DNA of 64,000 bases, taken from assembly GCF_004519335.1 (NCBI RefSeq), contig NZ_SOZD01000001.1, positions 620,001 through 684,000 of the forward strand. Direction: 5' to 3'. Below are positions 1 through 64,000 of this stretch, piece by piece. Source of the stretch: Jiella endophytica. GTDB taxonomy: Bacteria; Pseudomonadota; Alphaproteobacteria; Rhizobiales; Rhizobiaceae. The notes beneath the pieces are model-generated. The model made no database searches, was not told the origin of the DNA, and saw only the letters and a list, made by a program, of their open reading frames with translations. How positions within the stretch are numbered: the first letter of the stretch is position 1; every line of letters starts with the position of its first letter. The position numbers and the translations under genes were made by a program.

Positions 1-1255
1 GGCGGTGGTCAATGTCTATGCTGCCCGGCAGGTCTCCTCGCGCCGCTCGCCCTTTGCGGACGATCCGTTCTTCGGCCAGTTCTTCGGCAATCGCTTCGAT
101 TCGCCGCCGCGCATGGAGCAGTCCCTCGGCTCCGGCGTCATCGTCGACAAGTCCGGGTTGGTGGTCACCAACAATCACGTCGTCCAGGGCGCCGACGAGG
201 TGAAGATCGCCTTCGCCGATGGCCGTGAGTTCGAGACCAAGGTCCTGTCGAAGGACGCGACCGTCGACCTCGCCGTCCTCAAGATCGAGGGCGGCGACGG
301 GCCGTTTCCGATTATTCCGATCGCCGATTCGGACGATCTTCAGACCGGCGATCTGGTGCTCGCCATCGGCAATCCGTTCGGCATCGGCCAGACGGTGACC
401 AACGGCATCGTCTCGGCGCTGGCGCGCAACCATATCGGCGTCAACGACTTCGGCTTCTTCATCCAGACCGACGCGGCGATCAATCCGGGCAATTCCGGCG
501 GTGCGCTGATCGACATGTCCGGCCAGCTGGTCGGCGTCAATTCGGCGATCTATTCGCGATCGGGCGGCTCCAACGGCATCGGTTTTGCCATTCCCTCAAA
601 CATGGTGGCGACCTTCGTGCGCGCAGCGAAGAACGGCGGCCGCTTCGAGCGGCCCTTCGTCGGCGCCGATTTCGCGCCGGTCACCCCGGACATCGCCGAG
701 GCCCTCGGCCTCGACCGGCCGTCCGGCGCGCTGGTCCGCTCGATCTATCCGAACGGACCCGCGGAAAAGGCCGGGCTCAAGGTCGGCGACGTGGTGATGA
801 AGGCCGAAGGCCGGGAGATCGCCACCCCAGACGCCCTCGACTACCGCTTCGCGACCCTCGGCATCGGCAAGACGGTGAAGCTCGACGTCCTCTCCTCCGA
901 CGAGACCGAGCATCTGTCGCTGGCACTTGAACAGGCGCCGGAAAAGCCGGCCCGCGACGCCCGCGACATCTCCGGCCGCAACCCCTTTGCCGGTGCGACG
1001 GTCTATAATCTGTCGCCGCGGGTCGCCGGTGAGTTCCGCCTGCCGCAGGACAAGACCGGCGTCGTCGTCGCCAAGGTGGCGCCGCGCTCGCTGGCCGCGC
1101 GCTTCGGTCTTGAAGCCGGCGACATCGTGCTGGAGGTGAATGGCGAGAGCGTCGATTCGACCAAGACCCTCGATGCCATTGCCGGCGAGAACTATCGCGG
1201 CTGGCAGTTCGACATCGAGCGCGACGGCCGCCGGCTGACCCAGGTCGTGCGCTGA
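1..1255 (+). CDS. degP: Do/DegP-family periplasmic serine protease (5' partial)
   Basis: HtrA-type endopeptidase that degrades or refolds damaged envelope proteins in the periplasm. The reading frame is open to the window edge, so the signal peptide and true start lie upstream; the first visible GTG at 5 is not the start. In the visible part the trypsin-like triad is intact: His in NNHVV (about residue 58), Asp in DATVDLAV (about 88) and Ser in PGNSGGAL (about 164). Two PDZ domains follow, at about 215-300 and 325-410, the arrangement of DegP/DegQ. The gene ends one base before the ATG of rarA, so the two are probably co-transcribed. DegQ, MucD or DegP cannot be told apart from this part alone. 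Confidence 0.93.
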   Translation, partial: AVVNVYAARQVSSRRSPFADDPFFGQFFGNRFDSPPRMEQSLGSGVIVDKSGLVVTNNHVVQGADEVKIAFADGREFETKVLSKDATVDLAVLKIEGGDGPFPIIPIADSDDLQTGDLVLAIGNPFGIGQTVTNGIVSALARNHIGVNDFGFFIQTDAAINPGNSGGALIDMSGQLVGVNSAIYSRSGGSNGIGFAIPSNMVATFVRAAKNGGRFERPFVGADFAPVTPDIAEALGLDRPSGALVRSIYPNGPAEKAGLKVGDVVMKAEGREIATPDALDYRFATLGIGKTVKLDVLSSDETEHLSLALEQAPEKPARDARDISGRNPFAGATVYNLSPRVAGEFRLPQDKTGVVVAKVAPRSLAARFGLEAGDIVLEVNGESVDSTKTLDAIAGENYRGWQFDIERDGRRLTQVVR

Positions 1256-1256
1256 C

Positions 1257-2624
1257 ATGGGCGATCTCTTCGGCGAGGATCAGGAACGCAGGCCAACACC
1301 GCAGCCGAAAGGCCGGAGCGAGGCCGGCGAGCGGCGCAACGACCGGCCGGAACCGCCCCGGCCGCTTGCCGACCGCCTGCGTCCCCGGAAACTCGCCGAA
1401 GTCGTCGGCCAGGAACATCTGACCGGCGAAGGCGGCGCGCTGACCCGCATGCTCGCCAACCGGAGCCTCGGCTCGCTGGTCTTCTGGGGCCCGCCCGGCA
1501 CTGGCAAGACCACCGTCGCGCGGCTGCTGGCGAGCGAGGTCGACTACGCCTTCGAGCAGATCTCGGCGATCTTTTCCGGCGTCGCGGACCTGAAGAAGGT
1601 GTTCGAATCGGCCCGGCTCAGGCGCCAGAACGGCCGGGTGACGCTGCTCTTCGTCGACGAGATCCACCGCTTCAACCGCGCCCAGCAGGATTCCTTCCTG
1701 CCGGTCATCGAGGACGGCACGGTCATCCTCGTCGGCGCGACGACGGAAAATCCGTCCTTCGAATTGAACGCCGCGCTTCTGTCGCGGGCAAGGGTGCTGA
1801 CCTTCCGCTCGCTCGGGCCGGACAGCCTTGGCCGGCTGCTCGTCCGCGCCGAGGAGGAGACCGGCAGGAAACTGCCGCTCGACGATGCCGCGCGGGGGCT
1901 TCTCCTCAGCCTTGCCGATGGTGACGGCCGGGCGGTGCTGACGCTGGCCGAAGAGGTCTGGCGCGCGGCGGGCGAGGGCGAGACCATGGACCCCGAGACG
2001 CTCCTCTCCGTCGTCCAGCGGCGTGCGCCGATCTACGACAAGGGCCAGGACGGCCACTACAATCTGATCTCGGCGCTGCACAAGTCGGTGCGCGGCTCGG
2101 ATGTCGACGCCTCGCTCTACTGGCTCGCCCGCATGCTCGATGCCGGCGAGAACCCGCTCTATCTCGGCCGCCGGCTGGTCCGCATGGCGTCCGAGGACAT
2201 CGGCCTTGCCGACACCAACGCGCTGACAGTGGCCCTCGCGGCCAAGGACGCCTACGACTATCTCGGCTCGCCGGAGGGCGAGCTGGCGCTCGCCGAGGCG
2301 ACGGCCTATCTCGCCGCCGCGCCGAAATCCAACGCCGTCTACGTCGCCTACAAGGCGGCGGTGCGGGCCGCCAAGGAGCACGGCTCGCTGCTGCCGCCGA
2401 AACACATCCTCAACGCCCCGACCGGGCTGATGAAGGACGAGGGCTACGGCTCGGGCTACCGCTACGACCACGACCAGCCGGACGGTTTTTCCGGCCAGGA
2501 CTATTTTCCCGAGGAGATGGGAAGGCAGCGCTTCTACGAGCCGACCGATCGGGGCGACGAGCGCCGGCTCGGCGAGCATCTTTCGCGGCTTGCCCGGCTG
2601 CGCGAGGAACGCGGGAAGACCTAG
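1257..2624 (+). CDS. rarA: Replication-associated recombination protein RarA (MgsA), AAA+ ATPase
   Basis: Clamp-loader-like AAA+ ATPase acting at stalled replication forks, of the RarA/Mgs1/WRNIP1 family. The Walker A motif GPPGTGKTT is at residues 78-86 and the Walker B/DEIH box ([10 protein letters not shown]) at 131-140; the sensor region [12 protein letters not shown] follows. The C-terminal half has the family hallmarks of the tetramerisation part, for example [11 protein letters not shown] and [11 protein letters not shown]. The length of 455 residues is normal for the family, with a roughly 35-residue charged N-terminal extension. The start ATG at 1257 directly follows the upstream stop. 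Confidence 0.96.
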
Positions 2625-2627
2625 GCG

Positions 2628-3380
2628 TCAGATCGCGGTGAGGCCGCCGTCGATCGAATGCACCGCGCCGTTGATATAGGGGCAATCGTCGGAGGCGAGG
2701 AAGGCGACAAGGCCGGCGACCTCTTCGACGGTGCCGTAGCGCCTTGCCGGAATGCCGCGGCTGCGCTTGGCTTCCGAGGATCCGATGGTCTCGTCCAGCC
2801 GGCCGATCATCCGGCTTCGGATTGGGCCGGGATTGATGCAGTTCACCCTGACGCCGTGCGGCGCGGCCTCGGTGGCGGCAACCCGCGTCAGCCCGACGAC
2901 GGCGTGTTTGCTGGCATTGTAGCCCCACATGCCGGGCGAGCCCGTCAGGCCGGAGGCGCTGGACGAATTGACGATCGACCCGAAGCCCTGACCGAGCATC
3001 ACCGGCAGGACGTGCCTGAGGCCGAGAAACACCCCCTCGACATTCACCGCCATCACCTTACGAAAATCCTCGATGCCGTAATCGGCGATGCGGGCGATCG
3101 GACCGTCGATGCCGGCATTGTTGAAGAAGACGTCGATGCGACCGGCGAGGGCGAGGGCCCTTGCGACATAGTCGCGCACGCTGGCTTCGTCCGTGACGTC
3201 GGCTTCGATGGCGAGGAGATCTCCGTCGACTGCCCGGCGCAGGCTCGAAAAATCACGGCCCGGCCGGTCGACCGCGACGATCCGGCCGCCGCGCCTTGCC
3301 ATCAGCGCAGCGCTTGCCGTGCCGATCTCGCCGGCGGCGCCGGTGACGAGGATGATCTTGCCGTCGAGCGGGGCGTCCAT
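2628..3380 (-). CDS. SDR-family oxidoreductase
   Basis: Classical short-chain dehydrogenase of 250 residues. The Rossmann glycine motif appears as TGAAGEIG (residues 13-20; Glu replaces the usual first Gly of GxG), NNAG is at 87-90, and the active site is Ser at about 140 with Tyr154 and Lys158 in YNASK. The C-terminal INPGPIRSRM and DGG segments are typical. The reading frame is open for 97 further codons upstream, but MDAPLDGKI starting at 3380 is chosen because it gives the usual SDR N-terminus and has an AGGAAGG-like ribosome binding site upstream. The substrate cannot be read from the sequence. It converges with rarA, the stops lying four bases apart. Confidence 0.9.
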   Translation of the reverse strand: MDAPLDGKIILVTGAAGEIGTASAALMARRGGRIVAVDRPGRDFSSLRRAVDGDLLAIEADVTDEASVRDYVARALALAGRIDVFFNNAGIDGPIARIADYGIEDFRKVMAVNVEGVFLGLRHVLPVMLGQGFGSIVNSSSASGLTGSPGMWGYNASKHAVVGLTRVAATEAAPHGVRVNCINPGPIRSRMIGRLDETIGSSEAKRSRGIPARRYGTVEEVAGLVAFLASDDCPYINGAVHSIDGGLTAI

Positions 3381-3762
3381 GGCTGCGACCTTCCTGTCGG
3401 CACTGGTACCGGCGTCGATGGGGCGCTTCGCGAGCGCCCGCCGGTTCAATATGCCGCGACGGCTGCCTTCGCCCACTCCCTGGTATGGAGCGACCCGATC
3501 CGGCGGGGCAAGATCGCCGATCGACGGCCGGATCGCTGTCACGGAACCGTCGCATCCGCTGGCGTCGGTGGCGGCACCAAGAACCGGCAAACGCACGGCT
3601 TTTCCGGGAATGCGGCCAAAATCGGCCAGAAAAGCGTCCGAACGGGGTTGATCGACGGGACCCGGAGCCATCTAATTGACCTATCGAGGGCGGGCCGCCA
3701 GCGGCTCGTCCCATCCGCGCGCCTGGCAAGGGCGCTTTTTTCATTCCAACGACGAGGTCTCG
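3381..3762. other. Intergenic region between divergent SDR and BCCT genes
   Basis: 382 bases without a convincing gene; frames open here are extensions of the flanking genes or shadows. It must hold the promoters of both divergent genes. The only clear structure is the hairpin with T-run near the BCCT start, listed separately. Confidence 0.6.
3719..3741 (+). terminator. Terminator-like hairpin in the leader of the BCCT gene
   Basis: GCGCC (3719-3723) and GGCGC (3731-3735) form a 5-bp stem with a 7-base loop followed immediately by six T (3736-3741). It lies only 21 bases before the BCCT start codon on the same strand, an odd place for a simple terminator because the next upstream gene runs the other way. 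It may be an attenuator or chance. Confidence 0.4.
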
Positions 3763-5379
3763 ATGTCATCTCAACAGACCACCGAGATACCCGACGTGTC
3801 GGTGACCGACTACGAAGTCGGCCAGGACAACATCCAGCGTTTCGGGCTCGATATCCACAATCCGGTCTTCCCGATCTCGGCGAGCGTCATCATCGCTTTC
3901 GTCGCTTTCGCGCTGCTCTTCCCCGAGCTGGCAGACGGATTCTTTGGCTGGCTGCGCCCGGCGATCACCTCCACCTTCGACTGGCTGTTCCTTCTGGCCG
4001 GCGACGTCTTCGTCCTGTTCTGCCTGGTGCTGGTGGTCTCGCCACTCGGCAAGATCCGCCTCGGCGGCAAGGACGCCAAGCCGGAATTCGGCTATTTCGG
4101 CTGGTTTGCCATGCTGTTCGCCGCCGGCATGGGCATCGGCCTGATGTTCTACGGCGTCTCCGAGCCGATCACCCATTTCACCTCGTCCATGGCCGGCGGC
4201 GCCGATGCGCCGCTGATGGGCGCGGCCGGCGATACCGACGCGGCGCGCCGCCTCGGCATGGCCGCCACCATCTATCACTGGGCGCTGCACCCCTGGGCGA
4301 TCTACGCCGTGGTGGCGCTCGCGCTGGCCTTCTTCAGCTACAACTGGGGCCTGCCGCTGACCATGCGCTCGGTGTTCTATCCGATGCTCGGCGACAGGGC
4401 CTGGGGCTGGCCGGGCCACATCATCGACATCCTTGCCGTCTTCGCGACGCTGTTCGGCCTTGCCACCTCCCTCGGCTTCGGCGCCGAACAGGCCGTCGGC
4501 GGACTGAATTATCTCTTCGGCGTGCCGGACACGATGCTGTCCAACATCGTGCTGATCGTGCTGATCACCGGCGTTGCGCTGACCTCGGTGGTCGCTGGCC
4601 TCGACGCCGGCGTGCGCCGGCTTTCCGAAATCAACATGGTGCTGGCGCTGCTGCTCCTGCTCTTCGTGTTCTTCGTCGGACCGACGATTCAGCTGATCCA
4701 GGGCTTCGTCGGCAATACGGTGGCCTATTTCCGCGACTTCATCCCGCTGTCGAACCCGTTCGGCCGCATGGATGACGGCTACCGCACCGGCTGGACGACC
4801 TTCTACTGGGCCTGGTGGATGAGCTGGTCGCCCTTTGTCGGCATGTTCATCGCCAGAGTGTCGCGCGGCCGCACGGTGCGCGAATTCATCACCTGCGTCC
4901 TGATCATCCCGACCATCGTCTCGATCATCTGGATGACGGTGTTCGGCGGCACCGCGCTGACCGAGACGATCGGCGGCTTCAAGGGCATCGTCGATGCCGA
5001 TCTCGAGGTGAAGCTGTTCGAGATGCTCGGCCAGCTGCCGCTGACGCAGATCACTTCCTTCATCGGCATCATCCTGGTCATCGTGTTCTTCGTCACCTCG
5101 TCGGATTCCGGTTCGCTGGTGATCGACACGATCACCGCCGGCGGCAAGATCGACGCGCCGGTGCCGCAGCGTGTGTTCTGGGCGAGCTTCGAGGGGCTGG
5201 TGGCGATCACGCTGCTGCTCGGCGGCGGCCTCGCGGCGCTGCAGGGCGCAGCGATCGCCACGGGGTTCCCCTTCGCGATCCTGCTCCTCCTGCTCTGCTG
5301 GTCGACCTGGAAGGGGCTCGCCGACGAGCGCAAGCAGCCCTTCCTGGAGAAGATGAAGGCCAAGGGCCACAAGGTCTGA
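3763..5379 (+). CDS. BCCT-family betaine/carnitine/choline transporter
   Basis: Inner-membrane secondary transporter for quaternary ammonium osmolytes or their precursors. The 538-residue protein has about 12 hydrophobic segments. Diagnostic motifs are MGIGLMFYGVSEPI in the third to fourth helix region and the family signature WWMSWSPFVGMFIARVSRGRTVREF, which includes the Trp-rich substrate box. The start at 3763 (MSSQQTTEI) is preferred over in-frame codons from 3676 because it follows a GACGAGG ribosome binding site and gives a normal N-terminus. No long cytoplasmic C-terminal regulatory tail is seen. The substrate (betaine, choline, carnitine) is not decided by sequence. A strong terminator follows at 5414-5446. 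Confidence 0.95.
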   Translation: MSSQQTTEIPDVSVTDYEVGQDNIQRFGLDIHNPVFPISASVIIAFVAFALLFPELADGFFGWLRPAITSTFDWLFLLAGDVFVLFCLVLVVSPLGKIRLGGKDAKPEFGYFGWFAMLFAAGMGIGLMFYGVSEPITHFTSSMAGGADAPLMGAAGDTDAARRLGMAATIYHWALHPWAIYAVVALALAFFSYNWGLPLTMRSVFYPMLGDRAWGWPGHIIDILAVFATLFGLATSLGFGAEQAVGGLNYLFGVPDTMLSNIVLIVLITGVALTSVVAGLDAGVRRLSEINMVLALLLLLFVFFVGPTIQLIQGFVGNTVAYFRDFIPLSNPFGRMDDGYRTGWTTFYWAWWMSWSPFVGMFIARVSRGRTVREFITCVLIIPTIVSIIWMTVFGGTALTETIGGFKGIVDADLEVKLFEMLGQLPLTQITSFIGIILVIVFFVTSSDSGSLVIDTITAGGKIDAPVPQRVFWASFEGLVAITLLLGGGLAALQGAAIATGFPFAILLLLLCWSTWKGLADERKQPFLEKMKAKGHKV

Positions 5380-5413
5380 GGCAGGGCTCTTGCCCGCAAG
5401 ACGACGCGAACCC

Positions 5414-5446
5414 GGTCGGCGCTTCTGGCGCCGGCCGCTTTTCTTT
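5414..5446 (+). terminator. Rho-independent terminator after the BCCT gene
   Basis: GGTCGGCGC (5414-5422) pairs over nine positions (one G-T) with GCGCCGGCC (5428-5436) around a 5-base loop, followed by GCTTTTCTTT. It lies 35 bases after the BCCT stop and 28 bases before crcB, so crcB probably has its own promoter within or after it. Confidence 0.85.
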
Positions 5447-5473
5447 CAACGATGACGAGACTGGTGTTCCTGT

Positions 5474-5851
5474 ATGTACAACGTCCTGCTCGTGGCGCTC
5501 GGCGGGGGGATCGGCGCGGCCCTCAGGCACCTCTCCGGGATCGCCGCCATGCGGCTTCTCGGTGCGGGCTTTCCCTATGGCACGATGTTCGTCAACGTCG
5601 TCGGCTCCTTCGTCATGGGCGCCTTCATCGAGCTTTTGGCCCGGCGTTTCGGCGCCTCGGCGGAACTTCGGCTGTTCGTCGCCACCGGCGTTCTCGGCGG
5701 CTTCACGACCTTTTCCTCCTTCTCCCTCGACACCGCCTTTCTCTATGAGCGCGGCGACCTGGCGCTTGCGGCGGTCTATGTGATCGGGTCGGTGGTCATC
5801 GGCATCGCGGCGCTGTTCGCCGGGCTCGGCGTGGTGCGGGCGCTCGGCTGA
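5474..5851 (+). CDS. crcB: Fluoride-specific ion channel CrcB/Fluc
   Basis: Small dual-topology membrane protein that exports fluoride. The 125 residues form four hydrophobic helices. Family signatures are GGGIGAALRH at 10-19, the asparagine-bearing TMFVNVVGSF at 37-46, and VLGGFTTFSSFS at 73-84, which contains the Phe and polar residues lining the pore. It appears as a single gene, consistent with a homodimer. The start lacks a good ribosome binding site. A fluoride riboswitch was looked for upstream and not recognised. Confidence 0.95.
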   Translation: MYNVLLVALGGGIGAALRHLSGIAAMRLLGAGFPYGTMFVNVVGSFVMGAFIELLARRFGASAELRLFVATGVLGGFTTFSSFSLDTAFLYERGDLALAAVYVIGSVVIGIAALFAGLGVVRALG

Positions 5852-5989
5852 CCCCCTCACGCTGCCGGCTTCCGTTGCGGGAGCGGCAACCTTGGCTCTT
5901 GCGCAGTTGCTTTTGGGAGGAGTAAGGCGGCGACGCGGAGCGGCCGATGCCTGCTGCCGTCCGCCAGTATCCGAGTCGGGGGCGACGAC

Positions 5990-6823
5990 ATGACCCGCAA
6001 ACAGAAGAAACTGATCCGGCGGATCGCCATCGCGGTGCCGCTGGCCCTCCTGTGTCTGTGGCTGATCCCGATCGTCACGATCGTCTGGATCGCCTGCGGC
6101 CTGATCGATGTCGGCCGCAACAAGGGCAAGACGCAGCTGATGTACAGCCGCTACTTCACAGGCAACGGCATCCCCACCTGGCTGCTCTCGCCGTTCAACC
6201 TCCTGATCGACCTCGTCAGCTACAGAAATCCCGGCGTCTGGCGGCTGGAGGACTTTCCCGCCGAGTGGCGTGCCGAGATCGAGACCGTCCTCGACACCTT
6301 CCGCGCCCGGAAAAGCGAGATCATCGCCGACATCGACTCCCAATTCGCCGAGGGCCGACGCGGCATGTATGTCTATCAGTGGTACGGCAAGCGCTTCGTC
6401 GACAACGTCCCGGAATTCAACCACGACTTCCGCTATGTGAAGACCATTGCGGTCTCGGTGTTCTCCGGCAAGGAATCGACCACCTGGCACTATGGCCCGC
6501 TGCGGCTGACCCTGAGGGTGCTCCTCAACCTAGCGCCGGCCGACAGCGACCGGGTGTTCATAGAATGCAACGGCGTGAAGCACCTGTGGCGCGACGACCC
6601 GCTCTACATCTTCGACGACACGCTGTTCCACCAGTCGGTGAACGAGGTGGACGCGCGGCGCTACAACGTCTTCATGGACGTCATCCGGCCGAGCCCCGTG
6701 CCCGGGCTGCTCTCGACGCTGCTGATCGGCGTCTCGGCGCTGGCCGACCGGCTGAAGGCGATGTTCTACAAGAACTGGAAGATGATCGACCGCCGCGGCG
6801 GCGCGCCGACACCGGCGGAATAG
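5990..6823 (+). CDS. Aspartyl/asparaginyl beta-hydroxylase family protein, LpxO-like
   Basis: Predicted membrane-anchored Fe(II)/2-oxoglutarate dioxygenase. One hydrophobic anchor lies at about residues 12-38 after a basic start (MTRKQKKLIRR). The C-terminal half matches the Asp_Arg_Hydrox pattern of LpxO, which 2-hydroxylates secondary acyl chains of lipid A: WHYGP (His167), a hydrophobic strand with LRVLLNL, CNGVKHLWRDDPLYIFDDTLFH (His214) and RRYNVFMDVIRP (Arg224 as candidate 2-oxoglutarate ligand). The two-His, no-acid metal site is what this family uses. Residues 60-80 (TGNGIPTWLLSPFNLLIDL) also recall LpxO. The lipid A role is inference from the family; other substrates are possible. 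It lies 31 bases before an epimerase gene. Confidence 0.7.
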   Translation: MTRKQKKLIRRIAIAVPLALLCLWLIPIVTIVWIACGLIDVGRNKGKTQLMYSRYFTGNGIPTWLLSPFNLLIDLVSYRNPGVWRLEDFPAEWRAEIETVLDTFRARKSEIIADIDSQFAEGRRGMYVYQWYGKRFVDNVPEFNHDFRYVKTIAVSVFSGKESTTWHYGPLRLTLRVLLNLAPADSDRVFIECNGVKHLWRDDPLYIFDDTLFHQSVNEVDARRYNVFMDVIRPSPVPGLLSTLLIGVSALADRLKAMFYKNWKMIDRRGGAPTPAE

Positions 6824-6854
6824 GTCGCATCGCGGGGCGACCGAGGGAGGCCGA

Positions 6855-7799
6855 ATGCGCATTCTCCTGACCGGCTCGTCCGGATGGCTCGGCCGATTCC
6901 TGGCGCCCCGGCTGAAGGCGCGGGGCGACACCGTCACCGGCCTCGATGTCGCGCCGGGCCCCGATACCGACGTGATCGGCTCGGTCGCCGACCGGGCCCT
7001 GATCGACCGGGTGTTTGCCGAGCACGGCATCGAGGCGGTGATCCATGGCGGCGCGCTGCACAAGCCGGACATTGCGCGCTATCCCAGGCAGGCCTTCATC
7101 GACGTCAATGTGACCGGGACGCTGAACCTTCTCGAGGCCGCGGTGCGGGCCGGTCATGATCGCGTCGTCTTCACCTCGACGACGTCGCTGATGATCTCGC
7201 AGGCGATCCGTGAGGAAGCCGGCGAGACGGCGGTCTGGCTCGACGAGACGGCGGGGCCGCTCCAGCCGCGCAACGTCTATGGCGCCACCAAGCTCGCGGC
7301 GGAGGGGCTCTGCCGGCTGTTCCATCTGGAGCATGGGCTGAAGGTCGCGGTGCTCAGAACCGCGCGGTTCTTTCCCGAGGAGGACGACACGCTCGACCAT
7401 CTGCCGGGCGAGAACCTCAAGGCCAACGAGTTCCTCAACCGCCGGCTGACCGTCGAGGACGCCGCCGAGGCCCATGTCGCCGCGCTCGACCGGGCAACCG
7501 GCTTCGAGGTCTTCGTCGTCTCGGCGCCGACGCCCTTTGCCAGATTCGAGGCGGGTGAGCTGAAGAGCGACGCGGCGGCGGTGATCGCGCGGCATTTCCC
7601 CAAGGCGGAGGAGCTTTATGCGGCGCGTGGCTGGCAGCTGCCGCGCTCGATCGGCCGGGTCTACGACGCCAGCCGCATGGAGCGGATCCTCGGCTTTCGC
7701 TGCCGCACCGATTTCGCCGCGGTTCTGCAGGCGCTGGAGGAGGGCGGCGAGATGCCGTTTCACCACGACCCGGCTTATGTCTCGCCGAAAGAGATTTGA
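6855..7799 (+). CDS. NAD-dependent epimerase/dehydratase (extended SDR)
   Basis: Extended short-chain dehydrogenase of 314 residues. The nucleotide-binding motif TGSSGWLG is at 6-13, the STT serine-threonine region at 108-110, and the catalytic pair Tyr142/Lys146 in NVYGATK. Sugar-nucleotide epimerase, dehydratase or uronate dehydrogenase are all possible; the residues seen do not choose between them. A GAGGGAGG ribosome binding site precedes the ATG. It follows the LpxO-like gene by 31 bases and may be co-transcribed with it. Confidence 0.88.
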   Translation: MRILLTGSSGWLGRFLAPRLKARGDTVTGLDVAPGPDTDVIGSVADRALIDRVFAEHGIEAVIHGGALHKPDIARYPRQAFIDVNVTGTLNLLEAAVRAGHDRVVFTSTTSLMISQAIREEAGETAVWLDETAGPLQPRNVYGATKLAAEGLCRLFHLEHGLKVAVLRTARFFPEEDDTLDHLPGENLKANEFLNRRLTVEDAAEAHVAALDRATGFEVFVVSAPTPFARFEAGELKSDAAAVIARHFPKAEELYAARGWQLPRSIGRVYDASRMERILGFRCRTDFAAVLQALEEGGEMPFHHDPAYVSPKEI

Positions 7800-7877
7800 G
7801 TTTCGGCCGAGGTGGCGTTTCAGGGAGTAGCGCACAGGGCGATCGTCTGAAGCCGGTAGCCGTATTCGCGAGTGGCC

Positions 7878-7908
7878 TGATCTCCCCCTCAAGGGAAGAG
7901 ATCGAAGC
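7878..7908. repeat. Dispersed palindromic repeat (CTCCCCCTCAAGGG type)
   Basis: GATCTCCCCCTCAAGGG followed by AAGAGATCGAAGC is nearly identical to the right end of the element inside the helicase gene at 38743-38770. The core folds as a hairpin (ATCTCCCC/GGGAAGAGAT). It sits in the 190-base gap before the toxin-antitoxin pair. Confidence 0.75.
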
Positions 7909-7989
7909 GTCGGTGGCGGCGGTTGCCCTCAAGCGATCGCCCTGCAGGAGCGTATTGGCGTTTGAGGCGCCTGGCGGTAGTATGAGTGC

Positions 7990-8178
7990 ATGGATGACTT
8001 CCGATCAGACGATCTGGACGGTTACTTGAGACCGGTTCGCGACGACGAAGTGGCGTCGAATCATCGCGTCTGGATGAACGAGCAGATCGCTGAAACGCTT
8101 GCCAAGAAAGAGCGCGGCGAGATGAATTACGCGCCGCTCGATCAGGTGCGCCGGGCTTTCAAGCTGGATGCATCTTAG
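7990..8178 (+). CDS. Putative antitoxin of a type II toxin-antitoxin pair
   Basis: 62-residue acidic protein (MDDFRSDDLDGYLRP start) whose middle, HRVWMNEQIAETLAKKERGEMNYAPLDQVRRAF, looks like a ParD/StbD-like antitoxin: a helical segment followed by a toxin-wrapping tail. Its last 11 bases overlap the start of the RelE/ParE-like gene, the usual antitoxin-first coupling. The assignment rests mainly on position and overlap; the DNA-binding fold is not clear by eye. A dispersed repeat lies just upstream. Confidence 0.7.
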   Translation: MDDFRSDDLDGYLRPVRDDEVASNHRVWMNEQIAETLAKKERGEMNYAPLDQVRRAFKLDAS

Positions 8179-8458
8179 GATATCAGAGGACGCGGAAGCG
8201 GACCTTCGCTTCCTGCGCGACTATCTCAACCCCCGCAGCCCGCAAGCCTACCAGCGCATTCTGATTGCGATTTTCGCTGCCTTCGATCAGCTGGAAGTCT
8301 TTCCGCTGCTGGGGAGGGAGGGAGAGGTGGCCGGAACGCGGGAGTTGACCGTTCCGCGGACGCCGTACCGCATCGTCTACAGCCTGCCGAATGCCTATTT
8401 CCTCGATGTCGAACGCGTCCTGCACGGGAGCTTGAGATATCCGAGCGACGAAGACTAG
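8168..8458 (+). CDS. RelE/ParE-family toxin
   Basis: 96-residue protein with the ParE/RelE pattern: N-terminal strand and paired helices (ISEDAEADLRFLRDYLNPRSPQAYQRIL), central LEVFPLLGREGEVAGTRELTVP, and a C-terminal sheet ending PYRIVYSLPN and VERVLHGSLRYP. The GTRELTVPRTPYRIVY block is the most diagnostic part of ParE-like toxins. It starts inside the antitoxin gene (11-base overlap), so the two are translationally coupled. Whether it cleaves mRNA (RelE) or poisons gyrase (ParE) cannot be decided; the sequence resembles ParE somewhat more. Confidence 0.85.
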   Translation: MHLRISEDAEADLRFLRDYLNPRSPQAYQRILIAIFAAFDQLEVFPLLGREGEVAGTRELTVPRTPYRIVYSLPNAYFLDVERVLHGSLRYPSDED

Positions 8459-8590
8459 GCGTGGTTGGTGTGTCTGTCCGCTTCGAACGCGGCCGGCGTT
8501 CTCATTGCCCAACGGCACGGCATTCTTTAGGAGACAGGGCACGCGGGGCCTTGGCACGAGCCGGCTGCGAGCATCGAAAGGCATAAGACA

Positions 8591-9580
8591 TTGGCAGGCG
8601 TCGAGCAGCGACGGGTGGATGAGGACGAGGCGGGGCTGCGGCTCGACCGCTGGTTCAAGCTGCACTATCCGGGGCTCGGCTTCGGCCACCTGCAGAAGCT
8701 CCTCAGATCCGGGCAGATCCGCGTCGACGGCGGCCGCGCGAAGTCCGACACCCGCGTCGAGCCCGGCCAGATGATCCGCGTGCCGCCGGTCGGCAGCGAC
8801 GCCAAGACCCTCGACCACACGCCGCTGACGCCGAATACCATGCGGCATCGGGAGGACGGCGACGTCCTGTCGAAGATGCTGATCTACGAGGACGACAAGG
8901 TCTTCGTCTTCAACAAGCCCGCGGGGCTCGCCGTGCAGGGCGGCTCGGGCGTCGCGCGCCACGTCGACAAGATGCTGGAGGCCTGGCGCAACAAGAAGGG
9001 CGAGAAGCCGCGCCTCGTCCACCGGCTCGATCGCGACACTTCCGGCATTCTCGTCGTCGCGCGGACTCGCGGCGCGGCAACGCAGCTCACCAAGGCATTC
9101 CGCGAACGCGACACGCAGAAGCACTACTGGGCGATCGTCAAGGGCGTGCCAGCGCCGCGCGACGGCCGCATCTCGACCTATCTCGTCAAGGAGCAGACGC
9201 CCGACGGCGACCGCATGCGCATTGCCAAGCATGGCGACGAAGGCGCCGACCACGCGCTGTCCTATTACCGGGTGATCGACCAGGTGGCGCAGAACTTCGC
9301 CTGGCTGGAAATGCAGCCGCATACCGGCCGGACCCATCAGCTGCGCGTCCATGCCGCCCATCTCGGCCACCCGATCCTCGGCGACCCGAAATATTTCGAG
9401 CACGACACCAACTGGGAGTTTCCCGGCGGCGTCCAGAAACGGCTGCATCTGCATGCCCGGCGGATCGTCATTCCGCATCCCGACGGCAAGGGCACGATCG
9501 ACCAGATCGCCCCGCTGCCGCCTCACATGGTGCAGACCTTCAACCTCTTCGGTTTCGACGAAGCCGCCCTCGACGATTGA
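8591..9580 (+). CDS. RluA-family pseudouridine synthase (RluC-like)
   Basis: Isomerises uridine to pseudouridine in rRNA. An N-terminal S4 RNA-binding domain covers about 10-65 (LRLDRWFKLHYPGLGFGHLQKLLRSGQIRVDG), and the catalytic domain carries HRLDRDTSG at 144-152 with Asp147 as nucleophile, then RTHQLRVHAAHLGHPILGD. S4 plus RluA fits RluC/RluD rather than RluA. The start is a TTG at 8591; no in-frame ATG gives a full S4 domain. The stop overlaps the region where the HAD gene begins, so the two are likely an operon. Confidence 0.93.
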   Translation: MAGVEQRRVDEDEAGLRLDRWFKLHYPGLGFGHLQKLLRSGQIRVDGGRAKSDTRVEPGQMIRVPPVGSDAKTLDHTPLTPNTMRHREDGDVLSKMLIYEDDKVFVFNKPAGLAVQGGSGVARHVDKMLEAWRNKKGEKPRLVHRLDRDTSGILVVARTRGAATQLTKAFRERDTQKHYWAIVKGVPAPRDGRISTYLVKEQTPDGDRMRIAKHGDEGADHALSYYRVIDQVAQNFAWLEMQPHTGRTHQLRVHAAHLGHPILGDPKYFEHDTNWEFPGGVQKRLHLHARRIVIPHPDGKGTIDQIAPLPPHMVQTFNLFGFDEAALDD

Positions 9581-9588
9581 GCGACGCG

Positions 9589-10254
9589 ATGAAAGCCGTT
9601 CTGTTCGACTGCGACGGGACGATCGCCGATTCCGCCGGGCTGATCGCCACCATCATGACGCGGACCTTTTGCCGCTTCGATCTGGAGCCGCCGCCGCCGG
9701 AGGCGACGCGGGCGATCATCGGCCTGTCACTGGAAAAGGCGGTGGTGGCGCTTCGCCCCTCGCTCGACGAGGCGGCGGCGATCGAGATCGCCGAGGGCTA
9801 CCGCATCGAATACCGCGCCGAGCGGGCGCGGCCGGACTTTTCCGAGGCGCTGTTTCCCGGCATGGCCGAGCTGGTTCGCGGTCTGTCGTCGCGCGACGAC
9901 GTCCTCGTCGGCATGGTCACCGGCAAGTCGCGGCGCGGCGTCGCCTCGCTCACCGAGTTTCATGGCATTTCGGACTGCTTCCACGCGGTGCGCACCGCCG
10001 ACGACTGCCCCTCCAAGCCGCATCCGGCGATGGTGCTGGAATGCTGCGGCGAATTCGGCCTCGAGCCGGACCGTGCCGTCGTCGTCGGCGACACGACCTT
10101 CGACATGGAGATGGCGAAGGCCGCCGGCGCTGGTGCGATCGGCGTTGCCTGGGGCAGCCATTCGGCCGAGCTGATGCGCCGCGCCGGTGCCGACACGATC
10201 GCCGACGACGTCGCGGCCCTGACGGCCGCGCTCGACCAATTCCTTGCCGGCTGA
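9589..10254 (+). CDS. HAD-superfamily hydrolase, phosphoglycolate phosphatase-like
   Basis: HAD phosphatase of subfamily IA with motif I DCDGT (Asp7 and Asp9 from this start), motif II VTGKS, a conserved Lys in CPSKPHPAMVLEC and motif IV VVGDTTFDMEMAKAAG. The helical cap between motif I and II is of the phosphoglycolate phosphatase/beta-phosphoglucomutase type. I use ATG 9589 (MKAVLFDCDGT); a TTG at 9577 would overlap the previous stop by four bases and is a real alternative. The gene follows the pseudouridine synthase directly, an order common in alphaproteobacteria. Confidence 0.9.
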   Translation: MKAVLFDCDGTIADSAGLIATIMTRTFCRFDLEPPPPEATRAIIGLSLEKAVVALRPSLDEAAAIEIAEGYRIEYRAERARPDFSEALFPGMAELVRGLSSRDDVLVGMVTGKSRRGVASLTEFHGISDCFHAVRTADDCPSKPHPAMVLECCGEFGLEPDRAVVVGDTTFDMEMAKAAGAGAIGVAWGSHSAELMRRAGADTIADDVAALTAALDQFLAG

Positions 10255-10314
10255 GGGCCAGAGCGCCAGTTTTCGGGACACCTCGGCGGTCATCAATCGA
10301 TCCACAGGGCCATC

Positions 10315-11061
10315 ATGTCGAACAGCACGCCTTTCGCCCGCCCGGAACTGCCGAAGCGCTTCTACACGAGCGTAGCGATCACCGAGACGCCGGCGGGTCT
10401 TGCCGTGACCCTCGACGGGCGGCCGGTGAAGACGCCGGCGAGGCGGCCGCTGACGGTGCCCGCAAAGCCCGTCGCCGAGGCGATCGCCGCCGAATGGCAG
10501 GCGCAGGGCGAACGCATCGACCCGGCGACGATGCCGGCGACGCGGCTCGCCAACACGATCATCGACGGGGTGGTCGACAACCCCGCGCCGGTGCGCGCCG
10601 ATCTCGCCCGCTTCGCCGAGACCGACATGCTGTTCTATCGCGCCGGGGAACCCGAGCGCCTGGTCGAGCGCCAGCGCCAGCGCTGGGATCCGGTTCTGGC
10701 CTGGGCCGAGGAGCGCCTCGGCGCCCGTTTTCTGCTCGCAGAAGGGGTGATGCATGTCGCCCAGCCGGAAAATTCGCTGGCGGCGGTGCGCGATCACCTC
10801 GAAGGGTTCTCGGACGGGTTCTCGGTCGCGGCGCTGCACCAGGCGACGACGCTCACCGGCTCGGTGCTGCTGGCGCTGGCGCTCGCCGATGGCCGGCTGA
10901 CGCTGGAGGAAGCCTGGTCGCTCGCCCATCTCGACGAGGACTGGAACATCGAGCAGTGGGGCGCCGACGACGAGGCGATGGCATTGCGCGAGCGGCGCTT
11001 CGAGGAAATGCAGGCGGCGGCGCTGATGCTTGCCTCGCGTCCGGACCGCCCGGCGAGCTGA
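10315..11061 (+). CDS. ATP12-family F1-ATPase assembly chaperone
   Basis: 248-residue homologue of mitochondrial Atp12, which binds the F1 alpha subunit before ring assembly. Recognisable blocks are KRFYTSVAITETPAGLAVTLDGRPVKTPARRPL at the N-terminus, EWQAQGERIDPATMPATRLANTIIDG, and the C-terminal LTLEEAWSLAHLDEDWNIEQWGADDEA. The family is essentially limited to alphaproteobacteria and mitochondria, which supports the taxonomic call. It lies 60 bases after the HAD gene on the same strand. Confidence 0.95.
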   Translation: MSNSTPFARPELPKRFYTSVAITETPAGLAVTLDGRPVKTPARRPLTVPAKPVAEAIAAEWQAQGERIDPATMPATRLANTIIDGVVDNPAPVRADLARFAETDMLFYRAGEPERLVERQRQRWDPVLAWAEERLGARFLLAEGVMHVAQPENSLAAVRDHLEGFSDGFSVAALHQATTLTGSVLLALALADGRLTLEEAWSLAHLDEDWNIEQWGADDEAMALRERRFEEMQAAALMLASRPDRPAS

Positions 11062-11169
11062 AGGCATCGCGGGAGCCGGTCTGCGGGTTTGTCCACAAGC
11101 CTGCGGCGGTCAGGGCTCGAACAGCTGCAAGATGGCAGAAGCGTTACGACGACGGTGACGATGAGCGGT

Positions 11170-12147
11170 TCAGGCCGTGATCCGGCGCAGGAAGGCCAGC
11201 AGGCTCTCCATCGCGGGCCGGCGATAGGTCTGGGTCTCCATCAGCGTCTCGTGCCGCGCGCCGGCGATCACATGGCTTTCGACGTCGTGGCAGTCGAGCG
11301 CCTGCAGCGCCTCGGCAAGTTCGGTGATCGCCTTGCCGCCGCGGGTCGCCGGATCCTCCGAGCCGCCGAGGAGATGGACCGGCAGGTCCGGCGGCACCAG
11401 CGACAGGCCGGCCTTCGACCCCGCCTCGAAGACCAGCTTCGCGATATCCTCCATCATCGAGACGGTCGGGGTGAAGCCGCAAAGCGGGTCGCTTGAATAG
11501 GCGTCGACGGCGGCCTCGTCGTGGCTCAGCCAGTCGTAGGGCGTGCGCCGCGGCGAGATCGCCTTCGCCCAGCTATCGAAGGTGAAGCGGCGGGAAAGCT
11601 CGCTGGCAACGTCCGAACCCTTCAGCGCCTTTTCCGCCTTCAGCGCGATCCGCCCCAGCCGGCGGTCGAGGCCGTGGGCGAAATCGGCGTTCCAGACGCA
11701 GAGGCCGTCGAGTTCGCGGCCGAAGCGTTCGCCGTAGTTCAGCGCGATGATGCCGCCGAGCGAATGGCCGAACACGACGACCGGCAGCTCGCCGACGGTC
11801 TCGAGGGCGTGCAGATGCACCGACCGGCAGTCCCGCAGCACCTTTTCGGCGCCGCCGGTGACGGCGAAGCGTCGGAGCGGCGCGTCGGGCGCGACGGTCG
11901 AGCCGTGGCCGCGATGGTCATGGGCGAAGACATGGAAGCCGTCCTCCGACAGTTCGCGGGCGAAGCGGGCATAGCGGCCGGCATGCTCGGCAAGGCCGTG
12001 AAGGACGAGGACGATGCCGCGCGGCTCGCCGGATGCGGCTGTGGACTTCAGATGCAGCGTCGCGCCGGACCGGCTGTCGATCGATTGTTCACGGTCGAAA
12101 CGCAACGCCCGCCATGCTCCCCGAATGCTTCGTCGTCGCCCGTACAT
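11170..12147 (-). CDS. Alpha/beta hydrolase, monoacylglycerol lipase/lysophospholipase-like
   Basis: Serine hydrolase of the Hydrolase_4 type. The oxyanion HGLAEHAGRYARFA (from residue 50), DHRGHGST and the nucleophile elbow GHSLGG (Ser129) match lysophospholipase L2/monoglyceride lipase; the acid is probably in LLGGSEDPAT and the His in GARHETLME near the C-terminus. 325 residues, no signal peptide or membrane segment, so probably cytoplasmic. It converges with the ATP12 gene and is divergent from the RNase T2 gene. Confidence 0.9.
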   Translation of the reverse strand: MYGRRRSIRGAWRALRFDREQSIDSRSGATLHLKSTAASGEPRGIVLVLHGLAEHAGRYARFARELSEDGFHVFAHDHRGHGSTVAPDAPLRRFAVTGGAEKVLRDCRSVHLHALETVGELPVVVFGHSLGGIIALNYGERFGRELDGLCVWNADFAHGLDRRLGRIALKAEKALKGSDVASELSRRFTFDSWAKAISPRRTPYDWLSHDEAAVDAYSSDPLCGFTPTVSMMEDIAKLVFEAGSKAGLSLVPPDLPVHLLGGSEDPATRGGKAITELAEALQALDCHDVESHVIAGARHETLMETQTYRRPAMESLLAFLRRITA

Positions 12148-12296
12148 AGGGCGCTGCTATGGTCGCGACAGCAGAGTTTACGGCGGCTTTGCCGCCGCGT
12201 AGATTGCAACCGAAGCCTGCGATCCATCACGGTTGCGGCGCGTGGCCAAGGCACGGCGAACCGGCGATTGCGACAGGCGATTGGGGAGGAACGACA

Positions 12297-13391
12297 ATGC
12301 GCGTCACCCGGATGGCGATGCTGCTCGGCCTGGTGCTTGCTGGCGGGGCCGCCTCGGCCCAGGAGCCTCTCGAAGGCTATGTCATCGCCCGCAAAGCCTG
12401 CAATGCCACCATCTCGATCCGCAATGCGGCCAGCGAGAGCGGCACTGTCCTCGATCTCGAGCGGGCCTATCAGCTGATCGGCGAGAACCGGACGAACGGC
12501 ACGCACTACTATGTCGTCGTTCCGGGAGCGGAGCCGAGCCGCCGATGGATCGACAAGAGCTGCGGCGACTGGGTAAAGCTCGTCGCGCGAGGCGAGGCCT
12601 TCGAGCGCCCGGGTGGTGGCGGCGCCGGGGGCACGGGCGACACCGACACTGACGTCGACGACGACATGGCCGATGCCGGCGACGGCGGTGGATCGACCGG
12701 CGGGACGCCCTCCGGCGGCGGCCAGACCGGATCGCCGCCGCGGAATTTCGTCCTGGCGATCAGCTGGCAGCCGGCCTTCTGCGAGACCCATGGCAGCAAG
12801 GCCGAATGCAAGTCCCAGACCGAGGCGCGCTTCGACGCCGACCACTTCACCCTGCACGGCCTCTGGCCGCAGCCGCGGGGCCTCGAATATTGCGGCGTTT
12901 CGGCGGGCCAGAAGAGCGACGACAAGGCCGGGCGCTGGGACAGGCTGCCGGCGGTCGCGGTCGACGACGAGACGCGCGCCGCGCTTTCCAAGGTGATGCC
13001 GGGAACCCAGTCGATGCTCGAGCGGCACGAATGGACCCGTCACGGCACCTGCTATCAGGAAGCCGAGGACGCCTATTTCGACGATGCGCTGGCGGTGATC
13101 GGCAAGATCAACGCTTCCAGGGTCCGCGAGCTCTTTGCCGGCGCCATCGGCCGTTCGCTCACCCGGGCGGAGATCCGTGCCGCCTTCGACGAGGCTTTTG
13201 GCGCGGGAGCCGGCGAGCGGGTGCGTGTCGCCTGTTCGCGGGATGGCGATCGCCGGCTGATCGGCGAACTGACCATCGGCCTCGTCGGCGAGATCACCGA
13301 GGACCCCGACGTCGCGGCGCTGATCGCCGCGGCGAAGCCGACGGATGGCGGCTGCAGCGACGGCATCGTCGACAAGGTCGGATTCCAGTGA
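12297..13391 (+). CDS. Secreted ribonuclease T2-family protein with N-terminal SH3-like region
   Basis: Endoribonuclease exported by a cleavable signal peptide (residues 1-21, ending ASAQ). Both T2 active-site segments are present: CAS I FTLHGLWP (His187) and CAS II HEWTRHGTC (Glu245, His249). Before the catalytic domain lies a 75-residue module (GYVIARKACNATISIR...) and then an unusual Gly/Asp-rich linker at about 106-148. The start at 12297 is preferred over the frame's extension to 12159 because of a GGGGAGGA site and the signal peptide. Even-numbered cysteines fit periplasmic disulfides. The role is probably RNA scavenging; the substrate pool is not known. Confidence 0.93.
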   Translation: MRVTRMAMLLGLVLAGGAASAQEPLEGYVIARKACNATISIRNAASESGTVLDLERAYQLIGENRTNGTHYYVVVPGAEPSRRWIDKSCGDWVKLVARGEAFERPGGGGAGGTGDTDTDVDDDMADAGDGGGSTGGTPSGGGQTGSPPRNFVLAISWQPAFCETHGSKAECKSQTEARFDADHFTLHGLWPQPRGLEYCGVSAGQKSDDKAGRWDRLPAVAVDDETRAALSKVMPGTQSMLERHEWTRHGTCYQEAEDAYFDDALAVIGKINASRVRELFAGAIGRSLTRAEIRAAFDEAFGAGAGERVRVACSRDGDRRLIGELTIGLVGEITEDPDVAALIAAAKPTDGGCSDGIVDKVGFQ

Positions 13392-13534
13392 TCGCCGGGC
13401 GATCCGCTGAACGATCGGCAGCGGGCGGATCGACCGTCATCGGGTGTCATCCGGTCTGCGGTCGAAGGCTCGGGCAGTGCGAAGCGCGTGACCGCTGCGA
13501 CTTCGGCTGAACTTGGAATTCTCGGCCGCGGCGG

Positions 13535-15373
13535 TCAGTTCTTGCCCGCATCGGCGCGCCAGAAGGCCGGCAGCTGATAGCCGTAGAGCGCCGTCTTCTC
13601 CGGATGCTGGATGAAGGACCAGCGGGCGAGGCGCTGCTCCGGCAGGTGGAACAGCGGCACGACGTAGTAGCCGGAGATCAGCACGCGGTCGTAGGCCCTG
13701 ACCGCGGCGACGAAATCCTCCCGCGAGCGGGCGGTGACGATTTTATTGATCAGGGCGTCGATCGCCGGATCGGACGCTCCGGCATAGTTGAACGAGCCGT
13801 TGATGTCGTTGGATTTCGAGCCCCAGCGATAGACCTGCTCGGCGCCCGGCGACAGCGAGGCCGAATAGGCGCCGATGATCATGTCGAAGTCGAAGGAATC
13901 CTTGCGCGCCTGGTACTGCGAGTCGTCGATGAGCCGGGTGCCGACCGCGATGCCGAGACGCGACAGCGTGCTCTTGTAGGCCTCGGCCATCTTGGCCTGT
14001 TCGGGCGACTGGACGAGGATCTCGAAGCTCAAAGGCTTGCCGCCGGGCCCGACGAGCCGGCGGCCCTTAAGTTCGTAACCGGCCTCCTGAAAGGCCTTCA
14101 GCGCCGCGCGCAGCACCTTGCGGTCGGATCCCGAACCGTCGGTGACGACCGGCGCGTAGCTGCCGTCCATGACGTCGGGATCGACGTCGCCGGCAAACGG
14201 CTTCAAAAGCGCCTTCTCCTTGTCGCTGGCCGGGCGCCCGAGCGCCGACAGCTCCGAACTTTGGAAAAACGAGCCGGTCCGCTTGTAGGCGCCGTAATAG
14301 AGGTTCTTGTTCGCCCATTCGAAGTCGAACAGCATCGACAGTGCCTTGCGCACCTTGCGGTCGGCGAAGATTTCCCGACGGGTATTGAAGACGAAGCCGA
14401 GCATGTTGGCCGGCGCGCCGCTCTCGAAGCTCTCCTTGACTACGCGGCCATCCCTCACCGCCGGAAAGTCGTAGGCGGTGCGCCAGTGGTTCGGGTCGCC
14501 CTCTGGATAGACGTGGCAATTGCCCTTCTTGAAGGCCTCGAACTGGGCGTTGGTGTCCCGGTAGTAGTCGATGACGATCTTGTCGTAGTTGAACATGCCC
14601 TTTCGGATCGGCAGGTCCTTGGCCCAGTAGTCCGGGTTCTTCTCGTAGGTGATCTCCTGGCCCGGCCTGACGTCGGCGATGACATAGGGGCCGGAGCCGA
14701 TCACCGGCTTCAGCGTCGTCTGTTCGAAGGTCTTCTCGTCGAAGGCGTGTTCCGGCAGGACCGGCAGGCCGGCAATCAGGAGCGGCGTCTCGCGGTCGGC
14801 GGTCTCGTCGAAGGTGAAGCGGATGCCGTGGTCGCCGACCTTTTCGATCTTCACCGCCGGGCGCAGCCAGTTGGCATAGAGCGGGCGGCCGTATTCGCGC
14901 AGCATCCGGACGGTGAACAGCATGTCCTCAGGGGTGATCGGCGTGCCGTCGGAGAATTTCGCCGCCGGATCGAGCTGGAACTCGACGAAGCTGCGCTTTT
15001 CGTCAGTCTCGATCGTCTTGGCGATCAGGCCGTACATGGTGAAGGGCTCGTCGGGCGAGCGCTGCATCAGCGGCTCGAAGACGAGATTGCCGAATTCCTT
15101 GTCGAACCAGATGCCCCGCGCCGTGGTCAGCGCGCCGCGCACGATCACCGGGTTGAGATTGTCGAAATTGCCGAAGACGCAGTAGCGCACCGTGCCGCCC
15201 TGGGGGGCGTCGGGATTGGCATAGGGCAGCGTCTGAAAGTCGGCGGGAAGCGCCGGCTCACCCTGCATCGCGATGGCATGGGCCGGCTCGGCGCGGGCGG
15301 CACCCGCCGCAAGAAGCGCCGCAACAAGGCCCGCAAGGGACAGGGCACAGAAGCCGAAGACGTGGTGTCGCAT
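13535..15373 (-). CDS. yejA: Family 5 peptide-binding protein, YejA-like
   Basis: Periplasmic solute-binding protein of an ABC peptide importer. Signal peptide at 1-28 (MRHHVFGF start, ending ARAEP). The mature start HAIAMQGEPALPADFQTLPYANPDAPQGG is the YejA hallmark, followed by LNPVIVRGALTTARGIWFD and FEPLMQRSPDEPFTMYGLIAKTIETD. YejA homologues take up oligopeptides, including microcin C. 612 residues is the normal length. The frame extends 40 codons upstream, but the signal peptide fixes the start at 15373. No yejB/E/F permease or ATPase genes are next to it, so the partners are elsewhere or it is an orphan. Confidence 0.92.
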   Translation of the reverse strand: MRHHVFGFCALSLAGLVAALLAAGAARAEPAHAIAMQGEPALPADFQTLPYANPDAPQGGTVRYCVFGNFDNLNPVIVRGALTTARGIWFDKEFGNLVFEPLMQRSPDEPFTMYGLIAKTIETDEKRSFVEFQLDPAAKFSDGTPITPEDMLFTVRMLREYGRPLYANWLRPAVKIEKVGDHGIRFTFDETADRETPLLIAGLPVLPEHAFDEKTFEQTTLKPVIGSGPYVIADVRPGQEITYEKNPDYWAKDLPIRKGMFNYDKIVIDYYRDTNAQFEAFKKGNCHVYPEGDPNHWRTAYDFPAVRDGRVVKESFESGAPANMLGFVFNTRREIFADRKVRKALSMLFDFEWANKNLYYGAYKRTGSFFQSSELSALGRPASDKEKALLKPFAGDVDPDVMDGSYAPVVTDGSGSDRKVLRAALKAFQEAGYELKGRRLVGPGGKPLSFEILVQSPEQAKMAEAYKSTLSRLGIAVGTRLIDDSQYQARKDSFDFDMIIGAYSASLSPGAEQVYRWGSKSNDINGSFNYAGASDPAIDALINKIVTARSREDFVAAVRAYDRVLISGYYVVPLFHLPEQRLARWSFIQHPEKTALYGYQLPAFWRADAGKN

Positions 15374-15747
15374 CGTGAATTCCCGGATCTCGACAGGATG
15401 CCGGACCGAAGGCTGCTGATGCCAAGGGTCCGATCTTCGCCGCCCATAAGAGAGACGCAACCTTGCCTGTAAGTGCGGCCATCGCCTGACCACGAGAAAC
15501 GGGCGATTTTCTGCCTGCGGCGCCTGGATGTCCCGAGCCTATCCCATCGGACGCCGGATCGAAACCGTCAGCGCAGAGAGAATTGGTATTTCAAAGGCTT
15601 GAAAGCCGTTGCTGATGTCGTGTCGGAACACCGCGGGTCGCCCGGCGGCGGGATGCCGGGGACCGGAAACGACGAGGCCCCGGAACCGCTGCGGGTCCCG
15701 GGGCCTCGATTCGTCGTCCTTCGGCCGATGTCGGCGCAGCTCTCGGC
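15374..15747. other. Intergenic region upstream of the YejA-like gene
   Basis: 374 bases with no supported gene. It holds the promoter of the YejA-like gene and, at 15674-15707, the hairpin that ends the giant minus-strand gene. Nothing else stands out. Confidence 0.6.
15674..15707 (-). terminator. Stem-loop after the GPR-like gene
   Basis: GAGGCCCCGG (15674-15683) and CCGGGGCCTC (15698-15707) form a perfect 10-bp stem with a 14-base loop, 40 bases after the stop of the giant gene. On the minus strand it is followed only by a short T cluster (GTCGTTTCC), so termination efficiency is uncertain. Confidence 0.65.
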
Positions 15748-18700
15748 TCAACTGTCGAAGCGGCCGGAGGCGTGCGCCAGCATCGTATAGACCTTGCCGG
15801 TGTCGGAGGAGAGATAGCTCCGCGACACGCGGCTTTCCGGGTCGTTGCGGGCGATGTCCTGCAACAGCGCCTCGAAGTCGGTGATGTAGCGGTCCACCGC
15901 ATCGCGGAACTCGCTGTCGCGCTGATACTTCCGGCGAATGTCGTCGAAGGTCTGCTGGCCCTGCATGGTGTAGAGCCGGCGGGTGAAGACATTGCGCTCG
16001 CCGCGGCGGTAGCGGTCCCACAGCTCGACCGAGGCGTTGTGGTCGATCGCCCGGGCGATGTCCATGGACAGCGAATTGAGCGATTCCACCACATGGTCGG
16101 GCGAACGGTCCGGCGTCGCGGGGGTGCGTCCGGCGGCCGGCGAGCCCGGCTGCTGGGCGGGGACCTGCGGCTTGGCGAGATCGGCCTGGTCGTCGTCCTC
16201 GGAGGCCCGGCGCAAGAGGCTGGAGACCCAGCCGGCACCGCGATCGGTCTCGCCGCGTGGGCGCTCGCCTGCCGGACGCTCGGCGACGGGCCGCTCGGCA
16301 GCGGGCCGGGCCGCCTCGTCGGAGCGGGCAGGCCGCGCCGGCGAGGGCGCACCGGCGCCGCCCGTCGTGGCGCCGGCGCCGCCGGTCCGGCCGACGGGGG
16401 CCGACGCGGCAGGGTTGCCGGCAGGCGCCGAGGGCCTGAGGCCGGTCGAAGGCGACGCCTGGCGGGGCGCCTGCGGCTGGGCCGCCGGTGCCTGGAAGGA
16501 CGCCTGGGGACGGGCCTCTCCGGTTGCCGGCTTCTGCGGCTCGCTGCGGCTCGGCTCGAAGTTCGAGCCCCTGAGGTCGCGGGCGAGATTACCGTCGGTC
16601 ATGAAGGAGGCGGCGATCTCCCGCTCGACGTCGAAGGCGTCGTCGTCGCTGAAGTCGAACTCCGGCTTCTTCGGTTCGGGCGCCTTGGCGACCGGGGCTT
16701 CGGGGGCCGGACGGGTCTCGCGCTGCGGCCGCGCCGGAGCGGGCTTGGCGCGGTCGGCGACGTCGAAGGCACGGCCGGAATGGGAGACGATGTCCGAGAG
16801 TTCGCGCAGCGCCCGGATCTGGTCCGACACCGCCCGGCGCATCGCCTCGGTGCTGGAGCGGGTCTCCTCGGGAAGCTCAAAGACGCCGCGCTTGATCTCG
16901 CCACGAGCCGATTCCAGCTCGGCGCGGATGGTGGAGGCCGCCTGGCGGATCTCCTCGGTCGAGCGCTCGAAGCGCTGGCCGGCATCCTCAAGCGCCGACT
17001 GGATCGTCTCGCGCAGCGCGCTCGCGGTCTGCAGCGAGCGCTGTTCGGCGCCCTGCAGCTGCTCCTCGACATCGCCGAGCGAGGCGCTGACGTCGCCCGC
17101 GAGCCGCTCGGAGATCAGCCGCGAGCGCTGCTCGGTGCGGTCGAAGAGGCCGTTCACCACCTCCTCGAAGGAGCGCATCAGGCCGCCGATCTCCTCGGAG
17201 CGGGTGACCAGGTTGCTGGACAGCGCGTCGAGCTCGGCATGGCCGCCGTCGAGCACCTGGCGAAGCCCGTTCTCCCGGGTCTCCAGGAGGCCGACCGTCT
17301 CCGACAGGACGGCGCCGTGCTCCTGGAAGCGGTCGGCCATCGAGGCGATCTTCGAGAAGGCCGCGAGCGACAGCTTGTCAAGCCTGTCGACATTGCTGTC
17401 GAGCATGCGGGCGCTGAGCGAGATCGAGTTGGTCGCTTCCTCGGCGTCCTGGACGAAGCGGGCGCCGCTTTCCTTCAGGATGCCGTCGATGGCGCCGAGA
17501 TTGCTGGCGGTCTCCTCGACGAGGCCGCGCAGCGAGCTCGACGTCTGGGCGAGACGGCCGATCAGCGAGCCGACGTCGCGCTGTAGCTGTTCGCGCATCT
17601 CGCCGACCATGCCGACGGTGGTCGCGGCCCGCTCGTCCAGCGCGCCGAGGATGGCGTCGGAGGACTCGGCAAGGGCGGCGATCGTCTCCTGGGCGCGGCG
17701 GCCGAGGGCAGCGGCAAGCGAGGCGTTCTCGGCCCGGAGCTTCTCGGCGGCGTCGCGGGTGGTGACCTGCAGCAGCCGGGCAAGCTCGGTGCCGCCGTCG
17801 CCGATCTGCGACAGGATCGGCCTTGCATCCTCCTCGAGCATGCGGCTGATCTCGGCATTGCGGGCCGACAGCATCGAAGCGAGGTTGCGGGTCTTCTCCT
17901 CGAGTTCCTCGCTCATCATCCTTGTGCGGGTGGCGAGCGCCCGTTCGGTGTCGCTCATGCGGCCCGAGAGTTCCTCGCCGACCGAGCCGGCGCTTTCGAC
18001 CAGCGTGGTGCGGGCGCGCTCGGTCTCCAGACGGATGATCTCGGAGATCGCCGCGATCTGGCTCGACAGGTCGCCGCCGCGATTGGCGATCTCGTCGCGG
18101 ACGCTCTCGGCGTCGCGCAAGAGCCGGCCGGAGACGGTCGATACTTCGCCGCGCAGCTGCTCGACCACGGTGGCGACCTCGCCGCGCAGGGCCTCGGAAG
18201 AGGCGACGAGCTCGGAGCGGAGCCGGTCGGTCGAGGCATCGATCTCGCCGGTGACCGGGTTTTCGGCCAGGAGCTCGCCGAGCCGGCGGGTGACCGCCTC
18301 AAGTTCGGTCGAGAAGGCGCTGGCACGCGCCTCCAGCGCCTCGGCGATGTCGCCGGTGGCGTTGCGCATGGTGCCGGCGGCGCTGGCGACCCGCGAGGAG
18401 AAGTCGTCGCCGGTGGTCCTGAGCGTGCCCTCGGCGGACCGGGCGATCTCGCTCATCCGCGCCACGGCCTTCTCGAAGTCGTCGGCCATGCGGGCACCGT
18501 CGCCGGCAAACCGCGCACGGTTCTCCTCGGCGATGCGGCGCAGCTCGTCGCCTGCGACGGCGATCCGCTGGGTGAAGTTCTCGGTATTGCGGTCGAACTC
18601 GCCGGCAACGACGCCGGACAGGCCCGACAGCGTGTCGACCAGCGCCATGCGCTGCTCGCTCAGCTGTTCGCGAACGCCATCGGCCTCGCGGCGGATCTGG

Positions 18701-21700
18701 CCGGTGAGCTGGGCGATCTGGGTGGCGAGAGCCTCGGCCTCGGTGGCAAAGCGCGAGCGCGATTCCTCCGACAGCGAGCGGATGACCTCGGCCGAGCCGC
18801 TGATCGTCTCGGCAATGCGGCCGCCTTCGCCGACGAGCTTGGAGCCGGCGCTCTCGGTGCGCTCGGAAAGCTCGGCGGCGAGGGCGCCGAGACGCTCGGT
18901 GAGGCGTTCGGCCTCGTCGGCGATGCGCTGGCGCGCCTCCTCGCCGGCGGTGTCGAAGATCTTCGCGATGTCGCCGACGCTGGCGGAGACCTTGTCGGTC
19001 TCGGCCATCAGGCCCTCGCGGGCACGGCTGGCCTCGGCCGCCATGGCGGAAGTCGCCTCGCCGACGGTGCCGCGGATCGCCTCGGCGAGCGAGGCTGCGC
19101 GGGCATTGAGGGTGCGCTCGACATTGCCGAGGCCGCGCTCGAGGGCCGTCGAGATCGCCTCGGTCCGCTGGTCGAGAGCACCGACCAGATTGGCCGAGCC
19201 GCCTTCCAGCGCCGCAAGCAGGTCCTCGCGGCGGGTCTCGATGGTCTGCGAGATCTCGCCGACCGACTGCTCGATGGTGCGCCGGACGTCGTCGGCCCGG
19301 TCCTCGAAGGTGGCGGCAGCGGAGCTGACCGCGCCGTCGATGAGCGAAGCCAGATTGTCGCGGCGCTCGTCGAAGGCGGTGGCGAGCTTGAGGTCGGCCT
19401 CGAACAGCGCGTCGGAAAGGGCGGAAACCCGCTCCTCGATCGACTGGGCGATGGCGCTGCGCCCGGTCTCGATCTGCCGGTCGAAGGCGTCGCGACGCTC
19501 GTCGAGGGCCGCGATCAGCGTGCCCTCCGAGCCGTCGACGACGCGCTGGATGGCGCCGAGGCGGTCGTCGAGACCGTCGACGAGGATGGCGCGGGCCTCC
19601 TCGATGATGGCGCGCAGCGTCGCGGTTCGGGAATCGAGATTCTCGCCGAGCAGGCTGACCCGCTCGGAAATGTCGCCGGAGATCGCGCCGATGCCCTTGT
19701 CGAGGGCGCCGGAGACGTCGTCGCGGCTCGAAGAAAGCAGCGCCTCGAGCTGGCCGATGCGCTGGTCGAGGCTTTCGCGCACGCCCGCTTCGGCGGTTTC
19801 CGAGACGTTCCTGAGTTCGGCGATCCGGGCTTCGATGGCCGAGCCGAGGGACTCACCGCCGCCGCGCAGCTCGCCGGAAAGACCGGCGATGCCTTCCTGG
19901 ATGGCATGGCGCAGCTGGCCGATCTCGGCATTGAGACCGCTCTCGATGTCGCCCTTGGCGCTTTCGGCGGCTTCGGTGAGCCGCGAGAGCCGCTCGTCGA
20001 GGCCTTCGACGAGCATCGACAGGGCGCTTTCGATGGCGACGAGCTGGCTGCCGGCGGCGACCGAGAGATGATCCTCGAAGCCCTGGGTGCGCTCGTCGAG
20101 TTCGGAACGGAAGCGGCCGGTCTCGCTCTCGACGGTGCCGACGAGGGCGGTGCGGGTCTCCTCCAGCGACTTCGCCAGCGAGCCCACCCGTTCCGAGAGG
20201 TCTTCGACGATCGAGGCGACGACCTGGTCGAAGCCGGTGGCGACGCCGCGAAGGCGCTCGTCGATCGCCGCGGAAACGCGGGCCGGCATCTCGTCGCTGA
20301 TGCTCTTCAGCGTCGTCGTGCGCAGATCGAGGACTTCGGCAAGCTCCTGCTGGCGGGCGTCGAAGCTCGCGACGAGGGCCTCCTGCGCCTCGCCGAGCAG
20401 CCGCTCATTGGCGTGCAGCCGGTCGGCAAGGCCGGTGTTGAGGTCGCCGGAGCGGCGATCGAGGCCTTCGAGCAGAAGTTTCGATTTCTCGTCGATACCG
20501 TTGATGAAGCTGGCGCTTTCGCCGCCGAGCGTCTGCTGCAGGCTGGCGCCGCGCTCGGCCAGGGTCGAGGCGATCGCATTGATCCGCTGGTCGAGCGAAT
20601 TGACGATCGAATCCTCCGACATCGACAGCAGCTCTTCGATCGCCCCGCGGCGTTCGTCGAAGAGTGCGGAGAAGGTCGCGGCCTTCTCGTCGAGACCGCG
20701 GGCAAGCAGGCCCTCGGTGGTGCCGACGGCGGCGCGGATCTCGCCGAGCGCCGCCTCGATGCGTTCGGCGACGCGCTCGGTCCTGACGCCCATGTCCTCG
20801 GCCAGCAGGCGCTGGGCCTCGTCGAGGGCCTGGGCAAACCGGCCGCCCTGGCTGGCAATGGTGGTCTCCAGCGTCTGGACGCGGTGGGCGAAGCTGTTCT
20901 CGAAGCCCTCGGCGACGCGGCCCATGACGACCTCGATCTCGTCGCGGCGCTCGGTGAGGACACCGTGGATGCGCTCGGCGGCGCTTTCGAGCTTGTTGCC
21001 GACCTCGCCGGCGCGCTCGTTGATCGCCTCGATGCGGCTGTCGGCGGTCAGGTCGAAGGAGAGGAGGCGCTGGTCGAGCGCCTCGGCGAGGCTGGCGGTG
21101 CGCTCGCCGAACAACGTGTCGAGGCCGCTCTGGCCGTTGTCGAGAAGTGCGCGAAGCTCGCCGGAGCGGGTCCTGAAGGTCTCGTCGGCCGAGGCGACGA
21201 CGGTGTCGGTGATCTCAGAAAGGTCGGAGCGGCCCTTGTCGAAGGCGCCGACGATCTCGCGGGTGCGCTCGGCCACCGTCTGGGCGAAGTCGCGCGAGCG
21301 GTCGGCGAGGGCGGTGGAGACCCGGTCGGTGGTGACCTCGATGGCGTTGGCGCGGTTCTCGATCGCCTCGATCAGCGCCGGGCCGCGCTCGCCGAGGGCC
21401 TTTTCGATGACCTCGATGCGCTGGTCGAGACCGCCGAGGGTCTGGGTGTTGCTGTCGGAAAGCAGCTGCTCGATCTGCGCGGCGCGCTCGCCGAGCTCGG
21501 TCTCGGCGCTCTTGAGGAAGCGGCTTGCGCTATTCTCGAGCTGCTCGCGGCGGCCGTCGATATGGTCGGCGACGCCCTTCTGGAAGGTCGCCCCATGGGC
21601 CTCGATCGCCTCCAGCCGCTCGTCGAACAGACCTTCGAGCCCGTGCAGGAAGGTCTCGCCCTGCAGCCGCATGGTGAGGGCGCGGTCGTCGAGCGCCTCG

Positions 21701-23676
21701 GCAAGGCCCTGGATGAAGTTGTCGCCATATTCGGCGAGCATCTCGGTGCGCGCCCGCACCAGCCCGGTCGCGGCATCGGCCGAGGCGACCATGCGGCCGA
21801 CGAACTCGGTGCCGATCGAGGTCAGCTCGCTGGTGATGTCGTTCGCCCGGGTGAGCAGCCGGCCGGTGGTCTCGTCGAGATCGCGGCTGGCATTCTCGAA
21901 GGAGCCGGACAGCAGCGCCATCCGCTCGTCGAGGGTGCGCTCGGTGTTGGCGCTGGCCTCGACGATGCTGGCGACGGCGGATTCTGCGCCGAGCGCCAGG
22001 CCGGCGATCATCTGCTCGCTGGTCTCGCGGACGCCCGACTGCAGCGCGGCGCTCTTTTCGCCAAGATCGGCGAGGAGCAGCTGGCTGCGATTGGCAAAAT
22101 CCTCGCTGACGGCGGCGTTCTGTTCGGTGAGCCTGCGCGCCACGGCATCGCCGGTCTCGTCGAGGCGGCCGACCGCCGTCTCGCCGGCCTCGGTGATCAC
22201 GCCCAGCAGCCGCTCGTTGGCGCCGTTGGCACGCTCGACGATGATCGCGGTCTTGTCGTCGAAGGCCGACAGAAGCTCACGGCTGCGTTCGTCGAAGTCG
22301 CTGGTGAGGCGGGTCATCCGCTCGTCGATCTCGCCGCCGATGCGGCCGGCATGATCGTCGAGGTCGCCGGCGATCTTGCTGCCGACGCCGATCAGCTTCT
22401 GGCCGGCATTTTCGGCGACCTCGTCGAGGCGCGACAACAGCGTGTCGCCCTCGGCGGTGAGCTGCTCGCGGAGCGAGCGGCCGCGCGAATCCAGCAGTTC
22501 GGAGAGCTCGCGGTTCTGCGTCTCGTATTCCCGGGCGAAACTGGCGCTGCGCTCCTCCATTAGCGCGGTGAAGCGCTGCGAGGCGTCCTCGATGCGGGCG
22601 AGCACCGTGTCGGACGTCGTCTCGACATCGCCAACGAGGCGCTGGTGGGAACCGAGCACGGCCGAACGCAGCCGCTCGGCATGCGACAGCATCGCCTCTC
22701 GCTCGTCGCCGAGGTCCTGGACGAGGGCACGGATCTTCACCTCGTTGTCCGCATAGGCGCGCTCCAGCGCGGTGACCTCGTTACGCACGACGCTTTCGAG
22801 ATCGGAGGTGCGCGACAGCGCCCGCTCGACGCCCTCGGCAAGGCCGGAGATCTCCCGGCGCACCGCCTGGCCGACGCTCATCACCCGCTCGGTGGCGACG
22901 CTCTCGGGCTCGGCGAGACGCATCGCCACTTCGGCGAGGGAGCGGCTCATCAGCCGAAGATCGGCGGAGCGACGGACCATCAGGCCGATGGCAAAGAACA
23001 GGATCGGCGGAATGAGGGCGAGGGCGGCCAGCGCCAGCATCTCGCCCTGGCGAGCCGGGTCGGCAACGCCGTCGGCCAGCGCCTGGAAGTCTGTGCCGGT
23101 GATCGTCGAGGCGCCGAAGGCGACGGCGCCGACCCAGAGCACCGAGACGCCGAGAGCGATCCACAAGGCGGTGCGCGGGGCCCGTCGCTGCAGCAGCGCC
23201 TCGGCCCAGACGGTGTTGCGCCGGGCCTCGTCATTGGCCGCGGCCTGGGTGTAGGCCCGCGGCTGCTCGGCGAAGGGCGGGCGCTCCTCGGCGGTTGCGC
23301 GTTCGGCCGCATTGGCCTGCGAGGCCTGCGAGGTCTGCGAAGATTGCGCAGCGGCGCCGGCCATGCCGGCCGCAGCGGCTGCGCCGCCGGCTGCCGCGAA
23401 GGCGGCCTCGTCGGCGGTGTCGAAGGTGTCAGGCGTATCCGCGGTGTCGGGCTCGTCGTCGCGCAGCTGGCCGGCGGTCTCGCTGATCTGGCGCTCGAAA
23501 TCATCCAGCGAGAAGGCGACGTCGAGGGCCTCCTCTTCCGCCGGCTCTTCCAGCTTGCCGGTCGCCGCCGCCTGCTGTCCGCCGCCATCCTCCGCGATGT
23601 CGAGATCGGCGAGCGCTTCTTCCAGCTCGTGGACCGCATCGTCGGAAAGCTGATCGAAGGGTTTCGTCTTGGACAT
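15748..23676 (-). CDS. Giant coiled-coil membrane protein, Growth Pole Ring (GPR)-like
   Basis: 2642 residues. N-terminal acidic cytoplasmic region with DQLSDDAVHELEEALADLD, an Ala-rich stretch (about 91-110), two membrane segments (about 169-189 and 213-234), then roughly 2000 residues of almost unbroken amphipathic helix built of degenerate units around LDER/ERxxxL, of the apolipoprotein A/E type. A Pro/Ala-rich linker follows (about 2290-2520) and a compact C-terminal block of about 118 residues (VVESLNSLSMDIARAIDHN to the end). This architecture matches GPR of Agrobacterium, a large apolipoprotein-domain protein forming a ring at the growing pole and needed for polar growth and rod shape. 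Homology is inferred from architecture and family knowledge; the length exceeds the roughly 2100 residues I recall for Agrobacterium. The start at 23676 (MSKTKPFDQL) is chosen over a 30-codon extension lacking family character. Confidence 0.78.
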   Translation of the reverse strand: MSKTKPFDQLSDDAVHELEEALADLDIAEDGGGQQAAATGKLEEPAEEEALDVAFSLDDFERQISETAGQLRDDEPDTADTPDTFDTADEAAFAAAGGAAAAAGMAGAAAQSSQTSQASQANAAERATAEERPPFAEQPRAYTQAAANDEARRNTVWAEALLQRRAPRTALWIALGVSVLWVGAVAFGASTITGTDFQALADGVADPARQGEMLALAALALIPPILFFAIGLMVRRSADLRLMSRSLAEVAMRLAEPESVATERVMSVGQAVRREISGLAEGVERALSRTSDLESVVRNEVTALERAYADNEVKIRALVQDLGDEREAMLSHAERLRSAVLGSHQRLVGDVETTSDTVLARIEDASQRFTALMEERSASFAREYETQNRELSELLDSRGRSLREQLTAEGDTLLSRLDEVAENAGQKLIGVGSKIAGDLDDHAGRIGGEIDERMTRLTSDFDERSRELLSAFDDKTAIIVERANGANERLLGVITEAGETAVGRLDETGDAVARRLTEQNAAVSEDFANRSQLLLADLGEKSAALQSGVRETSEQMIAGLALGAESAVASIVEASANTERTLDERMALLSGSFENASRDLDETTGRLLTRANDITSELTSIGTEFVGRMVASADAATGLVRARTEMLAEYGDNFIQGLAEALDDRALTMRLQGETFLHGLEGLFDERLEAIEAHGATFQKGVADHIDGRREQLENSASRFLKSAETELGERAAQIEQLLSDSNTQTLGGLDQRIEVIEKALGERGPALIEAIENRANAIEVTTDRVSTALADRSRDFAQTVAERTREIVGAFDKGRSDLSEITDTVVASADETFRTRSGELRALLDNGQSGLDTLFGERTASLAEALDQRLLSFDLTADSRIEAINERAGEVGNKLESAAERIHGVLTERRDEIEVVMGRVAEGFENSFAHRVQTLETTIASQGGRFAQALDEAQRLLAEDMGVRTERVAERIEAALGEIRAAVGTTEGLLARGLDEKAATFSALFDERRGAIEELLSMSEDSIVNSLDQRINAIASTLAERGASLQQTLGGESASFINGIDEKSKLLLEGLDRRSGDLNTGLADRLHANERLLGEAQEALVASFDARQQELAEVLDLRTTTLKSISDEMPARVSAAIDERLRGVATGFDQVVASIVEDLSERVGSLAKSLEETRTALVGTVESETGRFRSELDERTQGFEDHLSVAAGSQLVAIESALSMLVEGLDERLSRLTEAAESAKGDIESGLNAEIGQLRHAIQEGIAGLSGELRGGGESLGSAIEARIAELRNVSETAEAGVRESLDQRIGQLEALLSSSRDDVSGALDKGIGAISGDISERVSLLGENLDSRTATLRAIIEEARAILVDGLDDRLGAIQRVVDGSEGTLIAALDERRDAFDRQIETGRSAIAQSIEERVSALSDALFEADLKLATAFDERRDNLASLIDGAVSSAAATFEDRADDVRRTIEQSVGEISQTIETRREDLLAALEGGSANLVGALDQRTEAISTALERGLGNVERTLNARAASLAEAIRGTVGEATSAMAAEASRAREGLMAETDKVSASVGDIAKIFDTAGEEARQRIADEAERLTERLGALAAELSERTESAGSKLVGEGGRIAETISGSAEVIRSLSEESRSRFATEAEALATQIAQLTGQIRREADGVREQLSEQRMALVDTLSGLSGVVAGEFDRNTENFTQRIAVAGDELRRIAEENRARFAGDGARMADDFEKAVARMSEIARSAEGTLRTTGDDFSSRVASAAGTMRNATGDIAEALEARASAFSTELEAVTRRLGELLAENPVTGEIDASTDRLRSELVASSEALRGEVATVVEQLRGEVSTVSGRLLRDAESVRDEIANRGGDLSSQIAAISEIIRLETERARTTLVESAGSVGEELSGRMSDTERALATRTRMMSEELEEKTRNLASMLSARNAEISRMLEEDARPILSQIGDGGTELARLLQVTTRDAAEKLRAENASLAAALGRRAQETIAALAESSDAILGALDERAATTVGMVGEMREQLQRDVGSLIGRLAQTSSSLRGLVEETASNLGAIDGILKESGARFVQDAEEATNSISLSARMLDSNVDRLDKLSLAAFSKIASMADRFQEHGAVLSETVGLLETRENGLRQVLDGGHAELDALSSNLVTRSEEIGGLMRSFEEVVNGLFDRTEQRSRLISERLAGDVSASLGDVEEQLQGAEQRSLQTASALRETIQSALEDAGQRFERSTEEIRQAASTIRAELESARGEIKRGVFELPEETRSSTEAMRRAVSDQIRALRELSDIVSHSGRAFDVADRAKPAPARPQRETRPAPEAPVAKAPEPKKPEFDFSDDDAFDVEREIAASFMTDGNLARDLRGSNFEPSRSEPQKPATGEARPQASFQAPAAQPQAPRQASPSTGLRPSAPAGNPAASAPVGRTGGAGATTGGAGAPSPARPARSDEAARPAAERPVAERPAGERPRGETDRGAGWVSSLLRRASEDDDQADLAKPQVPAQQPGSPAAGRTPATPDRSPDHVVESLNSLSMDIARAIDHNASVELWDRYRRGERNVFTRRLYTMQGQQTFDDIRRKYQRDSEFRDAVDRYITDFEALLQDIARNDPESRVSRSYLSSDTGKVYTMLAHASGRFDS

Positions 23677-24113
23677 GGCCGTCGCGCCCCGATACTCTCT
23701 ACATCCGCCCCAAACGCCTGGCAGAGCGGCATTTGCCGCTTCGCCTGGCTCGTGGCCGCTGCGCATTGTTCCGGCCCGAAACGGCCCGGATCCCGGCGCT
23801 AAGCCCGCGGAATCTCACCTTGGAATGTTAGTGGCCCCCGGTTCTGAAAGAAACCGTAAAGCCCGCCGATCCCTACAAGTTTAAACATAAGGTTAACGAC
23901 GGCCAGAAAAATCGGACGATTTTCGCTGTAAGTCTTGCGAACGAAGGCCTGTGGCCGGGCGGGCGTGGCGCCGGACAATCGGCATTTTATCCACCGGCTT
24001 AACCAATTGCTCACCGAACCGCGAGACGCTTGACGGCAAGGCTGGGAGGCAGACTGGAATGCGCCCGAGCGCCGCGGAGGCTCCGCACGCTCGCCCGCGA
24101 TGGAGATTAGCGC
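23677..24113. other. Divergent promoter region between GPR-like and Hpt genes
   Basis: 437 bases, partly AT-rich (about 23865-23930), with no gene seen. It serves two divergent genes. TTAA words occur at 23881 and 23893 and again near 24000; the first two recall a CtrA box but are 8, not 7, bases apart. A perfect palindrome at 23908-23923 is listed separately. Confidence 0.6.
23908..23923. promoter_or_regulatory. 16-base palindrome AAAATCGGACGATTTT, operator candidate
   Basis: AAAATCG and CGATTTT are exact inverted repeats with a GA centre, in the AT-rich part of the divergent promoter region, 232 bases from the GPR-like start and 190 from the hpt start. It looks like a repressor or activator site; the protein that binds it is unknown. 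Confidence 0.4.
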
Positions 24114-24482
24114 ATGGCACGGCTTCAGGAACGCGAGCACGGCGAAGGCAGCGCCGGCGTCCATCCTTCCCGGCGCTCGCCCATCGACCTCGTCCATCTC
24201 TGCCGGCAGACGGCAGGCAACACCGCGCTGGAAAGCGAGGTGCTCGGCCTTCTGGTCATCCAGATCGAGCGGGTGCGTCCGGTGATCGAGACGGCCTGCG
24301 AGAGCGAGCGCAAACGTCTCGCCCACGCCCTGAAGGGGGCCTCGCGCAATCTCGGGGCCTTCTGCCTCGCCGATGCCGCCGAGCATCTGGAACAGGCGCC
24401 GGCGGACCAGGCAGCGATGGCGGCGCTCCTTGAAGAGCTCGAAAATACCGGTCGATTCGCCCGCGAGATGACGGCTGGCTGA
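24114..24482 (+). CDS. Hpt-domain phosphotransfer protein
   Basis: 122-residue protein with a histidine-phosphotransfer motif: HALKGASRNLGAF (the phospho-accepting His precedes LKG, as in HxLKGxxxxxG) at about residues 62-74, preceded by a helix (LVHLCRQTAGNTALESEVLGLLVIQ) and followed by AEHLEQA and LLEELENTGRF helices. This is the four-helix Hpt bundle. No kinase or response regulator is adjacent, so its partners lie elsewhere. A GGAGAT ribosome binding site precedes the ATG. Confidence 0.85.
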   Translation: MARLQEREHGEGSAGVHPSRRSPIDLVHLCRQTAGNTALESEVLGLLVIQIERVRPVIETACESERKRLAHALKGASRNLGAFCLADAAEHLEQAPADQAAMAALLEELENTGRFAREMTAG

Positions 24483-24699
24483 AGCGAGACGCGGCAGGGC
24501 GACAGGCCGGCGAGCAGCTCCGCGCTGCCTGCTGGCGCAGGAGCAAAACGCGGCCTTGCCGATCAATTCGCCCAACGTCCGATTGACTCGGCCAAGGCTC
24601 GCTCTCTAACAGCACAGCCTGCACGACATCTTCCGACATCCGGTAAAAGCGTTCGCGACGCAGAGCCGGCCCCGATTTTCCAGCCAGGGCCTTCCCGCC

Positions 24700-25020
24700 A
24701 TGACCAAGATCACCTTCCAGACCGTGGATGGGACACGCTACGACCTCGAAGCCGCCGACGGCACCACGGCGATGGAAAACGCCGTGCGCAACGACGTCCC
24801 GGGCATCGAGGCGGAATGCGGCGGCGCCTGCGCCTGCGCGACCTGCCACGTCTATGTCGACGAGGTGTGGCGCGAGGCGGTGGGCGAGCCCGAGCCGATG
24901 GAAGAGGACATGCTCGACTTCGCCCACGAGCCGCAGCCGAATTCGCGGCTGTCCTGCCAGATCAAGGTGCGGCCGGAGCTCGACGGTCTGGTGCTCTACG
25001 TGCCGGAGCGCCAGGGCTGA
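24700..25020 (+). CDS. [2Fe-2S] ferredoxin, adrenodoxin type
   Basis: 106-residue electron carrier. Cluster ligands follow the C-x5-C-x2-C...C pattern: Cys40, Cys46, Cys49 ([15 protein letters not shown]) and Cys86 (RLSCQIKV). A further Cys44 lies inside the loop. MEEDMLDFA between the ligands is typical of the ISC/adrenodoxin class. Likely roles are donating electrons to a P450, to Fe-S assembly or to haem A synthesis; the neighbours do not decide. Confidence 0.94.
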
Positions 25021-25175
25021 GCTGACCGGACGGGCGGCCGAGTCCAGCGGTCGGGTCGCGCCTGCCGCCTCATCCGAGCGGGCCGAGACACGTCCGCCGG
25101 CGATTCATCCGGTAACGCGTCGCGGCGCCGGCTGCGTCCGGCGGGCCCGAAAGAGTTCCGCCGTGGCCCTGGCGA

Positions 25176-25784
25176 TCAGCCGCCGGCCTGTTCGTCCATC
25201 GCCCGGGCGAGCGCCCGCCGCAGCCGCATGTTCACCTCGCGGCCCTCGATCGTGTCGAATTCGATCTGGGCACGCTCGTGGCCGGCGAGATAACGCGCCG
25301 TGACGTTCTTCACGACCGCTTCCATCTGGCTGCAGCTGCTTTCGGCGCGAAGGTTGCGGATCGCCATCTCCATCCGCTTCAGCCATCGCTTGGCGATGGC
25401 GGCATGATGGTTCTCGTGCCGCTTGATGTCCTTCTCCAGCGTGTCCCAGATCAGCCTGGTGCGCGCCGACACCCGTTTCGGCGGCACCCAGCGCGGCAGC
25501 GTCATCTCGAGATCGAGGCTGAGATTGGTCTTGTCGACGGCGCAGCCATCGGGGGTCGCCTTGTAGGTGACCTGACCGTCGAACTTCACTTCGGTGGCGC
25601 CCGGATGGCGGATGCCGGTCTCCGAAACGAAGGGACCGCGACGGTTGAGATCGTGGTCGAGCTCGGCGAGCGTCGAGCCGCGCACGGCGAAATAGGTGGT
25701 CTTCTCGCGGATGCTCGCCGCATCGGCTCCCGCCGGCAGCAGGATGGCGAGGCTCGCCACGAACAGTCCCAACTTCAGTGTCAT
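25176..25784 (-). CDS. Secreted DUF922 protein, putative Zn-dependent protease
   Basis: Signal peptide at 1-23 (MTLKLGLFVASLAILLPAGADA). The DUF922 family motif HENHH is at 123-127 in KRHENHHAAIAKRW, resembling a zinc-binding HExxH-type helix; the N-terminal part (REKTTYFAVRGSTLAELDHDLNRRGP) is also characteristic. Proteolytic activity is predicted for the family, not shown here. The start at 25784 gives a clean signal peptide; the frame extends 28 codons further without reason to use them. Confidence 0.85.
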   Translation of the reverse strand: MTLKLGLFVASLAILLPAGADAASIREKTTYFAVRGSTLAELDHDLNRRGPFVSETGIRHPGATEVKFDGQVTYKATPDGCAVDKTNLSLDLEMTLPRWVPPKRVSARTRLIWDTLEKDIKRHENHHAAIAKRWLKRMEMAIRNLRAESSCSQMEAVVKNVTARYLAGHERAQIEFDTIEGREVNMRLRRALARAMDEQAGG

Positions 25785-25969
25785 GCTCGAGGCTCCCGGA
25801 AGGCGGTCGAATGACCATGCCGATACGGTAGCCGATCGCCGCGGCGGCGCAAGCCGATCCGGGGACACGATTGCGCAATCTTTTCTGCAAGGTTACGCCA
25901 GTGACGCTCCCCGGCGTCAGGACGGTCTTGAGGATCGAGACGCGCCGGGTTCACGATCGAGGGTTCGGG

Positions 25970-26830
25970 ATGGACGTGATCACGCCGCGCGGCGGTCTCT
26001 GGAAGCTGGCCCATGGCCGCAGCCTGGAACTCGGCGAGACCGCCACCATCATGGGCATACTCAATGCGACGCCCGACAGCTTTTCCGATGGCGGCCGCTA
26101 CGCCTCGGTGGAAGCGGCGGTCGACGAGTCGCTGCGGATGGTCGAGCAGGGCGCGAAGATCATCGACATTGGCGGCGAATCCACCCGCCCGGGCGCGACG
26201 CCCGTCGACGCCGCCGAGGAGCAGCGCCGCATCATGCCGGTGATCGAGGCGCTGGCACGGCGCTCCGACTGCCTGATCTCCGTCGACACCTATCGATCCG
26301 AGACCGCCCGGATGGCGGTCGGGGCCGGTGCCCACATCGTCAACGACATCTTCGGCGCCCAGAAGGACCCGGCGATCGCCGAGGTCGCCGCGACGACCGG
26401 GGCAGGGCTGGTGCTGATGCACAACGGCCGCGAGCGCGAGACGCTTCCCGACGTCATCGACGACCAGTTCCTGTTCCTGAAGCGCTCGCTCGAAATCGCC
26501 CGCAAGGCCGGCGTACCGGAGGAGGCGATCGTTCTCGACCCCGGCTTCGGCTTCGCCAAGGACGGGCCGGAGAACCTCATCCTCATCGCCCGTTTCGCCG
26601 AGGTCATGGCGCTCGGCCATCCGCTGCTCGTCGGCACGTCGCGCAAGCGCTTCGTGCGCGGCGCGATCGGCCGGGAGGATCCCGAGCCGGACATCGCCTC
26701 GGCCGCCACCAGCGTCCTCCTGCGCGAGCGCGGCGCAGACATCATCCGCGTCCACAACGTCCCGGCCAATCGCGATGCGCTGGCCATCGCCGACGCCATG
26801 CGCCGGGCGCTGAAGGGCGATCGCTGGTGA
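25970..26830 (+). CDS. folP: Dihydropteroate synthase
   Basis: Joins para-aminobenzoate to dihydropterin pyrophosphate in folate synthesis. Motifs: MGILNATPDSFSDGG (28-42), IDIGGESTRPGA, ISVDTYR, IVNDIFG, and near the C-terminus GTSRKRFV. 286 residues from the ATG at 25970, which has a GAGGG site upstream; the frame extends 33 codons to 25871 without family similarity. Its stop overlaps the GTG start of folK. Confidence 0.96.
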   Translation: MDVITPRGGLWKLAHGRSLELGETATIMGILNATPDSFSDGGRYASVEAAVDESLRMVEQGAKIIDIGGESTRPGATPVDAAEEQRRIMPVIEALARRSDCLISVDTYRSETARMAVGAGAHIVNDIFGAQKDPAIAEVAATTGAGLVLMHNGRERETLPDVIDDQFLFLKRSLEIARKAGVPEEAIVLDPGFGFAKDGPENLILIARFAEVMALGHPLLVGTSRKRFVRGAIGREDPEPDIASAATSVLLRERGADIIRVHNVPANRDALAIADAMRRALKGDRW

Positions 26831-27330
26831 GCGCGAGAGCCTATCTCGGCCTCGGCGGCAATGTCGGCGATGCCCGCGCGACGATGGCCGCGGCGCTGAA
26901 GCGGATCGACCAGCGGCAGGACTGCAGCGTTGTAGCGGTGTCGCGGCTCTACCGCACGCCGCCCTGGGGCAAGACCGACCAGCCGGAATTTTTGAACGCC
27001 TGCGCGGCGGTGGATACCCGGCTTTCGCCGCGCGCGCTTCTGGAGCTCTGCCTCGAAACCGAGCGGGCGTTCAAGCGGGTACGGGCCGAGCGCTGGGGGC
27101 CGCGCACCCTCGACATCGACGTGCTCGACTACGATGGCCGGCCATTCAGCGACGACGCCCTGACGCTGCCGCATCCGCGGATCGGCGAGCGCGCCTTCGT
27201 GCTGGTGCCGCTCGCCGACGTCGCACGGGAGCTGGTGATCGACGGGGCGACAGTGTCGGCGAGGCTTGCCGAAACGACAGTCGCCGGCATCGATGCGGTG
27301 ACCGATTCCGGCGGCTGGTGGAAAGCCTGA
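26827..27330 (+). CDS. folK: 2-amino-4-hydroxy-6-hydroxymethyldihydropteridine pyrophosphokinase
   Basis: HPPK, the step before FolP in folate synthesis. Motifs: YLGLGGNVGD at the N-terminus, SRLYRTPPWG, and the signature RWGPRTLDIDVLDYDG, then LPHPRIGERAFVLVPLADVA. The start is a GTG inside the folP stop (GTGA overlap), which implies translational coupling. In many alphaproteobacteria folB lies between folP and folK; here it is missing. Confidence 0.95.
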   Translation: MSARAYLGLGGNVGDARATMAAALKRIDQRQDCSVVAVSRLYRTPPWGKTDQPEFLNACAAVDTRLSPRALLELCLETERAFKRVRAERWGPRTLDIDVLDYDGRPFSDDALTLPHPRIGERAFVLVPLADVARELVIDGATVSARLAETTVAGIDAVTDSGGWWKA

Positions 27331-27389
27331 CAGAGCGTTGGCACGTGCTGCGCGTTCCGTCGCCGCACTGCGGGGACTGAGATCGACGG

Positions 27390-27923
27390 TCAGTCCGTCA
27401 GGGCGCTCTGGCGCGAGCCGCCCTCGCGCTTGAGGCTCATGCCGATCACCGGGACGAGCTGCGAGGCGACGGTGACGGAGATGGTGACGGCGAGCTGGTC
27501 GTCGCCGTCGAGACGGGCGATCATCGCGCCCTTCAGCTGCTTGCGGTCGAGACCGACGATCATGCGGTTGCCCGAGACATCGCCTGAGACGATGTCGAGG
27601 CCCTTGCCGGCGGCGCCGTCCTGGAAGGCGCCGCGATAGGAGCTGCCGGCCCGCACCACCTCGGCCCGCATCGGCTGCGAGAACAGGCCGACCCGGCAGG
27701 AGCCTTCCAGCGCGACGCCGACGGACTTGCGGCTCTGATTGCCGGCGAAGTTGCAGACGAACTTGGTGCCCTTGTACTTGCCGGCGACGATCTCGCCCGG
27801 CCCGGACCACTGGCCGCTGACCTTCCGGAAGAATGCCTCGTCGCTGTCAGCTCTGGCTGGGGCGACGCCTGCGGCGGACAGAGCGAGACCGAGAGCGACA
27901 CCGGCGGTCAACAGACGCGACAT
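27390..27923 (-). CDS. Conserved secreted protein of unknown function
   Basis: 177 residues with a signal peptide (MSRLLTAGVALGLALSAAGVAPARAD). The mature part starts SDEAFFRKVSGQWSGPGEIVAGKYKGTKFVCNFAG and looks like a small beta-rich fold of the lipocalin-like type seen in rhizobial secreted proteins: alternating strands, two cysteines (CNFAG and GSCRVG) that could pair. A strong AGGAAGGG ribosome binding site precedes the ATG. I do not recognise a function. It converges with folK. Confidence 0.75.
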   Translation of the reverse strand: MSRLLTAGVALGLALSAAGVAPARADSDEAFFRKVSGQWSGPGEIVAGKYKGTKFVCNFAGNQSRKSVGVALEGSCRVGLFSQPMRAEVVRAGSSYRGAFQDGAAGKGLDIVSGDVSGNRMIVGLDRKQLKGAMIARLDGDDQLAVTISVTVASQLVPVIGMSLKREGGSRQSALTD

Positions 27924-28022
27924 GGAAGACCCTTCCTGGATGGGAACCGTTTACCATGCCGATTGTCTCTTCAAAGGGTTAATCAAGCCTTTCGAATCCG
28001 AGCGATTGCCGTGCCGGCGCGC

Positions 28023-29114
28023 TCAGCGGGGCTTCTCCGCGCCGTCGGCGATCCCGGAAGCCGCGGTGAGTTCGGAGAGGATCGCCCCGATCCGCGGACG
28101 CTTCGCTCGCAGGAACGGCAGCGGCCGGCAAAGGTCCATCGCGGCGAGGCCGACGCGGGCCGTCAGAAGGCCGTTCACGACCCCTTCGCCGAGCCGCTGG
28201 GACAGGCGGGCCGCAAGACCGTGACCGATCACCTGCTGGACGAGGCTGTCGCCGACGGCGATCGAGCCGGTGACGGCGAGATGGGCGAGTACGTCGCGCA
28301 CCAGCCGGAGGAGGCCGAGGGTTCCCGGCCGGGCGCCGTAGAGCTCCGACATCGTCCGGATCAGCTTGATGTTCTCGAAGACCACATAGGCGACGTCGAC
28401 GATCGCCTTGGGGCTGACCGCGGTCACTACCGAGACACGCTTGGCGGAGGAAAGGACCAGCCCCCGCGCCTTGCGGTCGAGGGGCCCCAGCATATGCTCC
28501 TCGGCGAGCGCGATCAGGTCGGCGCCGTCGATGACCTCGTCCTTCAGCGCCGCGATCTCGGCTCGGCCTCTCGCCGTCTCCGGACGCGAGGAGAGAAGGG
28601 TCTCGAGGGTCGCGACGGCGAGTTTCGCCTCGGGCAGGGAATCGCCGCGATAGGCGGCGAGCGCCCGCTTGCGTTCGCGGTCGACGGCGGCTAGCCGCAT
28701 CATCCCGATGGTCTCTCTCGCGACGATGCCGACGAGGGCGACGACGGCGAGGACCGCGAGGGCGAGGGCGGTCCAGCCGAGCCAGTCGGACCGGGCGAAG
28801 ACGTCGCGGACGATGGCATCGACGGCGAGGCCCGCGGCGATCGACAGAAGCAGGCCGAGCGAGGTGGCGAGGAGCTTGCCGAAGGAGAAGCGCCGGCGGG
28901 TCTCGATCACCGGCTCGCCATCGCCGCGCAGCTCGGCGTCGATGGCGTCCTCGGGGTCGAGTTCGATGGTCTCGACGGCAGCGATCGAGCGCGGCATCCG
29001 CGGCGCGGCGCCGACGCTCTCGCCTGCCGGCGCTTCCGCCGGCCGCACCGAAGTCTTGCTCGGAAGGTCGAAGGCGCCGGGCGCGCGCCGGCGGCCGGTC
29101 GGCTCGTCGCTCAT
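28023..29114 (-). CDS. ycjF: YcjF-family membrane protein (TIGR01620, DUF697)
   Basis: 363 residues: a disordered N-terminal part with ELDPEDAIDAEL, two membrane segments in the second quarter (LLATSLGLLLSIAAGLAVDAIV and WLGWTALALAVLAVVALVGIVA), and a C-terminal helical DUF697 region (VSVVTAVSPKAIVDVAYVVFENIKLIRTMSELYG...). The ATG overlaps the TGA of ycjX by four bases (ATGA), the usual ycjX-ycjF coupling. The pair is linked to envelope stress in enterobacteria; the biochemical role is unknown. Confidence 0.9.
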   Translation of the reverse strand: MSDEPTGRRRAPGAFDLPSKTSVRPAEAPAGESVGAAPRMPRSIAAVETIELDPEDAIDAELRGDGEPVIETRRRFSFGKLLATSLGLLLSIAAGLAVDAIVRDVFARSDWLGWTALALAVLAVVALVGIVARETIGMMRLAAVDRERKRALAAYRGDSLPEAKLAVATLETLLSSRPETARGRAEIAALKDEVIDGADLIALAEEHMLGPLDRKARGLVLSSAKRVSVVTAVSPKAIVDVAYVVFENIKLIRTMSELYGARPGTLGLLRLVRDVLAHLAVTGSIAVGDSLVQQVIGHGLAARLSQRLGEGVVNGLLTARVGLAAMDLCRPLPFLRAKRPRIGAILSELTAASGIADGAEKPR

Positions 29115-30562
29115 TGCAGCCTGTCTCCCAGAAGGAATTCCAGCGCCCGGTCGAGGCGGATGTGCGGCAGCGAGAGCGACAGGCCCTCGGCGGTCTGCTG
29201 CAGCACCGGCGGACGGAAGCGCACGAAGCGCAAGGAGCCCGGCTCGACGCCGCCGGCAGGATCAAAGAGCCGGCGCGGATCCTCGGGCAGGTCGCCGGGA
29301 AACACCGCCGTCTCGGTCTTGCCGTCGAAGTGCCTGTCGCCGATCGTCTCCCCGGCAGCGGGTGTGCCGACGATTACCGGCAGGTCCTCGCCGCCATCGG
29401 AGACCGTCGCCTCGCGTGTGGCCCTGACGGCCGCCATGGCGAGAACCTCGGTCCTGGCGCCGGAGAATTTCGCCCGCGCGACGGCATCGTCGACGAGGCG
29501 GCGGACGATCGCCGCCAGCCGCCGGTGGCTTTCCCGGTGCAGGTGGTCGGCCTTGGTCGCTGCGACGAGGATGCGGTCGATCCGCCGGGTCAGCAAGGAG
29601 CCGAGCCAGCTGGCGCGGCCGGGGCGGAAGCAGGCGAGGATGTCGGTGAGGGCGGTTTCGAGGTCGGCGACGGCTTCCGGCCCGGCATTGATCGCCTGAA
29701 GCGCGTCGACGAGCAGAATCTGCCGGTCGAGCCTTGCGAAATGGTTGCGGAAGAACGGCTTGACCACGACGCTCTTGTAAGCCTCGTAGCGGCGGGACAG
29801 ATGCGCCGCCATCGAACCCTTGGGATAGGTCTTGCCGGGCTCGACGGGCAGCGGCGCGAAGGTCAGCGCAGGCGATCCGTCGAGGTCTCCCGGCATCAGG
29901 AAGCGGCCGGGCGGCAGGGTGGAGAGCGCCGACTTGTCGGCCCGGCAGGCCTTCAGATAGTCGGCGAAGGCGACCGAGAGATCGCGCGCGGTGACCTCGT
30001 CGGCCGGGGCGGCAAGATCGACCGCGTCGAGCTTTTCCAGAAACGGCGCCGCCTCGCTGCGGCGAGAGGGCAGCCGGGCACGGGAAATCGACTCCTGCGA
30101 AAAGGTGGCGAAGTCCTTGTCGATCAGCGGCAGGTCGAGCAGCCATTCGCCCGGATAGTCGACGATGTCGACGGTCAGCCGGCCGCCCGGCAGCATCCGC
30201 CGGAAGGCCGAGGCGGATTCATAGGCGATGGTGAGGCGAAGCTCCGAGATCGCCCGCGTCGATTCCGGCCAGACCCGCTCCTCGACGATGCGGCGGATAT
30301 GATCCTCGTACTGGAAGCGCGGGACGGCGTCGTCCGGCTGCTCCCTGAGATCGGCACCGAGAATGCGGCCGTTCGCCTGCGCCTTGAACAGCGGCAGGCG
30401 GCCGCCGGACAGGAGATTGTGGACGAGGGCGGTGATGAACACCGTCTTGCCGGCCCGCGACAGGCCGGTGACGCCGAGGCGCAGAGTGGGCTGGAAGATC
30501 GATGTCGTCCGATCGGCGACGTTGTCGAGAACGAGGCGGGCCTCGTCGGCAAGCGATGTCAT
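29111..30562 (-). CDS. ycjX: YcjX-family P-loop NTPase (DUF463)
   Basis: 483-residue GTPase-like protein. P-loop GLSRAGKT at 33-40, followed by VFITALVHNLLSGGRLP, DIVDYPGEWLLDLPLI (switch/Walker B-like), FLMPGDLDGSPAL and LVAATKADHLH (a TKAD base-recognition motif analogous to NKxD). It is known in enterobacteria as a phage-shock/heat-shock associated protein. It overlaps ycjF downstream. Confidence 0.93.
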   Translation of the reverse strand: MTSLADEARLVLDNVADRTTSIFQPTLRLGVTGLSRAGKTVFITALVHNLLSGGRLPLFKAQANGRILGADLREQPDDAVPRFQYEDHIRRIVEERVWPESTRAISELRLTIAYESASAFRRMLPGGRLTVDIVDYPGEWLLDLPLIDKDFATFSQESISRARLPSRRSEAAPFLEKLDAVDLAAPADEVTARDLSVAFADYLKACRADKSALSTLPPGRFLMPGDLDGSPALTFAPLPVEPGKTYPKGSMAAHLSRRYEAYKSVVVKPFFRNHFARLDRQILLVDALQAINAGPEAVADLETALTDILACFRPGRASWLGSLLTRRIDRILVAATKADHLHRESHRRLAAIVRRLVDDAVARAKFSGARTEVLAMAAVRATREATVSDGGEDLPVIVGTPAAGETIGDRHFDGKTETAVFPGDLPEDPRRLFDPAGGVEPGSLRFVRFRPPVLQQTAEGLSLSLPHIRLDRALEFLLGDRLQ

Positions 30563-30751
30563 GGGGCGGCGTGGATCTTCGGTGCGGGTGTGACGGGTCG
30601 ACGCCGCATATAGGCGCTCCGGCGGCCGCTTCTAAGAGCCGCTGGAGTTGTCTCGGGAAATCGCCGAATGTCGGGCGCGGCGGGGGGCTGGCATCCGCGC
30701 TATTTGCGCCTGGGCAGCAGTCACGTGCCGGTGACCCGCGCGAAGACGCCG

Positions 30752-31264
30752 TCAGGGGCGGATCACCCGCAAGAGACGCCCGGCGCCCGGCCCGATCTCG
30801 TCAAGCGGCGTTTTGAGCCCGACGATCGCCAGTGCCGAGGTGGGAAAGCCCTCGGCGATCGCATCGAGCGCTGCCGTCTCGCCCTTGCCGGCGAGCGAGC
30901 GGGCGAAATCCTCGATCATCGGATTGTGGCCGACGACGAGCAGCGCCCTGGCCTTCGCCTCGGCCTTTACCGCGGCGAAATAGGCGTCCGTGCCGAGGGC
31001 ATAGAGATCGTCGGAATATTCGGTCGGCACGTCGTCGCCGATCGCCGGCGCCAGCGCCGCCAGCGTGTCGACGGCCCGCGTCGCGGTCGAGCAGACGACG
31101 GCGTCGATGGCGAGCTTTTCCTTCACGAGAATCTTCGCCAGCCGCGCGGCATCCTCCTCGCCGCGCGCGTCGAGCGGGCGCTGATGGTCGCGCTGGCCGG
31201 GCCGCGCCCAGGACGAATGGGCGTGACGCAGGATCAGGACGTGATGGCCGTAGGCTCCGCTCAT
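30752..31264 (-). CDS. sixA: SixA-like histidine phosphatase
   Basis: 170-residue member of the histidine phosphatase superfamily, SixA branch, which dephosphorylates phosphohistidine proteins such as Hpt domains or PTS components. The RHG-type motif is RHAHSSW (catalytic His14), with DARGEEDA, STATRAVDTL and the second catalytic His in VVGHNPMIEDF. It is upstream of ycjX on the same strand with a 189-base gap. An Hpt protein is encoded 6 kb away; a link is speculation. Confidence 0.9.
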   Translation of the reverse strand: MSGAYGHHVLILRHAHSSWARPGQRDHQRPLDARGEEDAARLAKILVKEKLAIDAVVCSTATRAVDTLAALAPAIGDDVPTEYSDDLYALGTDAYFAAVKAEAKARALLVVGHNPMIEDFARSLAGKGETAALDAIAEGFPTSALAIVGLKTPLDEIGPGAGRLLRVIRP

Positions 31265-31554
31265 CCGGTCTGGATAGGCCGAAACGGCGCGCCGGGCAAT
31301 CGCTGCGCGGAGGCCGAAATTTCGCGCAGAAGTGTTAACGACCGCCGATTCTCAACGGTTTTCCAACGGTTTCAAGGTTGCGTGGCGCTGGAGGCGCCAG
31401 GGCGGCGATCCTCAGCGGCCTCGGCGATTTATCCGAAACCTCAAGCAAATCCGTCGGTTGGAATCAAAAGTCGACAACCGACTGTGGCGCAAAGAGAACT
31501 TGTTCGGTTGCCAAACCGCCGCTATAAGCGCGCCAGCGGGAATGGAGGTGCGTA

Positions 31555-31971
31555 ATGAGCGAAACACTCAATGCCGATCTGACGCTGTCCGAAGACGGTC
31601 CCTTCATGAACGACCGTCAGAAAGAGTATTTCCGGCGCAAGCTGCTCGGCTGGAAGTCCGAGATCCTGCGCGAAGCGCGCGAGACGCTGGAAGCGCTCGC
31701 CAACGACAATTCCAACCTCGCCGACATCGCCGACCGCGCCTCGTCCGAGACGGACCGGGCGATCGAGCTCCGGGCCCGCGACCGCCAGCGCAAGCTGATC
31801 GCCAAGATCGACGCGGCGCTCGAGCGGATCGAGGACGGCTCCTACGGCTATTGCGAGGAGACCGGCGAGCCGATCAGCCTGAAGCGCCTCGACGCAAGGC
31901 CGATCGCGACGCTCTCGCTGGAAGCCCAGGAACGGCACGAGCGGCGCGAAAAGGTCTATCGCGACGAGTGA
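31555..31971 (+). CDS. dksA: RNA polymerase-binding transcription factor DksA
   Basis: Secondary-channel regulator that with ppGpp controls stringent-response promoters. The coiled-coil tip DIADRA (Asp57, Asp60, Ala62, the DxxDxA motif) is intact. The zinc-finger region YCEETGEPISLKRLDARPIATLSLEAQE keeps only one cysteine (Cys100) instead of four, as in the metal-independent DksA of other alphaproteobacteria. 138 residues. A perfect intrinsic terminator follows at 32036-32066. The 290-base upstream region has no gene and contains tandem CAACGGTTT words near 31365-31380. Confidence 0.96.
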   Translation: MSETLNADLTLSEDGPFMNDRQKEYFRRKLLGWKSEILREARETLEALANDNSNLADIADRASSETDRAIELRARDRQRKLIAKIDAALERIEDGSYGYCEETGEPISLKRLDARPIATLSLEAQERHERREKVYRDE

Positions 31972-32035
31972 TCCCCGAGCGATCGGGCTGCCTCGCGGCG
32001 GCCGGTCATCGATCCATCGCCATGACGCCAGACGA

Positions 32036-32066
32036 ATGCGGCCCGAACATGTCGGGCCGCATTTTT
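32036..32066 (+). terminator. Rho-independent terminator of dksA
   Basis: ATGCGGCCCGA (32036-32046) pairs perfectly with TCGGGCCGCAT (32052-32062) around a 5-base loop; including the last stem base five T run to 32066. It lies 65 bases after the dksA stop and also faces the DUF805 gene on the other strand. Confidence 0.93.
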
Positions 32067-32100
32067 GCGTTCGGGGCAGAAGGTCGCCCTATCGGTCCGC

Positions 32101-32583
32101 CTATTCGAACACCGCCTCGGCGCTGCGGCCGAGCCGGTCCTTCGGGTCGGGGCCGAAGCGGTTCGACCCTTGCGTGCCGTCGAGGCACATCAGCACCAGC
32201 AGCCAGATCGAGCCGATCAGTGGGATCAGCGAAATCAGCACCCACCAGCCGGAGCGGTCGGTGTCGTGCAGGCGGCGCACGGCACAGGCAATCAGCGGGA
32301 TGATGTTGCCGATGCCCCAGATGGCGGTCAGCACGCCGCCCTCGGCGTTGGCGCTGGCGCGAAGGCCGTCGGTGGTGTCGAGCGCCGTCTCGGTCGTGCC
32401 GCCGAGACCGAGGGCGGAATCGACGAAGACGAGGACGAACATCAGCACGTAGAAGGTCAGGATGTAGAGCCAGTACTCCTTGCGGCGCGAGCGGCCGGAG
32501 AACTCGAAATAGCGCCGGTAGGGCGCAAGCAGGATCGACACGAAGCGTCTCCTCGTGGGTTTCGAATGCCGGGACATCGGCAT
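32101..32583 (-). CDS. DUF805 inner-membrane protein
   Basis: 160-residue membrane protein with the DUF805 pattern: FSGRSRRKEYWLYILTFYVLMFVLVFVD (GR-x-x-R-x-E-Y-W motif then first helix), a short glycine-rich loop, then IPLIACAVRRLHDTDRSGWWVLISLIPLIGSIWLLVLMCLDGT (RRLHDTDRSGWW is the strongest hallmark). Function unknown. Start at 32583 or six bases later; neither has a strong ribosome binding site. Confidence 0.9.
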   Translation of the reverse strand: MPMSRHSKPTRRRFVSILLAPYRRYFEFSGRSRRKEYWLYILTFYVLMFVLVFVDSALGLGGTTETALDTTDGLRASANAEGGVLTAIWGIGNIIPLIACAVRRLHDTDRSGWWVLISLIPLIGSIWLLVLMCLDGTQGSNRFGPDPKDRLGRSAEAVFE

Positions 32584-32649
32584 GATCGGCTTATAGAGCC
32601 GCGGCGGCGAGTGGAAAGAGCAGAGCGAAAGGGTCCGGCGACGGGCCTT

Positions 32650-32690
32650 GACACCCCCTCGCAACCGTCGCCGAGGGGCGGGGTCGTGCC
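32650..32690. repeat. GC-rich palindromic repeat remnant
   Basis: CCCCTCG and CGAGGGG flank CAACCGTCGC just upstream of DUF805. The word CCTCGCAACCGTC recurs at about 33538-33550 in the repeat-rich island border, which suggests a dispersed family rather than a single terminator. Confidence 0.45.
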
Positions 32691-32722
32691 GCTCACGCTT
32701 CGGCAGGGCCGCCGCGGGCTGT

Positions 32723-33130
32723 TCAGCCGAGCTCGCGCACGAAGGCGACCCGGTAGGTGTGCTCCGCCCCGCCATGCAGCACCGAGACGTATTCGCCGGG
32801 AACGAAGCGCTCCTCCGCAAAGCGGAAGCCGATCTCGTCGTCGCTGTCGATCGAACGGTCGTAGTCGAAGATCCAGTGGCCCTGCTCGTCGCGGCTGAGG
32901 ATGCCGACGGCATCGGTGACGTCGTCGTCGAAGCGGCGCACCCGGCATTTCTCGTTGGCCATCTGCCAGGCATCGGCATCGAGCCTGCCGTCCTCGCCGA
33001 GCGGCACGACGAGGTCGTAGCCGTCATGCTGGCCCTCCCTCAGATAGCGCGCCTCGGCATGCTGCTTTTCGCGCGCGAGCTCGAGGCGGACATGGCGAAA
33101 GGTCTTCGGATAATCCTTCAGCGTCGGCAT
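32723..33130 (-). CDS. Conserved hypothetical protein
   Basis: 135-residue soluble acidic protein, no signal peptide or membrane segment. It begins MPTLKDYPKTFRHVRLELAREKQHAEA and has a middle rich in Asp (RRFDDDVTDAVGILSRDEQG) and a C-terminal EYVSVLHGGAEHTYRVAFVREL that looks like a small beta domain. The start is supported by a perfect GGAGG ribosome binding site. I do not recognise a function. Confidence 0.75.
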   Translation of the reverse strand: MPTLKDYPKTFRHVRLELAREKQHAEARYLREGQHDGYDLVVPLGEDGRLDADAWQMANEKCRVRRFDDDVTDAVGILSRDEQGHWIFDYDRSIDSDDEIGFRFAEERFVPGEYVSVLHGGAEHTYRVAFVRELG

Positions 33131-33306
33131 GGCATCCTCCTGTCAAAGGTGACGTTGGGGAGGATGGCAGCGGCCGGGCGAGGCAGCGTTGATCTGGGTC
33201 AAGCGGGGATGGCGCGCCGCTCGGACGCGCAAAGACGGCCTCGCCGGCGCAAGCCGCGAAGGGATGGGGCGTCTTTTCGCCCGCCGCGCTCCAGTGGGCG
33301 GGCGAC

Positions 33307-33365
33307 GGGATGCCGGAGGCAGACCCTCCGAAATCTATGTGTGTACGGTCCGCCTCCGGCATCCC
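33307..33365. repeat. 19-bp inverted repeat around a 21-base AT-richer spacer
   Basis: GGGATGCCGGAGGCAGACC (33307-33325) and GGTCCGCCTCCGGCATCCC (33347-33365) are inverted with one mismatch. The related word GGATGCCTCCGG recurs at about 33475. It could be a mobile miniature element or a large hairpin at the island border. Confidence 0.6.
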
Positions 33366-33830
33366 GCGCGGTGCGTTACGGTTTCGATGCATCGCTCCGA
33401 CCCGCTGCCTTTTCGGCGACCCCGGCGCTGCCGCGTTCGGGGGCGGGTCGTCGCGATGGCGGCTGGCTCTTCCCGGATGCCTCCGGTCAAGCGGACCGAT
33501 CCGCACACCTCCCGTAGTGGAGGAGGGGCCAGCGGCGCCTCGCAACCGTCCGGACCGCCTTGCCCTCCGGAAGGGCACGATGGCGCGGACACCGCCCGCC
33601 GGCCCCCGAATGATCCCGGTGATCATTCGTGCCCGTTCCGTGGGCCGGCGGTCGGTGGATGATAGGGGTGGGGTGCGGGGGCGGGGATATCTTTTTTCAG
33701 GCGCGAGATTTGCGGCTGCGATGGGGGCGCACGAGACGCTGCGACAGGTCGGGGCTTGAGAGACGCCTTACTGGCAAGTTCGTCGGCCCCGCACCCTGCG
33801 CCCGATACCGAGGACAGCCAACAACCCATG

Positions 33831-33857
33831 TTGTCCCTACGGAATAAATAGTATACA
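33831..33857 (+). promoter_or_regulatory. Putative sigma70-like promoter of the secreted caspase-like operon
   Basis: TTGTCC (33831-33836) and TATACA (33852-33857) resemble -35 and -10 boxes; the spacer of 15 is short. The stretch around it is strikingly AT-rich for this genome. A GGAGGGTAGGG ribosome binding site follows at 33864-33874. Confidence 0.45.
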
Positions 33858-33885
33858 TTTAATGGAGGGTAGGGCCAAGATCGCA

Positions 33886-34614
33886 ATGCGAAATGTAGCT
33901 GCAGCGGCATTTGCCGCGATCCTTCTAACCGCGCAGATCGCGAAAGCCGACATGCGACAGGCGATCGCGGATCAATTCGGCATCGAGCGCGGCTCGTTCG
34001 TGCTGAATTTCCCCCCTCGTCCTGGTTGCCTTCCAGCTTCCATATTCACGGATGATCTGAAGATTCCCCTCAAGCGCACCGCGCGAGACGACCCCGCGCT
34101 CGATCGGGGTCCCGCCTTTGATTTTTCGGCTGACCTGTCGTTCGACGCTGGTGCTGAGGCGCAGACCAACGTGGCCTCATTCTTTGGCGTCAAAGCTGAC
34201 GCTTCCAATGCCTCGGATGCCAAGCTGGAGTTCAGGAATGCACGCGCCGTCGAGATGCTCGGGGCGGAGATGAAGAAGCGTGTGCTTGCGGATCCGGACG
34301 CGAAAGCGGCGGCCGAACGAAGAGTTTCTCCGTTCATGGTGTCGCGGGCATTCGAGGGTAAGGTCTCGCTGCGCCTTACCCGCAAGGCCGGGATGAGTGC
34401 AGACGCGTGGGCTAACATCAAGGCCCAGCCTGTGGAGGTGAGAGCGGGCGTCCATGTCAGTGCCGGGGATGAAGTTGTCATCACCGTGGACGATCCCGTC
34501 GTCTTCGCGTTCGAGGTGGTGCGGACCAACTACGTGACCACACATCTGGGACCCGGAAAAGGGCCGGATGACGTAAGGTTCGTGCCGATCCCCGAAGACC
34601 TGTTCGAACGATGA
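33886..34614 (+). CDS. Secreted protein of unknown function, partner of caspase-like protein
   Basis: 242 residues with a signal peptide (MRNVAAAAFAAILLTAQIAKA, cut before DM). The mature start, MRQAIADQFGIERGSFVLNFPPRPGCLPASIFTDDL, is followed by a mixed alpha/beta protein with a long charged helix (about 105-150) and a C-terminal strand-rich part. I recognise no family. ATG 33886 is preferred over 33862 because it gives the better signal peptide and a GGAGGG site upstream. Its stop overlaps the next ATG (ATGA), so the two products are made in step and both are exported. Codon use is less GC-biased than in neighbours, suggesting acquisition. Confidence 0.7.
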   Translation: MRNVAAAAFAAILLTAQIAKADMRQAIADQFGIERGSFVLNFPPRPGCLPASIFTDDLKIPLKRTARDDPALDRGPAFDFSADLSFDAGAEAQTNVASFFGVKADASNASDAKLEFRNARAVEMLGAEMKKRVLADPDAKAAAERRVSPFMVSRAFEGKVSLRLTRKAGMSADAWANIKAQPVEVRAGVHVSAGDEVVITVDDPVVFAFEVVRTNYVTTHLGPGKGPDDVRFVPIPEDLFER

Positions 34615-36191
34615 AGTCGCACCGACTGGGCCTGCGCTTGCTCTTGGTGACCTTTTTGGTGATCGTGGGATCGTCGGTGCATGCGGATGACCTCGAACAG
34701 TTCTTGCGAACGGCGGTGGGAGCGCCCGCGGATGCGCGAGTGGCTTGGCCGCCAGTCGCTCGCCTTTCTCCGGGAGATCGGGTCGGGCCTGACAGCCAGG
34801 TCATTGAGATCGGCACAGCGCAAGCGGAGGTCGAAAAGCTGGCGCCCACTGCCGATCGCCATGCTCTCACGCCGGACAGGCTCGGCATTGGTGCCTTATG
34901 GCCCTGGCGATTCCTAGCTGGCGACCTGCGTCATCTCTCGCTGGTGCTGACCGTCAAGGACATCGTTCGCGAGACAGTACAGGAAGGCGACCAGCCTGCC
35001 GCTTCGCAACAGGGGTTCCGCGTTGGAACCGTGTGGCGTGCCCGGATCGTGATTTCCGTTTCGAAGGGACCTGATCTCAGCGAGGAACGATGGCAGGCGC
35101 TGCGGACGGCTGCGCTCAACGACGAGTCCGAAACCATCAAGCCCGGGGTGTCGACAATCAGCCTCGAACCGGCACAGCAAGTTCCCCTCGTCTGGCTTCC
35201 CGCCGCTGATGATCGTCACATCTCACTTGCAAGCACGAAGGAGCGGCTCGTCGCTCCGAAGCGCTGGGCGCTCCTGACGGTTGCCTCGGGTGTCTACCGC
35301 TTTCTTCCTGACGATATGAACCAGGACTGGAATGTGGAGAATGCGCGCCTGGTGCGAGATGCGCTAAGCGAGTGGTCGCCTGTCATCGTCCGGAGCCTCG
35401 ACGCCAAGCCCAGTGATGGCCTGACGCGGGACCGAGTGCTCGCCTTTCTCGCAGACAGCGCTCGGCAGGCGAAGCAAGCGCGGGCGTCTCTTCTGGTCGT
35501 CTACTATGTGGGCCATCAGGCCCGCTCCGGGACTGGCGGCCTGTCCGTTTTCATGTCGGACGCTCCCGCCGAACCACGCATTCGGCCGCCCGCGCCAGCG
35601 ACAGGCGCAGGCAACCTGTCAGAGCTCATGCAGGTCGTGGATCAAGCGGCGGCCGAACTGGCACCAGACGCCGGAACCCTCGACGTTGGAGTTATGCATA
35701 GACGTCTGTCGGAAAGCGGGATCCCGTTTGTCCTTCTGGTGGATGGATGCCTTGACGATCGCACGTTCGCGGCTGGGCGGGACCGTCTCGGCATTATCGT
35801 CGATCCACGCGGCGGCCAACCGCTCTACATCGGTGGTGGTGACGGCGGCACTGCCCTCCGCGCGATCGTCCAACAACTAGAAAATTATGCGGCCGACTTT
35901 CCGTGGTTGCGATCTCGCAATGCCACCGTGCTCGGCGCGACACCGGGAACGCTGGCATTTTCTGAAGCGAATCCGAAGTGGTTGCTCGGAGCACCGGTGG
36001 CGCCGATTGCGCAGAAACTGATCCGGATCGTAGCTCGAACACGGGGCGCAGCGGACCGTCCCAGCCTAATCCGCACCCTCCACTACGCCGCCGACCGCAA
36101 CACTGTTGGTCCACAGGAACTTTCCGGCACTGTCTCGTGGAGCGATTGGCTGCCCCTCCTGAAACGCTTTGACCCCAACAGCTTCCGTTAA
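34611..36191 (+). CDS. Secreted caspase-like (C14-type fold) protein, putative
   Basis: 526 residues, signal peptide 1-25 (ending SSVHA). The N-terminal half has no recognised domain. In the C-terminal half, after RWALLTVASGVYRFLPDDMNQDWNVENARLVRDAL, comes SLLVVYYVGHQ (candidate catalytic His302) and FVLLVDGCLDD (candidate Cys380), the order and strand context of caspase/metacaspase proteins (YxGH then DxC). The 78-residue spacing is longer than usual because of a Pro/Ala-rich insertion. A periplasmic location would be unusual for such a fold. Peptidase activity is inference; it may be a degenerate relative. Coupled to the preceding secreted gene by an ATGA overlap. Lower GC than flanking genes. 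Confidence 0.6.
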   Translation: MKSHRLGLRLLLVTFLVIVGSSVHADDLEQFLRTAVGAPADARVAWPPVARLSPGDRVGPDSQVIEIGTAQAEVEKLAPTADRHALTPDRLGIGALWPWRFLAGDLRHLSLVLTVKDIVRETVQEGDQPAASQQGFRVGTVWRARIVISVSKGPDLSEERWQALRTAALNDESETIKPGVSTISLEPAQQVPLVWLPAADDRHISLASTKERLVAPKRWALLTVASGVYRFLPDDMNQDWNVENARLVRDALSEWSPVIVRSLDAKPSDGLTRDRVLAFLADSARQAKQARASLLVVYYVGHQARSGTGGLSVFMSDAPAEPRIRPPAPATGAGNLSELMQVVDQAAAELAPDAGTLDVGVMHRRLSESGIPFVLLVDGCLDDRTFAAGRDRLGIIVDPRGGQPLYIGGGDGGTALRAIVQQLENYAADFPWLRSRNATVLGATPGTLAFSEANPKWLLGAPVAPIAQKLIRIVARTRGAADRPSLIRTLHYAADRNTVGPQELSGTVSWSDWLPLLKRFDPNSFR

Positions 36192-36548
36192 AAAGGGTTG
36201 GGGCAGCTTCAGAGTGGCAGGAGGGATCTTGGATCGGCGTTGCGAGGAGGGTCGTTGATTTGCCGTCAGGAAGCCGCGCGTCTGCGTCGCGCACCGTTGC
36301 CTAACCGTCCGCTTTCGGCACGTAGTCCAAAATGCCCAGATGGCCGGAATGGGCGCGAAGCTGACAGGCAGTTGGCAGGAACAGTGACGGTGTCGCGCCG
36401 TAGCAGCGTTTGAAAAATGGGCGGCAGCTCAAGCGGTGACACCCCTCTCTTGCGATTTCAATCGTTTAGCCGCTGCGCGGCTAAGCCGATGAAATCGCTT
36501 TCTCTCCCGCAAGGGGGAGAGAGGGCGCCCTTTCTTCCGGGCCGCGCG
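36192..36548. other. Gene-free right border of the island
   Basis: 357 bases between the caspase-like stop and the helicase stop; no supported gene. The right third is a dispersed palindromic element (36440-36530), listed separately. No T-run terminator for the + strand operon is clear. Confidence 0.6.
36440..36530. repeat. Compound palindromic repeat at the 3' end of the helicase gene
   Basis: Two 22-base arms (36452-36473 and 36477-36498) are inverted, matching at GCGATTTCA and TTAGCCGC with a mismatched centre; a second hairpin, CTCTCCCGCAAGGGGGAGAG, lies at 36503-36522, and CCCTCTCT at the left end complements AGAGAGGG at the right. It ends 19 bases after the helicase stop, where it may also act as a minus-strand terminator. 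The composition is that of the dispersed rhizobial repeats. Confidence 0.65.
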
Positions 36549-39500
36549 TCACACCGCCTCGACGAACCCCTCCAGAACCCGCTTCTGCCCCGCCTTGTCG
36601 AAGTCGATGGTGAGCTTGTTGCCGTCGACGAGGGCGACGGTGCCGTTGCCAAATTTCAGGTGGAAGACCCGGTCGCCTTGTGAGAAGCGGCTTTCGGTGT
36701 CGGCGACGGATTTGGCGACGAGTTCGCCCTGGATCTCGCGGGGGCCGCCGCGCCTGGCGGAGGAGTAGAGGCCGAAACCCTTTTGCGGGGGCTGATTGTG
36801 GCCGCGGCCAGGATTGGGGCCGGGGGCGGCGGCGGGTCGCCCGAGTGGTTCGACAGGCTCACCATGAGGGCTTCCCATCCGTCCCGCGAAGCCGGTGCCT
36901 GCGGAACCCTCGCCCTTCGACCCTTCGACACGCTCAGGATTATGTCGCTCCGCTCGCACCTCAGGATGAGGGTCGTTCATACCGCCGGCGTTGCCACCGA
37001 TGATCCGTCCCGCGAAGCCCGAGCCGTTGCCGCCCCCCGAGCCGCGGGAGCCGGGTTCGGCGTCGTAGGTGATCTCGCGGGTGCGCCCGCCCGACCAGCC
37101 GTCGCCGCCTCTGGAGGGGCCGCCGCGGCGGCTGCCGGTCTCGGCAAAGCCGCCGGAGGCAAAGCCTGCCTGGGCCGCCTGGGCCCTGCGCCAGCCGGGG
37201 GTCTGATAGGCCTGTTCCTTGAAGGCGTTGCCGCCGTCCCAGCGCGAGGCGCCGTAGCCGCCGAAGCCGCCGGCACCATAGCCGCCATAGGAGGTGTTCG
37301 CCTCCATCACCTCGACATGGGCCTCGGGGAGTTCGTCGAGAAAGCGCGACGGGATGGTCGACTGCCACAGGCCGTGGATGCGGCGATTGGAGACGAACCA
37401 GATTTTTACCCGGCGCTTGCCCCTTGTGATGCCGACATAGGCGAGGCGGCGCTCTTCCTCCAGCCCTGAGCGGCCGCCCTCGTCGAGGGCGCGCTGATGG
37501 GGGAACAGGCCTTCTTCCCAGCCTGGCAGGAAGACGGTCTCGAATTCCAGCCCCTTGGCCGAATGCAGCGTCATGATCGAGACGGCGTCGACATCGGCGT
37601 TCTGCTCGGCGTCCATGACCAAAGCGACATGTTCGAGGAAGGAGGGGAGCGACTCGTACTCCTCCATCGAGCGGATCAGTTCTTTCAGGTTTTCCAGCCG
37701 CCCTGGCGCCTCGGCCGAGCGGTCGTTCTGCCACATCTCGGTGTAGCCGCTCTCCTCGAGGATCTGCTCGGCAAGCTCGGTGTGCTTCATCGTCGGCAGA
37801 AGCTCGGACCAGCGGCGGAAATCGGCGACGACGGCGCGCAGCGTGTTGCGGGGCTTGGGCTTCAGCTCCTCGGTCTCGGTGATCTCGCCGGCTGCGGCGA
37901 TGATCGGGATCTGCCGCTCGCGGGCGTAGTCGTGGAGAAGCCGCACGGTGGCGTCGCCGAGGCCGCGCTTCGGCGTGTTGACGATGCGCTCGAAGGCGAG
38001 GTCGTCCGCCGGCTGGCAGACGCAGCGGAAATAGGCGAGCGCATCGCGGATCTCCATGCGCTCGTAAAAGCGCGGGCCGCCGATGACGCGGTAGTTCAGC
38101 CCCATGGTGACGAAGCGGTCCTCGAAGGAGCGCATCTGGAAGGAGGCGCGCACCAGGATCGCCATGTCGTTGAGGTCGTGATCCTCGCGCCGCTGCAGAT
38201 CCTCGATCGCCTCGCCGATGGCGCGGGCCTCTTCCTCGGAATCCCAGCCGGCATTGACCTCGACCTTGGGGTCTTCGGGGTCGGGCGTGTCGGTGAAGAG
38301 GGTCTTGCCGAGGCGGTCCTCGTTATGGGCGATGAGATGGGAGGCGGCGCCGAGGATGTGGCCGGTGGAGCGGTAGTTGCGCTCGAGGCGGATGACGGTG
38401 GCGCCGGGAAAATCCTTGTCGAACCTGAGGATATTGTCGACCTCGGCGCCGCGCCAGCCATAGATCGACTGGTCGTCGTCGCCGACGCAGCAGATGTTGA
38501 TCTGCTGGGGTCGGTTTGCGCTCACGCTGTCGCCGCTGCGCGGCTCGCTCCGCTCGCTGGCCTGCGCGGCCTGACCGGCCGACGGGCGGTCGCCCTTGCG
38601 GCCTTCGGCCGGGATGGGAGCGGAGGATGACGCCTCGATCTCCCCCCTTGAGGTGGAAATGCCTGGCAAGGCAGAGGGGGGTGGCCCGGCACCGACCTGT
38701 CCGGATGCAGCGCCCTGCGCGCCCCCCTCTGGGCTGCCGCCCATCTCCCCCTCAAGGGGGGAGATCGAAGCTAAGGTGCCGTGCCCTCTGGAGGGCTGCT
38801 GCGCCAGAAGCCGCAGCCAGAGATACTGGGCGACGTTGGTGTCCTGATACTCGTCGACGAGGATGTAGCGGAACCGGCGGTGATATTCGGCAAGGACGTC
38901 GGGATTGGCCTTGAAGAGGGCGATCGGATGCATGAGGAGGTCGCCGAAGTCGCAGGCGTTCAGCGTCATCAGCCGCGCCTGATAGGCGGCGTAGAGCTGG
39001 CGGCCCTTGCCGGCGAAGGCCCGGGCGTCGCCCTCGGGAATGTCCTTGGGCGACAGGCCCTTGTTCTTCCAGCCGTCGAGCATGTTGGCGAAGGTTCTGG
39101 CCGGCCAGCGCTTGTCGTCGAGATTTTCCGCCTGGATCAGCTGCTTGATCAGCCGGATCTGGTCGTCGGTGTCGAGGATGGTGAAGTTCGGCTTCAGCCC
39201 GACGAGTTCGGCATGGCGGCGCAGGATTTTGACGCCGATCGAGTGGAAGGTGCCGAGCCAGGGCATGCCCTCGACCTGGCCGCCGACCAGCATGCCGATG
39301 CGCGTCTTCATCTCGCGCGCCGCCTTGTTGGTGAAGGTGACGGCGAGGATCTGGCTCGGATAGGCCCTGCCGGTGGCGAGGATGTGGGCGATGCGGGTGG
39401 TCAGAACGCGGGTCTTGCCGGTGCCGGCGCCGGCCAGCACCAGCACCGGACCCTCGGTGGTCTCGACGGCAGCGCGCTGCTCGGGATTGAGGCCCGACAG

Positions 39501-39596
39501 ATAGTCCGGCGCGGCACTGCCCCGGGCGGCCATGGCCCTCGCGGCGATGCCGCCGGGACGCGGTGCCGAGGGCGCTGATTCGTAAAAATCGCTCAT
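36549..39596 (-). CDS. UvrD/PcrA-type DNA helicase with in-frame repeat insertions
   Basis: Superfamily 1A 3'-5' helicase for nucleotide excision repair and replication restart. Motifs in order: GLNPEQRAAV, Walker A AGAGTGKT (55-62), TFTNKAAREM, DEYQDTN (248-254), GDDDQSIYGWRGA (372-384), RNYRS, TLHSAKGLEFE, AYVGITRGKRRV, and the C-terminal VFHLKFGNGTV (Tudor-like) block. At 1015 residues it is about 200 longer than usual. Two parts account for most of the excess: a 98-residue Pro/Ser/Gly segment (268-365) between motifs II and III containing a dispersed palindrome read as ISPLEGEMGGSPEGG, and a C-terminal segment with DPHPEVRAER and PHGEPVEPL, translations of other dispersed repeats. All stay in frame, and the helicase motifs are intact. 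Confidence 0.93.
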   Translation of the reverse strand: MSDFYESAPSAPRPGGIAARAMAARGSAAPDYLSGLNPEQRAAVETTEGPVLVLAGAGTGKTRVLTTRIAHILATGRAYPSQILAVTFTNKAAREMKTRIGMLVGGQVEGMPWLGTFHSIGVKILRRHAELVGLKPNFTILDTDDQIRLIKQLIQAENLDDKRWPARTFANMLDGWKNKGLSPKDIPEGDARAFAGKGRQLYAAYQARLMTLNACDFGDLLMHPIALFKANPDVLAEYHRRFRYILVDEYQDTNVAQYLWLRLLAQQPSRGHGTLASISPLEGEMGGSPEGGAQGAASGQVGAGPPPSALPGISTSRGEIEASSSAPIPAEGRKGDRPSAGQAAQASERSEPRSGDSVSANRPQQINICCVGDDDQSIYGWRGAEVDNILRFDKDFPGATVIRLERNYRSTGHILGAASHLIAHNEDRLGKTLFTDTPDPEDPKVEVNAGWDSEEEARAIGEAIEDLQRREDHDLNDMAILVRASFQMRSFEDRFVTMGLNYRVIGGPRFYERMEIRDALAYFRCVCQPADDLAFERIVNTPKRGLGDATVRLLHDYARERQIPIIAAAGEITETEELKPKPRNTLRAVVADFRRWSELLPTMKHTELAEQILEESGYTEMWQNDRSAEAPGRLENLKELIRSMEEYESLPSFLEHVALVMDAEQNADVDAVSIMTLHSAKGLEFETVFLPGWEEGLFPHQRALDEGGRSGLEEERRLAYVGITRGKRRVKIWFVSNRRIHGLWQSTIPSRFLDELPEAHVEVMEANTSYGGYGAGGFGGYGASRWDGGNAFKEQAYQTPGWRRAQAAQAGFASGGFAETGSRRGGPSRGGDGWSGGRTREITYDAEPGSRGSGGGNGSGFAGRIIGGNAGGMNDPHPEVRAERHNPERVEGSKGEGSAGTGFAGRMGSPHGEPVEPLGRPAAAPGPNPGRGHNQPPQKGFGLYSSARRGGPREIQGELVAKSVADTESRFSQGDRVFHLKFGNGTVALVDGNKLTIDFDKAGQKRVLEGFVEAV
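36847..36873. repeat. Dispersed repeat read in frame (GGTTCGACAGGCTCACCATG)
   Basis: The sequence around GGTTCGACAGGCTCACCATG is a short repeat common in alphaproteobacterial intergenic DNA. Here it encodes the PHGEPVEP part of the helicase C-terminal linker. Confidence 0.6.
36877..37019. repeat. 17-bp direct repeats flanking a repeat insertion in the helicase gene
   Basis: ATCCGTCCCGCGAAGCC occurs at 36877-36893 and again at 37003-37019, 126 bases (42 codons) apart, encoding GFAGRM and GFAGRI. Between them lies the dispersed repeat at 36911-36975. The pattern suggests duplication on insertion or a tandem duplication that preserved the frame. Confidence 0.75.
36911..36975. repeat. Dispersed repeat read in frame as DPHPEVRAER
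   Basis: Contains CTTCGACACGCTCAGGATTA and CACCTCAGGATGAGGGTCG, an alphaproteobacterial dispersed repeat pair with partial inverted symmetry (CTCAGGAT words). It translates within the helicase frame as DPHPEVRAERHNPERVEGSKG. Confidence 0.65.
38636..38767. repeat. 132-bp element with perfect 18-bp terminal inverted repeats inside the helicase gene
   Basis: CGATCTCCCCCCTTGAGG (38636-38653) and CCTCAAGGGGGGAGATCG (38750-38767) are exact inverted repeats. The right end is internally palindromic and matches the repeat at 7878-7908. The element is part of the 294-base insertion 38502-38795 that adds exactly 98 codons to the helicase. It has no coding capacity of its own and looks like a non-autonomous miniature element. 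Confidence 0.85.
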
Positions 39597-39674
39597 CGCC
39601 GGAATGTAAGCAATCGGCCGGCGAAGACCAACGCCGGCCGGGCGGCTCCGAGCACCGGGCGAGCGGCCGGGCGC

Positions 39675-40955
39675 TCAGCGATAGATCAGCGTCGGCAGCC
39701 ACATGGTGATGGCGGGGACGAAGGTGACGAGGACGAGCACCAGGAACAAGGGCACCAGGAAAGGCAGCGTCGCCGTGACGCAGCGCTCGAAGGGCACTTT
39801 GGAGACCCGCGAGAGGACGTAGAGCACCATGCCGACCGGCGGTGTCAGAAGCCCGATCATCAGATTAAGCACCAGGATCACGCCGAAATGAACCGGATCG
39901 ATGCCGACCTTTTCCGCCACCGGCAGAAGCACCGGGACGAGAATGGTGATCGCCGCGACGGTTTCCATGAAGCAGCCGACGACCAGCAGGATGAGGTTGA
40001 TCAGCAGGAGGACGACGATCCAGTTTTCCGAGACCGAAAGGATCAACCCGGCGAAATGCTCCGGCACCCGGTTGGAGGTGAGGATCCAGGCGAAGATCGC
40101 CGCGGCGCCGACGATGAAGAGGACGACGGCGGTGGTCTCGATGGTGTCCATGGAGACCCGCAGGAAGCGCCGCCAGGTGAGCGTGCGATAGACGACAGTG
40201 CCGAGGAACATCGCCCAGGCGCAGGCGGCGATCGCTGCCTCCGTCGGCGTGAAGGCGCCGGTGAGGATGCCTCCGACGATGATCACCGGGGTCAGCAGCG
40301 CCAGGAAGGCGCGCAGGAACGAGCGGCCGAAGCCGGAGAGGCTGAACGCCTGGTCGCGCGGATAGCCTCGGCGGCGGGCATAGATCGCCACCATCACCAT
40401 CAGCGCGAGGGCCATCAACAGGCCGGGCAGGAAGCCGGCGGCAAACAGCTGGCCGATCGAGGCGCCAGCGACGACGCCATAGATCACCATCGGCAGCGAC
40501 GGCGGGATGATCGGCCCGATGGTCGAGGAGGCGGCGGTGATGCCGACGGAAAAACCCGGATCGTATTTGGCGTCGCGCATCGCCTTGATCTCGATGGCGC
40601 CGAGGCCGCCGGCATCGGCGACGGCGGCGCCGGACATGCCGGCGAAGATCACCGAGGCGCCGATGTTCACATGACCGAGGCCGCCGCGCATCCAGCCGAC
40701 CATGGACTTGGCGAAGTCGAAGATCCGCTCGGTGATGCCGGCGGTGTTCATCAGATTGCCGGCGAGGATGAAGAAGGGGACGGCGAGCAGCGGGAAGGAA
40801 TCGACGCCGTTGATCATCCGGTGGGCGACGACGACGCTCGGCACGTGGCCGTCGAGGAGGAGAAAGACCAGCGACGAGCCGGCCAGCGCGATGGCGACCG
40901 GGACACCGAGGACGATCAGGGCGAAGAGGACGACGAAGAGCAGCGCGAGGAGCAT
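39675..40955 (-). CDS. dctM: TRAP transporter large permease DctM
   Basis: 426-residue, 12-helix permease of a tripartite ATP-independent periplasmic transporter for organic acids. Typical blocks are LGVPVAIALAGSSLVF, FPLLAVPFFILAGNLMNTAGITERIFDFA, GASVIFAGMSGAAVADAGGLGAIEIKAM and TAASSTIGPIIPPSLPMVIYG. Start 16 bases after the dctQ stop, same operon. 78 bases separate it from the helicase gene downstream. Confidence 0.96.
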   Translation of the reverse strand: MLLALLFVVLFALIVLGVPVAIALAGSSLVFLLLDGHVPSVVVAHRMINGVDSFPLLAVPFFILAGNLMNTAGITERIFDFAKSMVGWMRGGLGHVNIGASVIFAGMSGAAVADAGGLGAIEIKAMRDAKYDPGFSVGITAASSTIGPIIPPSLPMVIYGVVAGASIGQLFAAGFLPGLLMALALMVMVAIYARRRGYPRDQAFSLSGFGRSFLRAFLALLTPVIIVGGILTGAFTPTEAAIAACAWAMFLGTVVYRTLTWRRFLRVSMDTIETTAVVLFIVGAAAIFAWILTSNRVPEHFAGLILSVSENWIVVLLLINLILLVVGCFMETVAAITILVPVLLPVAEKVGIDPVHFGVILVLNLMIGLLTPPVGMVLYVLSRVSKVPFERCVTATLPFLVPLFLVLVLVTFVPAITMWLPTLIYR

Positions 40956-40971
40956 GGGGCGATCCGCCTTG

Positions 40972-41535
40972 TCAGAGGTTCGGACCGGTGGAGGTCGCGG
41001 CGTCGGGATCGATGAGGCGGCTGGTGCGGCGGCTGAGATGCCTGACGAGGACCATCAGCTGATAGAGCGCCATTGCGGCGAAGCAGGCGGCGACGATCCA
41101 GTAGACCAGCGACTTCGGCACGTCGATCGAGGTCATCTTCTGGAAGGTGCGCTGGGCGAGATGGACGCAGAGCCAGCTGAGCGCCGCGTAGAAGGCCAGG
41201 GAGACGACGTCGACGAAGAGCTGCAGCGCGAGGCGGGCGGTGCGGGGCAGGCGGGTATAGAGGAGTTCGACGGCGATGTGGCTCTCGCGTCGCACCGCAG
41301 CGACGGCACCGATGAAGGTGACGCCGATCAGGAGGTAGCGGGCGATCTCCTCGGTCCAGCCGAGGGAGTTGTTGAGGACATAGCGGGTGAAGAACTGCAG
41401 GAAGACGACCAGCGCCAGCACCCAGAAGACGACGATCACCGGGGTATCGACGAGACGGATGTCGGAGATGTCGTCGTCTGCGGGTGGCGGCGGCGCCGGC
41501 GCGGCGTCGCGGGCCGGGGAGCTCTGGATCGGCAT
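40972..41535 (-). CDS. dctQ: TRAP transporter small permease DctQ
   Basis: 187-residue four-helix small subunit with a Pro/Ala-rich cytoplasmic start (PARDAAPAPPPPADDD). Family features: FFTRYVLNNSLGWTEEIARYLLIGVTFIGAVAAVRRESHIAVELLYTRLP (the WTEE..R motif) and VPKSLVYWI. The gene lies 148 bases after dctP, with a stem-loop in the gap. Confidence 0.93.
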   Translation of the reverse strand: MPIQSSPARDAAPAPPPPADDDISDIRLVDTPVIVVFWVLALVVFLQFFTRYVLNNSLGWTEEIARYLLIGVTFIGAVAAVRRESHIAVELLYTRLPRTARLALQLFVDVVSLAFYAALSWLCVHLAQRTFQKMTSIDVPKSLVYWIVAACFAAMALYQLMVLVRHLSRRTSRLIDPDAATSTGPNL

Positions 41536-41637
41536 GGCTGAAACTCCGCGAGGTGGAGGCGGGCGCTAGCGTCCGTCGGCGCCGGGACGGGCAGACAACG
41601 GCGACAGGACGCCGCCGGGACGGGCGAGCAAGGCATC

Positions 41638-41662
41638 GGACGGCGGGGCACACCCGCCGTCC
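41638..41662 (-). promoter_or_regulatory. Intercistronic stem-loop between dctP and dctQ
   Basis: GGACGGCGGG (41638-41647) and CCCGCCGTCC (41653-41662) form a perfect 10-bp stem with a 5-base loop, 21 bases after the dctP stop. There is no T-run, so it probably protects the dctP message or partly limits read-through, giving more binding protein than permease. Confidence 0.6.
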
Positions 41663-41683
41663 GGTCGCTTCGTCAGGCGGGGG

Positions 41684-42664
41684 TCACTTGATCGCCTGCA
41701 GACGGTCGTAGACCGCCTTGTCCCAAGTGGCGTCCGGGCCGTTGTGAAGCTTCACCGTCGCCTCGCGGAAGGGCGTGCGATCGACCTCGTTGACCTGAAC
41801 GCCCTCGTCCTTGAACCACTGGACGAGGTCCTTCTCGTTCTTGATGACCTGCTCGGTGGCGCATTCGGCGGTCTCGTCCAGCACCGTTTCGAGGGCCTTC
41901 TGGTCGGCCTCGTCCATGCCGCCCCAGGCCGAGCCGGAGACGATGGTCAGGAGCGCGTCGGTGATGTGGCCGGTCAGGTTGATGTCCTTCTGGACCTCGT
42001 AGAACTTCTTCGCCTGGATGGTCGGAAGCGGGTTCTCCTGGGCGTCGACGGTGCCTTGCTGCAGTGCAAGGTATACTTCGGCGAAAGCGATCGGCGTCGG
42101 ATTGGCGCCGACAGCCTTCGGAAACATCTCGTAGAGCGGCGCGTTCGGCACGCGGATCTTCAGCCCCTCCATGTCCCCGGGCTTTTCGATCGGCTTGTTG
42201 GAGGTGACGTGCCGCTCGCCGTAATAGGTGAGCGAGGTGATGTGGTTGCCGGTGGCCTCGTCGTAGCCCTCGGACAGTTCCTTGAAGAGATCGGAATCCC
42301 GGTACTTCTCCCAGTGGTCGAAGTCGCGGAACATGTAGGGCGCGCCGCCGATGGCGATCGGGCCGTAGGCTCTGCCGGCAAACAGCTGACCGGTATAGAT
42401 GATGTCGACCGTGCCGAGGCTGAGACCTTCGTTGATGTCGGTCTCCTTGCCGAGCGAGGAGGCCGGATAGACCTCGATCGCATAGCGCCCGTCGGTCGCC
42501 TGCTTCAGCTTGTCGGAGGCAGCCACGGCGCAGGTGTTGTAGGGCTCGTTCGCCTCGTAGACATGCGCCCATTTGAGCACCGTTTCGGCCGAGGCCGCCT
42601 CAGCGAATACCGTCGATGCCAGCAGCGCCGCTCCCAACGCCGCCATCTTGTTCGCGTATGCCAT
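41684..42664 (-). CDS. dctP: TRAP transporter substrate-binding protein DctP
   Basis: 326-residue periplasmic receptor with a signal peptide (1-26, ending AEAASA). Motifs: LKWAHVYEANEPYNTCAVAASDKLKQATDGRYAIEVYP, GLSLGTVDIIYTG, and GLKIRVPNAPLYEMFPKAVGANPTPIAFAEVYLALQQGTVDAQENPL, which carries the conserved Arg that binds the carboxylate of the ligand. The ligand cannot be named; the family takes up C4-dicarboxylates, sialic acid, ectoine and sugar acids. The start at 42664 is supported by a GGGAGGAAAC ribosome binding site that overlaps an operator-like palindrome. Confidence 0.95.
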   Translation of the reverse strand: MAYANKMAALGAALLASTVFAEAASAETVLKWAHVYEANEPYNTCAVAASDKLKQATDGRYAIEVYPASSLGKETDINEGLSLGTVDIIYTGQLFAGRAYGPIAIGGAPYMFRDFDHWEKYRDSDLFKELSEGYDEATGNHITSLTYYGERHVTSNKPIEKPGDMEGLKIRVPNAPLYEMFPKAVGANPTPIAFAEVYLALQQGTVDAQENPLPTIQAKKFYEVQKDINLTGHITDALLTIVSGSAWGGMDEADQKALETVLDETAECATEQVIKNEKDLVQWFKDEGVQVNEVDRTPFREATVKLHNGPDATWDKAVYDRLQAIK

Positions 42665-42671
42665 TCAGTTT

Positions 42672-42727
42672 CCTCCCTAACGTATACGCTACGGGAGGCA
42701 TCATATTGGCTCAGGGTGCGAGCGCAA
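42672..42727 (-). promoter_or_regulatory. dctPQM promoter with operator-like palindrome
   Basis: On the minus strand TTGCGC (42727-42722) and TATGAT (42705-42700) form a good -35/-10 pair with a 16-base spacer. Just downstream, TAACGTATACGCTA (42678-42691) is a palindrome with one mismatched pair, centred on CGTATACG, flanked by CCTCCC and GGGAGG in inverted orientation. A GTATAC core is typical of GntR-type regulators. No regulator gene is adjacent. Confidence 0.7.
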
Positions 42728-42867
42728 TGGCAAAGGTCAGATGCTGGCTGACATCTGGAGGGGGGAGGCAGGCGGCCGATGCGCGAGGCCCGCCACGACG
42801 GAGGCAGGCGGGGACAGCATCGAGCCCGGAAGCATGACCCGACACAGGCCCTGAACGAGGCCAGCAA

Positions 42868-43611
42868 TCAGGCGCGGGAAACCAGCGGGCGAATGTGCCG
42901 GCCGGCCGCCTCGCTGCCGGAAAAGGCGACGTCGGCATAGACGGGCAGATGATCCGAAGCATTGCGCGAGCGGTTCGACACATGGACCTTCGTCTCGACG
43001 AGATCGACATCCGGGCTGAGGATGAACCGGTCGAGGGCGCCGAGCGGCATGCGCGAGGGAAAGGAGCGGCCGGGCATGACCACCTGGTGGTCCCTGCCGA
43101 ACAGGCCGAAACAGCGGCCCTCGGGGTTCCATTCGTTGAGGTCGCCCATCATCACCGTCGGCAGGCCCGGCTCCATGCGGGCGACATGGGAAAGGATCGC
43201 CGCGGTCTGCCGCCGCCGCCAGAGGCCGAGCAGGCCGAGATGCATGGCGACGACCCGCAGCCGCGCCTTGCCGATGACAAGATCGACGACCGCGGCGCCG
43301 CGGGGCTCCAGTGCCGGCAGCGTCAGGCAGTCGGCCCGCTCGGCCTCGATGCCCTCGCGCACCAGGACGGCGTTGCCATGCCAGCCGAGACCGCCGGGGC
43401 GGGTGTCGAGGGCGACGGGAACGTAGCGGGTGGTGTCGCGGATCGCCTGTTGGGGCAGCGAAGAGGTGCGCGTGCCGAAGCGCCGATCGACCTCCTGCAG
43501 GGCGACGACATCGGCGTCGATCTCGTTGAGGACGGCGAGGATCTCGAGCGGGCGCCGTCGCCAGTCGGTGCCGACGCTCTTGCGGATGTTGTAGGACGCG
43601 ACGCGAAGCAT
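42868..43611 (-). CDS. Endonuclease/exonuclease/phosphatase family protein
   Basis: 247-residue metal-dependent phosphodiesterase fold. Motifs: LRVASYNIRKSVG (Asn), ALQEVDRRFG (Glu), GWHGNAVLV, VVAMHLGLLG, MMGDLNEWN (Asp and Asn) and SDHLPVYAD (Asp-His). Substrates in this superfamily range from DNA to phospholipids and inositol phosphates; no signal peptide is seen. The start at 43611 (MLRVASYNIR) has a GGGAGG site; the frame extends 18 codons upstream without reason to use them. Confidence 0.9.
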   Translation of the reverse strand: MLRVASYNIRKSVGTDWRRRPLEILAVLNEIDADVVALQEVDRRFGTRTSSLPQQAIRDTTRYVPVALDTRPGGLGWHGNAVLVREGIEAERADCLTLPALEPRGAAVVDLVIGKARLRVVAMHLGLLGLWRRRQTAAILSHVARMEPGLPTVMMGDLNEWNPEGRCFGLFGRDHQVVMPGRSFPSRMPLGALDRFILSPDVDLVETKVHVSNRSRNASDHLPVYADVAFSGSEAAGRHIRPLVSRA

Positions 43612-43922
43612 GAGGTCCCTCCCGGAGCGCCGCGGGTCCAGGCGGACGCGCGAGGATGCTCTCACTCATTCGATCGACGCATCGTGACTGGCGAAAACCG
43701 GGATCGATCTTCCGGCCGATGCTTTGGCAGCTTCGTATGTCCCCGGTAGCACGGTTTGACGAGGGATGAAGCGGGGCGGCAATTCACCGCGGTCTCAACG
43801 CGATCGCCCGAACGCCAGCCATCGGCCGGCCCCGCGACGATCGCCAGGCGCAGAATCGATTCGACATCGGCACGACTGAGCATTTATCATTCCCTAGGGG
43901 AAGATGATAAGGGAGCGGGACG
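43612..43922. other. Region upstream of the EEP and RMF-like genes
   Basis: 311 bases. It contains a minus-strand frame at 43662-43883 (73 codons, start preceded by AGGGA) that I cannot support as a gene, and the strong inverted repeat at 43884-43910. Confidence 0.5.
43884..43910. promoter_or_regulatory. 27-base inverted repeat upstream of the RMF-like gene
   Basis: TTATCAT (43884-43890) and ATGATAA (43904-43910) are exact inverted repeats, with an inner TTCCC/GGGAA around TAG in register shifted by two bases. It lies 12 bases before the RMF-like start and touches a possible divergent start at 43883. It could be an operator or an RNA hairpin in the leader. Confidence 0.55.
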
Positions 43923-44135
43923 ATGAGTGCGATGAGTGCGCAGGACCTTTCCGACGCGATGCGCGTCGCGGAGAGCGAGAAGGCGATCTGGCTGCGGGGC
44001 CGCAAGGCCTTCAAGCTGCACGGCCTCGGCGCGTTCAACCCCTATTCCGACGAGACAGACGCCCTGCACGACCTCTGGGAAGAAGGCTTCAACTACGAGC
44101 GCGACAAGGACGCCGATCGCCGGCCGCGCTTCTGA
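43923..44135 (+). CDS. Small RMF/CrpP-like protein
   Basis: 70-residue protein with the pattern EGxxA...G...NPY......L...W..GF seen in ribosome modulation factor/CrpP proteins: IWLRGRKAFKLHGLGAFNPYSDETDALHDLWEEGFNYERD. E. coli RMF dimerises ribosomes in stationary phase. The resemblance is to the short Pfam motif only, so a role in ribosome hibernation is inference. A GGGAGCGGG site precedes the ATG; a second in-frame ATG lies nine bases on. Confidence 0.65.
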   Translation: MSAMSAQDLSDAMRVAESEKAIWLRGRKAFKLHGLGAFNPYSDETDALHDLWEEGFNYERDKDADRRPRF

Positions 44136-44429
44136 CGCCCGGCGCTGGTCGCGCCGCCACGGGAGGAGGGCGCGGCGATCCAACCCGTCCCGGGAGCAAC
44201 GCCGCGACTGTTCGCCTTGCCGCCTCATCCGGCTGCGCCGAGCCGAGGCAACTCGCCCCACACGACCTCGCGAGCTCGGGACGATGGTCTCGCCACGCCG
44301 GTTCAGGCGTTTTCGCCGGATCCCGCCTCATCGTCGCCACGCCGCTCGTCTGACATGGGGGCAGCCGTCCCGGTGCATGCGGCCAATTGCCGATTGCTCC
44401 GAAGACGAATTCGGCTGTAAGGCGCCTTT

Positions 44430-45389
44430 ATGACATTGCGGAAACCCTATCCGCCGATCGAGCCCTACCGCATGGGGCGGCTCGAGGTCGGCGGCGGACA
44501 CGAACTCTATTTCGAGGAATGCGGCAATCCGGAAGGCATGCCCGTCGTCTTCCTGCATGGCGGGCCGGGCAGCGGCGCTTCGGCGCATCACCGGCGCCTC
44601 TTCGATCCGCAACGCTATCGCATCATCCTGTTCGACCAGCGCGGCTGCGGACGCTCGGTGCCGCTCGGATCTCTCGAGGCGAACACCACCTGGCACCTCG
44701 TCGACGATCTCGAAAGGCTGCGCCGCCACCTCAAGGTCGATCGCTGGCTGCTGTTTGGCGGCTCCTGGGGCGCGACGCTGGCGCTCGCCTATGCCGAAGC
44801 CCATGCCGGGCGGGCGCTCGGGCTGATCCTGCGCGGCATCTTCTCGGGCCGGCGCTCGGAGCTCGACTGGTTCTACGAATGGGGCGCCAACCGGCTGTTT
44901 CCCGACCAGTGGGAAAATCTCGTCGCGCGCATTCCGGCTAACGAGCAGGACGACCTCATCGCCGCCTATCGCCGCCGCCTGACCGATCCGGACCGGGCCG
45001 TGCGGGCGCAGGCGGCCAGCGCCTGGACCGCCTGGGAGGCGGCGACGGTGATGCTGCGGACATCGACCCCGCCGCTGCCCTCGACGGCCGCCACGCAGAC
45101 GGACGGCCAGATCGCCTTTGCCAGGATCGAGAACCACTTCTTCTTCCACGAACTCTGGCTGGAGGAGGGGCAGCTTCTCGCCGACATCGAGCGCCTCGCC
45201 GATACGCCGGGCATCATCGTTCAGGGCCGCTACGACGTCGTGACCCCAGCGATCACCTCATGGCAGATCGCCCAGGCCTGGCCGAAGGCCGACTACCGGC
45301 TGGTGGAAGGGGCAGGCCACGCCTTCGGCGAGCCGGCGATCCTCCACGAACTGCTGGAGGCGACCGACCGGTTCGTCACGGATCACTGA
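44430..45389 (+). CDS. pip: Prolyl aminopeptidase (first paralogue)
   Basis: Cytoplasmic S33 peptidase that removes N-terminal proline. HGGPG (43-47) forms the oxyanion hole, FDQRGCGRS follows, the nucleophile is Ser112 in GGSWGA, and the C-terminal GRYDVVTP (Asp) and EGAGHAFGE (His) complete the triad. ENHFFFHELWLEE belongs to the cap that selects proline. 319 residues. A second Pip lies at 49466-50419; this copy is the more diverged in the cap (TSTPPLPSTAATQTDG replaces the usual segment). It is upstream of the candidate RiPP locus on the opposite strand. Confidence 0.92.
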   Translation: MTLRKPYPPIEPYRMGRLEVGGGHELYFEECGNPEGMPVVFLHGGPGSGASAHHRRLFDPQRYRIILFDQRGCGRSVPLGSLEANTTWHLVDDLERLRRHLKVDRWLLFGGSWGATLALAYAEAHAGRALGLILRGIFSGRRSELDWFYEWGANRLFPDQWENLVARIPANEQDDLIAAYRRRLTDPDRAVRAQAASAWTAWEAATVMLRTSTPPLPSTAATQTDGQIAFARIENHFFFHELWLEEGQLLADIERLADTPGIIVQGRYDVVTPAITSWQIAQAWPKADYRLVEGAGHAFGEPAILHELLEATDRFVTDH

Positions 45390-45506
45390 CCGGCGGAGTT
45401 CCGGGCGGTTCCGGGAGATGGTCCGACGATATGGGCCGCCATGTGGACACGCCCAAACGGCCGGATTCTGGTCCGGTTCGCGGATGGCGGTGACGGTCGT
45501 GGGCGG
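45390..45506. other. Gap between prolyl aminopeptidase and the minus-strand peptide locus
   Basis: Short convergent gap with no recognised structure. Confidence 0.4.
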
Positions 45507-45710
45507 TCAGCCGACCGAGAAGGTCATCAGCTGGCGCAGGCACTGGGTTTCCGAGGCCGCCTTCTTGCGCTTGCGCTTCGGCTTTTCGTGCTCCTCGATG
45601 AGCATCGCCTGGGGCACGCTTCGCACCTCGGCCTCGGGCGTCCACTGGCGCCCGACGATTTCCTGCATGAATTCGCGAGGCTGCGGCCTCGCCTGACGGG
45701 GCATGTCCAT
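45507..45710 (-). CDS. Small basic protein of unknown function, possible member of the peptide locus
   Basis: 67 residues: MDMPRQARPQPREFMQEIVGRQWTPEAEVRS, then a highly charged KPKRKRKKAASE stretch. It is on the same strand as, and downstream of, the Cys-rich peptide and the PatG-like protease (194-base gap). There is no strong ribosome binding site. It might instead start at the internal methionines 3 or 15. Function unknown; I list it mainly because order and strand place it with the candidate peptide system. Confidence 0.4.
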   Translation of the reverse strand: MDMPRQARPQPREFMQEIVGRQWTPEAEVRSVPQAMLIEEHEKPKRKRKKAASETQCLRQLMTFSVG

Positions 45711-45860
45711 GGCCTTTGCCTCGCTGGCGATCGTTCTCGGACGGACGTGCGCGGGGCGACGATCGCCGCCGCCGCGTCTCGACCGGTATCTGGTTCAGAC
45801 GGTCGAACTTTCGATCTGCATCGCATCGCCACCGGAAGGCCGGCGCCTCCCGGCGGTCGC

Positions 45861-45892
45861 CCGCCGCCCGCCCCGTCTGGAGAGGGCGGCGG
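45861..45892 (-). terminator. GC-rich stem-loop after the Cys-rich peptide gene
   Basis: CCGCCGCCC (45861-45869) and GGGCGGCGG (45884-45892) form a perfect 9-bp stem, 12 bases after the peptide stop on the minus strand. No T-run follows, so it may stabilise the short message or terminate weakly. Confidence 0.5.
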
Positions 45893-45904
45893 TGACCGGC
45901 TTCC

Positions 45905-46117
45905 TCAGAAGCAGTTCTTGCAGGTGCTCCAGGACGAGCCGAGGCAGCTGATGCAGCCGGCGTTCAGCGGGTTCGGAATGCACTGCGGCGCGCATTTGAC
46001 GAGCTTGGTGCCGCACTTCCACAGGCAGCTCCAGCTGAACGACTGGCTGACGGCACCCTGGCCGGGCGCGACGACGAGGCCGCGGGTCACGGGCGCGGCA
46101 ATGGTCGGTGAACGCAT
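45905..46117 (-). CDS. Eight-cysteine 70-residue peptide, candidate RiPP precursor
   Basis: Residues 1-25 form a cysteine-free leader-like part (MRSPTIAAPVTRGLVVAPGQG...). Residues 26-70 hold eight cysteines at 31, 35, 42, 46, 55, 58, 66 and 69, as paired CxxxC, CxxxC, CxxC and CxxC, interspersed with Ser, Thr, Trp, Gly and Pro, and ending NCF. The ribosome binding site AGAAGGAGA is close to ideal, one of the best in the window, so the gene is expressed protein rather than chance. A perfect palindrome lies directly upstream. It follows a PatG-like protease gene on the same strand. A precursor role is inference; a metal-binding or disulfide-rich peptide is the alternative. Confidence 0.72.
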   Translation of the reverse strand: MRSPTIAAPVTRGLVVAPGQGAVSQSFSWSCLWKCGTKLVKCAPQCIPNPLNAGCISCLGSSWSTCKNCF

Positions 46118-46518
46118 GGGACATCTCCTTCTGAAACGGTTTCAGCACTGGCCGACAATCGGCATGCAGACGCCTGCAGTCTCGACGGACGAACGCGCTG
46201 CAGACGCCAACGCTACTCTGCCCGCTGCCGCGGCAAGCGGACCGTCGCACGCCGGTCGAAGGCCAGAGCCATGCCGGCGGGAAGCCGCCGCACCGGCCGT
46301 GCGAAACTCTGTCGTTTCTGCTCGTCTCTCCTCCTTCGGTTGATCAAACCATCGATCCGGCATGACCTGCCGGGCCTGTGCGACAAACCGGCGGGAAGCC
46401 GCCGCGTCCGTCCGCCGACACGTCCCGATCTTCGACACCAAGCCAGCGGCCCGACGACAATCAGGAGGCGGAAGCCGGCGTCACGTCCGATGCCTCCAGA
46501 CGTGCGACCGGAACGCGG
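46118..46518. other. Region between the PatG-like protease and the peptide gene
   Basis: 401 bases, no supported gene; a 99-codon minus-strand frame at 46142-46441 lacks family or start signals. It holds the palindrome at 46131-46145 and an 18-bp direct repeat, CCGGCGGGAAGCCGCCGC, at 46274-46291 and 46388-46405, each of which can fold (CGGCGG/CCGCCG). Confidence 0.55.
46131..46145. promoter_or_regulatory. Palindrome CTGAAACGGTTTCAG before the peptide gene
   Basis: CTGAAAC and GTTTCAG are exact inverted repeats around one G, 14 bases before the peptide start and abutting its ribosome binding site. The one-base centre cannot form an RNA loop without opening, so a protein-bound operator is likelier. 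Confidence 0.55.
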
Positions 46519-48654
46519 TCAGGCGACCATCCCGACCGGTGCCAGCGCACTCAGCGGCACGCTCCAGCTGCGTCCGGCGCCGACGGTGACGGGCAGGACC
46601 TCGCTGACATCCACGGTGAAGCGATAGACGCGGGCGGCGCGGCGCTCGTTCTCGGCGTCGAACATCGTCACCTGCACGTCCCAGCAGTCGGAATCCGGCC
46701 GGCAGATCGGGCTCCTGGCGACGGTGATGCCGTAGAGCTCGAGGCCGCGGTTGAGCCCGTCGGCAAAGACGCTGGCGCCCTGATAGGCGTTGGTCGCCGC
46801 GAAGTTGATCGCCCGCTCCTCCGGGCTGATGCCGAGATTGCGCAGCTCGTCATAGACCCGGACGAGGAAGTTGAAGATCGGGCCGCTGTCCATGTCCTCG
46901 GCGCCGATCGCCGCCTTCGCCGCGGTGACCAGTTCCGGCGCGGTCCATTTCGCCAGGCCACGGGGATCCGGATAGATCACCGGCAGCACCTGGCCGTTCA
47001 TCAGCCGGGTCGAGCCGGCGACGTAGCCGGGCATGGCGACGCGCTGCAGGTCGCCGGTTTCGTCGAGGCTGGTCCGCATGGCGTCGAGCAGGTCGCGATA
47101 GACCTCCTGGGCGAAGGGCCCGGCCGGCGAGATCGCGTAGATGGGGATCTGCTCCTGCATCAGGATGAAGGTGATGCCGGTGGCGAAGGGAAGATCGTTC
47201 GACAGCATGTCGATGAGCGCCGTCGGCGTGTTCGCCGCGACCGGATCGCCGATGCGCTGGACGATGGCGTCGTAGCGGGCCTCGTTGCCGAAGTCGAACC
47301 AGACCGAGCCGAGGGCATAGACCTTCTGCGGCTCCTTCTGGCCGCCGCAGCCGCAGCCCTGCTGGGTGACGCCGGACTGGGCGATGGTGGCGATCCGTCC
47401 CATCGTAGCGCGCCGGCGGGCGAAACGACCAGGCCGCAGCTGCCGCGACTGCCTGGCCGACTGCCCGACCTCGTCGTCCTCGCCAACGTCGCCGCCATCG
47501 TCCACTTCGTCGAAGCCGTCGCCATCCGCCATCGTGTCGACGGCGCCGTTCTCCTCGTCTTCGGGCATCTCCTCCTCAAGGAGCTCTTCCTGCTGCTGCC
47601 TGGCCTTCTTCTTGCCGCCACAGCCGCAGCCGCAATCGGACTGGGCGACGCCGCCGACGCCGTTCGACCGGCCAATCGGCGGCATCCGCGCGGCGGACGG
47701 TCTGACGGACATGGGTTCCCTGATCATTGGCTTGCTCCCTGCTTGGTCATCCTCGGATTCCGCGAGAGAGAAAGCCCCCTCCGGCTCCGGCTCCAGAAAT
47801 TGACGCAGTCGTTCGATCGCCGCCGACAGGTCGAGGCGGCCTGCGAGGATCCGCGCGCATTCGCCATCGGCCTGCGGATCGCAGGGGCGGGCGGTCTCGA
47901 TCAGGATCTTGCGGATGTCGAGAGGCCCGATCTCGGCCCCCTCGCGCCTGGCCGCCGAGAGCATTCTGGCGGCGACGCCGCTGACCACGGCGGTGGCAAA
48001 ACTCGAGCCGCTCCTGGCGACGATCTCTCCACCAATGGTTGTGACGACTAGGCTGCCGCCCGGCGCCAGAATGCCGTTGAACGCATAGCTCGCGCCGAAA
48101 TTCGAACTGGCGAGCGGCCTGCCGTCGGCATCCATCGCCCCGACCGCCAGCACGCTGTGCACCGCCGCCGGAACATGCAGGCAGGCGCAGCCGTCGTTGC
48201 CAGCCGCGGCGACGACGAGGACGCCCTTCCGCTCGCAGAGCTTCAGCGCGTCTTCGAGATGGCGCGACGCCTCCGTCGTCGCCGAAAGCTGGCCGGCGCT
48301 GACATTCACGATCTGGGCGCCCCGTTCGACCGCCATGTAGATCGCCCGGGCGAGATCCGTCTGGGTCGCCCGCGGCGCCTCGTGAGACGGCCGCGAATCC
48401 GGAAAGAACACCGGCAGGACCAGCCCGGAACAGCCGCTTGCAAGGCCGTGTGCCTCGTCGAAGAGCAGGCTGCAGATTTCGGTGCCGTGCGGATCCGGCC
48501 CATGGGCCTCGGCGATCCGCATCGTCGTCTCGATTTCCAGCCGGGCCGCGGCCAGCGAAGCCAGCGAAAGGTCCGGCGTGCCGTCGACGATACCGATCTT
48601 GACGCCGCGATCGCCCGGTCCGAGGGTATCCAATTCAGGAAGATGACTGGGCAT
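46519..48654 (-). CDS. Subtilisin-like protease fused to a PatG-like domain (cyanobactin maturation protease family)
   Basis: 711 residues. Residues 15-285 are an S8 subtilase with triad Asp24 (GIVDG), His56 (DPHGTE) and Ser218 (SGSSFATA), and oxyanion Asn153 (AAGNDG). A linker carries CGCGCGG (341-347), a strongly acidic stretch (355-398) and a second CGCGG (434-438). Residues 446-711 (YALGSVWFDFGNEARYDAI..., LPFATGITFILMQEQIPIYAISPAGPFA, MPGYVAGSTRLMNGQVLPVIYP) resemble the region that in PatG and its relatives accompanies the macrocyclising or leader-cleaving protease. No signal peptide. The start at 48654 is chosen as the first giving the family N-terminus; the frame continues to 48768 through AT-rich likely promoter DNA. 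The downstream Cys-rich peptide is the obvious substrate candidate. Confidence 0.82.
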   Translation of the reverse strand: MPSHLPELDTLGPGDRGVKIGIVDGTPDLSLASLAAARLEIETTMRIAEAHGPDPHGTEICSLLFDEAHGLASGCSGLVLPVFFPDSRPSHEAPRATQTDLARAIYMAVERGAQIVNVSAGQLSATTEASRHLEDALKLCERKGVLVVAAAGNDGCACLHVPAAVHSVLAVGAMDADGRPLASSNFGASYAFNGILAPGGSLVVTTIGGEIVARSGSSFATAVVSGVAARMLSAARREGAEIGPLDIRKILIETARPCDPQADGECARILAGRLDLSAAIERLRQFLEPEPEGAFSLAESEDDQAGSKPMIREPMSVRPSAARMPPIGRSNGVGGVAQSDCGCGCGGKKKARQQQEELLEEEMPEDEENGAVDTMADGDGFDEVDDGGDVGEDDEVGQSARQSRQLRPGRFARRRATMGRIATIAQSGVTQQGCGCGGQKEPQKVYALGSVWFDFGNEARYDAIVQRIGDPVAANTPTALIDMLSNDLPFATGITFILMQEQIPIYAISPAGPFAQEVYRDLLDAMRTSLDETGDLQRVAMPGYVAGSTRLMNGQVLPVIYPDPRGLAKWTAPELVTAAKAAIGAEDMDSGPIFNFLVRVYDELRNLGISPEERAINFAATNAYQGASVFADGLNRGLELYGITVARSPICRPDSDCWDVQVTMFDAENERRAARVYRFTVDVSEVLPVTVGAGRSWSVPLSALAPVGMVA

Positions 48655-48913
48655 CGCCGTCGTCTCGCATCGAGCGCAAATCGGGATCGGCCATCGTCGT
48701 TTCGACGCTGCGACAGAATGGCACATACACCCAGAGCGAGCAAGAAATTTAAATAGTTTAATTTCCAATCGTACTGCCGGATAACCCTTGCGAACACGTC
48801 ATTTGCTTCGGCGACCGTCTGCAGTCATGGCATTCAGTCTGGCTTTCTTTTTGCTGGCATGGCTCTATACCAAGACGTCAAGCAAAGCGGCTGCGAAGAA
48901 CGGGAGATGCGGG
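48655..48913. promoter_or_regulatory. AT-rich divergent promoter region of the PatG-like and GFA genes
   Basis: 259 bases with the most AT-rich stretch of the region at about 48744-48770 (AAATTTAAATAGTTTAATTT). Both genes could be driven from here. Exact -35/-10 boxes are not certain. A weakly supported in-frame extension of each gene runs through it. Confidence 0.45.
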
Positions 48914-49369
48914 ATGGGCGTTCAGACAGGCGGGTGCCAGTGCGGTGCCGTCCGCTTTCGCTGCGAGATCGACGTGGGGACGGCCCATATCTGCCACTGC
49001 AGGATGTGCCAGAAGGCGTTCGGATCGTTCTTCGCGCCGCTCGTGCGTACCCGCTCCCTCGTCTGGACGAAGGCCGAGCCGAAACGCTTCCGCTCGTCGA
49101 ACCACGCCGAACGCGGTTTCTGCCCGGACTGCGGCACCCCGCTGACCTATGAAAGCCACGGCAGCGTTTCGATCGCCATCGGTGCCTTCGACGACCCTGC
49201 CGCGATCGCCCCGCTGAAGCAGTTCGGCCTCGAAGCGAAGCTTGCCTATCTGGACGGTCTCGCGGCGCTGCCGGGAATGGCGACAGAGGACGACCCGGAC
49301 ATGGCCGAGCTGACCGAGACCCTCGTCAGCTACCAGCATGGCGACGCGCCGTCGCCGGACGAAGCGTAA
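48914..49369 (+). CDS. GFA-family protein (glutathione-dependent formaldehyde-activating fold)
   Basis: 151 residues with the Zn-binding Cys pattern of GFA/CENP-V proteins: TGGCQCGAVRF (Cys8, Cys10), HICHCRMCQKAFGSFF, and GFCPDCGTPLTYE. The family name is historical; most members have no known substrate. Start ATG 48914 with a GGGAG site; the frame continues 42 codons upstream. It lies 96 bases before the second prolyl aminopeptidase, same strand. Confidence 0.9.
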   Translation: MGVQTGGCQCGAVRFRCEIDVGTAHICHCRMCQKAFGSFFAPLVRTRSLVWTKAEPKRFRSSNHAERGFCPDCGTPLTYESHGSVSIAIGAFDDPAAIAPLKQFGLEAKLAYLDGLAALPGMATEDDPDMAELTETLVSYQHGDAPSPDEA

Positions 49370-50419
<1,050 letters not shown>

Positions 50420-50449
50420 GGCGAGGGGGGCGGGACGGTCTTTGCCGGC

Positions 50450-50881
50450 TCAGTAGTCGCCCTGAAACTCGTCGAAGACGAGCCGGGCATTGCCGCTCCG
50501 CTCCGAATAGCCGGTGACCCGGCAGCTGCCCTTCTGGCGGATCGGGGCGGCGCCGGCGAGATAGATCCGGCCGCCGCCGCTGGCTGGTCCCGAGACGTTG
50601 TAGGCGGCGGGCTGGCAGCCCTGACGGAAGACATAGGCGACGCCGGCAAGGCCGCGGCCCTCGAAGCGGCCGCGGAAAAGGACCGTGCCGCGATGGACGC
50701 CGTGCTTGCGCAGGCTCGGCTTGGGGTTCTGGTATCGGATCGTGACGCTGCCGCCGTTGTCGTCGAGCCGCATCAGCGAGCCGTTGTGATCGTAAAGGTC
50801 GAAGGCTGAGGCAGGGGCTGCCCCGGCGAGGGCGGCGATGGCCGTGACTGCGAGGAACGAGACGAGGCGCTTGACTGGCAT
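50450..50881 (-). CDS. Secreted protein of unknown function
   Basis: 143 residues with a signal peptide (MPVKRLVSFLAVTAIAALAGAAPASA). The mature domain FDLYDHNGSLMRLDDNGGSVTIRYQNPKPSLRKHGVHRGTVLFRGRFEG... has two cysteines (QGCQP and GSCRV) and looks like a small beta-barrel of the type seen in rhizobial secreted proteins. The start at 50881 has an AAGGA site; a second ATG lies 18 bases upstream. Function unknown. It converges with the preceding pip gene. Confidence 0.75.
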   Translation of the reverse strand: MPVKRLVSFLAVTAIAALAGAAPASAFDLYDHNGSLMRLDDNGGSVTIRYQNPKPSLRKHGVHRGTVLFRGRFEGRGLAGVAYVFRQGCQPAAYNVSGPASGGGRIYLAGAAPIRQKGSCRVTGYSERSGNARLVFDEFQGDY

Positions 50882-51125
50882 CCTGTGGATTTCCTTCATG
50901 CTGCATCTGCCCCAGAACTTCCCTTAGGTGAAGATGCGCTCGGGCGAAATGCGCCTCGCGAAGATGTGCAATCGGGTTGAGGCTGCACCGGAGCCACCTT
51001 CGCCGGACCTGCAGCGGAGACATCCCATCAATCCCGGTGATGGTTGCGATTACCGAAAACGGGCTGAAGCGGCGGCGCGCCTCTGATAAGGCTCCGCCCG
51101 AATCCTTCTGCGAGAAGTGCCAGTC

Positions 51126-52052
51126 ATGCAATCACAGCCAGGCGAGAGCCGGCAGGGCTTCGTCTATGCCCTTGGAGCCTACGGGATCTGGGGCTTCATC
51201 CTGCCGATCTTCATGAAGCTGCTCGCCCATGTCTCGCCGGTGGAGGTCGTCGCCCACCGGGTCATCTGGGCGTTGCCATTCGCGATCCTGATCCTCGCCT
51301 GGCAGGGCGCCTTCAGGCCGGCGCTGAGGCATCTGCGCGAGCCGCGCACCATGGCGCTCGCAACACTGACAGCCTCGCTGATCTCGCTGAACTGGGGAAC
51401 CTACGTCTTTGCCATCGGCACCGGCCACACGGTCGACGCGGCGCTCGGCTACTACATCAACCCGCTTTTGAACGTCGTTCTGGCGGCGATCTTTCTCGGC
51501 GAGCGGCCGACCAGGCTGCAAGGAATCGCGATCGCGCTGGCGACCATCGGCGTCGCCATCCTGACCGTGAAGGCCGGCGGCCTGCCGTGGATCTCGCTGG
51601 TGCTGGCGATGACCTTCGGCAGCTACGGGCTGCTTCGCAAGATGGTGCCGGTCGGCGCGACGGAGGGCTTCTTCCTGGAAGTGGTGATCCTCATCGTGCC
51701 GTCGATCCTGATCGTCGCGATCTTCGTGCCGCAGACGCATTTTCTGAAGGACGGCTTCGAGACCGGGCTGCTGCTCGCCGCGGGACCGCTGACGGCGGTG
51801 CCGCTGATCCTCTACGCCGCGGGGGCGCGGCTGCTGCACTACACGACCATCGGCATCCTGCAATATATCGTGCCGACGCTGTTGTTCTTCACCGCGGTGT
51901 TTCTGTTCGACGAGCCGTTCAGCGGCTGGCAGCTCTTCGCCTTCGCCTTCATCTGGTCGGCGCTGGCGATCTATACGTGGTCGCTGTTTCACGCGCGGCG
52001 TCACCATCAGCCACCCCAAACGCGTGCCCCGGTCGTGCGGGCTGATGCCTGA
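51126..52052 (+). CDS. rarD: RarD-type EamA permease
   Basis: 308-residue, 10-helix drug/metabolite transporter. Features of the RarD branch: GAYGIWGFILPIFMKLL, EVVAHRVIWALPF, LNWGTYVFAIGTGHTVDAALGYYINPLLNVVLAAIFLGERP and LLHYTTIGILQYIVPTLLFF. Known first for chloramphenicol sensitivity; the substrate is not established. I use ATG 51126; a GTG at 51117 is possible. Confidence 0.94.
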   Translation: MQSQPGESRQGFVYALGAYGIWGFILPIFMKLLAHVSPVEVVAHRVIWALPFAILILAWQGAFRPALRHLREPRTMALATLTASLISLNWGTYVFAIGTGHTVDAALGYYINPLLNVVLAAIFLGERPTRLQGIAIALATIGVAILTVKAGGLPWISLVLAMTFGSYGLLRKMVPVGATEGFFLEVVILIVPSILIVAIFVPQTHFLKDGFETGLLLAAGPLTAVPLILYAAGARLLHYTTIGILQYIVPTLLFFTAVFLFDEPFSGWQLFAFAFIWSALAIYTWSLFHARRHHQPPQTRAPVVRADA

Positions 52053-52061
52053 AGGCGCAGA

Positions 52062-53612
52062 TCACCCGCCGTCCGACCAGCGGGTGCGGTAAAGGTCAAG
52101 CCGCCGGTCGCGGAAATTGCGCACCGAGCCCTCGTAGCGGGCCCAGGAGAGGGTCGAGAGGTTGAGGTCGGCGACGGCCACCATCTCGACGTTTTCCGAG
52201 GTTTCCGCCGCGATGCCGTCGCGGGCAAAGGGAAAGTCGCAAGGGGTGAAGATGCCGGACTGGGCATATTCAATGTCGAGATTGTCGACATTGGCGAGAT
52301 TGCCCGTCATGCCGCTCGTCACGACGTAGCACTGGTTCTCGACCGCCCGGGCCTGGCAGCAATATTTCACCCGCAGATAGCCGTGGCGAGTGTCGGTGTT
52401 GAACGGCACGAAGAGGATGCGTGCGCCCTGGTCGCAGAGCCGGCGGGCGATCTCAGGGAATTCGGAATCGTAGCAGATCATGATTCCGACCGGGCCGCAG
52501 TCGGTCTCGATCACGTCGATCGGATCACCGCCTTGGATATGCCAGTACTGGCGCTCGTTCGGCGTCGGGTGGATCTTCTCGCGGGCATGCACCGAGCCGT
52601 CGCGCAGGAAGGCGTAGCCGACATTCTGGATCTCGCCGTCGTCGGTGCGCGTCGCGTGGCTGCCGCCGATGATGTTGATGTTGCGGCGGATCGCCATCGC
52701 CGTCATCTTCTCGGTAAAATCCGGCGTGTGCTCGGTCAGCCGCGCGATCGCCGCCTCGGGCTTCAGCTCCTCGGGCTCGCAGGAGAGCAGCATCAAAGTG
52801 AAGAGCTCGGGAAACACCACGAAGTCGCCCTCGTATTCCGCCGCCACCTCGACGAAATATTCGACCGCATCGTAGAAATCCTGCGGCTCGGCGATCTTGC
52901 GCGCTTCCATCTGCACGGTGACGATGCGAACGACGTCGGGGTTCGAGCGGTTGACCGGCTGGTCCATGTGAGCCGGGTCGTAATAGGGATTGCGCCAGAC
53001 CATCAGGACGCCGTTGCCGCCAGAGGCGGTATCGAGGGGATAGTAGTTCTTCAGGAGGAATTCCGGCTCGAAGCCCGCCTTCAGGTGGAAGGAGGCGACG
53101 GGGTCGGTGAGTTCGGCCTTGCGCACCGCCTCGAGATAGGCTTCCGGCGTCTTGTACTTTCTGGCGTTGCGCTTGAAGCCGGGCAGCCGGCCGCCGAAGG
53201 CGATGCCCTTCAGGTCCATGTCCTGGCAGAGCCGGCGGCGGGCGTCGTAGAGCCGCTTGCCGATCCTCAGGCGCCGCCGGTCGGGATCGACGCAGACCTC
53301 GATGCCGTAAAGCCAGTCGCCCTTGCGGTCGTGCATCGCCGCATAGCCGCCGCCGGTGACCTCGGCCCAGCTGTGCTGCTTCATCACCTTGGCCTCGGGC
53401 AGGATCATCGTCGCGGCATAGCCGACGATCTCGTCCTCGTAGACGACGACGAACTGGCCCTCCGGAAAGGCCGAGAGCTGGCCCATGATCATGCCGCGGG
53501 TGTAGGGCGCCTCGTCCTTGAAGACCTTGGCCGAGAGGGCGATGATGTCGGAAACGTCCTTCGTCGTCGCGGTGCGGACTTCGATCTTCGGGGTCGAGCG
53601 TTTCTCGGCCAT
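52062..53612 (-). CDS. GNAT acetyltransferase-carbon-nitrogen hydrolase fusion protein
   Basis: 516 residues in two parts. Residues 10-215 are a GNAT N-acetyltransferase, with EVCVDPDRRRLRIGKRLYDARR as the acetyl-CoA loop. Residues 227-505 are a nitrilase-superfamily amidase with the Glu-Lys-Cys triad visible: Glu269 (FPELFTL), Lys346 (REKIHPT) and Cys380 (ICYDSEFPE). The fusion is conserved in many bacteria, but its substrate is not known to me. It converges with rarD, with stops nine bases apart. Confidence 0.92.
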   Translation of the reverse strand: MAEKRSTPKIEVRTATTKDVSDIIALSAKVFKDEAPYTRGMIMGQLSAFPEGQFVVVYEDEIVGYAATMILPEAKVMKQHSWAEVTGGGYAAMHDRKGDWLYGIEVCVDPDRRRLRIGKRLYDARRRLCQDMDLKGIAFGGRLPGFKRNARKYKTPEAYLEAVRKAELTDPVASFHLKAGFEPEFLLKNYYPLDTASGGNGVLMVWRNPYYDPAHMDQPVNRSNPDVVRIVTVQMEARKIAEPQDFYDAVEYFVEVAAEYEGDFVVFPELFTLMLLSCEPEELKPEAAIARLTEHTPDFTEKMTAMAIRRNINIIGGSHATRTDDGEIQNVGYAFLRDGSVHAREKIHPTPNERQYWHIQGGDPIDVIETDCGPVGIMICYDSEFPEIARRLCDQGARILFVPFNTDTRHGYLRVKYCCQARAVENQCYVVTSGMTGNLANVDNLDIEYAQSGIFTPCDFPFARDGIAAETSENVEMVAVADLNLSTLSWARYEGSVRNFRDRRLDLYRTRWSDGG

Positions 53613-53890
53613 GGGCGGGCGGTGCCTCTTTTCTCAAGTGGGTGGTGCAAACGAAGGCGGGACGAAAGCCAGCCGGCTCCGTCCCGCGACCCTGAGATAG
53701 GCCGCGTCAGCCGGGCCGCAAGCCGCGGACCTCGGGAGGCCGACGGGAAGATGACGAAATCCGGACGGCCCGTGAACTGACCGTCACGGCGAGGCGGCAG
53801 GCGGATGGCTATCTTTCGGCCGGCCATTGCGTAGCTTCCCGTGCCGTGAGACGGCGCATCCCCGCCGTCCGGACACCACAAGGATCCTTC

Positions 53891-54523
53891 ATGCGGTCAC
53901 TCGTTCCCGCCCTCGTCCTCGGCCTCACGGCAGCCACCCTCAGCGCACCGATCGCGACGCCGGCCAGCGCGCAGACCATCGACATCGACGCCGGAACCTA
54001 CGTCAACGATCCGCTGCACACCAACGTCATGTGGAAGGTCAACCATTTCGGCACCTCGACCTATATCGGCCGCTTCGCCGCGATCTCCGCGACGCTCGAC
54101 CTCGACCCGCAGGACGTGGCGAAGTCGAAGCTGACGGCAAGCGTCGATCCGGCCTCGGTCGACACGCACTATCCGGCCGACGACAAGAGCTTCGACGACG
54201 AGATCGAGAGCGACCTGTTCCTCGATGCCGCGAAGTTTCCGGAGGCGAAATTCGTCTCGAAGAGCATCGAAGTGACCGGCGACAAGACGGGCAGGGTCAC
54301 CGGCGAGCTGACGCTGCACGGCGAGACCCACGAGGAGGTGATGGACGTGACCTTCAACAAGGTCCTGAAGCCGAACCCGGTCTCCAAGCTGCCGACGATC
54401 GGCTTTTCCGCGACGCTGACCTTCGACCGGACGAAATACGGCATCGACGCCTATGCCGGCCCGGTCGGCAAGGACGTGACCCTAGAGATCGAGACGGAGT
54501 TCGTGCCGAAGAAGGCCAATTAA
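53891..54523 (+). CDS. YceI-family periplasmic lipid-binding protein
   Basis: 210 residues, signal peptide 1-27 (ending ASAQT). YceI lipocalin-like signatures: DPLHTNVMWKVNHFGTSTYIGRFAAISATLDLD, SVDTHYPADDKSFDDEIESDLFLDAAKFPEAKFVSKSIE, and TGELTLHGETHEEVMDVTFN. Homologues bind polyisoprenoids. Start at 53891, preceded by AAGGA; the frame extends 15 codons upstream. Confidence 0.93.
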   Translation: MRSLVPALVLGLTAATLSAPIATPASAQTIDIDAGTYVNDPLHTNVMWKVNHFGTSTYIGRFAAISATLDLDPQDVAKSKLTASVDPASVDTHYPADDKSFDDEIESDLFLDAAKFPEAKFVSKSIEVTGDKTGRVTGELTLHGETHEEVMDVTFNKVLKPNPVSKLPTIGFSATLTFDRTKYGIDAYAGPVGKDVTLEIETEFVPKKAN

Positions 54524-54540
54524 GAACGATTTCGCCCGGC

Positions 54541-55149
54541 CTAGAGCCGGGCGATGATCTCGTCGCGGCCGGCATCGTCGTCATTGTCGGCGGCATGCCG
54601 GATCAGCGCCGGCACGATCTCCTCGACGCTGTCGATGACCAGCGGCTTCAGCTTGTCGGCCGAATGCAGAAAGCCTTCCCCGGCCATGTGCTCGAACAGC
54701 CGGGCGAGAGGATCCCAGAAGCCGTCGACATTGGCGATGACCACCGGTTTCTCGTGCCGGCCGAGCTGGCTCCAGGTCATGATCTCGACCAGCTCCTCCA
54801 GCGTGCCGATGCCGCCCGGCAGCGCCACGAAGGCGTCGGAGCGCTGGAACATGATGTGCTTGCGCTCGTGCATGTCGGCGGTGACGACCAGCTCGTCCAG
54901 GCGCTGCAACTCACGCTCCGTCGCTTCCATGTCGATCAGGAACTGCGGAATGATGCCGGTGACCTTGCCGCCGGCGCCAAGCACCGCGTCTGAGACGGCG
55001 CCCATGACGCCGCGGGTGCCACCGCCATAGACGAGCTCCATGCCCGCCTCGCCAAGGCTTTTGCCGAGGCTCCTGGCAGCAGCGATGTAGGAGGGGCTGC
55101 GCCCCGGCGAGGAACCGCAATAGACGCAGACGGATCGAATCGTGTTCAT
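54541..55149 (-). CDS. LOG-family protein (TIGR00730), nucleotide phosphoribohydrolase
   Basis: 202 residues of the Lonely Guy family, which cleaves (cytokinin) nucleoside 5'-monophosphates to base and ribose 5-phosphate. Motifs: VCVYCGSSPG at the start, LVYGGGTRGVMGAVSDA, MHERKHIMFQRSDAFVALPGGIGTLEELVEIMTW (the PGGxGTxxE motif). It converges with yceI. Both plant-type cytokinin and general purine salvage roles are known for homologues. Confidence 0.94.
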   Translation of the reverse strand: MNTIRSVCVYCGSSPGRSPSYIAAARSLGKSLGEAGMELVYGGGTRGVMGAVSDAVLGAGGKVTGIIPQFLIDMEATERELQRLDELVVTADMHERKHIMFQRSDAFVALPGGIGTLEELVEIMTWSQLGRHEKPVVIANVDGFWDPLARLFEHMAGEGFLHSADKLKPLVIDSVEEIVPALIRHAADNDDDAGRDEIIARL

Positions 55150-55275
55150 GAAGCCAAGGTCCGACGGGAGGGCGGAGAAATCAAGCGGCCGGCGCGACCG
55201 TAAGCCGTGCGAAGCATTCAGGACGCAAGTTCCGGGCCGGGATGTGCGGCAGGAGACGCAGCGCTTGCCATGATC

Positions 55276-55665
55276 TCAGCCGGCATCTTCACCGGCGGAC
55301 TCCTCGTTCGTTCCGGGCCTGTCGCCGTCGTCCTCGCCGGGATCGGTCGGGGCAAACATCTCGCCGCTGGCAAAGGCGCCGACGGTCTCGACGATCGCCT
55401 CGCCGAGCTCTGCGGTTCCCAGAGCCCGCATCCAGCCATCCCAGGTCTCGGCGACGGACACCACCGCCTCGCTGCTTTCGCCGGGCGGCAGGTCGTAGGT
55501 GACGCTGACGAGATCGCCGGAGCGAAAGAGCGCCAGCCCGGCGAAGGCGGTCAGGAAGATGACGAGACCGGCGCGGACATTCGCCGCCGTGTCGTGCGGT
55601 CGTCGCGCGCGATGCCTGCCGGGGCCTGCATTTCGGGTAGCGGAGCGGGGCGGAGCGGCGGCCAT
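55276..55665 (-). CDS. Small single-pass membrane protein downstream of the MBOAT gene
   Basis: 129 residues: a basic Arg/Ala-rich start, one membrane segment (ANVRAGLVIFLTAFAGLALFRSGDLV), then a soluble, acidic tail (DPGEDDGDRPGTNEESAGEDAG). It starts 12 bases after the MBOAT stop on the same strand, so it probably belongs to the same operon. Function not recognised; it may be an accessory to O-acylation. ATG 55665 is used; a TTG six bases upstream is also in frame. Confidence 0.6.
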   Translation of the reverse strand: MAAAPPRSATRNAGPGRHRARRPHDTAANVRAGLVIFLTAFAGLALFRSGDLVSVTYDLPPGESSEAVVSVAETWDGWMRALGTAELGEAIVETVGAFASGEMFAPTDPGEDDGDRPGTNEESAGEDAG

Positions 55666-55676
55666 CGGCAATCCGG

Positions 55677-57146
55677 TCAGAACTGGAAATAGATGAACGG
55701 CGCCGTGCCCGGCGGCGCGATCAGCTGGATGATCACCAGACCGGCGGCGAAGGCAAGCGCGATGGCGGCGGTCGGCCAGCGGCGGATCGCCCGGCCGAGC
55801 CTCAGATCGAGGTCGTGCGGGGTGAAGTGGAAAGCCAGCGGCAGGAAGACGAGGACGAGGTGGAAGGGCGTCCAGGCTTCGAAACTGCCGGTCATGGCCG
55901 CAAGGCCGGAGAGAAAGGCGAGCGCCGTCTCGAAATTCTCCGAGCGGAAGAAGATCCAGGCGAGCGTCACGAAATGGAAGGTGGCGAGCACCGCGAGGAC
56001 GCTGACGAGGCCGTGGCCGTGCCAGGGGCGTGGGCCCCAGGCGATCCGCTTGAAGGCAGCGTCGGGCGAGCCGCCGGGGCGCCGGGTGAGACGCTCTCGC
56101 ACCGCCCGTTCGACGCCGAGGGCGGCGCCGTGCATCGCGCCCCAGATGACGAAATTATAGGCCGCCCCATGCCACAGGCCGCCGAGGAACATCGTCAGGA
56201 AGAGGTTGCGATAGGTGGCGAGATGGCTGCCGCGGCTGCCGCCGAGCGGTTTGTAGAGATAGTCGCGCAGCCACTGGGACAGCGAGATGTGCCAGCGCCG
56301 CCAGAACTCCTGCAGCGACGCGGCGCGGTAGGGCTGGCGGAAATTCTCGCGGAAATGATAGCCGAGCAGCGCCGCGGTTCCGATGGCGATGTCGCTGTAG
56401 CCGGAGAAATCGCAATAGATCTGCACCGCATAGCCATAGGCGGCGAGGATCAGCGTCGGCGTGTCGTAGGTGTCCGGCACCAGGAAGACGTCGTCGACGA
56501 GGTGGGTGGCGAGCCAGTTGGCGACGACCATCTTCTTCACGAGGCCGACGACGACCAGCACCAGCCCGTAGGAGAGCATGAAGCGGGTCAGTCGCGGCCG
56601 CACCCGAAGCTGCGGCAGGAAATCGCTGGCCCGCACGATCGGGCCGGCGACGAGCTGCGGGAAGAAAGACACATAGAGCAGAAGGTCGAGCGGCGAGCGC
56701 TGGGCCTCGATCTCGTCGCGATAGACGTCGACGACGTAGGAGATCGCCTGGAAGGTGAAGAAGGAGATGCCGACCGGCAGGATCACCACCATCAGCGGCA
56801 GGTCCCGCTCGATGCCCAGCTGGCGGAACATGTCGCCGAGGGAATCGAGAAAGAAGCCGAAATATTTGAAGAAGCCGAGGATGACGAGGAGAAGGCCGAC
56901 GGCGATGCCGACGATCCAGCGCCGCGGCGTGTCAGACGACGTGCGGGCGAGGGCGATGCCGGCGAACCAGGCGATGAGCGAGGCGCCGAGGAGCAGGAAG
57001 CAGAAGCGCCAGTCCCAATAGCCGTAGAAGAAGTAGCTGGCAAAGAGCAGCAGCGCCTTGCGTGCAATCGGCTTCGAACGCAATGCCCAGGCGAGCGCGA
57101 AGACCGCCAGGAAGAACACCGCGAAATCGAGCGTCGGGAACAGCAA
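55677..57146 (-). CDS. MBOAT-family O-acyltransferase (AlgI-like)
   Basis: 489-residue polytopic enzyme that moves acyl groups, typically acetyl, across the inner membrane for polysaccharide O-acetylation. Family motifs: MLFPTLDFAVFFLAVF, FYGYWDWRFCFLLL, LPVGISFFTFQAISYVVDVYR, FPQLVAGPIVRASDFLPQL, and the catalytic region QEFWRRWHISLSQWLRDYLYKPLGGSR with the second His in LGGLWHGAAYNFVIWG. The SGNH lipoprotein upstream (57395-58969, same strand) is the likely partner. Confidence 0.95.
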   Translation of the reverse strand: MLFPTLDFAVFFLAVFALAWALRSKPIARKALLLFASYFFYGYWDWRFCFLLLGASLIAWFAGIALARTSSDTPRRWIVGIAVGLLLVILGFFKYFGFFLDSLGDMFRQLGIERDLPLMVVILPVGISFFTFQAISYVVDVYRDEIEAQRSPLDLLLYVSFFPQLVAGPIVRASDFLPQLRVRPRLTRFMLSYGLVLVVVGLVKKMVVANWLATHLVDDVFLVPDTYDTPTLILAAYGYAVQIYCDFSGYSDIAIGTAALLGYHFRENFRQPYRAASLQEFWRRWHISLSQWLRDYLYKPLGGSRGSHLATYRNLFLTMFLGGLWHGAAYNFVIWGAMHGAALGVERAVRERLTRRPGGSPDAAFKRIAWGPRPWHGHGLVSVLAVLATFHFVTLAWIFFRSENFETALAFLSGLAAMTGSFEAWTPFHLVLVFLPLAFHFTPHDLDLRLGRAIRRWPTAAIALAFAAGLVIIQLIAPPGTAPFIYFQF

Positions 57147-57394
57147 ACGAGGGGCCCTGGGAATTGCGAGACAAGTCGGTGCGGTCGAGACTGTCTAGCG
57201 CATTACGCGACGGAAGTCCGTTGCGGGCCGCAAACTCGGATGGATAATCGACAGGTTTCGTTAACGATGCCGCGACCGGCCGCCGCCATTCGGATCGCGG
57301 CGGAGACCAGCGAGGCTGGACCTGATGGCGCAGCAGGTCGCCCCGACCGAAGCCGGCGATCGTCAGCCTATGGCCGAGGCGTATCCCGGGAGCC

Positions 57395-58969
57395 TCAGTT
57401 CTCCAGCGAGGCGACCGGCGTATCGCCCGTCGAATCCGGCAGGAGCAGCCCGCCGACGAAGCTTTCGGCGCTGCGGTCGTAGCCTTTGGAAGTGAGATGC
57501 ACACGGTCCTTGGCGGCGAGGCCGCGCTGCGCCCAGCGGTCGATCTTGCAGCGGCCGCCCATCGCCTCGGACCAGTTCCAGAAGCCGGCATTCTCGTCCT
57601 TGGCGAGCTTTTCGATCGTCTCGCGGACGCCCGAAAGCTTGACCGGCGAATACCAGCCGCCGGAGCAGGCCGGGCCGCGGCGCGAGCGCTTGGTCAGGCC
57701 GTCGGCCGCGCCGGCGAAGGCAAGGTCGGCCTCGGGCGCCGCCGCCTTCAGCACCGAGACGAAATGCTCCGCGGTCCGGCGATAGGCGTCGAGATCGAGA
57801 TTGTCGTCATAGCCCTCGTTGGTACCGTAGCCATAGACGATGAGATCCGGCTTGATCGCCCTGACGTCGTTGGTGACGAGATCCTCGTCCCAGCGCTTGG
57901 TGACGTCGACGGTGGCCCCGACGATGCCGAAATTGACGTAGCGAACGCCCGGGCGCTCGCGGCCGGTGCCCCAGTTGAGGATCGTCGTGGTGCCGTCGCC
58001 GGTCGGCGAGACGGTGACGCTGTCGGCTTTCGCCTCAAGGCGGACGGTCTTCGACCCGGCCTTGCCGGCGCGGGCCGAAAAGCTCTGGCTCTTGCCGCCT
58101 GCACTGATGGTGACGCCGCCGGCATCCGGGCCGGTGACCATCGTCACCTCGACATAGTCGAACCCGCCGGTGTCGGACGACAGCGTCAGCCTGGCCGATT
58201 TCGCCCGCGACGACAGCCGAACGCCGGAAACGCCGTAGGGTCCGGACTTGACCTTGAGGCTGGAAGCCGCCTGCCAGGGGCCGGAACGGTTCATCGAGAC
58301 CTGCGCGGCGGCCGCATATGGAAACACCTTCGGCGGGATGGTGGCGCCGCGGCCAGCATCGCCATAGGCGTCCTGCAGGCGCGAGCGGATGCCGCGGGTA
58401 AAGGAGTCGGCGGCGATATGGGAATCGCCGATATGGAGCACCGTGACCGGCTCGCTGCGCGTGCCGTTCTTGAGCGCAGCGAGCTTGGCATGGAAGCGGG
58501 CGAGGGGGCCGTCGCCGATGGCAGTGTCGCCCTTGCGCGGCAGCAGCTCGGGCGGCGTCAGGCCGCGGGAGAGGCCGTCGGAGCCATAGGCGGTGGCAAG
58601 CAGCAGCGACTGGCCGGGCGCTTCAGGCGCGCCGGCCATGGCTTTGGCAGGAAATCCAGAGGAGATGCGCGACTTCACCTCGTTGCTGGCGGTGAGGAGC
58701 GGCGCCGGCGGCGCGACGGCTGCCATCACCTTGGCGGTCTGCGCGGCGACCTTCGCTTCGCGCCAGACGCGGGAGGTCTTGCCGGAAGCGACCCGGCCTT
58801 CCGGCGCGGGCGCCGGCTTGGCCGCGGCCGCATCGCGCGGGCTGCTGGTCATCAGTTCGGCAGAGCGGAAGGTCTCGTCCATGGATTTGTCGGTACAGCC
58901 GCCAAGAAGCGCCACTGCGGCGATCACGGTTGCAATCTGCCGCCCGGGCCGGCGGACAGACGTCCGCAT
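57395..58969 (-). CDS. SGNH/GDSL-type lipoprotein, putative polysaccharide O-acetyltransferase or esterase
   Basis: 524 residues. A lipoprotein signal with lipobox LLGGC (Cys25) is followed by a Pro/Ala-rich region, then an SGNH domain: LHIGDSHIAADSFTRGIRSRL (block I, GDS), a carbohydrate-binding-like beta domain insertion, IVGAT (block II), YGYGTNEG (block III, GTN) and AAKDRVHLTSKGY (block V, Asp-x-x-His). This architecture resembles AlgJ/PatB-type and YrhL-associated SGNH partners of MBOAT enzymes. It is upstream of the MBOAT gene, 248 bases away. The start at 58969 gives the cleanest signal; other starts (58978, a GTG further up) are possible. Confidence 0.85.
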   Translation of the reverse strand: MRTSVRRPGRQIATVIAAVALLGGCTDKSMDETFRSAELMTSSPRDAAAAKPAPAPEGRVASGKTSRVWREAKVAAQTAKVMAAVAPPAPLLTASNEVKSRISSGFPAKAMAGAPEAPGQSLLLATAYGSDGLSRGLTPPELLPRKGDTAIGDGPLARFHAKLAALKNGTRSEPVTVLHIGDSHIAADSFTRGIRSRLQDAYGDAGRGATIPPKVFPYAAAAQVSMNRSGPWQAASSLKVKSGPYGVSGVRLSSRAKSARLTLSSDTGGFDYVEVTMVTGPDAGGVTISAGGKSQSFSARAGKAGSKTVRLEAKADSVTVSPTGDGTTTILNWGTGRERPGVRYVNFGIVGATVDVTKRWDEDLVTNDVRAIKPDLIVYGYGTNEGYDDNLDLDAYRRTAEHFVSVLKAAAPEADLAFAGAADGLTKRSRRGPACSGGWYSPVKLSGVRETIEKLAKDENAGFWNWSEAMGGRCKIDRWAQRGLAAKDRVHLTSKGYDRSAESFVGGLLLPDSTGDTPVASLEN

Positions 58970-59253
58970 GCCGCCCATGACGAGCGCCGCACTATTCCGT
59001 TCGGTCACGATTGCCCCCAATCCGTAGCTACCCGCACTCCACGCCACCAAAACAGGTCGCTTCGACCGTCGATCGTTTTGGGTAATTTTCCGTTAACGCC
59101 GCCCCTTACGGCGTTGCGGATTTCATCAATGCTAAAAATGCAACGAGTAAGGCAAAATTTCGACGCTGCCGACAGATCGCTTCATCTTGTGGCGGCCGAA
59201 CTGTATAGTCGCCTGCCATTGGGGCATCGATGGTCATTGTGGAGATCCTCTCG

Positions 59254-60051
59254 ATGAAACTTGCGGGCAGCAGAAGCAGGCGGGCCGTGTCGTTCGGGGC
59301 CGCCTGGGCCCTGGCGTTTGCCGGCATGGTGGCGACGTTGCAACCGGCAGGCGCGGTGGATGTCGCCGCCAATACTCCCGCCGGAGCCGAGGCCGGGGAG
59401 GCCGCCGCCGACCCGGCTGAAGCGCCGAAGCCCCGCGACTACCGGATCGCCGTTCTCGGCGATTCCCTCGGCGAGGGCGTCTATGCGGGCCTGGCGCAGC
59501 TGGTGCGCGACGAGCCCAACATCGCCGTGAAGAAATATGCCCGGGTCAACACCGGCATCGCGCGAAGCGACCGCTACAACTGGCCGGAGGCGGCCGACGA
59601 ACTCGCCGACCGGCCGATGGACGCGGCGCTCCTGGTGTTCGGCGCCAACGATCTCCAGACCATCCGCGAGAGCGGCAAGGCCTATTATTACAAGCAGGAA
59701 GCCTGGGAGAAGCACTATCGCAACCGGGTCGCCCATATCGTCAAGGCGTTTAGCGACCGCGGCATCAAGGTCTACTGGCTGAGCCTGCCGATCACCCGGA
59801 AGAACCGCTTCCAGAAGGACTACGCCTATCTCAACCAGATCTTCAAGGAAGAGGCCGAGGCGAACGGCGCGACCTTCATCGACGCCTGGAGCTTCTTCGC
59901 CGACGAGGACGGCAACTATTCCGCGACCTTCACCAAGGACGGGACGAGCAAGATCATCCGGGCGAGCGACGGCGTGCATTTCACCCCGCTCGGCTATCAG
60001 GTCTATGCCGGCCTCGCCCTCGACAAGCTGCGTGCGGACCTGAATTTCTGA
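59254..60051 (+). CDS. Secreted DUF459/SGNH hydrolase
   Basis: 265 residues with a signal peptide (about 1-36, MKLAGSRSRRAVSFGAAWALAFAGMVATL...). The SGNH fold is visible in IAVLGDSLGEGVYAGLAQL (Ser of GDS), VNTGIARSD (Gly), LLVFGANDLQTI (Asn) and ASDGVHFTPLGYQVYA (Asp, His). DUF459 members accompany polysaccharide acetylation genes. Divergent from the SGNH lipoprotein, with an AT-rich gap of about 280 bases. Start with GGAGA site. Confidence 0.9.
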   Translation: MKLAGSRSRRAVSFGAAWALAFAGMVATLQPAGAVDVAANTPAGAEAGEAAADPAEAPKPRDYRIAVLGDSLGEGVYAGLAQLVRDEPNIAVKKYARVNTGIARSDRYNWPEAADELADRPMDAALLVFGANDLQTIRESGKAYYYKQEAWEKHYRNRVAHIVKAFSDRGIKVYWLSLPITRKNRFQKDYAYLNQIFKEEAEANGATFIDAWSFFADEDGNYSATFTKDGTSKIIRASDGVHFTPLGYQVYAGLALDKLRADLNF

Positions 60052-60308
60052 CCGCGAGGAACCGGGGATGCCGCTCCTGTTCGATCAAAAAGTGTCTCGT
60101 ATAAACAACGTTTTGTCTGCGATTCTTCATCTGATAGAAGGCTGATAGCAGTGCCGCCGGCCGGCCGATCGGCATCTGATCGGAGGTCCGGCGCCGGCCG
60201 CGCGGCGGCGACGACGTCGCGGCAGTTGTCGCCGGCGGCGGTCCAGGCGGTTTCGCGGCCATGGCCGAGGCGCTATCTCGGGCCAAACCTCGCCTGGGAG
60301 CGATCTGG

Positions 60309-61070
60309 ATGCTGCGACTTTCCGCCAATCTCGGATTTCTCTGGACCGATCGCCCGCTGCCGGATGCCATCCGCGCCGCGGCGCGGGCTGGCTTCGACGC
60401 GGTCGAATGCCATTGGCCCTACGAGACCGACGCCGCAGAGTTACGCCACGCGCTCACCGAGACGAACCTGCCGATGATCAGCCTCAACACCTCGCGCGGC
60501 AGCCGCCCGGATGATTTCGGTCTGGCGGCCCTGCCGGACCGGATGGACGAGGCGCGCGCCGCGATCGACGAGGCCTTCGCCTATGGCTCCGCAATCGGCG
60601 CGGCGTTCGTCCACGTCCTTGCGGGGCGGGCCGAGGGGCCGGAGGCGGCGGAGGCCTTCGAGGCAAATCTCGGCCATGCCTGCGACCTCGCAGCAGAGAA
60701 GGCGATGACGGTGCTGATCGAGCCCTTGAACCCGCGCGATGCGCCGGGCTATTTCCTCGGTGATTTCGCAACCGCCGTCGCCATCGTCCGGAAAATCGGG
60801 CGGCCGCAGCTGAAAATCCTCTTCGACTGCTATCACCTGCAGATCACCGGTGGCGACCTGATCTGCCGATTCGCCGACAACCGCGAGCTGATCGGCCATG
60901 TCCAGTTCGCCGGCGTTCCCGGCCGAGACGAGCCCGACCGCGGCGAGGTCGCGTATGAGCGCCTGCTGCCGAACCTTGCCGGGCTCGGCTATGCGGGCTG
61001 CTTCGGGGCGGAATATCGGCCAGACGGCGCCACCGAGGCAAGCCTCAGCTGGATGAAGATGTTCCGATAG
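60309..61070 (+). CDS. Hydroxypyruvate isomerase-family TIM-barrel protein
   Basis: 253 residues of the AP endonuclease-2 superfamily, Hyi/OtnI branch, which interconverts hydroxypyruvate/tartronate semialdehyde or 2-oxotetronates. Metal-binding and family blocks: FDAVECHWPYE, VLIEPLNPRDAPGYFL (Glu), ILFDCYHLQITGGDL (Asp, His), HVQFAGVPGRDEPDRGEV and FGAEYRPDG. The start at 60309 follows GGGAG; the frame extends 16 codons. The 257 bases upstream are AT-rich with no gene. Confidence 0.93.
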   Translation: MLRLSANLGFLWTDRPLPDAIRAAARAGFDAVECHWPYETDAAELRHALTETNLPMISLNTSRGSRPDDFGLAALPDRMDEARAAIDEAFAYGSAIGAAFVHVLAGRAEGPEAAEAFEANLGHACDLAAEKAMTVLIEPLNPRDAPGYFLGDFATAVAIVRKIGRPQLKILFDCYHLQITGGDLICRFADNRELIGHVQFAGVPGRDEPDRGEVAYERLLPNLAGLGYAGCFGAEYRPDGATEASLSWMKMFR

Positions 61071-61130
61071 AGTTCTGAAAAGACAAGATATTCATTCCGG
61101 AACCGTGATCGCGTAAAGGGCTGCGTGCCG

Positions 61131-61391
61131 ATGTCGTTGTTCGAAGAGAATGCCGCGATCCTGCGGAACATGGCAGTCGCCGGCGACGAGCTTGGCCCGC
61201 CTCGTTCGGTCGACTTCTCCCACGTCTTTTCAGATCAAGCCTCGGCCGAAGCCTTCGCCCGCGACGCAGAACGGGAAGGCTTCGCCGCAACAGTCGAACA
61301 GGTCGGCCGCGACGCAGACCCTTGGGAGGTGAAAGTCTCCAAGGACATGGTTCCGACCTGCAGAAACATCACAGGCACCGAGAGACGCTAA
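61131..61391 (+). CDS. rraB: RraB-family RNase E inhibitor, truncated by an in-frame stop
   Basis: 86-residue product resembling the RraB family (inhibitor of RNase E): LRNMAVAGDELGPPRSVDFSHVFSDQASAEAFARDAEREGFAATVEQ and WEVKVSKDMVPT. Translation ends at TAA 61389-61391, but the same frame continues for 19 codons to TGA 61449-61451 and there encodes ETLAQAHHGRGDGWGFFRG, whose DGWG-F is the conserved C-terminal motif of the family. The gene therefore appears interrupted by a single nonsense codon. ATG 61131 has AAGGG at proper spacing; a GTG six bases upstream is poorer. Confidence 0.8.
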   Translation: MSLFEENAAILRNMAVAGDELGPPRSVDFSHVFSDQASAEAFARDAEREGFAATVEQVGRDADPWEVKVSKDMVPTCRNITGTERR

Positions 61392-61451
61392 GAAACTCTC
61401 GCCCAAGCGCATCATGGCCGAGGAGATGGCTGGGGCTTCTTCCGCGGCTGA
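61392..61451 (+). pseudogene. Detached conserved C-terminus of the RraB gene
   Basis: In frame with, and directly after, the RraB stop. GRGDGWGFF matches the family's C-terminal block, so 61131-61451 was probably one 106-codon gene before the nonsense mutation (or the TAA is a sequence error). Confidence 0.65.
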
Positions 61452-61627
61452 CCGTATGCGGGACTTGCGTACACGGCCTTGTGTGTCTCTGGCCGAGAGG
61501 AAAAGCCCCCGTCGCGGCGGGCCTCGCCTCGCCGACCGCATGACGCCCGCTGTGTCGGAAGACACTTGCCCGCAGGGCGAAAATCGCGCGACAGAGGCGC
61601 CGAGACGAGCGACATGCGAGGCATTCC

Positions 61628-62992
61628 ATGCAGAGTGAAGACCAGTCCCCGCTTGCCGAAATGGCCGAGGGCTTCATCGCGAGCGTCGCGGATCGGACGG
61701 CAACCGTCGGGATCATCGGCCTTGGCTATGTCGGCCTGCCGCTGCTCCTTGCCTTCCACGCCTCCGGCTTCCGCTGCTTCGGTTTCGACATCGATCCGGA
61801 GAAGATCGACAAGCTGGAAGCCGGGCGCTCCTATATCCACCACATTGCCCCGGAGCGCATCGCCGGCCTCATCGGGTCGGGCCGTTCGGTGCTGACGACC
61901 GACTATTCGCGCCTCTCGGAGGTCGACGCGATCATCATCTGCGTGCCGACGCCGCTTACCACCTATCGCGATCCCGACATGAGCTTCGTCACCGCGACGG
62001 CCGAGGCGATCGCCCCGCATCTGAAGGCCGGCCAGCTGGTGACGCTGGAATCCACCACCTATCCGATGACCTCGGAGGACCTCCTGGCAGCGATCCTCGA
62101 GCGCGGTTCGGGGCTGAAGGCGGGGAGCGACTTCGCCATCGCCTATTCGCCGGAGCGCGAGGATCCCGGCAATCCGGATTTCGACACGACCTCGATCCCG
62201 AAGGTGGTCGGCGCCGATTCGAGGGCCGCCGCCGACATGGCCGAGGCGCTTTATGCGACGGTGGCGAGAAAGGTCGTGCGGGTGCCGTCGATGCGCACGG
62301 CGGAGGCGGTGAAGCTAACCGAGAACGTCTTTCGCGCCGTCAACATCGCCCTCGTCAACGAGCTGAAGGTGATCTTCGACGAGATGGGCATCGACGTCTT
62401 CGAGGTGATCGATGCGGCGAAGACGAAACCCTTCGGCTTCATGCCCTTCTATCCGGGGCCGGGGATCGGCGGCCACTGCATCCCGGTCGATCCGTTCTAT
62501 CTGACCTGGAAGGCCCGCGAATACGGCATCCACACCCGCTTCATCGAGCTTGCCGGCGAGATCAATTCGGCCATGCCGCAAAGGGTGGTCGGGCGTCTCG
62601 TCGAGGCGCTGTCGGACCGGCTCGGCAAGCCGATCCGCGGTGCGCGGGTGCTGCTCGTCGGGCTCGCCTACAAGAAGAATGTCGACGACGTGCGCGAAAG
62701 CCCGTCGCTGGTGCTAATGGAGATGCTCGAGGAGCGGGGCGCCGTGGTCGATTATTACGACCCGTTCGTGCCGGTGATGCGCCGCACCCGCAAGCATGGC
62801 GAGTTCGAGGGCCGCCGGTCGGTGGAATGGAGCGAGGCGGGGCTCGCCGGCTACGACGCGGCGCTGATCGCCACCGACCACGACGGCGTCGACGTCGAGA
62901 CGCTGGTTCGGGCCGTGCCGCTGGTGGTCGACAGCCGCGGCGCGACGCGGGGCCTTTCCGCCGAGCTGCAGGCGCGGGTGGTCAGGGCGTAG
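61628..62992 (+). CDS. UDP-N-acetylhexosamine dehydrogenase (WbpA/WecC-type nucleotide sugar dehydrogenase)
   Basis: 454-residue NAD-dependent enzyme oxidising UDP-GlcNAc or UDP-ManNAc to the uronic acid for surface polysaccharide. N-terminal Rossmann IIGLGYVGLPL, then ICVPTPLTTYRDPDMSFV and ESTTYPMTSEDLL; the central block KLTENVFRAVNIALVNELKVIFDEMGIDVFEVIDAAKTKPFGFMPFYPGPGIGGHCIPVDPFYL has the catalytic Cys in GGHCIP; the C-terminal domain starts VLLVGLAYKKNVDDVRESPS. WbpA-like features favour UDP-GlcNAc. Confidence 0.93.
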   Translation: MQSEDQSPLAEMAEGFIASVADRTATVGIIGLGYVGLPLLLAFHASGFRCFGFDIDPEKIDKLEAGRSYIHHIAPERIAGLIGSGRSVLTTDYSRLSEVDAIIICVPTPLTTYRDPDMSFVTATAEAIAPHLKAGQLVTLESTTYPMTSEDLLAAILERGSGLKAGSDFAIAYSPEREDPGNPDFDTTSIPKVVGADSRAAADMAEALYATVARKVVRVPSMRTAEAVKLTENVFRAVNIALVNELKVIFDEMGIDVFEVIDAAKTKPFGFMPFYPGPGIGGHCIPVDPFYLTWKAREYGIHTRFIELAGEINSAMPQRVVGRLVEALSDRLGKPIRGARVLLVGLAYKKNVDDVRESPSLVLMEMLEERGAVVDYYDPFVPVMRRTRKHGEFEGRRSVEWSEAGLAGYDAALIATDHDGVDVETLVRAVPLVVDSRGATRGLSAELQARVVRA

Positions 62993-63102
62993 CCGATGCG
63001 GGGCATGCGGGGCGGCGCCGGCAGGCGAATCGACGTCCGAGAACAACGACGACGGGGCTGCTGCTGGAGATTGGTGTCCTCTGTGGGGCGGCGCCGTGCG
63101 CC

Positions 63103-63666
63103 CTAGAACCACCGCTCGCGCACATAGACCGTGTCGCCGGGCATCAGCGGATCGGTCGGCACGACGCGGCCGGTCATCACCTGGCCGCCGCTCTCGCGGG
63201 TGACGTCGACGCTCGCCTGTTCGGCCCGGGGGGTGTAGCCGCCGGCAGCGGCGATGGCGTTCTGCACCGTCATGCCGGGAACATAGGTGTACTGGCCGCC
63301 ATTGGTGACCTCGCCCATGATGAAGAACGGCCGGTACTGCTCGACCTCGACGGTCACGTCCGGCTTGTTGAGATAGCCGTCGGCGAGGCGCTGGGTGATC
63401 TCCTGGCGCAGCTGCTCGGTGTTGCGGCCGCGCGCCGGCACGTCGCCGACCAGCGGCAGCGCCACGAAACCGGCCTTGTCGACAGCATAGCTGCTGGTCA
63501 GGCCCTCTTCGCCGAAGACGATGACCTTCAGCCTGTCGCCGCTGTCGAGCCTGTAGGGCTGTTCGAGGCTCTGATGCATCGCATCGGGCGCCGGCGCATA
63601 GGACGCACAGGCCGACAGCTGGGTCAGGGCCGAGAGGGCGAAAAGTGCCAGCCGCAGATGTTTCAT
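63103..63666 (-). CDS. Wza/KpsD-family polysaccharide export lipoprotein
   Basis: 187-residue outer-membrane auxiliary protein. Signal peptide with lipobox LSAC (Cys20), then the polysaccharide export domain (LDSGDRLKVIVFGEEGLTSSYAVDKAGFVALPLVGDVPARG...) and a SLBB domain (FFIMGEVTNGGQYTYVPGMTVQNAIAAAGGYTPRA). It is shorter than Wza (about 380 residues), in line with the short exporters of rhizobial exopolysaccharide loci (ExoF-like N-terminal part). It converges with the dehydrogenase gene. Confidence 0.94.
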   Translation of the reverse strand: MKHLRLALFALSALTQLSACASYAPAPDAMHQSLEQPYRLDSGDRLKVIVFGEEGLTSSYAVDKAGFVALPLVGDVPARGRNTEQLRQEITQRLADGYLNKPDVTVEVEQYRPFFIMGEVTNGGQYTYVPGMTVQNAIAAAGGYTPRAEQASVDVTRESGGQVMTGRVVPTDPLMPGDTVYVRERWF

Positions 63667-63947
63667 GAAGCGCTTGCCCGTTGGCGGACCACAACCTCGC
63701 GTCCGCTGGCCAGCATTATTAGTTTGTTAGGGTTAACTGCCGGTAAACTGAAGCTTTCCAGATCACCCCGCCAAGCAACTTAACCGGACCGTTACGTCTG
63801 GCGTGCAGTCTCGACACCGACCTGAAGCGCCTGTCTGGAGTTCGCGCTCGGGATCGTCGGGGCGGGCCGGCGGGCCAAGCGTCCCGCCATGACGGCGCGC
63901 CGGGCGGTGCCGTCCCGTCGCTCCGCACGGCCTGCCGGAGTAACGTG

Positions 63948-64000
63948 ATGATCACGGACCAGTCGACCGCATCGAAGACCGCAAGAGACGGCGAGGCCTT
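63948..64000 (+). CDS. Start of a gene cut by the window end
   Basis: ATG at 63948 after a well-placed GGAG, reading MITDQSTASKTARDGEA to the edge. 17 codons are too few to identify it; the setting next to the export lipoprotein suggests a polysaccharide gene such as a sugar-phosphate transferase, which is inference. The 281 bases upstream are AT-rich around 63715-63755 (TTATTAGTTTGTTAGGGTTA) and serve as a divergent promoter region. Confidence 0.5.
   Translation, partial: MITDQSTASKTARDGEA

What the first reader, a model, noticed from the sequence alone, without database searches (positions are those of the whole stretch)
45507..48654. Candidate uncharacterised RiPP locus: PatG-like protease with an eight-cysteine peptide
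A subtilase fused to a PatG-like domain (triad Asp24, His56, Ser218 intact) is followed on the same strand by a 70-residue gene with a near-ideal ribosome binding site, a cysteine-free leader-like half, and a core of four cysteine pairs (31/35, 42/46, 55/58, 66/69), then a small basic protein. PatA/PatG proteases mature cyanobactins in cyanobacteria; here the organism is an alphaproteobacterium, the peptide bears no resemblance to cyanobactin precursors, and no cyclodehydratase, prenyltransferase or exporter is adjacent. It may be a minimal peptide-processing system with its own chemistry.
Basis: partly seen in the sequence, partly recalled or inferred. Interest (0 to 1): 0.85.

Follow-up and report, generated by a model that had tools for sequence, protein, structure and literature searches.

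The report
Cyanobactin-type protease with cysteine-rich precursor peptides
A bacterium outside the cyanobacteria carries a small gene set in which a protease of the kind that matures cyanobacterial peptides probably cuts cysteine-rich mini-proteins out of tagged precursors, and the same tag recurs beside relatives of this protease in several bacterial phyla.

Summary
The 711-aa protease is PatA-type (TIGR03895 728.9 bits; nearest structures PatA/PagA, not the PatG macrocyclase). The 70-aa peptide is a real gene; its eight cysteines are invariant in 12 of 12 aligned homologues. 'No resemblance to cyanobactin precursors' is wrong: its start fits P-x4-P-[VI]-x-R, shared with cyanobactin leaders and PatB, and its core follows GAVSQS, a variant of the PatA cut site. 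Motif ORFs lie downstream of the protease in 27 of 31 loci (about 20-fold enriched; 18 loci with cysteine-rich ones, 7 with only cyanobactin-cluster ones) and in 5 of 6 plasmid loci opened later, two of them Streptomyces with mostly cysteine-free cores. The window's third gene has the motif too. YcaO, LanC-like, DUF692 and PatB were not found in the window genome. The disordered protease linker holds a similar site before CxC in 27 of 27 CxC-bearing homologues (but not in one of four plasmid ones), suggesting self-processing. Best reading: a minimal PatA-type precursor-processing system, related to cyanobactins but without their defining chemistry. Cleavage, product and role are inferred.

The parts
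46519..48654 (-). PatA-type leader protease, 711 aa: S8 domain, disordered linker, PatG_D and PatG_C
   Evidence: TIGR03895 728.9 bits (cut-off 421.05), PF00082, PF18047, PF18065; PatA 4h6v 208 bits; Foldseek PagA/PatA TMt 0.87-0.89, PatG macrocyclase 0.69-0.74
47803..48618 (-). subtilase domain (residues 13-284), triad D24 H56 S218
47338..47784 (-). disordered linker (residues 291-439)
   Evidence: pLDDT under 50 over 291-439
47614..47652 (-). linker cut-site-like GVAQS followed by DCGCGCGG (residues 335-347)
   Evidence: function inferred
47359..47373 (-). second linker cut-site-like GVTQQ before GCGCGG (residues 428-432)
   Evidence: function inferred
47020..47325 (-). PatG_D domain
46564..46878 (-). 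PatG_C domain
   Evidence: with PatG_D matches the solved PatG DUF 4uvq
46142..46308 (-). decayed type A precursor: matches to the intact Jiella sonneratiae gene fall in three frames, most cysteines lost
   Evidence: tblastn and blastn, 71.8% nt identity over 163 columns; weak match in own genome, E 0.0135
45905..46117 (-). type B precursor peptide, 70 aa
46082..46108 (-). leader motif P-x4-P-V-x-R (residues 4-12)
46040..46057 (-). predicted cut site GAVSQS (residues 21-26), cut after S26
   Evidence: cut inferred from the PatA consensus (PMC10885120 passages)
45908..46039 (-). predicted 44-aa core with eight cysteines
   Evidence: two helices predicted at moderate confidence
45507..45710 (-). 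gene 3: 67-aa basic protein with the same N-terminal motif (MDMPRQARPQPR); PatB-like accessory or further precursor
   Evidence: homologues downstream of the protease in L034-L037, by BLAST in L041, and in L058; no Pfam/NCBIfam hit

Best explanation
A minimal precursor-processing operon built on cyanobactin protease logic. The 70-aa peptide is a precursor: residues 1-26 are a leader with the motif P-x4-P-V-x-R, and residues 27-70 are an eight-cysteine core. The PatA-type protease cuts after GAVSQS (S26) and releases a linear 44-residue core, which probably folds as a cysteine-stabilised helical hairpin or binds metal. The same protease probably cuts its own disordered linker at sites of the same type (GVAQS/DCGCGCGG, GVTQQ/GCGCGG), freeing the catalytic domain from the PatG_D/PatG_C part. 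Gene 3 carries the leader motif without an evident cut site and is probably an accessory protein in the position PatB holds in cyanobactin clusters. Shown by sequence: genes, domains, triad, motif, site conservation, invariant cysteines, genomic linkage. Inferred: cleavage, self-cleavage, linear product, fold, role of gene 3. Not known: what the product does.
For: Protease identity. Linkage: loose-motif ORFs 0-3.5 kb downstream on the protease strand in 27 of 31 loci, 70 ORFs, 0.685 per kb of strand against 0.035 elsewhere; of the 70, 13 are cyanobactin-type, 7 PatB-type and 35 have 4 or more Cys (one of the 35, in L058, looks like chance). In-frame ATGs of small ORFs with P4, P/A9 and R12: 50 of 548 near, 8 of 3403 elsewhere, 29 loci. 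Opened after the motif was fixed: strict motif downstream on the protease strand in 5 of 6 plasmid loci (one only through PatB), a variant in the sixth. Cut site: 37 of 42 hand-chosen, nearly all motif-bearing peptides from 22 loci have [VILAMT]x[QPA]S between residue 12 and the first Cys; shuffles mean 7.3, maximum 16 in 2000. Published PatA consensus G(L/V)E(A/P)S (PMC10885120 passages); GVEPS itself occurs in L068 and L062. Linker: 27 of 27 CxC-holding linkers have a site within 6 residues upstream; shuffles mean 5.2, maximum 14 in 2000; linker disordered; PDB 3zxx is titled 'self-cleaved protease domain of PatA' (title only). Eight Cys invariant in 12 of 12.
Against: No cleavage has been measured. 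The window site GAVSQS departs from the published PatA consensus. The motif was read from the same loci in which its enrichment was measured; only the six plasmid loci are a later test, and there the regex also gave four hits that look like chance. Four of 31 loci have no strict-motif ORF nearby: L046, L050 (variant starts), L057, L061 (cut contig). L066 and L071 show none. In Jiella sonneratiae (L036) the type B leader has a stop at codon 3, so a start at the later ATG would lose the motif. Of four plasmid-locus proteases with a linker CxC, L074 has no such site before it (by eye). The agreement between linker and peptide P2 residue (8/2 against 0/6, p=0.007) rests on one change in the tree. 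The peptide model is weak (pTM 0.35) with no Foldseek match below E 3.9. PatG DUF did not bind PatE' by NMR (PMC4259220), which speaks against the DUF as dock for the leader motif.
Confidence: 0.8

Rival explanations
1. The product is a metal-binding peptide: the eight cysteines hold copper or zinc and the protease matures a metal-handling peptide.
For: Paired CxxxC/CxxC cysteines invariant in 12 of 12; type A cores are dense in CC and CxxxC; no signal peptide was evident to the eye in the protease, so cleavage is probably in the reducing cytosol (inference, no predictor run); copper raises patG expression and patellamide levels in an ascidian host (PMC13266932 abstract).
Against: Related Streptomyces loci have mostly cysteine-free cores after the same leader; no ORF of 100 aa or more that could be a metal regulator or transporter recurs across the loci.
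Confidence: 0.3
2. The product is a secreted disulfide-rich antimicrobial or signalling peptide (bacteriocin-like).
For: Several paralogous precursors per locus with different cores but like leaders, as in peptide natural-product arrays; helical-hairpin prediction.
Against: No exporter or immunity gene recurs; the type B core is well conserved across genera, unlike hypervariable toxin cores.
Confidence: 0.3
3. A true cyanobactin pathway with heterocyclase and macrocyclase encoded elsewhere in the genome.
For: Same protease family and similar leader and site.
Against: No YcaO in the window genome or in G005 and G009; none in 11 of 18 genomes checked, these three included; one PatG_D protein in the genome; PatB not found in the genome, positive controls found it; no AYDG-type C-terminal signal in the peptide (sequence). 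The assembly is 97% complete, so a missing gene is not excluded.
Confidence: 0.04
4. The peptides are not substrates but regulators or inhibitors of the protease, the site acting as a pseudo-substrate.
For: The protease linker itself carries the same type of site, which would also fit an inhibitory tether.
Against: PatA-type enzymes are known to cut at such sites (PMC10885120 passages); several different cores follow one leader type.
Confidence: 0.1
5. The core is modified by an unrecognised enzyme encoded in trans (for example a radical SAM/SPASM protein), so the final product is a modified RiPP.
For: SPASM proteins exist in 5 of 5 genomes checked.
Against: Those of the window genome lie on other contigs; LanC-like absent in 5 of 5, DUF692 absent in the window genome and G005 but present in the other 3 of 5; SPASM proteins are common (8 of 14 control genomes).
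Confidence: 0.15

Closest known systems
Cyanobactin pathways (PatA, PatE, PatB of patellamide type)
   Same: PatA-type protease with DUF; precursor start with P-x4-P-[VI]-x-R; cut site of similar type before the core; small motif-bearing protein downstream as PatB
   Different: No heterocyclase or PatB found in the genome and no macrocyclase-type second protease; no C-terminal recognition sequence; long cysteine-rich core; alphaproteobacterial host
Orphan cyanobactin-type peptidases noted in other bacteria (Roseomonas oryzae, PMC8776678; Streptomyces scabies SCAB_66631 beside four short peptides, PMC7369419)
   Same: PatA/PatG homology outside cyanobacteria, in S. scabies next to short peptides (passages)
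   Different: The passages seen describe no leader motif, cut site or cysteine-rich family; the S. scabies homology is said to be only to the DUF
DUF692/MNIO peptides, lanthipeptides, linear azoline peptides
   Same: Cys-rich cores or leader/core logic (recalled)
   Different: Their hallmark enzymes were not found in the window genome

Membership tests
TIGR03895 PatA/PatG family maturation protease | Score above curated cut-off 421.05 | tested here: met
   728.9 bits over residues 56-700
TIGR03895 PatA/PatG family maturation protease | Asp-His-Ser triad | tested here: met
   D24, H56, S218 invariant in 27 of 27
Cyanobactin | Precursor matched by TIGR03678/DUF5837 or sister models | tested here: not met
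   No hit for the window peptide; homologous precursors of L072, L074, L077 give only sub-threshold hits
Cyanobactin | N-terminal P-x4-P-V-x-R as in cyanobactin precursors | tested here: met
   Residues 4-12; same spacing in precursors of L040, L044, L053, L055, L056, L057, L060. That this motif defines the family is my reading, not a published criterion
Cyanobactin | PatA cut site G(L/V)E(A/P)S before the core | tested here: inconclusive
   Window has GAVSQS, a variant; exact GVEPS in L068 and L062
Cyanobactin | Second protease with macrocyclase domain | tested here: not met
   One PatG_D protein in the genome, nearer PatA than PatG macrocyclase
Cyanobactin | PatB (TIGR04220) | tested here: not met
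   Gene 3 has no hit; 0 of 3 genomes G000, G005, G009, while two genomes known to hold PatB rang
Cyanobactin | PatC (TIGR04447) | tested here: inconclusive
   0 of 3 genomes, but no control rang
Cyanobactin | Heterocyclase (optional in the family) | tested here: not met
   No YcaO in G000, G005, G009
Cyanobactin | Macrocyclic product | not testable with these tools
   Needs mass spectrometry
Lanthipeptide | LanC-type cyclase in genome | tested here: not met
   0 of 5 genomes
DUF692/MNIO peptide | DUF692 enzyme | tested here: not met
   Absent in G000 and G005; present in 3 of 5 genomes checked

The most novel reading that the evidence does not exclude
Cyanobactins are one specialised branch of a wider, unrecognised peptide-processing family found in Alphaproteobacteria, Cyanobacteria, Actinomycetota and Gemmatimonadota, with variant forms in Bacteroidota. 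Its minimal form is a PatA-type protease plus arrays of precursors that share an N-terminal docking motif (P-x-Q-x-x-P-[VI]-x-R) and a [VIL]-x-[QPA]-S type cut site in front of unrelated cores. The same motif docks PatB-type partner proteins, and the protease frees itself from its DUF by cutting substrate-like sites in its own linker.
Probability: 0.5. Interest if true: 0.85.

Novelty: new variant of a known kind. Interest (0 to 1): 0.74.

Why it matters
Papers of 2014 and 2015 leave the roles of the conserved PatA/PatG domain of unknown function and of PatB open (PMC4259220, parts 1-3 of 4 read; PMC4663559 passages); I saw no later answer, within the searches named. A natural system with only protease, domain, precursor and one small motif-bearing protein makes both questions directly testable, and supplies a sequence signature for finding uncharted peptide families.

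Tried and rejected
Whole-genome counting of the motif in the window genome was not possible; the background was taken from the fetched loci instead. The DUF as leader-docking site was considered; published NMR found no binding to PatE', so docking is left open. A leader-like resemblance of the linker stretch before the first CxC cluster is weak outside the Aurantimonadaceae rows (by eye) and is not claimed; only the cut-site likeness is. Reading the two in-frame TGA codons (L036, L058) as a recoded residue was considered; two cases in different places do not support it. Linker/peptide covariation as independent evidence was rejected because the tree shows one change; in that test L037 was scored 'A' through a regex artefact (its site is VAQS). 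The root of the protease tree is unknown, so 'cyanobactins derived from this' is only a reading of a midpoint-rooted quick tree with long branches flagged. Foldseek on the peptide gave nothing useful. The promoter/terminator scan gave one promoter-like site on the other strand and one terminator-like site inside the protease gene. Novelty searches; the library holds only open-licence PMC papers. One search was a badly built query and says nothing.
Full report
What is there. On the minus strand of the window lie, in order, a 711-aa protease (48654-46519), a 70-aa cysteine-rich peptide (46117-45905) and a 67-aa basic protein (45710-45507). The protease scores 728.9 bits against TIGR03895 (cut-off 421.05) and contains a subtilase domain, PatG_D and PatG_C. 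Its nearest solved relatives by sequence are PatA and PagA (197-208 bits) and the PatG domain of unknown function (190.5 bits), while the PatG macrocyclase gives about 96 bits. An AlphaFold2 model has two folded parts, residues 1-290 and 440-706, joined by a disordered linker 291-439. Foldseek ranks PagA/PatA (TMt 0.87-0.89) above the macrocyclase (0.69-0.74). So the enzyme is a PatA-type leader protease, not a PatG macrocyclase. D24, H56 and S218 are invariant in 27 of 27 aligned homologues.

The organism. Two named loci share contig lengths with genomes placed in the window's genus: Jiella sonneratiae (481,884 bases) and a Fulvimarina MAG (109,366 bases). I infer that the window is from an Aurantimonadaceae member. 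PatG_D occurs in 3 of 61 relatives, 7 of 397 genomes drawn from the order and 2 of 385 drawn from the class, the window's own genome included each time, so the system is rare and patchy. Strong homologues of the peptide (E<1e-20) occur in the same 3 of 61 genomes.

The precursors. Thirty loci with related proteases were fetched by protease similarity alone, from Alphaproteobacteria, Cyanobacteria, Bacteroidota, Gemmatimonadota and one Nocardioidaceae MAG. Small cysteine-rich ORFs follow the protease in many of them. They fall into recurring core types: A (DCCGxGxCCxGxC...CVPNIGQC), B (the window type, CxxxC...CxxxC...CxxC...CxxC), C (GCCVxVAGxC...C) and others. Most share the start M-[KR]-x-P-x-Q-[AS]-x-P-[VI]-x-R; the window peptide has I in place of Q. 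With a looser form of the motif, 70 ORFs lie 0-3.5 kb downstream on the protease strand in 27 of 31 loci (30 plus the window), against 33 in all other sequence of the loci: 0.685 against 0.035 per kb of strand. Of the 70, 13 are cyanobactin-type precursors, 7 PatB-type and 35 have 4 or more cysteines; about five look like chance, among them one of the 35. Several of the 33 are real cyanobactin precursors further off. Cysteine-rich motif peptides occur in 18 of 31 loci; one search prints 19, but the L058 entry is a chance ORF, although L058 does have a type A peptide. Seven loci have only cyanobactin-cluster ORFs, and L062 has motif peptides with 0 and 2 cysteines. Counting in-frame ATGs of small ORFs followed by P4, P or A at 9, and R12 gives 50 of 548 near and 8 of 3403 elsewhere in 29 loci. 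The four loci without a near match are L046, L050, L057 and L061.

Likeness to cyanobactins. The Calothrix precursor of L056 matches TIGR03678 (47.8 bits) and DUF5837 (62.2 bits), the Roseobacter-MAG precursor of L051 matches DUF5837 (42.2 bits), and the L044 protein with start MKLPKQSPPVKR matches the PatB family TIGR04220 (123.5 bits). All have P-x4-P-V-x-R at the start. The window peptide and the other non-cyanobactin precursors tested hit no Pfam or NCBIfam model above cut-off.

The cut site. PatA-like enzymes cut after G(L/V)E(A/P)S (PMC10885120, passages). In 42 hand-chosen, nearly all motif-bearing non-cyanobactin peptides from 22 loci, 37 have [VILAMT]x[QPA]S between residue 12 and the first cysteine; shuffling that stretch gives a mean of 7.3 and a maximum of 16 in 2000 rounds. 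One of the five misses (in L045) is an artefact of a cysteine inside its motif; the others are in L048, L054, L059 and L063. GVEPS itself occurs in L068 and L062. The window has GAVSQS-FSWSC.

A later test. After the motif was fixed, ten plasmid records with protease relatives were found and six were opened. Strict-motif ORFs lie downstream on the protease strand in five of six: Gloeocapsa, Nostoc, two Streptomyces, and Gloeothece, where the ORF is the PatB of a cyanobactin cluster. The sixth, Acaryochloris, has a variant start with GGVQPS. The same scan gave four further hits that look like chance, three of them on the other strand. The Streptomyces loci carry runs of annotated 'hypothetical proteins' (six and three) with motifs such as LHMPQQAPPVDR, some 15-20 residues in from the annotated start, and site-like stretches such as AVEPS and GVEAA; an unannotated one has GIEPS. 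Most of these cores have no cysteine; three of the annotated proteins have two. Motif and site are thus kept while the core varies.

Genome-sampled loci. Of the eight PatG_D places in the order sample, the window, L064, L065, L067 and L068 have motif cysteine peptides, L069 and L070 have variant starts with cysteine peptides, and L066 has none. L064 and L065 carry the same peptides as L041 and L038 and are not independent of them. The one further place in the class sample, L071, shows none in 3.3 kb.

The linker. A tblastn search with type A precursors hit inside the protease gene. In 27 of 27 proteases whose linker holds a CxC cluster, a site [VILAMTYD]x[QPA][SQ] stands within six residues before it; shuffled linkers reach this in 5.2 on average and 14 at most (2000 rounds). 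Of the 29 proteases examined, L051b and L057 have no CxC; L058, L061 and L062 were not examined. Among the plasmid loci opened later, four proteases have a linker CxC: three (L073, L075, L076) have such a site before it and L074 does not (by eye). In the window the sites are GVAQS-DCGCGCGG and GVTQQ-GCGCGG. PDB entry 3zxx is titled 'self-cleaved protease domain of PatA' (title only). I infer self-processing in the linker. Loci whose peptides use Q before S tend to have Q in the linker (8/2 against 0/6, p=0.007), but the tree needs one change only, so this is one event.

Relatives in the tree. In a quick maximum-likelihood tree of 31 proteases (SH-aLRT support only), the cyanobactin-cluster proteases form one side of a branch with support 100 (6 PatA-type, 2 PatG-like, 1 Roseobacter), the window lies in a set of 10 alphaproteobacterial proteases with support 100, and cyanobacterial proteases with cysteine-rich peptides (L047, L048, L054) are separate. 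The root is unknown and long branches were flagged.

Missing enzymes. Among ORFs of 100 aa or more, leaving aside shadow ORFs of the protease, none recurs in more than seven loci. The family in seven is PatC (one member tested, TIGR04447, 42.7 bits) and another is the cyanobactin heterocyclase (L051 member TIGR03604, 270.1 bits). YcaO is absent from the window genome, G005 and G009, and from 11 of 18 genomes in all. PatB was not found in those three genomes while it was found in two genomes known to hold it; the PatC search had no positive control. LanC-like proteins are absent in 5 of 5, DUF692 in the window genome and G005 but not in the other three. SPASM proteins exist in 5 of 5, those of the window genome on other contigs. 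The window neighbours are two prolyl aminopeptidases (TIGR01249, 371 and 381 bits), a GFA-family protein and an endonuclease-family protein.

Decay. Between protease and peptide the window has a decayed type A gene (46142-46308) whose matches to the intact Jiella gene are spread over three frames. In Jiella sonneratiae the type B leader has a stop at codon 3.

Verdict. This is a PatA-type protease with its own leader-bearing, cysteine-rich precursor and a motif-bearing partner protein. It works like the leader-removal step of cyanobactin synthesis but fails the tests for a cyanobactin pathway. I found no paper that describes the family in the searches; two papers note orphan homologues (PMC8776678; PMC7369419; passages only).

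Noticed in passing
window 46142-46308 (-): Decayed type A precursor gene upstream of the intact type B gene; matches lie in three frames and most cysteines are lost.
   Followed up: partly
L036 10524-10736: Jiella sonneratiae type B precursor has an in-frame TGA at codon 3 of the leader; an ATG further on keeps the cut site and core but not the motif.
   Followed up: partly
L058 9442-9648: Type B precursor of a MAG has an in-frame TGA just after the first core cysteine.
   Followed up: no
L044 10779-11012, L051 9986-10204, L076 9388-9603, window 45507-45710: PatB proteins begin with the same motif as the precursors, and gene 3 of the window does too, which hints at a docking motif shared by substrates and partner proteins.
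   Followed up: partly
L051 9986-15919: A Roseobacter MAG holds what looks like a whole cyanobactin cluster outside cyanobacteria: PatB (71.4 bits), heterocyclase (270.1 bits), DUF5837 precursor (42.2 bits) and a second protease.
   Followed up: partly
L073 7580-9493, L074 7755-8969: Streptomyces plasmids carry runs of annotated hypothetical proteins that look like motif-bearing precursors, mostly with cysteine-free, partly Trp/Pro-rich cores.
   Followed up: partly
window 44430-45389 and 49466-50419 (+): Two prolyl aminopeptidase paralogues flank the cassette; two homologues flank it in L034-L037 too.
   Followed up: partly
L035 12206-12775: In Aurantimonas manganoxydans the type B gene and gene 3 lie about 1.75 kb further from the protease than in A. 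coralicida, with another type B-like gene near the protease.
   Followed up: no
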